Origin: Entamoeba histolytica HM-1:IMSS
Taxonomy: Eukaryota > Evosea > Mastigamoebida > Endamoebidae
Reading direction: 5' to 3'
Assembly: GCF_000208925.1 (NCBI RefSeq)
Contig: NW_001915086.1
Span: forward strand, 1-26,578
Length of the DNA stretch: 26,578 bases
Shown: one piece after another, positions 1 to 26,578 of the stretch
Position numbering within the stretch: position 1 is the stretch's first letter
How the letters are laid out: each line of letters opens with the position of its first letter
Translations under genes and position numbers: made by a program
Notes under the pieces: generated by a model
Told to the model about the DNA's origin: nothing
The model's database searches: none
The model's input: only the letters and a program-made list of their open reading frames with translations

Positions 1-5
1 CAAAC
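1..5 (-). other. Donor site of a second kinase intron, cut by window edge
   Basis: The minus strand of bases 5 to 1 reads GTTTG, directly after exon sequence CAT ATA TG. This matches the donor used at the other introns here. A phase-2 intron would leave TG to be completed as TGT/TGC (Cys), the usual residue before HRDLK in this kinase group. The acceptor is outside the window. Confidence 0.6.
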
Positions 6-535
6 CATATATGTCTTGAATGAAAATGTTCTACTGCAAATATTAATTGTTGGAAATAAACTAATACCTCTTCTATTTCTAATTTCCCTTTTGAACTTAT
101 ATAATCAAATAATTCTCCTCCTTCAAGTAATTCCATTACTAAGAAAAGATATCGTGTTGTTTCATATACAGTATATAATTGCATAACATTTCTATGATTG
201 ATTATTTTTAAAAATGCTATTTCTCGCTCTACCTATCTTCATTAATTTTCTATTTCTCTCCTAAAATTCTTATTTCTTCACCTTTTATTATTCATGATTA
301 ATTTCTTCTTAATTCATAAATCTTTTGGTGTTGTTTGTTTCAATTAGTCTAATCAAAAAAATTCTCAAACTTTCCTTTTCATTTCTGGCTTTCTCATTAA
401 TTTTGTTTTATCTACTATTTTAATAGCTACTTTAACTCCTGTCTTTTCATGAAATGCAAGATATACCTTTCCACACATCCCCTCTCCAAGTTTTTTTCCA
501 ATGATAAATTGTCCCACTCGATAACACTGTGACAT
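6..535 (-). CDS. Ser/Thr protein kinase, AMPK/BRSK (CAMKL)-like, 5' part, spliced
   Basis: This is the N-terminal lobe of a protein kinase, cut by the left window edge. Exon 1 (535 down to 371, 55 codons) starts MSQCYRVGQF. It has the glycine loop GEGMCGKVY and the ATP-binding VAIK motif. Exon 2 (232 down to 6) carries the alpha-C helix (VEREIAFLKIINHRNVMQLY) and the hinge (FLVMELLEGGELFDYI), and ends at HSRHI plus two bases of a codon. Joining the exons across the 233-370 intron restores the run MKRK-VEREIAFL seen in AMPK/BRSK kinases. The exon 2 end, TG followed by GTTTG, fits a second intron splitting the Cys codon of an expected ICHRDLK catalytic loop. The loop itself is outside the window. 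The kinase family call is firm; the subgroup is inferred from hinge and alpha-C similarity. Confidence 0.85.
233..370 (-). other. Spliceosomal intron 1 of the left-edge kinase (138 nt)
   Basis: Read on the minus strand the segment begins GTTTGAG and ends AGATAG, close to the Entamoeba pattern GTTTGT...TAG. It has stops in the kinase frame, so unspliced mRNA would be truncated. Removing it joins AAA to GTA in phase 0 and gives a continuous kinase alpha-C region. Confidence 0.85.
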
Positions 536-549
536 ATTCTATGTTTTGC

Positions 550-562
550 TTTTCAGTTCAAT
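550..562 (-). promoter_or_regulatory. GAAC-box-like core promoter element of the left-edge kinase
   Basis: The minus strand reads ATTGAACTGAAAA about 15-27 bases upstream of the ATG at 535. The Entamoeba GAAC element (consensus around AATGAACT) is a known core promoter motif. The same 11-mer TGAACTGAAAA occurs just upstream of the XPD gene at 18133-18143. Function is inferred from motif and position. Confidence 0.5.
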
Positions 563-3367
563 CTTCTACTTCGTTCTATAGGTTTTCTTTTTTTGTTTTT
601 TCTTTCTTAAAAATATTTTCCCAATCTTTACCTTTCTTTCCCGAATCTCCTCCCTTCTTTTGTTTATTCTTCTTCTTTCCTTATTCTCTCTTCATTCTTT
701 AATCCTTATCTCTTACTTATTAACTCTTTCTTCTCATCTTTTCTCTCCTTTCATTTCTCATTAAAACTTCACCATTCTGAAACTAAAATCCTCAACAAAA
801 AAAATTACTTAATTAGCAATCATTATCACATATTACTTTGTTATAAATTATTTCTTCTTTACTTGGTGGTAGTTGTTGTATTTGTCCTGAAAAACAGACA
901 AAGTTTTAAGCACAATATTAGAGTTTCAGTATACCTAACATTGTTTTTGGTCATTGTAGAATATCTTTCATTCTTTAACAACCTTAAATTTCCTTTTAAA
1001 TTAAAGTCAAATGCGTACGAAGTTTTCAGTTTCTTAGATAGGGTGAGTTTGAAACAGGAAAGTCGTTCTGTATATATATCACACTTAATTCACTTCTTTT
1101 TATTTTCATAGGTTGAATGAGCTTTGTTCTGTGTTTTAGTTATATAGAAAACATGATAGCAAACGTATTGTTCTTCAAAGAGAATTTGTATTGTTTTGAT
1201 TTATTAATTTCTTTGACTTATGAAGATAATATTTACTTATAATTATTATATATGTTAATGATTAGATAACCCAATTTAACTCCTTAACTAAACATCCGAG
1301 TTTATTTTTATTAGTCTTGTTTAACTTGGAATATTTAAATCAATTATATTCTTATTTATAGAGGTAATAATGGCGTTATGTTCATTTAATAAATATGATT
1401 TTATAATTTCTCGGTATGTTTCAGCTACTCAAACATTTTTTATGTTTATTTCTATATTTTGTACTAAAAACTAACCATTTGATAGAATGAATAAGAACTA
1501 ACTTGTTTTAACGAATGCTTAAAACTGTTTTAACATAAAACTCACAGATGAACCATATCTTGTTGGTATTATTTTCTGAATAGTGTAGAGTAAAAATAAA
1601 CATTCTTTTTTAATTGTTTACATTATGTGTTAGTTTGATACAAGTTATATTATTACTAATTATTTAACGTGAATCAATGGATTAGTTGTTGTTTTATAAA
1701 AAATGACTATAGAAGAACAATAAGTATTTAAGAAAATATATACAAGTTTAAATTTATATTTACGATAGAAGAATATTTCAAAAAATATTTGAAAAATTAT
1801 TTGAGTAATTTAGTATGAATTAATGCAACATAACTTAATTTATAATATTAGTTGTTAAGTACAAACAAAAATTGTTGGACTGTGATAATAACAAATTCTT
1901 ATGTTCATTTATAATGAAATTAAACAGTTACAACTACTTCATTTTTAATTTCAACTTTTATAGACATTATTAATGAGTCAATTCTGAAAGAGATGAATAC
2001 TTTTGTAGTATCATAATATTTTTATTATGGTTTTTAAAAGACTTATCCATACTATTATTTACAGAGTCGTATGAAATAAAAATACTTTAACTCTCAGAAT
2101 ATCTTTAAGAATTTTAATCAAAACATAAACATTTGATATTGTGTTATAATATCAACATCGTGTGTAAATACAATCAATAATAATAATTGTTTATACAGTA
2201 GTTCAATCAAGCCAATTGTTTCAGTGTATTTGTTCAATTATACATTGATTGTTTTATTTATTGTAGAATAAAGATGAATAAAATATATGTTAATTAATGT
2301 ATTGCTGTTTTTAATGATAAAGAATGAAAAAATAATGTAGAGTTACACATTATTATATGAATAATTGAATAGATTATTAAAACAAAGACATTAAAATAGA
2401 CTTATAGAATATTAATGACTTTTACTAATTTAGGTTCAATTACTAAAAATATTCAATAATTATGTTAATAAAAAACATTTTTATTTATCAATGAACAACT
2501 TTATTTGATATGTGCAATTGTTTACAAGGTGTTAGTTTTATATTTTCATAAATATTCTAACAACAAAAAGAAAACAGAAAGATAATAACTCAAAATTTAT
2601 TCATGGTTTATTTTTTTGGTATTGAATTTTACATACGTCAAAGTCCTAAAGTGAGCTTTAACATTAACAAATCAATTAAAACAAGACGTTATTTGAAAAA
2701 CACACTATTCTTTTATTACCTCTTCTATTAGAATAACCTTTTTCTATCAAAAAGTTTTCATGTCTTCAATAAAAAAGAAAAGCCATAAGTTTAGTCTAGG
2801 ATAATTAAACAACATCATTACTTTAAAATACAACCACTTTAAAGCTATAAATTATATCTTGTTTGAAAATTAAAAAAAAAGTACTTATTGAAAAGGTTGT
2901 GTTTTGTTGAAGACATAATACAAAAACAGAAATTATGCTTTTATTATAAATGACTTACATACATCTCTCTATCAAATTTAATACACACAAACAAAAAGAG
3001 TTTTGTCAGAATGACTATTCAGAAGGTGTATTTAGTTGCAGAAGAATGGAAGTTTTGAGGATATATTTTAGACTAACAAACCTAAAATTATAAACAACTC
3101 AAATCAAGAAAAGAGTTTAAGAACAAGAATGGTTTTGTAAATTAATGAAATTGGAAACATTCATTTATTATAAAATTGGAGAGATAACTAGAAGTTCAAA
3201 AATTGTAAATTTTGAAGAATAAAATATGTTATATATTACAAATGCTAAAAATATTTTTAAACGAACTAAAAGAACTAAAAAAAACAAAAGATAGAAGTGG
3301 TATACCAATGCAAGTTATCTTTTGGTGATCTATGCATACAGTACCACAAGACTAAATCATATTTTAT

Positions 3368-3397
3368 ATTTCTTCTGTTTTAATAAACAGAAGAAAT
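3368..3397. repeat. Perfect 13-bp inverted repeat with 4-nt loop
   Basis: The left arm ATTTCTTCTGTTT and right arm AAACAGAAGAAAT are exact reverse complements around the loop TAAT. The stem includes G-C pairs and is not a plain AT run. It lies in non-coding DNA about 300 bp upstream of the DYRK kinase. It could be a hairpin RNA, a terminator-like structure or a mobile-element relic. Nothing else near it supports a specific role. Confidence 0.6.
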
Positions 3398-3662
3398 TCC
3401 AATATGAAAAAGAATAAAAAAAAAGAAGATAAAAAAATAATTTAGAAGGAGATTTGTAAAATAAATTGTTCTAATTTTAGAAATGAAATGAGTCAAAAGA
3501 AACTATAGTTATAGTTAAAAGAACAGTACCAAATAGATTATGATTTAATTAAAATAGAAAAATTCTATTTATAAATTTGATGTGTAATTTTAAGTTTTGG
3601 AAATAATTTTAAAGAAAAAAAGGTATGTGTAAAAGGGAAAAAAACGGGAAAAGAAGCTAAAG

Positions 3663-3672
3663 GTCATCTTCA
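3663..3672 (+). promoter_or_regulatory. Shared upstream motif GTCATCTTCA (DYRK gene)
   Basis: GTCATCTTCA lies 27 bases before the ATG at 3700. The identical 10-mer lies 33 bases before the ATG of the PQ-loop gene at 24341. Same strand and similar spacing suggest a promoter or 5' UTR element. I do not recognise it as a named Entamoeba motif. Confidence 0.3.
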
Positions 3673-3696
3673 TCAAAAAAATACATTTTAAATTGA

Positions 3697-5797
<2,101 letters not shown>

Positions 5798-6486
5798 TAA
5801 AACCAGAGAATTTTATGTTTAATACTCATTTATTTTTAGTCTACTCCTTCTAAACAATTCAAATCCATTTGTAATTGAATAGAATTTTTGTTGTTATATG
5901 TTTTAGTAATAGATAGTTTCAGTCGTAGTTTATTAATATCATTGAACCATTCTTTGTTTTTTTTTTCAATTTCAAATATTTCTTATTTTTTATATATTGT
6001 ATATTGTTTTATTTTAGACTAATGTTAATAAAATTTATTTTGAATAACAAAAACAAATGGTATCATAGTTATAGTGTTTGTCTTCACATTATACCAACTA
6101 GAGGATTATAGTGTGTGTTTTGTTTCTTTATCCTTTTAAGAATTAAACATAATGGAATGGAAATTATCTTCTTTTTTTTTAAAACTAATTAAATTCATGT
6201 ATATCATTTAGCTTATTAATTTCTATCTTTTGATATAACATTAACACAAATTTAAAATAACACATTGTTAGTAATGTTACTCTTTTTACATTTTGAAGTA
6301 ATAAAATTTATTGAATTGTACATTAATGTTATAGTTAATTAAATGTCGTTGGTACATAATCACAATTCGTATTATAATGTAAATGAACTAAAAAGCACAC
6401 AAATTAATTAAAAAAATAAATGTACATAAAATGTTTATTAAATAAACCCACAAATAATCAATCAAATTACTTGTAATTTGCTTTTA
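5798..6486. other. Convergent intergenic region (DYRK and Mak21 3' ends)
   Basis: About 690 bp separates two converging stop codons. It is AT-rich with several T runs and many TAATT/TATTT-like words of the kind used as Entamoeba polyadenylation signals. I see no gene or structured RNA. Confidence 0.6.
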
Positions 6487-8643
6487 TTAATCAACGTCAT
6501 CTTCTTCATCAATAACGTTACCTTCTTCAATGCTCATATCTCCTTCATCAATTTGATCGTCATCTAATCCTAAAAGCTCATTAGTTTCATGGTCCATAAT
6601 ATCTTCATAGTCATATTCATCTTCTTCACTTTTTTCTTCATTGTTAATATTTTCTTTACTAACATTAAACTCAATCTCTTCAAGATTACCTTCTTCAGGT
6701 TCTTCTTCTTTTTTGACATACACCTTTCCATTATAAATAATGTCATCATCTTCTTCTAAATCTTCACTCATTCCATCAGAGTCATCGTCATGTTCTTCTT
6801 GAGTGTTATTTGATGGTTTATTTTCAGCAACACCTTTTTCAACGTGTTTATCAATGTAATAATCAAAGAAAAATAATAGCTCTGATGGTATTTTGTCTCT
6901 TTTTAACTCAATAAATTCTTCTGAGTTAACAATCATCTTTCGAGGATCATTCTTTTCATCTTTAATTTTATTAACAGTTTTTTTATCAAAGGAAATATGC
7001 CCATCATTTGTTTGTTCTTCTTCTTCATGTGGTTGGTCTTTAATTAACTTCTTTAAGGCAAAACGATCCAGTAATAACTTTGAACTTAATGACTCCCAAA
7101 GTTCCAAATTTACATGAATTGGAGTTCCATTAATTAATGACTGTGTTAATTGTCTTACTGTTGGGTGGTAGTGATGCAATAAGAAATTAATTTCAAAACA
7201 TTTTGTATTAATAGCCCCTGTATATGCAGGATCTCTTTTATTCCAATCAAATCCATGCTGACTTTTTTCACCTTCATTTTTGATAATTTGATTGCCACTA
7301 TCATCAATATCAATATCATGGTAATGTTCTTCATCGTCGTCTAATAGCTCACCATTATCAAATAAACCTTTAAGAATAGGATATTTTATTAACATATTTG
7401 ATACAATTCCAAGTACAGAACAAATGAATGAAGGAGAAGAATACAATGATTTAATCAATAATTTTTTAATAAAAGAAGCAATAACGTCAATAGATTCTTC
7501 TTTTAATAAGTTATTCCTTAATATATTGAGGAAAATAAATTGTTTTTCTGAAGGTAATTCAGTTATTTCATTAACTTTTTCATAAATCAAACGATTACAA
7601 CGTTTTGATCTATCAATTTCATTTAATAAAGAAACACATTCCAAAGCTCTAGTAAATGGAATAGTTCTAGCAATTTTGTATAAGTCAGTTAGATGTTCTT
7701 CAATTTCTTTAAAATTTTTACAACAATTAATGCATTTTCTCATTCCAATAATAACATTTTGAAGAGCACGAGTATCAATTTCTTTTTGATTGTATAATGA
7801 TTTAAAATACACAATAAGTAGTTTAATCATTGCTTCTGCTTGTTCTGGATTATTTTTTGAATATTGAATATTTTTGAGTGAAGTAAGACCTCTTCTAATA
7901 GTAATTTGATTAACATTAGGACGAATAATTAATTCTCTTATAGCATTAATAATATCTTCTGTTGTATCTTTATATCTCTTTAATAATTCTTGAATGTAAA
8001 AATCAGTTTTATTTGCAACTTTACCATTAAGATCACCTAATTTATTTACAACTAATGATATTACTTTATATCGTTGTTCTGGACATGAAGCTGCTAATTC
8101 ACTTGCACAACGAATAGCAGTAAGTTTAAATTTATTAACATTTCCCATTGATGCATTTTTAAGAATTTCAAGAAATTGTGCATAAGAATTCTTTAACAAA
8201 TGTTCAAAATAATATTTTGAAAGAATATAAGGAGTTGCAATTTCAAAGTTTTGTTGTTGAAAATTAAGTAAACAACGTTTTGGTAATAAATGTTGTTGAA
8301 ATAACTCTTTTGTTGCTCTTATAGCTAACTCAGATTCATCTCTATTTTTCTTTGTACAATGTCCTAGTAATTGAACAAGATAATTATATGTATTAAAAGG
8401 ACCACTCGATACTATTAATGCCAATGCTTTAATTTTATCATTATATGTACCAGTTGTAATTAATGACCTCATCCATTTACCATTATGTTCTGCAAGTTTC
8501 TTTTGTTCATAAACTGATGTCATTGCTTCATATTTTTCTTTGGCTTGTTTAAATTTCTTCTTGGCAATCTCATTATCATTTTTAATTGGTTTGATTTCTT
8601 CAGGAAGATCTTTCCACCAAGGAGCTGGTTGGTTTTCACTCAT
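6487..8643 (-). CDS. MAK21: Noc1/Mak21/CEBPZ-like 60S ribosome biogenesis factor
   Basis: The 718-residue protein is a CBF/Mak21-family member. In yeast the family (Noc1) helps early 60S pre-ribosome assembly in the nucleolus together with Noc2. The start WWKDLPEEIKP and the alpha-solenoid middle resemble the family. The diagnostic stretch at about residues 460-510 has the order DWNKRDPAYTGA, then CFEINFLLHHYHPTVRQL, matching the CBF-domain pattern KRDP-Y...(W/F)E-L-HYHP-V. The C-terminus is very acidic (Asp/Glu runs), as in many nucleolar proteins. It is shorter than yeast Mak21 (about 1,000 residues). The first ATG is at 8643; the codon before it is TTG, not a start. Its upstream side is the LINE insertion site. 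Confidence 0.88.
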   Translation of the reverse strand: MSENQPAPWWKDLPEEIKPIKNDNEIAKKKFKQAKEKYEAMTSVYEQKKLAEHNGKWMRSLITTGTYNDKIKALALIVSSGPFNTYNYLVQLLGHCTKKNRDESELAIRATKELFQQHLLPKRCLLNFQQQNFEIATPYILSKYYFEHLLKNSYAQFLEILKNASMGNVNKFKLTAIRCASELAASCPEQRYKVISLVVNKLGDLNGKVANKTDFYIQELLKRYKDTTEDIINAIRELIIRPNVNQITIRRGLTSLKNIQYSKNNPEQAEAMIKLLIVYFKSLYNQKEIDTRALQNVIIGMRKCINCCKNFKEIEEHLTDLYKIARTIPFTRALECVSLLNEIDRSKRCNRLIYEKVNEITELPSEKQFIFLNILRNNLLKEESIDVIASFIKKLLIKSLYSSPSFICSVLGIVSNMLIKYPILKGLFDNGELLDDDEEHYHDIDIDDSGNQIIKNEGEKSQHGFDWNKRDPAYTGAINTKCFEINFLLHHYHPTVRQLTQSLINGTPIHVNLELWESLSSKLLLDRFALKKLIKDQPHEEEEQTNDGHISFDKKTVNKIKDEKNDPRKMIVNSEEFIELKRDKIPSELLFFFDYYIDKHVEKGVAENKPSNNTQEEHDDDSDGMSEDLEEDDDIIYNGKVYVKKEEEPEEGNLEEIEFNVSKENINNEEKSEEDEYDYEDIMDHETNELLGLDDDQIDEGDMSIEEGNVIDEEDDVD

Positions 8644-8696
8644 CAATGAGAATTAGGTTTTCTTTAGTTTTTTTATTTTTTATTTATTTTTTATTT

Positions 8697-8714
8697 TTTT
8701 AGTAAAAATTTTTA
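8697..8714. repeat. Left target-site duplication of the LINE
   Basis: TTTTAGTAAAAATTTTTA (18 bp) is repeated exactly at 13444-13461. The T-rich stretch before it also resembles the one before the right copy, so the real duplication may be longer with T-tract slippage. Confidence 0.85.
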
Positions 8715-9414
8715 GTAAAAAAAGATGCATTACAGGAGACACCACAAAAAATATAAAAAAATAAATAACCAAAAAAGAAGAAATTCACATCATCCAAGAA
8801 ATATAAATGATAGAAGAATGAGTGAAAATAGGTATTATCTGTATGGACAGAGATACATGAATAATCACACTAATCATTACAATAATAATTATCACCATAA
8901 ATATCACAATATTGATGATACAAATTGTTTCACTCATCACTTCATTCATAATCATCGTCATAAACACTTTAATAATAACTTCAATAGAAATAAACAATAT
9001 CAATATAAGAAAAACAAATACCATAATAACACACAAAGAAGGTACAAACAATATCAAAATAAGAAACAAAATAGAAATCAAAGAAAAGAAATGATAGAAA
9101 TACAAAATCAAGAATATTGGAAAAGACTCTTTGAAGAAGAAATTAAAATACTTACACCACAAGAAGTAGAAGAAATTAAAAATACCAAGATTAAAGAATA
9201 TACATCATCAACAATATGGAGAAGATGGTATTTTATTGCACGAGAAAAAACAAAAACAATCAGAATGGAAGAAGAGACTATTAGTATGACGCTGGAAGAA
9301 GACAATAATCAATACAACCCAAATGAGATTAAAGACAATAGAATATACAATAACTATGTAATGAGTATTGAAAGTGAAGAAGACGATGATAAAGATTCTA
9401 CGAGAGTAGAAGCT

Positions 9415-9519
9415 AGGCTTGCTGAGGAGAAGAAGAGGCTGGTAGAAGAGGAGAAGAGGCTTGCTGAGGAGAAGAAGATCACTAAAGGAGAGAAGAAGAG
9501 GCTGGTAGAAAAGGAAGAA
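9415..9519 (+). repeat. Five imperfect 21-bp (7-codon) heptad repeats in ORF1
   Basis: Consecutive 21-bp units encode RLAEEKK, RLVEEEK, RLAEEKK, ITKGEKK and RLVEKEE. Units 1 (9415-9435) and 3 (9457-9477) are identical in DNA. Exactly one heptad per unit predicts a coiled coil, and the unit could expand or contract without a frameshift. The units are richer in G and C than the rest of the element. Confidence 0.85.
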
Positions 9520-10034
9520 GAAAACAGTAAAAAGAAAAAAAGAGTAGAAGAAATAGAAAAGAAAGTGGAGGAGGATATGAAAGAGAAAGAAGAAATGAAA
9601 AAGGAATTACAAATAAAAGACCAAACCATAAAAAAACTAACTAAAGATATTATGGCATTAAAGAAGAAGCATGAGAAGGAGATAAGCACAAAAAACCAAC
9701 GAGTATGATAAAAAATATTCAAATTCCATGCTGAATCTGAAAGAAAAAGGTCTGAAGTAAACAATTTAACACAACAATTGCTCTTCCTGAAAGATAAATT
9801 ATCTAAATTAGAAAATGAAAGTATACAGGAAGAAAAGAAGAAAGATGAGGTAACTTACAATATAACAGACTCATCTGAAACACAAATTGTGAATGACCTC
9901 TCCCCCAATGTGGTAGTAGCTGATGAAATATCATCAAGTGAAGATGATCTTCCAAAAAAGAAAGTTAACGCAGAAATCCATTGAAGAAATGGATATTCAG
10001 CATAAGAGGATCACCACATTAGAATTAGATAATC

Positions 10035-10049
10035 AAAAAAAAAAAAAAA
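10035..10049 (+). repeat. A15 homopolymer at the ORF1 end
   Basis: Fifteen A residues encode a Lys run a few codons before the ORF1 stop. It is a likely slippage site in replication, transcription or sequencing, and frame assignments on either side of it should be read with that in mind. Confidence 0.8.
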
Positions 10050-10061
10050 CAAATGAAGTAA

Positions 10062-13000
10062 ACAGATAGAAAAGAAGAAATTTTAACACTTTATAAATGT
10101 TTTGCTTTGAAATTATTTGAAAGAAAATTAAGAGGTCAACTTAAAGAAGAAATAATAGAAAGATTAATACAAGAATTTGGAATTAAAGTAAATGATATTA
10201 ATGAATATAAAGAAATATTAAAGAAGACATTTAAAATAAAGAATGAAATTAAAAGAGAAATCAATAGAATAATGGAGGAAGAAATAATAAAACATCAATG
10301 GAAAGATAAAGAATTAAAAGAAATAATAACTAGAATGAACAAGAAAGAAGAAATAAAAGAAGAGGAGGTAATGAAAATATTTAAAGAAGAAGAAATGAAA
10401 GAACAAGAAGATATACAATTTATTAACTATTATTACAATAAGAAGAAAGTACATCAAATAATTAACATTATTAATAAAAAATGAAATAATAATAAATACA
10501 TTAGATGATTATTATCATTATATTAAATCAGTATCTTCCACTATTAACATCATTAATAAAAATAAACAAGAAAGAAGTTGAAAGAAAAGTATAGAAAGAA
10601 TATTACAATCAAAAATATGTAGATTGAGAGATTTACTCCATAATAAACAATATATGAAATTAAAAAGAATATTACATATTAAGAAATATGATATATATCA
10701 TATTAAAATAAAAACAATTGAACAAATAAACTATTATAAATACCTCCGAAAGATGAAAAGAATAGAAATAGAAGCAAGAAAGAATAATTTGAAAAGAATA
10801 AGATGGAATTATAAAATGATGAAATATGGAAAAAGGCAACACCTAAATAAATCTAAAGAAGATGAATATCCAGATAATATCTCCACTATTAATTTCTGGA
10901 AATGAATCTATGAAACTAATACCAATATAGATTTCCTGAATATTAATTTATATGAAATATTAATTGAAAATCGAATTAATGATAGAATGGCTATAATCAC
11001 TCCAAATGAACTAGATTGTGATATTAAATTTATTGTTAATTGGAAGGCACCGGGAGTTGATAAAATACAAGGAATTTTGGATTAAATATTTAGAACAACC
11101 AAAGAAATACTTATTAAAATTATTTAATGAATGGTTGAATAATCCTAATGAAATACCTCTTCATTTTATTCAATGAAGGACAATATTAATATATAAAAAA
11201 GGAGATAAACTAGACCCACAGAATTACAGACCAATAACGTGTTTAAATTGTCTGTTAAAAGTGTATACATCAATATTAAAGATGAAAATAGAAAGCCAAT
11301 TGATGCTAAATCAAATTGAAAAACAACTATCATTAAATCAAATTAGATGTAAGAAATACACATATGCATCAAAAGAAGGATTATTATACAACACTATAAT
11401 CCAACAATTATTATTAAAGACTAAATGGAAGTGGGTAGAAACATATTATGACGTCTCCAAAGCATATGATAGTATTAACCACCAATGGATTAAACAATGC
11501 TTAATATATTTTAATATCAAACTAGCATTAATTAATAATATATTATATATATTAAATAATACACAAATTAATTTGTATTACAATCAAGAAAGTGTAGGTA
11601 TAATTAATGTAGAAAGATGAATAATACAAATGATAGTTTATCTCCACTTTTATTTGTATTATCTATTGATATATTATCTAAACAATTAGATAAACAAATA
11701 ATCAAATTAAATATCAAAATGAATGGAGAAGAAAAACAAGTCCAGTTAAACCACATATTGTATATGGATGATTTAAAAATAACGACTAATAGCCTCGATG
11801 AAATGGAAATCACACAAATTGACTAAATAAATATTTAATGCAGTATGATTAAAAATTAATGTAGAAAAGAGTTTGATAATGACTAATATTAATAGTCAAA
11901 TAAATTGAGAAATTGTTGAATTAACACGAGTAACTAATAACAATCATTATAAATATCTTGATATTGAAATATGAGATAAAATAAATATTAATAAATATTG
12001 TACAAGAATATTAAATGTTGTATCTTCTATTTTATCATCATTAAACACTATGAAATACAGCAGCCTCAATACAATAAGAAAGATTAATAGTGATATAATC
12101 TCCAAATTAAGATATGAATTTAGTATTGTCCCATGGAAACTATGAGAATTGGAGAAGATAGATAAACAAATAAGAAAATCATTAATACAACTCCAATTAT
12201 ATAGTAGAAATATCCCAAAAAGTAGATTATATGTTAAAATAAATGAATTTGGAATAGGATTAATATCAGCAAGAGATGAATGTGGTAAAGAATTATTAAG
12301 AATATATTTAAAATATAAGTGGAGATCAAACACAGGAATATGAGAAATGATAGAAGCAATAAAAGAAAATCTAAATTGAATAATTAAAAGAATGAAGAAA
12401 GCATTTGGTAAGAAGATTAATTTTAATGAATTAATGAACGTAATAGAAATAAATGAAAGAAAGCACAATGTAAAGGAAATATTTGAATTTGTAAATAATG
12501 AATTGAATGATAGATATTTAAGTGAATGGAAAGAAAAGAAATGTGGTGAATATATAAGATGTGCAAATGGCACTTTCAATGATAAGAAATTAACAGTAGC
12601 CACTTGGAGGTCATTAAATATAAAAAGAAATGCATTCCTCCAAATAGTAAAAATGCAAGAATGAGTAAGTATGACAGGAAATATTAAAGCAAAAATACTC
12701 AAAAGTGATGATTTAAAATATTGTAAACATTGTCATAACACTATTACATCTATTAGTCATATATTGTTAGGATGTAATGAAAAAGAATCAAATATTAAAA
12801 CATGATTATGTGTAAACAAATATTTAAACACATATTAATTACACATTTTAATGAATTTGATGCAATTGATTTTAATAATCCTCCTAAATGTATTAATAAT
12901 GATGAAATGGTTATAACTTACAACATTGATTTATTGGTTAGTGATAATTCATTCCATGCTAGAAAACCAGATATATATTATCAAAATATTACAGAAAAGA

Positions 13001-13422
13001 AATGATATAATATAGATGTTGCTATATGTCAGGATAATAATTTAGAATTAAATTATATTCATAAAATAAATAAGTATAAAGATTTACAAGAGAAAATAAG
13101 AAATAATAGAGAAATAATATATGTTGAAATAATATCTGTTATATTATCAATAAATGGTTTAATTCACAAAGAGTCAGTAATAAGATTAAAATCACTGAAA
13201 TTACAATTAGACTTTGCCAAAATCCTACGAACAATAATAATAAAAAATATGAAAGACTTAATGTTTTATACAGGAAATTCTGGCAGCACATTAGAAGAAG
13301 AACAATCTAATGCGAGCATGCTAGAAATTAACTCTATTACACCAATAGAGCATATTGAAGAAACTGAAATAATCACTTCTCAGTATGAAGAAAATCCAAT
13401 TGAGGATATATCTAATAATTGA
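10062..13422 (+). pseudogene. LINE ORF2: reverse transcriptase plus restriction-like endonuclease, with frameshifts and many TGA codons
   Basis: The coding path runs frame 3 (10062-10481), frame 1 (10483-11076), frame 2 (11078-11620), frame 1 (11620-11808), frame 2 (11810-12800) and frame 1 (12802-13422). RT landmarks in order are NWKAPGVDKIQG (11038-11073), YKKGD...NYRPIT (11192-11237), DVSKAYDSI (motif A Asp at 11450-11452), SLSPLLF (about 11635), YMDD (11761-11772) and LKINVEKS (from 11849). The zinc motif CKHC-X8-H-X4-C is at 12722-12775. The endonuclease RKPD at 12961-12972 is followed 14 codons later by Asp at 13015-13017. In-frame TGA codons occur at 10579, 10903, 11174, 11618, 11846, 11906, 11972, 12143, 12341, 12377, 12662 and 13003. 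One TAA is at 11828 and there is no TAG. No ATG opens the first frame before about codon 70. Confidence 0.88.
12722..13017 (+). other. CCHC and PD-X14-D endonuclease core of LINE ORF2
   Basis: The zinc-knuckle-like C-X2-C-X8-H-X4-C lies at 12722-12775. Pro-Asp (12967-12972) is followed by 14 codons and then Asp (13015-13017) in the string YNIDVAI. This is the PD-(D/E)-fold catalytic layout known from EhLINE, R2 and R4 endonucleases, which nick the target site for target-primed reverse transcription. A frameshift near 12802 lies between the two motifs, and a TGA at 13003 lies within the 14-codon spacer. Confidence 0.85.
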
Positions 13423-13424
13423 CC

Positions 13425-13442
13425 TTTTTTTTTTTTTTTTTT
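13425..13442 (+). repeat. T18 tract at the 3' end of the LINE
   Basis: Eighteen T residues separate the ORF2 terminal TGA-CC from ATTTTAGTAAAAA. The pre-insertion flank at 8667-8700 is also very T-rich, so the tract may be duplicated target DNA with slippage rather than part of the element. No poly(A) is present on the coding strand. Confidence 0.7.
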
Positions 13443-13443
13443 A

Positions 13444-13461
13444 TTTTAGTAAAAATTTTTA
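13444..13461. repeat. Right target-site duplication of the LINE
   Basis: This is an exact copy of 8697-8714 (TTTTAGTAAAAATTTTTA). It ends 26 bases before the RING gene's ATG, so the insertion lies in or next to that gene's core promoter. Confidence 0.85.
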
Positions 13462-13487
13462 AACTTCAATCTTAAATTTCATTCTTC

Positions 13488-14087
13488 ATGTCATCTGAAA
13501 ATACATATTACTGTGAAAATTGTCATAAAAAGTATAATAGAAATAAAGGAATATTAGTCTGTCCATTTTGTGGTTCTGACTTTGTAGTTGAACAGCCATT
13601 TGTTATGTTTAAAAAAATGCCAATTCCTGAGAATGAAATGATAAGAAGGTCATATAACCAATCATTTAATGATTACTCACAACCTGATTTGATTGATTTT
13701 CCACACCCTTCATCTGAAAGAATTCCTTTTCATCCAGACCCTATGAGTTATTCAGGAGATTTGTATATGCTACAACCACGAATAAGAAATCCTATTCAAA
13801 TTTATCCAAGAAACCCATACACAGGAAGTTCCCATGAGCCATACCTTGGTATTTATGATCGTGGTAATTTTGGTACTATTAATGATATTTCATATAATCG
13901 CCCAACACAACCACTACGACCAATGCCATCTTCTTCATTACAAATTATTCCAAAAGAATGTTGTGTCTTTTGTGAAAAAGAATTAGAAAAAGAAGAAGAT
14001 ATTATTACATTAACTTGTGGGCATCAATGTCATAGCCATTGTGTAAAATCTTCTCATTGTCCTATCTGCACTAGTCTTTACAATTAA
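13488..14087 (+). CDS. Zinc-ribbon plus RING-H2 protein, probable RNF115/126-like E3 ubiquitin ligase
   Basis: The 199-residue protein opens with a zinc ribbon, Cys9-X2-Cys12 and Cys25-X2-Cys28 (YYCENCHKKY...LVCPFCGSDFV), like the N-terminal BCA2 zinc finger of RNF115/RNF126. A Pro-rich linker (about 35-155) rich in Tyr, Arg and Asn follows. The C-terminus has a compact RING-H2: Cys159, Cys162, Cys177, His179, His182, Cys185, Cys191, Cys194. The spacing between Cys185 and Cys191 is only five residues, and the protein ends five residues after the last Cys. The domain order (ribbon first, RING last) supports an E3 ubiquitin ligase that may bind ubiquitin through its ribbon; this is inference from the family. 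The LINE lies directly upstream and may have displaced its promoter. Confidence 0.85.
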   Translation: MSSENTYYCENCHKKYNRNKGILVCPFCGSDFVVEQPFVMFKKMPIPENEMIRRSYNQSFNDYSQPDLIDFPHPSSERIPFHPDPMSYSGDLYMLQPRIRNPIQIYPRNPYTGSSHEPYLGIYDRGNFGTINDISYNRPTQPLRPMPSSSLQIIPKECCVFCEKELEKEEDIITLTCGHQCHSHCVKSSHCPICTSLYN

Positions 14088-14551
14088 TTCACTTGTTTCT
14101 ATTTATGATATTTATAACATAAATTTGTTTTTAGTAACATTCAATTACTATTTTAAGGTATGTTTCATTATGATATATATTAATACTTGTCAGACATTAT
14201 TTTCCCCAAACAATAAACCTTGAGAAAGATTCAGAAGGTTAAGGAATCAATATTATTCAAAAGATATTTTAAAGTTTATTATTAGAAGAGTTGAAAAATT
14301 AACCAACATGAAATGAGAAAATATTAAAATATTTTCAAATCATATAAAAACAATAAATAAAGAAAACCATTAAAAAATATCTCAAAGTGTTGTTTTATTT
14401 AGCTTATTTTGAGAAAGACTATTTATAGTAGTTTCATTTGAAAAAATAAAAATAAACTTCGGTTTGATTGACAAAATAAAGATATAATATTTGTTTGGGG
14501 ATGGTTTAAGAGATATTTAAATCAAAGTCAATCTTAATATATCATTTAAAT
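14088..14551. other. Intergenic region before the 208-residue gene
   Basis: This 464-bp AT-rich spacer holds no gene that I can see. A TATA-like element lies at its end (14512-14521). Confidence 0.55.
14512..14521 (+). promoter_or_regulatory. TATA-like element GATATTTAAA
   Basis: GATATTTAAA is one base from the Entamoeba TATA-like consensus GTATTTAAA and lies 30-40 bases before the ATG at 14552. The position is typical for the short 5' UTRs of this genus. This supports the downstream unrecognised ORF as a real gene. Confidence 0.55.
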
Positions 14552-15178
14552 ATGTCTTTGACTGAAAGCTGTAAAATTTCTAATACCCCAAGAAGAAAAG
14601 AATATAATGACCTAAAATATATTATCAAGAAAAAAGTAATTAAAGATTTAGAATGTTATCAAGAGTCTATTCTTATTGCTTTATTGAATCAATTTTGTGG
14701 AATTACTATTTGTAGACCTAGAAAACAATGTAGTGTTGCATTATGCTGTGCTAAAGTTCAGACTATTCATGTGAATAGTGAGAGTATTGAGGTAATGAAA
14801 TTAGCAGAACAAAGATTTAAACCTATTTATGATCAAGACATTAAAGATGGTATAGCTAAAGCAACTTCTTTTAGAAGATTTGAAAAAAATAAAAGGATAT
14901 TTGTTCATAACTTTTTATTTGATCTTGCTTTAGAATTTGGCTTCTTTTTTGACTCAAAATTATCAAGAAAATCAACAAAAACAGATTCTATTGAAAGGAT
15001 TCAACGTGTTTATTTTCGAGGAAAACTCATTATTGAATTAGAAGAAGTTGTTGAAAAAGGAAGTATTTTAACTAATCAATTTTTTGATTTGGTTAGATAC
15101 GGAGTTACTTATACATTAAACAAAAATGACCAGATCATCTCAAAAGTGTTTAGTCATTTATGTCCTGTTATTAATTAA
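14552..15178 (+). CDS. Unrecognised 208-residue protein
   Basis: I do not recognise a domain. The frame is intact, ends in TAA like the other genes here, has Entamoeba-like codon use and a TATA-like motif upstream, so it is very probably real. It starts MSLTESCKISNTPRRKEYND. A Cys cluster sits in the first third (QFCGITICRP, then CSVALCCAKV), but the spacing is not a standard zinc finger. The middle has basic RRFEKNKRIFVHNFLFDLAL and the remainder is predicted mixed alpha/beta. It has no signal peptide, membrane segment or low-complexity tract. It may be a lineage-specific protein, possibly nucleic-acid binding given the basic patches; that last point is only a guess. Confidence 0.75.
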   Translation: MSLTESCKISNTPRRKEYNDLKYIIKKKVIKDLECYQESILIALLNQFCGITICRPRKQCSVALCCAKVQTIHVNSESIEVMKLAEQRFKPIYDQDIKDGIAKATSFRRFEKNKRIFVHNFLFDLALEFGFFFDSKLSRKSTKTDSIERIQRVYFRGKLIIELEEVVEKGSILTNQFFDLVRYGVTYTLNKNDQIISKVFSHLCPVIN

Positions 15179-15484
15179 TGAACATAGTTTTATTCTTCAA
15201 TTATTCACATAGCCTTTTGATTTATAAACGAAATTAACCTTTTTATTTTTGTTTAATATTATTATTTTTTTTTCAATTTATTTCTTAATAAAATCGGCTT
15301 TTTTTTAACTTAATTGATAAAAACTATAAGTTTTGGTGATGATTATTTTTCAATTTCTGCTCTCAAACCTGCGATTCTTTATTTTAAAGTTTTTTTTTCT
15401 AGTTTTATTATAGAATATTGATGGAATGATTTTTATAGAATATATGAAAATCGATAGTTACAAAGAACAAATTGTATTAATACT
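15179..15484. other. Convergent spacer between the 208-residue gene and XRN2
   Basis: This 306-bp AT-rich spacer has several T runs near the two 3' ends. I see nothing else in it. Confidence 0.5.
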
Positions 15485-17824
15485 TTATTTTTTCTTCTCA
15501 GAATTATCTGGAGTTAAAGGAACTAGTCTATATTCTCTTATATCTCGTTGGCGTTTAATAGACTTTCTTAATGGTTGAGATTTAGCTTTCATAGAGTCTA
15601 ATTCTTGAGGTGATTCTAATGGTTCTCCAATGTATCTAGTTTTAAAGATATGTCCATTTTTATATTGAGGTGGAATATAACCTAACATATAACATTTACT
15701 TTTATCTTTTCCTAAATCCATTCCACGTATTGGAATAATTAATCCACCAAATTGATGTTTTGTATAATTACTTTCAATATGTAATGGTTTATATGTTTTG
15801 ATTGGAACAACTTGGTCATTTGAAATATATGTTTTAATTTCTTTTTTTAATTGTTTCCATGCTTCTTTACCTATTTTCTTGAAATGATGAATATCTTTTC
15901 TGTAATACCAATTTGATTTACCTATGAAAATAAAAGTATTTCCATATCTAGAATTCCTTTGTTGATCTTTTTTTCCTAATTCTTTTTCAATTGGCTCAAC
16001 AACATTCAATAATTTCTTTTGATTAATAAATCCAATCAGTGCAATAGCTTTATAAAATGATCTTTCTCCATTCATATCAATTTTAAAATCTTCAGGATAG
16101 AAACTACTTAATGGAGAAGAAGTTGAATTCATTAATTGTTGAAATTCTTTTGGAAGGCAATGTTTTGATTGAGGTGGTAAGACTGACATTAATTGTTCAA
16201 ATGGCCTAAAAGGTTTTCCTTGTGTATATTGTACTTCAAATTCCGGATCAAGTAATTTACCAATATCTTTAGCAAAAGGAGCATAGTAATAAGGATAATA
16301 CCAATCCCATGATTGACACCCTTCGTAATAATAACTAAATACCCAATTTAGTCCTTCAACATATGAATCAACAATTTCTATAATATTATTTTTTTCTTTC
16401 TTATAATCTACATGAAATTTTTGTTGGTAATATCTTTCTTCGTATCCTTGTTCTCCTAATTGTATTTCATCATGCTTTAACTCTTCCATTTGGCGAACTA
16501 CTTCTTGTTTCTTTTTCTCAAGACTTTCTCTAATCAATTGAGACTCTTCTTTTGCTAACTCCACCTCTTTTATACTCTTTACTTTAATTTCAGTTTTACG
16601 TTGAGGTAATGCTTCAGTTCGATTTTCAAAAGCAGATTGAATTTGATAATCTAATTCTCTCATCTTTTTGTCAAAATAAAGTTGATCTTCTTTTTCTTTT
16701 CTTAGTCTTCTGTTAACCAAAAGTTGCTTCTCTTCTTTCCCTACAAGATGAAGGAACCTTTTAACTATCTTAAAATTAATAGTTCCATTTTCGGTAATAT
16801 AGCCATTTTCTGGAAGAAATTTAAGATAGATTTTAATCAAAATGTCAATTGCTCCTTCTTGAATGTCTAGAGAAGGGATATGAGGTAAGAAATCATTCCC
16901 AACTAAGAAACAGAAGAAAATAAAATCATCTAAACAACGTTCAAAATCATATTTTTCTACTTTAATTGTATTATTTAAATATTGTCTAAGAACATGACAA
17001 TCAACAAAAATAAATGGTTTTGTGATTGGGTCTAATGGTGCTACTCTATTATAATTTTTGCAACTATCCGAAGAATGATATTCACCACAAATATAACACT
17101 TATCTCCTTTATTATATGGCTTATCTCTGATAATACTAAAATACCTTTCATGAGTTGCTAATGCTAACATAATCAAATCTGCATCCAACCCATACATACA
17201 ATGTCTTATATATGGATTATAATTTTTACAATCCTTTTGTCTTCTTATAAAATCAATAATTTTATGTTCTCCTTCTCCTGGAACACTTGAATCACTAAAT
17301 ATAACAATAATACTATTCCAATATTTAGATGAATTCATTCTTTCCTTAATATAGGCTTTAATAACTTTACTAACAGCCTCCATAAATTCAGTTCCAGGAG
17401 TTATACAATTAGAATCAATTGGTTTTTCTTTAAAAACACTTTTTTTTTCTTCAAAACTTTGGTTTACCATATTTTGTGCTGTTTTAAATCTACGACTTCG
17501 TTGCTGGTTCATTTTAGCACGTGGAGCAACACCATCAATTGCTATGTATAAAAGTTTTCTTGGTCTAACTATGTCTACCATATAATCAATATACCGAGTT
17601 AATAAAACAAATACATCAACATTTGTTTCTGGTGTTTGTCTATCAGTAGGGTGATAACAAGGATGAATTAACCCGTTCAAATCAATATAAAAATTATCAT
17701 ACTCAACTCCATTAGGGTTTGGAGATAACAAGTCATCATTTTCTATAGAACTGTTTTTCTTACAGTCATTGGTAATGCTGACATATTTTTTTGTAAGCCA
17801 GGCAAAGAATGAAGGCACTCCCAT
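15485..17824 (-). CDS. XRN2: 5'-3' exoribonuclease Xrn2/Rat1
   Basis: The 779-residue protein starts MGVPSFFAWLTKKY, the invariant start of the XRN family. Family blocks follow: IDLNGLIHPC (Asp48), AIDGVAPRAKMNQQRSRR (Asp97), NCITPGTEFM, SVPGEGEHKIIDFIRRQ, GLDADLIMLALATHE, a CCHC-like CYICGEYHSSDSC and FLVGNDFLPHIPSLDI. These acidic residues bind the two metal ions of the nuclease. NPNGVEYDN, the SPGEGEHK-like block and the zinc knuckle are typical of nuclear Xrn2/Rat1, which trims rRNA and degrades the downstream RNA in transcription termination. A charged coiled-coil insert lies at about 385-455. The C-terminal part is shorter than in yeast Rat1 (about 1,006 residues) and ends in a basic tail. 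It is divergent from XPD across 327 bp. Confidence 0.95.
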   Translation of the reverse strand: MGVPSFFAWLTKKYVSITNDCKKNSSIENDDLLSPNPNGVEYDNFYIDLNGLIHPCYHPTDRQTPETNVDVFVLLTRYIDYMVDIVRPRKLLYIAIDGVAPRAKMNQQRSRRFKTAQNMVNQSFEEKKSVFKEKPIDSNCITPGTEFMEAVSKVIKAYIKERMNSSKYWNSIIVIFSDSSVPGEGEHKIIDFIRRQKDCKNYNPYIRHCMYGLDADLIMLALATHERYFSIIRDKPYNKGDKCYICGEYHSSDSCKNYNRVAPLDPITKPFIFVDCHVLRQYLNNTIKVEKYDFERCLDDFIFFCFLVGNDFLPHIPSLDIQEGAIDILIKIYLKFLPENGYITENGTINFKIVKRFLHLVGKEEKQLLVNRRLRKEKEDQLYFDKKMRELDYQIQSAFENRTEALPQRKTEIKVKSIKEVELAKEESQLIRESLEKKKQEVVRQMEELKHDEIQLGEQGYEERYYQQKFHVDYKKEKNNIIEIVDSYVEGLNWVFSYYYEGCQSWDWYYPYYYAPFAKDIGKLLDPEFEVQYTQGKPFRPFEQLMSVLPPQSKHCLPKEFQQLMNSTSSPLSSFYPEDFKIDMNGERSFYKAIALIGFINQKKLLNVVEPIEKELGKKDQQRNSRYGNTFIFIGKSNWYYRKDIHHFKKIGKEAWKQLKKEIKTYISNDQVVPIKTYKPLHIESNYTKHQFGGLIIPIRGMDLGKDKSKCYMLGYIPPQYKNGHIFKTRYIGEPLESPQELDSMKAKSQPLRKSIKRQRDIREYRLVPLTPDNSEKKK

Positions 17825-18151
17825 GGCTCTATCTTTTGCTCATTTTATTAGTTCTTTTACAAATAGTTTTATGTTATATATTACATAAAATTTTTTATTA
17901 TTTATTTTTAGAAAAATTTTTATCTCAAAATATTCTAATTTTTTAATACACTAAAAAATCAAGTTCTTTCAAATCACATTTTATTTCTTAATATTTTTTT
18001 TTTGAATGTTTTTATTAAGAGAAGTGCGTTTTTTTTTATTTTCATAGAGAGATGGTATTTGAAGTTATTGAATATATCAATTTTATTTATTTTTTTGGTT
18101 TAAATAACAAATTAAAATGATGAAAAACAAAATGAACTGAAAATAGGATTA
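17825..18151. promoter_or_regulatory. Shared divergent promoter region of XRN2 and XPD
   Basis: The 327 bp between two divergent start codons must hold both promoters. On the plus strand a GAAC-type box lies at 18131-18143. On the minus strand AAAAGAACTAATAAA lies about 20-35 bases before the XRN2 ATG and contains GAACT. T-rich and A-rich tracts fill the middle. Confidence 0.55.
18131..18143 (+). promoter_or_regulatory. GAAC-box-like element upstream of XPD
   Basis: AATGAACTGAAAA includes the Entamoeba GAAC core AATGAACT and ends 8 bases before the ATG at 18152, implying a very short 5' UTR. The same 11-mer TGAACTGAAAA precedes the left-edge kinase. Confidence 0.55.
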
Positions 18152-20518
18152 ATGGAGGAAGTTAAAGAGAAGCAACAAGCATTAGATTTCAGTGTTAATG
18201 GAATTGAAATTCATTTTCCATATCAGTTCATTTATCCAGAACAATATCAATTCATTAAAACAGTAACTAGTGGAGTTACAGATAATAAAAAACCACCACA
18301 TAAACAAATTATTATTGAAATGGGTACTGGAAGTGGAAAGACTGTAAGTATTATCACTGCAGCAAAAGGGTTATTGGATAATCAAGGAAGTAACATTTCA
18401 CATACAATTTATTGTACTCGTACTATTGATGAAATTAAACGAATTTTTAATGAACTAACAAAATTATCAATACCATCAATTGTACTAGCATCAAGAGCAC
18501 ATTTATGTTTATTGGATGATGTAAGAGAAAGTAAACATGCATCTTTACTATGCCAAGAAAAAAGAGATAAAGGATTATGTCCATATTATCATGATATAGA
18601 AGATGAAATACCAATTGTTGCTGGAATAGATGAATTAGTTCAATTTGGTAAACAACATAGACGATGTCCATATTTTTGTTCAAGAAAAAATTTTTATAAA
18701 TCACCATTTATAGTTTGTACATATAATTATATACTTGACCCTAAAGAAGAAAATGTTACTGTCGGTAAAATGATTGATTTAGATCAGACATTACTTGTTT
18801 TTGACGAAGCACATAATGTCGATAATATTGTTGTTGATGCACAAACACTTACATTATCATTAGAAACAATAGAACTTGCAACAATTTCATTAGCCCGTCT
18901 TACAAAACTTCTCTCAGTTGAAGCATCAAAAAAACCTTTAGAAAATGAATATAAACGACTTGTAGAAGGTCTTAGACGTTCAGAATTAACTAATAATATT
19001 GAGGAAGGAGAACCATATTTTTATAATGAAAAAAAGAAAACACCAGAAGGAGATATTGATTATGACAAAGTCATTCCAGGAACTTTTAGAAGTTCTAGTC
19101 AATTTGTTCTTTTAATGAAAAGAATAGTAAACTTTTTTAGAGAGAAATTGCATGAAGCTCCTACAAAAAAACAACAACGAATTAAGGAACAACACTCAAT
19201 TCAAGTAAAAGATATTGTTACTGGATTATGTGATTCTTCAGTCTTAACACCAGAAATCATTAAATTTATTCCTAACAGACTTCATTTACTTATTCAAACA
19301 CTTGGAGATGAATATGGAGGAAGACAGGATGTAAAAGGAGATTCATTTTATTATGATGCTTTATATCTTGTAGCAGATTTTGCAGCATTACTATGTTCTA
19401 GTCAAGAAGGATTTTCTTATGTTCCTGATGTAGTGAAAATAGACAAAGATGATTATTATCATTCAGTATTAAATTTAGTTTGTGTTGATGCAGCAAATGC
19501 TATCCAACCAATATTAAATAGATTTCATTCAATAGTTTTTACATCAGGAACATTAAGTCCATTAAAGACATATATCAATATTCTTGGGCTAAAGAATGTT
19601 GTTGAAGAAAAACAAATTAGATCACCAACAAGTGATATAGGGAGAAGGATTTGTCCATTATTTGTAACAAAAGGATTTGATCGTATTGCTATCACTTCTC
19701 AATTAGCAGACTCTAAGTATGCTGGAGCACGAAGTGATCCACTAATTCTTTCATCTCAATTTTTCTATAAAGCTGATCGTTTAATTCTCCATTCTTATGG
19801 TAAATTGATTGTAGAATTATCTAAAACGGTACCAGATGGTGTTTTATGTTTCTTTCCAAGTTATGCTTATATGAATATTTGTATTTCTTATTGGAATGAG
19901 ATGAAAATATTTGAATCAATTGCTCAAAACAAACTAATATTTATTGAATCAAAAAATGCTTATGAAACATCTCTTGCTTTCCAAAATTATAAGTTAGCTT
20001 GTCACACTGGTAAAGGTGCTGTATTACTTTGTGTTACACGTGGTAGATTATCTGAAGGAATAGACTTTACAAATCATCTTGCTAGAGCTGTTTTAATTAT
20101 AGGAGCTCCATATCTCCAGTCAAGTCCTATCCCAATAAAAGAAAGAGTTGAATATCTTAATAATAAAAAAATTATTTCAAAAGATGATTATTTAATATTT
20201 GATGCTATGAGAACTTGTAATCAATGTCTAGGAAAATGTCTAAGGGGAAAAAATGATTATACAGTTGTGATATATGCAGACAAAAGATATAAAATTAATG
20301 ATCGTAATGTCAAGGCATCTATGCCACAATGGATTCTTGATGCTATTCAAAAAAGATATATTGATCTTTCTGCTGATCAAAGTATTGTATTAGCAAAAGA
20401 ATTTTTAATGAAAATGAGTTATTCATTTGACACTCAATTCCCAATTGAAGAAATGATTGGTAAAACATTATGGACATTAGATAATATTCGTAAAGAACAA
20501 TTAACAACACAAAATTAA
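18152..20518 (+). CDS. XPD: XPD/Rad3/ERCC2 5'-3' DNA helicase of TFIIH
   Basis: The 788-residue length matches XPD (human 760). The start FPYQFIYPEQYQFI is the XPD Q-region. Walker A is GTGSGKT (Lys63); motif Ia is IYCTRTIDEI; motif II is DEAH (218-221, VFDEAHNVD). Between them lie four Cys (RAHLCLLDD, LLCQEK, GLCPYY, RRCPYF) positioned like the 4Fe-4S ligands of XPD. Later blocks are FTSGTLSPLKTY, VPDGVLCFFPSYAYM, CVTRGRLSEGIDF and YADKRY. Motif VI reads QCLGKCLRGK from Gln691, with Lys695 where human XPD has Arg (QCVGRAIRGK). XPD opens DNA in nucleotide excision repair and is structural in transcription initiation. The retained 4Fe-4S cysteines and XPD-specific C-terminus separate it from RTEL1, FANCJ and DDX11. 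Confidence 0.95.
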   Translation: MEEVKEKQQALDFSVNGIEIHFPYQFIYPEQYQFIKTVTSGVTDNKKPPHKQIIIEMGTGSGKTVSIITAAKGLLDNQGSNISHTIYCTRTIDEIKRIFNELTKLSIPSIVLASRAHLCLLDDVRESKHASLLCQEKRDKGLCPYYHDIEDEIPIVAGIDELVQFGKQHRRCPYFCSRKNFYKSPFIVCTYNYILDPKEENVTVGKMIDLDQTLLVFDEAHNVDNIVVDAQTLTLSLETIELATISLARLTKLLSVEASKKPLENEYKRLVEGLRRSELTNNIEEGEPYFYNEKKKTPEGDIDYDKVIPGTFRSSSQFVLLMKRIVNFFREKLHEAPTKKQQRIKEQHSIQVKDIVTGLCDSSVLTPEIIKFIPNRLHLLIQTLGDEYGGRQDVKGDSFYYDALYLVADFAALLCSSQEGFSYVPDVVKIDKDDYYHSVLNLVCVDAANAIQPILNRFHSIVFTSGTLSPLKTYINILGLKNVVEEKQIRSPTSDIGRRICPLFVTKGFDRIAITSQLADSKYAGARSDPLILSSQFFYKADRLILHSYGKLIVELSKTVPDGVLCFFPSYAYMNICISYWNEMKIFESIAQNKLIFIESKNAYETSLAFQNYKLACHTGKGAVLLCVTRGRLSEGIDFTNHLARAVLIIGAPYLQSSPIPIKERVEYLNNKKIISKDDYLIFDAMRTCNQCLGKCLRGKNDYTVVIYADKRYKINDRNVKASMPQWILDAIQKRYIDLSADQSIVLAKEFLMKMSYSFDTQFPIEEMIGKTLWTLDNIRKEQLTTQN

Positions 20519-20737
20519 TTATTTTATTATTATTACTATTCTTTACTATTCTTTTCATTGAAAGTATTACAATTCTTCATTTTTTTTTTAGAATAAATAA
20601 ATTAATTAAATAGAAGTGTGTCATTCATTGTTAAATCAGTTTTCTTTCTATTTTTAGAAATGATAATGGAATCTATTCCATAAAAATGAATCTAATTAAC
20701 AGATCTTTGTTGGATCAAATATACACATATTGGAATA

Positions 20738-22207
20738 ATGAAAAGTATAATAGAAAAGATAAAGTCTGATGGTAATATTGAAGAAAGTCAACATCATCGA
20801 GTGACTAATAATCAGTCATTTGAACAGAGAAATGAAATTATCTTTAAACCTAAAATAGGAACAGAACAACTCTTGAGAAATGCAATGAATAATAATATTA
20901 CCTTTTTCTCACAAGATTCTGGTTCTATTGGTGTTACAGCTGAGGAATTGATGAAAGAAAATTCAACAAATTTGGAAATAACAAATACAACAGACCCAGA
21001 AACACATACAGACACACAAAAAACTATTTCTTATACTGGAATTGGAACTCTTAAAACTGAAACACCATCATCTCAAAAAACAATGATATTCAAACCTATA
21101 GAAGATATTGAAAATGAAGACGCTTTGTCTGGTGAAAAAACTCTTTCTATGGGAAGTTCTCTGGATCGAGATGATGATGATATTGAACAATTTAATAATA
21201 AAAAAGGTATGGAAGAAGAAAATAATGACATTCTTTCAGATGACCATACTATTGAAACACTTACAGCAGACTCTGATAATTCTTTAATAGAAAGTGATGA
21301 AGAAAAAAATAAACAACAAGGAAAACCAATTTTTTCAAAACAACCACTAACAAGAATTGAATCAAAGTATTTTGATGAATCTTTATTAGGAAATGTTCCA
21401 ACTATTGAAAAAATTGGTGGAACGGAAGGAGAAGATTCTTACTTTAAGAAAACACAAAAAGAAGAAATGAAACACAATGGCTCATTGAAGAATCAAAACA
21501 ATACTTATTTTCACACAGTTTCAAGTAAATATGAAGATGATAGTCTCTCATCAAAAGAAACAATTGCATATTCATGTCATTCATTAAATAAAAAATACGA
21601 CTCAGTATGTGAAAGCACAACAGCAAAAGAAATTGAAGAATTAAATGAATTACTTGAAGAAAGAAAAATTAATAAAAAATCATTTTATTTTGACCGAAGT
21701 GATGAAGAAGATGAAAAGTTAAAAACAATTGCAGAAATATATAACGAAGAAGAAATGTTAAATCAACCAGAGCTAAATGATAGTAATGACTCATCAAGAG
21801 ATACAATTATGACACTTGGATTAAATGAACATAGGTTTCAACAAATTGTAGATTCTCTTGATCTATTTGATGAATATAATGAATTAAATGAATTTGAGAG
21901 AGAAGCATATGCTAAACTATTTGGTAAAGTTGGACTTTTAAAAGACCATATCCAAGTTGGAAGAATTCAACAACCTACTCCAAGAGAATTTCATTCATGT
22001 TGTGAAAAAGGAGAAAAAGAAGAAACTATTAAAGAGTTTTGTTCAAGTTGTAGTTCAATAGAAGAGCTTGAACTATTCTTGAAATCAACTTGTAGAGTTC
22101 TTGGACTGAACTGGGATGAAATGAAACAATTTTTTAACACAGAGTCATTAGGAAAAATGAAAGAGTCAATCATTAACTTATTTAAAGAGATTGAATTGAA
22201 TGAGTAA
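20738..22207 (+). CDS. Unrecognised acidic 489-residue protein
   Basis: I do not recognise a family. Residues 1-330 are acidic, rich in Ser, Thr, Glu, Asp and Asn, and probably disordered. They contain spaced similar phrases (KTISYTGIGTLKTE, KTMIFKP, KTLSMGSSL, KETIAYSCHSL) that look like loosely repeated Lys-Thr-Ile/Leu-Ser motifs. A Lys/Glu segment near 295-345 may be a coiled coil. The C-terminal 125 residues look folded and helical: FQQIVDSLDLFDEYNELNEF, then EREAYAKLFGKVGLLKDHI, a Cys-rich stretch (SCCEKG, FCSSCSSIEELELF) and a final helix. The intact frame, TAA stop and neighbours' spacing make it a real gene. It could be a scaffold or regulator; no function can be assigned. Confidence 0.8.
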   Translation: MKSIIEKIKSDGNIEESQHHRVTNNQSFEQRNEIIFKPKIGTEQLLRNAMNNNITFFSQDSGSIGVTAEELMKENSTNLEITNTTDPETHTDTQKTISYTGIGTLKTETPSSQKTMIFKPIEDIENEDALSGEKTLSMGSSLDRDDDDIEQFNNKKGMEEENNDILSDDHTIETLTADSDNSLIESDEEKNKQQGKPIFSKQPLTRIESKYFDESLLGNVPTIEKIGGTEGEDSYFKKTQKEEMKHNGSLKNQNNTYFHTVSSKYEDDSLSSKETIAYSCHSLNKKYDSVCESTTAKEIEELNELLEERKINKKSFYFDRSDEEDEKLKTIAEIYNEEEMLNQPELNDSNDSSRDTIMTLGLNEHRFQQIVDSLDLFDEYNELNEFEREAYAKLFGKVGLLKDHIQVGRIQQPTPREFHSCCEKGEKEETIKEFCSSCSSIEELELFLKSTCRVLGLNWDEMKQFFNTESLGKMKESIINLFKEIELNE

Positions 22208-22383
22208 TTGAAATGATTTTAACTTTTTTTTAATAATTTGATTTAATTATGATTGACTTTTTGTTTAATTCTCATCAATTAAAAAATGGATGAGATGATT
22301 ATATCTTAATGAAAAGAAAAACATTTAAAACAGTCTTATTGAAAATAAGAATTTTGAATTAACTAAATTCATAAAAGAAGGGG

Positions 22384-22659
22384 ATGAACGAAAAAGAAGA
22401 TGAAGATATAGATTATGAACAAATCAGGAGAAGGTATTTTAACTCTCAACCTCCAATAAGAATAAGAACTATTAAACCTGCAAAATCAGAGCCTATTCCA
22501 AAAGATCATTATGAATTATTTCACCAATCAAGTAAACCAATTCCAATAAAATGTCACTCTCCACAATCGCCTTCTATATTTATGCCACCTCATGAATATA
22601 AAAAATTACATCCAGAAGATAGTTATTCTAATTCTCCTCCTTCAGAAGAAAGGGTGTAA
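22384..22659 (+). CDS. Small Pro-rich hypothetical protein (91 residues)
   Basis: The start MNEKEDEDIDYEQIRRRYF is acidic, and the rest is rich in Pro, Ser, Lys and His (KPAKSEPIPKDHYELFHQSS, SPQSPSIFMPPHEYKKLHPE). Ser-Pro pairs suggest kinase target sites. It has no signal peptide, membrane segment or known domain, and is probably disordered. Compositional coherence, codon use and the TAA stop favour a real gene. The downstream spacer is long, so it may be either a complete small gene or a first exon; I found no convincing GTTTG donor before the stop. Confidence 0.6.
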   Translation: MNEKEDEDIDYEQIRRRYFNSQPPIRIRTIKPAKSEPIPKDHYELFHQSSKPIPIKCHSPQSPSIFMPPHEYKKLHPEDSYSNSPPSEERV

Positions 22660-23655
22660 TAGAAACTATTTTAGTCTCAATCAGTAGATTTCATTTCAAT
22701 AAAATAAAAGAATCTATTGTTATTCTCAATGAACTGAACTCAATAAAAAATAAAGTATATGAGTTAACTTAAATTCTTTTTACAATAACATACATTATTT
22801 TTTTTTAAAGAAGTAACAAAAAGCAAGATCATATATCATAAAAATAGTATAAATTATCTTATTTAAGAAATATAGATAATGGATTAGCATTTTAGTTTAA
22901 ATTCAGCCATTGATATCAAATAAATTTAGTTTCTTTCACTTTAAAAAATTATGTTAATTTGATATTTAACTTTATTAATGTTGAATCTCTTAGTTCTTAT
23001 AATATACTCAACTTTTATTTAATTGTGCTTCACTTGGTCATTAAAAAATAATCCTAAATTTAGTTCAATTAGATATTGTTGCATGAAATATTTAAATAAA
23101 AGACAACTTTATAACGCTTAAACAATCATAAATAAATATATAAATATTTATTTATATATTATATGAATAATTATTATATATAAGTAACGTTTCTTATTTA
23201 AGATTTTTGATATAATGGAACTTAGTATATGCATTTTATCTTTCTTATTTGTCTAATATGGGTTAATTTTGGGTTACAGAATAATAAAAGAACAAAATAA
23301 TTAATCACAAATCTTTATTTTAAAAAGGTGTTGCTACATATTACCAATTACTTCTTTATGATCTAATTAGTATCATCAATGTATTGATTGACTAGTGTTT
23401 TTTCTCACAAAAGTTTTGAAATATATAAATAAAATGTCATAAAAATGAAAAAATAAAAAGCATTTATGGAATTATAGATATTGCCAAAGAATAATGAAGT
23501 TACTGGCATTATTATTTGTTTCAAATTTTAAGTTCAGTTCTATTAAAAACATCAAAGTTTTTAACAAAGCAATGAAACAATACAAAATTATATCTTTTTC
23601 TATAATCTTTACTATTCAAAAAAAGAAAAAAATTAAACAAAAAAAACCACAAACA
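22660..23655. other. AT-rich intergenic region before the Asterix-like gene
   Basis: Nearly 1 kb has no supported gene. An AT-only inverted repeat (12-bp arms, 2-nt loop) is at 23135-23160. The open frame from 23494 joins the next gene in frame, but its codons are A-rich and run into a Lys-rich tract, so I read it as 5' flank. Confidence 0.55.
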
Positions 23656-23989
23656 ATGGCAGCCGAACAACAAACAACACCCGCAGTAAAGTGGCCATTT
23701 TATATTGAGGATGAAACAGATTTTAGTACCCTTGGGATAATTTCTCTTGTGTTATCAATTGTATCATTCATTTATAAAGTTTGACTTCTTTAATTTTTAT
23801 TTAATACTATCAACAAGACTAATGCATTAGAGCCGTGTCACTGTCATGGCTGCTCTTATTTTCTTTGTCCTTTCAATTCCTCACAAACAAAAAGTTGACC
23901 TTCAGATTTCAGCTCTTATTGTGTCTGGTTTTCCCCTTCTTATTGCTCTTGCATTTGCATATATGTTCACTCCTGATAGTTATGCTTAA
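23656..23989 (+). CDS. Small triple-span membrane protein, Asterix/PAT10 (WDR83OS, UPF0139)-like, spliced
   Basis: The exons are 23656-23778 and 23831-23989, encoding 93 residues from MAAEQQTTPAVKW to FTPDSYA. After a short polar start comes DFSTLGIISLVLSIVSFIYK, which splices to SRVTVMAALIFFVLSI, then HKQKVDLQ and a last hydrophobic stretch ISALIVSGFPLLIALAFAYM. Three closely spaced membrane helices, the (N/T)LG start of helix 1, the Lys at its end and a polar loop with D-Q before helix 3 resemble Asterix. In animals Asterix pairs with CCDC47 in the PAT complex, an ER intramembrane chaperone for multi-pass proteins. Codons are richer in C than nearby genes, suggesting high expression. The family call is from memory of the pattern and moderate in certainty. 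Confidence 0.72.
23779..23830 (+). other. Intron of the Asterix-like gene (52 nt)
   Basis: It begins GTTTGACTTC and ends GCATTAG, in phase 0. It contains an in-frame TGA three bases in. Splicing joins IYK to SRV and continues the hydrophobic pattern, so the true protein is longer than the unspliced frame suggests. Confidence 0.85.
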
Positions 23990-24340
23990 TTGATTAATTT
24001 CTTAAAACAGGAATAATTTGGGGGTTTTTTATTCATACAATATTTAATAAAATGATAAATAACACAAGAGATTAATAAGAAAAGAATAATGAAGAAATAG
24101 TTTGCTGTCTGTTTGACAGACAATAAAAGTACTGAAAGTAACTAAAAATGGTTTTTGTGGAATTTACAATACCATTATAAAACAAGTAATTAATAAAAAA
24201 AATGAAGAGGAAAAGAAAAGAGTGGAAAAAACAACAGAAAAATATCAAAAAACTCAGATTGGTTTTATAAAGACCAATGAGAAAAAGTTAAGGAGAAGTC
24301 ATCTTCAAAAGAATGAAACTAAATAAACTTAAACCCTACG
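23990..24340. other. Intergenic region before the PQ-loop gene
   Basis: This 351-bp spacer contains a small 7-bp hairpin (TGTCTGT-TTG-ACAGACA, about 24106-24122), an A/G-rich tract, and the GTCATCTTCA motif at 24298-24307. No gene is seen. Confidence 0.5.
24298..24307 (+). promoter_or_regulatory. Shared upstream motif GTCATCTTCA (PQ-loop gene)
   Basis: The 10-mer is identical to the one at 3663-3672 and lies 33 bases before the ATG. The role is inferred from position only. Confidence 0.3.
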
Positions 24341-25447
24341 ATGAATAAGTTAATGATATATATACTTTGCTTTATCATAAGTGGAACATATGCATTTGAA
24401 CTTGATGGACTTCCAGCTTGTGAAAATGGACCATTAGAAGATTCATCTGATTTTGCATTTGTTGATGAGATGAATTGGTTTGAAATATTATTAGGAATTG
24501 CTATTATCTTTTTCTCATTTGTATGTTTTGTCCCACAGATATATAAAATATTAAAAAGAAGAGATGGGAGTGGATTATCTCCTTCTTTTTTACTTATTCT
24601 TGCATTTAATCAAGTATTTGCTGTTATTAATGCCACTATAACAAATTCACCAACTATGCATAGTTGTACTGTTATTGGATGGAAATTATGTTTACCACCA
24701 TTATTATCATATTTCCAAATTTGTGAATTAATGATTTTATGTTACCCAATGTTTGCTTTATTCCTTGTCTTCTATAAAAATAAAAAAGAAAAAGGATACA
24801 AACGTTCACTAATATATTTTATCTCTGCTTGTATATTTTTAGTATTTTCTATTATTTTGATTTTAACTTGTTTAAAGTTATGGGGTGAATGTTCAAAAAT
24901 TACTTATGCTGTTGGATTTTGTTTTGGAGTTGGTTCAACTGTTACAACATTGATAGAATATCTCCCTCAAATTTGGAGGACTTTTAGAACAAAAGAATGT
25001 GGTTCAATGTCATTTACTACTAATTGGGTTACTACTGTTGGTACTGGTATTATTACATTTTATATGATCTTTTCTACAAGCCAACATTTCACAACATTAG
25101 CTAGTTATATTGCATCATTAATTCAACACATTGTATTATGTGCATTACAAATTAAATATGATTATATTGATAAATGTACTGTTCCTATGGCAAAGAATGA
25201 AGTTAAAAAGAAAGTTAATACATTTAGAAAATTATTCCATTTACCATTATATCCTGTAGAAGAAGAAATGGTGTTTGACCATCTTCCTCAAGACAATAGT
25301 GATGAAGAAGGTTGTGAGCTTGTCCAAACAAATAAAACAGAATACCCTCCAAATAAATCTCCATCTCCTTCAACTGGGGCATCAAATGATACTTTTTATG
25401 ATTTAGATAAGGAAATAATAGGAGGTGATAGTGAAATTGTTCTTTAA
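24341..25447 (+). CDS. PQ-loop repeat membrane protein (probable lysosomal/vacuolar transporter)
   Basis: The 368-residue protein begins with a likely signal peptide (LMIYILCFIISGTYA, cleavage near residue 18) and a short lumenal acidic segment. About seven hydrophobic spans follow. Two PQ-loop motifs are clear: CFVPQIYKILKRRDGSGLS (Pro65-Gln66) in the first helix and EYLPQIWRTFRTKECGSMS (Pro209-Gln210) in the fifth, the paired layout of the family that includes cystinosin and PQLC2. Members export amino acids from lysosomes or move sugars; the substrate here cannot be read from sequence. The cytosolic tail (about 285-368) is acidic and Pro/Ser-rich and includes EEEMVFDHLPQ and a C-terminal SEIVL, possible sorting signals. 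Cys in the lumenal segment and loops could form disulfides. Confidence 0.88.
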   Translation: MNKLMIYILCFIISGTYAFELDGLPACENGPLEDSSDFAFVDEMNWFEILLGIAIIFFSFVCFVPQIYKILKRRDGSGLSPSFLLILAFNQVFAVINATITNSPTMHSCTVIGWKLCLPPLLSYFQICELMILCYPMFALFLVFYKNKKEKGYKRSLIYFISACIFLVFSIILILTCLKLWGECSKITYAVGFCFGVGSTVTTLIEYLPQIWRTFRTKECGSMSFTTNWVTTVGTGIITFYMIFSTSQHFTTLASYIASLIQHIVLCALQIKYDYIDKCTVPMAKNEVKKKVNTFRKLFHLPLYPVEEEMVFDHLPQDNSDEEGCELVQTNKTEYPPNKSPSPSTGASNDTFYDLDKEIIGGDSEIVL

Positions 25448-26578
25448 AAATTGAAAAATTCATTTTTTTGATTGATTTAGTAATTTGGTTAGATTTTTCC
25501 AATAGACAATCCTAAAAGAAATTTATTCTTCCTCTTAACGCTTTTAACCATATTTTTTTTTATTATGTTTTTGTCTCAGATCAGAGGTATTTTTCGTTTA
25601 ACTGCTTATTCTCAATTAACTTATTTTTCTAACAAGAAAAATAATCAATAAAAATTCTTAAAAACCTTTTTTAATTGTTTTTAAAAAATTTATAATTGGA
25701 ATTAGTAATATCAATCATTTTTTAACTCAAAATAATAATTTTAATAAACAAAGTATATTAAACAAATAATAAAACAATAATAGACTCTATTTTGAAATAA
25801 ATGTTTTAACAAAATGTTCTGTCACACAAATTGTATTGAAATATTACCTCAAAATTTTTATGAATTTTTATAGAAATATTTATATAAATAGAAATTGGAA
25901 AAAATTGGTTTAATGATTTATTATTAGAACAATAATTCTTTGAGATTAATAACTTTATAGTACACACATTCATCCTATTCATGACATTATTCTATAATAA
26001 ATTCATGAGTAGAATATAAACAATTTTCATTCTATCAATTCATTTAAATTTAATTAAACAACTGACCATTTAAATCTTAAAAAAATTATTTCTTGAGTTA
26101 GAGAATTTATTATGGTTATATGAATTTATTCACAATAACACAATAAACAAATATAATAAAATTAATTACATACAAGTCAAAAATAATGTTGTTTATTTAA
26201 TATTAATAGAATATTGTTAAATACAATTTAAAATCATAAAAAAATATAATATAAACAAACTATATATTAAACTTAATATACTTCTTTATAAAATATATAT
26301 AATATATTTCTCTTATACAAACATATATTTATTGTTATTTTATATCTTTATTTTTCTCAATAATAAACAAAACAATAACCATCGATTTTTATATGTTCTT
26401 ATTAATTCTTGCTATGACTATAATTATTTGAATTTAATTATATATAATATTATAATAAGTAGCAAGATTAATAATAACTAATGATAATTATAAGATGGTT
26501 TTATACAAATAAGTTATTAATCAATATTATCAAATTCATTTATCACATACTATTTTCTTGGTATGTTCATACCATCTT
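25448..26578. other. AT-rich non-coding right end (1.1 kb)
   Basis: I see no reading frame with protein-like composition and no RNA gene. The last 20 bases hold a 7-bp hairpin (TGGTATG-TT-CATACCA, 26559-26574). AAGATGGT at 26492-26499 is inversely repeated as ACCATCTT at 26571-26578, at the window edge. Confidence 0.55.

Follow-up and report, generated by a model that had tools for sequence, protein, structure and literature searches.

The LINEs of Entamoeba are the closest described systems to the element analysed here. EhLINE and EdLINE elements (PMC2657916, PMC3716655) resemble it in length (~4.7-4.8 kb), in carrying a reverse transcriptase (RT) in ORF2, in having copies with at least one ORF broken by stops or frameshifts and in occurring as several LINE families per genome. 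The available portions of these two papers describe the interrupting stops without giving stop type or mutation context. Interrupting stops or frameshifts of unstated type are likewise described in Entamoeba LINEs in the available portions of PMC2657916 and PMC2996970, and the main text of neither paper contains the word transversion. At the level of titles and abstracts, we found no paper describing a GG>TG signature in Entamoeba repeats, which we do not take to mean that it is absent from print.

Two mutational systems also invite comparison. RIP of fungi, as outlined in the available part of PMC4352252, mutates repeated elements in a context-dependent way, as is seen here; its changes are C:G to T:A transitions, preferring CpA, whereas the change described below is a transversion at GG/CC. 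Mutagenesis by 8-oxoG gives G>T on both strands, again as here (PMC6052137, PMC13128490, in the parts available), but would be expected genome-wide, whereas the tRNA-array repeats and intergenic GG analysed here, both small controls, are without the signature.

The window, by which we mean the whole stretch of 26,578 nucleotides analysed from Entamoeba histolytica HM-1:IMSS, is contig C166 of a genome surveyed as 17 Mb in 392 contigs. In it lies a single dead copy of an Entamoeba LINE, a non-LTR retrotransposon of 4.8 kb (Table 1), with the EhLINE-type traits of an RT domain, a length of ~4.8 kb, multiple copies and two ORF regions. Position 8701 is matched in 17 of 29 other copies and 8601 in none, while position 13401 is matched in all 29 and 13501 in none. 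A TGA at 9706-9708 splits the ORF1 region into its two stretches, the second of which stops at a TGA at 9982-9984; no Pfam family matched stretch 8719-9708. The ORF2 pseudogene is interrupted by stops and several frame changes. By eye, its C-terminal part contains PD residues and a Cys/His cluster, and may correspond to the restriction-enzyme-like endonuclease of EhLINE-type elements; a Pfam search of stretch 13006-13422 gave no match. Host genes in the window include those for an XRN exonuclease, a DEAD_2-type helicase, a CBF/Mak21 protein, a kinase and a PQ-loop protein. An Entamoeba dispar protein shares 93% identity with this XRN protein, and other XRN proteins of E. nuttalli and E. dispar share 52-53%, which suggests a host of the E. 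histolytica/E. dispar group, a clade in keeping with an EhLINE/EdLINE-type element.

Table 1. Coordinates of the LINE copy and its parts within the window.
Feature	Position	Strand	Basis
LINE copy, whole	8680..13450 (~4.8 kb, ends approximate)	+	copy depth among 29 other copies
ORF1 region	8719..9984	+	two same-frame open stretches, 8719-9708 and 9712-9984
ORF2 pseudogene	10060..13422 (start approximate)	+	RT followed by a Cys/His and putatively endonuclease-like C-terminus
RT-domain open stretch	11177..11620	+	RVT_1, E=8.5e-10
ORF2 end codon	13420..13422	+	TGA in 24 of 27 ungapped copies

In-frame stops and their source codons

Thirty family-1 copies whose loci were cut, the window copy included, were aligned; they are drawn from 43 DNA matches, obtained from 40 scored among 380 candidates, and family-1 copies are 91-95% identical to the window. 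Columns covered by fewer than half of the copies were excluded. The codon grid is the phase of the 3396 shared columns with the fewest stops (317, against 5064 and 4835), and the ancestral base was taken as the commonest base, or as G/C where this reached at least 40%.

On this grid, the stops listed in the initial annotation were recovered exactly: twelve TGA codons (10579, 10903, 11174, 11618, 11846, 11906, 11972, 12143, 12341, 12377, 12662 and 13003), one TAA (11828) and no TAG, with ORF2 itself also ending in TGA, as had been proposed. A further grid TAA of the window copy, at 10059 and thus outside the interval annotated, is present in 2 of 30 copies. The chance of at least 12 TGA in 13 stops is 2.5e-8 under a context-free base-change model (TGA share 0.19) and 2e-5 under a model with sequence context (share about 0.34). 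Tabulation across copies, a check that had been suggested, gave a TGA:TAA:TAG ratio of 210:97:10 (30 copies, terminator column included), and among 309 candidate RT-domain matches, the 150 that were scored contained 163 TGA, 60 TAA and 30 TAG, with 33 matches free of stops. The TGA excess is real, family-wide and not special to the window copy.

The observation that host genes here end in TAA was confirmed for all seven ATG-started window ORFs of at least 200 aa, the set counted. The non-LINE DNA surveyed has 22 ORFs of 200 aa or more, which end in TAA (18), TGA (3) or TAG (1), so long TGA-terminated ORFs exist.

The source of the TGA codons is narrow. TGA arose from GGA in 155 of 744 codon cells, over 25 columns of the 30 copies, and from all non-GGA codons together in 8 of 4962; TGG>TGA accounts for 1 of 439 cells and AGA>TGA for 0 of 1218. 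Changes to TAA were found in 28 of 2623 GAA cells and 6 of 3163 AAA cells. At the 12 window TGA sites, the consensus codon, whose tabulation had also been proposed, is GGA at nine, GGT at one, TGA at one and a TGA/GGA tie at one, and the commonest non-TGA codon across the 30 copies is a Gly codon at all 12. The outgroup, a copy of a second LINE family (L002) with an open 945-aa frame and 36% identity over 936 aligned residues, has Gly at seven of these sites, Ser at two, and Lys, Asn and Thr at one each, against a Gly background of 4.7% overall in this comparison. As the copies and the outgroup both favour Gly, the ancestral residue was mostly Gly and at no site Trp. The earlier remark that 11618 and 11846 fall where Gly is usual held good, and was in fact the clue to a mutation bias.

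Of the three readings first offered for the TGA excess, the aligned copies thus uphold a mutation bias in kind, and go against TGA tolerated or decoded as sense and against an element from a UGA-recoding source, with only those 8 of 4962 cells from non-GGA codons and no Trp in the outgroup. Reading of UGA as Trp, in the organism or in the source of the element, would account for TGA and TGG standing in frame together, yet we give it almost no credence: a Gly codon is the commonest non-TGA codon at every site, TGG hardly ever changes to TGA, and in a partial tRNA survey (22 matching loci, 14 tRNAs called, nine anticodons readable) no anticodon was UCA.

Sequencing or assembly error is hardly more credible. 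Repeats are difficult to assemble, but errors would need to be specific to context, to spare array repeats and to differ between copies, and 251 GGA codons in the 22 open non-LINE ORFs (chosen as open) stay intact. Inheritance of the TGAs within subfamilies was also rejected. On a tree built from the columns that remain once hot binary columns (those of the transversion class defined below) are removed, changes per minor copy were 0.79 for hot and 0.79 for other columns, hardly better than with shuffled labels (0.85 and 0.87), and linkage among columns in the 30 copies is at chance level past 30 bp. The poor tree fit and chance-level linkage together indicate that the TGAs are not linked haplotypes.

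A neighbour-dependent transversion at GG and CC

The bias proposed at the outset was towards TGA. Bias there is, but it is not directed at TGA: its target is GG->TG (CC->CA on the opposite strand), in all frames. In the 30 copies, G>T before G occurs in 341 of 2172 cells (15.7%, 77 columns), against 133/8052 before A (1.7%), 30/2399 before T (1.3%) and 49/1103 before C (4.4%). C>A after C occurs in 231 of 1555 cells (14.9%, 55 columns), against 59/3675 after A, 68/2815 after T and 55/1072 after G (1.6-5.1%). The rate at GG/CC relative to other neighbours is 7.5 in family 1 (column bootstrap 5.7-9.8). The transversion is symmetric between strands and occurs in all three frames, and GGA columns with GGA>TGA number 22 of 24, 12 of 14 and 4 of 8 by phase. 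Its direction is clear, since T is present in 58 of 75 GG-majority columns and G in 6 of 175 TG-majority columns.

We therefore consider it very probable that the TGA excess of the window copy stems from a neighbour-dependent GG->TG / CC->CA transversion, with UGA remaining a stop; this assessment concerns the origin of the TGAs, and is compatible with the host-wide and RT-error explanations of the cause discussed below. The 5' G of GG would change to T, or CC to CA on the opposite strand, at about seven times the per-site rate seen with other neighbours. Gly is mostly encoded by GGA, so that GG->TG in a GGA codon gives TGA, and the remaining hits at the hotspot would appear as Trp->Leu, Pro->Gln/His and similar changes. 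Context, strand symmetry, direction and the lack of detectable selection come directly from the alignments, as does the recurrence of context and pattern in the second LINE family.

That family was sampled as five loci (L002-L006), the best RT scorers of 45 matches, in which hot changes occupy 52 of 963 cells against 49 of 4258 elsewhere, a ratio of 4.7 (2.9-7.8). The pair L001/L007 was rejected as a third LINE family: it shares the family-1 tail, and was therefore not counted as independent. A 588-bp repeat adjoining LINE ends was rejected as a SINE control: the positions of its copies suggest that it belongs to the second LINE family, as its 5' part.

The signature is uneven. The most-hit well-sampled context is AGGA (0.228), and the least-hit are GGGG (0.045) and NGGC (0.067). 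The ORF1 region shows it more weakly, with G>T before G in 62/744 and C>A after C in 39/627 cells. Along the element, observed/expected values range from 0.29 to 1.51, the lowest being that of the final 400 bp of the ORF2 alignment. Hot rates at third codon positions are 0.067 and 0.090, against 0.15-0.18 elsewhere, and Gly>Cys hot changes (22/290) are low for the class. A context model trained on non-stop changes predicts 74-80 GGA>TGA changes against the 155 observed and over-predicts other stops; selection would account for the over-predicted stops, and a longer context may account for the GGA>TGA shortfall.

Hot hits in ORF2 number 18.6 per family-1 copy on average (variance 18.3, range 7-25, 30 copies), near a Poisson distribution; family-2 copies, chosen as best RT matches, carry 1 to 14 in the five sampled. 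Copy age as a driver of hot hits was rejected, as their correlation with other divergence is weak (0.31 and 0.19), at low power either way. Strand-coordinated clusters of hits were not found, mean correlations being about 0 except for same-strand pairs within 60 bp (0.077, s.e. 0.034).

Selection on the transversion class

The selection counts exclude the two columns in which a stop is the source codon, one of them being the terminator, and everything past the terminator. In the 30 copies, the GG>TG/CC>CA class has a nonsynonymous/synonymous ratio of 1.5 (0.8-3.6) and a nonsense/synonymous ratio of 2.5 (1.3-6.1), with a small silent class of 11 columns. The corresponding ratios are 0.34 and 0.16 for GC>AT transitions and 0.34 and 0.15 for A<>T changes; AT>GC transitions have a nonsynonymous/synonymous ratio of 0.24, and other transversions one of 0.46, with nonsense changes in 0 of 4432 cells. 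G>T/C>A changes outside GG/CC gave 0.51 and 0.33, with intervals passing 1, and because the interval around 0.51 reaches 2.2, selection is not demonstrated for every non-hot class. In family 2, hot hits are silent in 3/102 cells (again a small class), missense in 22/581 and nonsense in 9/131, while missense changes are depleted in all five non-hot classes. Purifying selection is thus not detectable on the hot class, though it clearly acts on transitions and A<>T changes. It is unusual for a mutation pattern to be so strong and so free of selection.

A rival reading is that UGA is decoded as Gly in the element, making GGA->TGA silent and tolerated. In favour of this, GGA>TGA is by far the commonest route to a stop, seven of the 12 aligned outgroup residues are Gly, and in-frame nonsense columns of the AGGA context have a hit rate of 0.296 against 0.134 for other AGGA columns (Mann-Whitney P 0.004). 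We nonetheless hold it to be very unlikely. The same hotspot yields Trp>Leu (69/439), Pro>Gln (73/478) and Pro>His (41/282) near the class average and on both strands, which no code change explains, and the nonsense excess over all contexts is not significant: in matched NGGN contexts, nonsense, missense and silent hits against expectation gave one-sided P values of 0.10, 0.28 and 0.14. TGA also ends 3 of the 22 long non-LINE ORFs. The eRF1 translation (L063) keeps, as judged by eye, the NIKS, YxCxxxF and GTS motifs, the usual stop-recognition motifs of this factor. The eRF1, XRN and helicase frames are open, without internal TGA; the 22 non-LINE ORFs were picked for being open, and show only that TGA-free frames are normal. 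UGA thus appears still to be a stop, and the genetic code unchanged. An apparent code change is thereby explained as a mutation signature and a false lead removed; in surveys for UGA recoding, TGA-rich frames should first be checked for GG context.

Returning to the transversion, the lack of purifying selection on the hot class points to a probable origin at or after the last insertion. We infer that selection no longer acted on the copies when the hot changes were made, at or after the final retrotransposition. Whereas most differences between copies seem to descend from functional elements, the hot changes do not. Chance-level linkage beyond 30 bp would mean, for the selected changes, that recombination or template switching has been heavy. 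Recombinant SINEs are reportedly the subject of Yadav et al. (2012), to judge by the title. One selection-free context class beside selected ones thus offers a tool that separates post-last-jump history from inheritance.

Possible host-wide and element-linked causes

Two kinds of cause were weighed, and an origin linked to LINEs or repeats comes out somewhat ahead of a host-wide one. Under the host-wide reading, GG>TG is the recent neutral spectrum of the whole genome, for example from oxidised guanine, and the LINEs merely record it. The 5' G of GG is a preferred oxidation site, and strand symmetry and the near-Poisson load per copy are as this reading would have it. An L060-type dispersed repeat, sampled as 21 copies (18 of 42 matches plus three further stretches), has 21/218 hot against 30/1446 other changes, a ratio of 4.6 (bootstrap 1.09-14.9) resting on only 11 hot columns, six of them without a hit; the array pair L041/L042 has 4/27 against 11/221.

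Other controls point the opposite way. Three array-repeat copies (L056, L057 and L059) have 1/106 against 63/1445 (Fisher P 0.12; bootstrap ratio 0-0.73), non-LINE pairs pooled, L041/L042 included, have 9/407 against 129/3741, and array pairs at 3-10% local divergence have 3/89 against 42/749; at 10-25% local divergence the figures are 5/15 against 85/445 (P 0.19). Some of the array-repeat GG sites lie within tRNA genes and may be constrained. Intergenic GG stands at 0.94-1.04 of expectation, where the LINE spectrum would bring it to ~0.55 at equilibrium, which argues against a long-standing process and not against a recent one; in the equilibrium simulation with LINE rates, TG, GA and CG come close to intergenic values, and TA, GT and GC less so. 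With these controls on both sides, and with the repair genes described below, a host-wide cause is a live possibility that we nevertheless doubt. If the hotspot were genome-wide and recent, it would describe how E. histolytica mutates.

Alternatively, the LINE reverse transcriptase might have placed A opposite the 5' G of GG, on both RNA and first-strand DNA, when the copies were last made. Of the specific causes considered, such an error is the less probable, and on balance unlikely. Both DNA strands of a non-LTR element may be made by the element's own enzyme, which would give the symmetry. An error of this kind would fit the signature's presence in both LINE families and its weak presence in a further repeat of unknown kind, as well as the absence of selection and the Poisson-like load of 7-25 hits. 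Against it, ~19 ORF2 hits per copy would leave few functional daughters, family-2 loads vary from 1 to 14 per copy among the best RT matches, and the L060-type repeat may share the signature.

The boldest reading, to which we give somewhat less than even odds, is a hypermutation linked to repeats or to retrotransposition. It would turn GG into TG on either strand, during the last insertion or later, leaving ~19 ORF2 hits per copy and disabling the copy through UGA stops, over a LINE population otherwise under purifying selection and apparently freely recombining. The proposed agent of such a LINE- or repeat-linked process would be oxidation of the 5' guanine of GG in LINE DNA, or the element's reverse transcriptase misinserting A opposite it. 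Were this hypermutation real, one could regard it as the transversion equivalent of RIP or as the fingerprint left by the element's reverse transcriptase; a hotspot confined to retroelements would point to a hitherto undescribed means by which new copies are destroyed, whether by the genome or by the enzyme of the element itself. A RIP-type test on the LINE copies gave C>T before A at 0.075, not above the rates before T (0.107) or G (0.169). As to a RIP-like restriction to repeats, array repeats are without the excess and one other dispersed repeat has it, within this one genome.

Repair genes bear on the host-wide reading in both directions. A search of the genome with the OGG1 N-domain (OGG_N) gave no match, which favours it, and MutY is present, which does not. 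PF00730 gave two matches, both Nth-like by eye, and loss of MutY was rejected as a cause once the mutY model recovered a third gene. The available part of a published list of E. histolytica repair genes (PMC6052137) agrees with the lack of an OGG1 match, the two Nth-like genes and the MutY found here. The MutY gene lies in two pieces, corresponding to two exons, and by our reading the in-frame TAG between them lies at the end of a short intron.

Mutation contexts and codon position

Across the 30 aligned family-1 LINE copies, raised change was also seen for C>T at GCT (0.295) and likewise for G>A, both before T (0.108) and before C (0.101). Within the ORF2 alignment, the hot changes, GG>TG and CC>CA on the other strand, strike third codon positions with roughly half the frequency seen at the other two, perhaps because mutable sites free of constraint were lost long ago.

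Linkage and selection among LINE copies

Linkage between polymorphic columns of the same 30 copies falls to chance level past ~30 bp, and from this the LINE population looks freely recombining. Despite such linkage, purifying selection is visible on the changes that these copies carry.

Features of the LINE copies and of other loci

The ORF1 region of the window copy comprises two open stretches sharing one frame, each closed by a TGA. At the 3' ends of family-1 elements, several loci carry an adjoining 588-bp piece, apparently the second LINE family's 5' part. A dispersed repeat, with 87-100% identity across 40 scored copies, starts only a few bases from the LINE 3' end in L032. A MutY-like gene is interrupted, apparently by a short intron.

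Coordinates of features in the window and in loci (L-numbers) cut from the same genome; C355 is a contig
Feature	Location	Remark
ORF1-region TGA codons	window 9706-9708 and 9982-9984	
Dispersed repeat copies	L060:2720-3102; L032:4871-5246; L020:25-361	plus 18 others, L065-L082
588-bp piece	L017:4932-5519	also L034, L011, L029
MutY-like gene	L064 (C355:70400-71700)	in two parts
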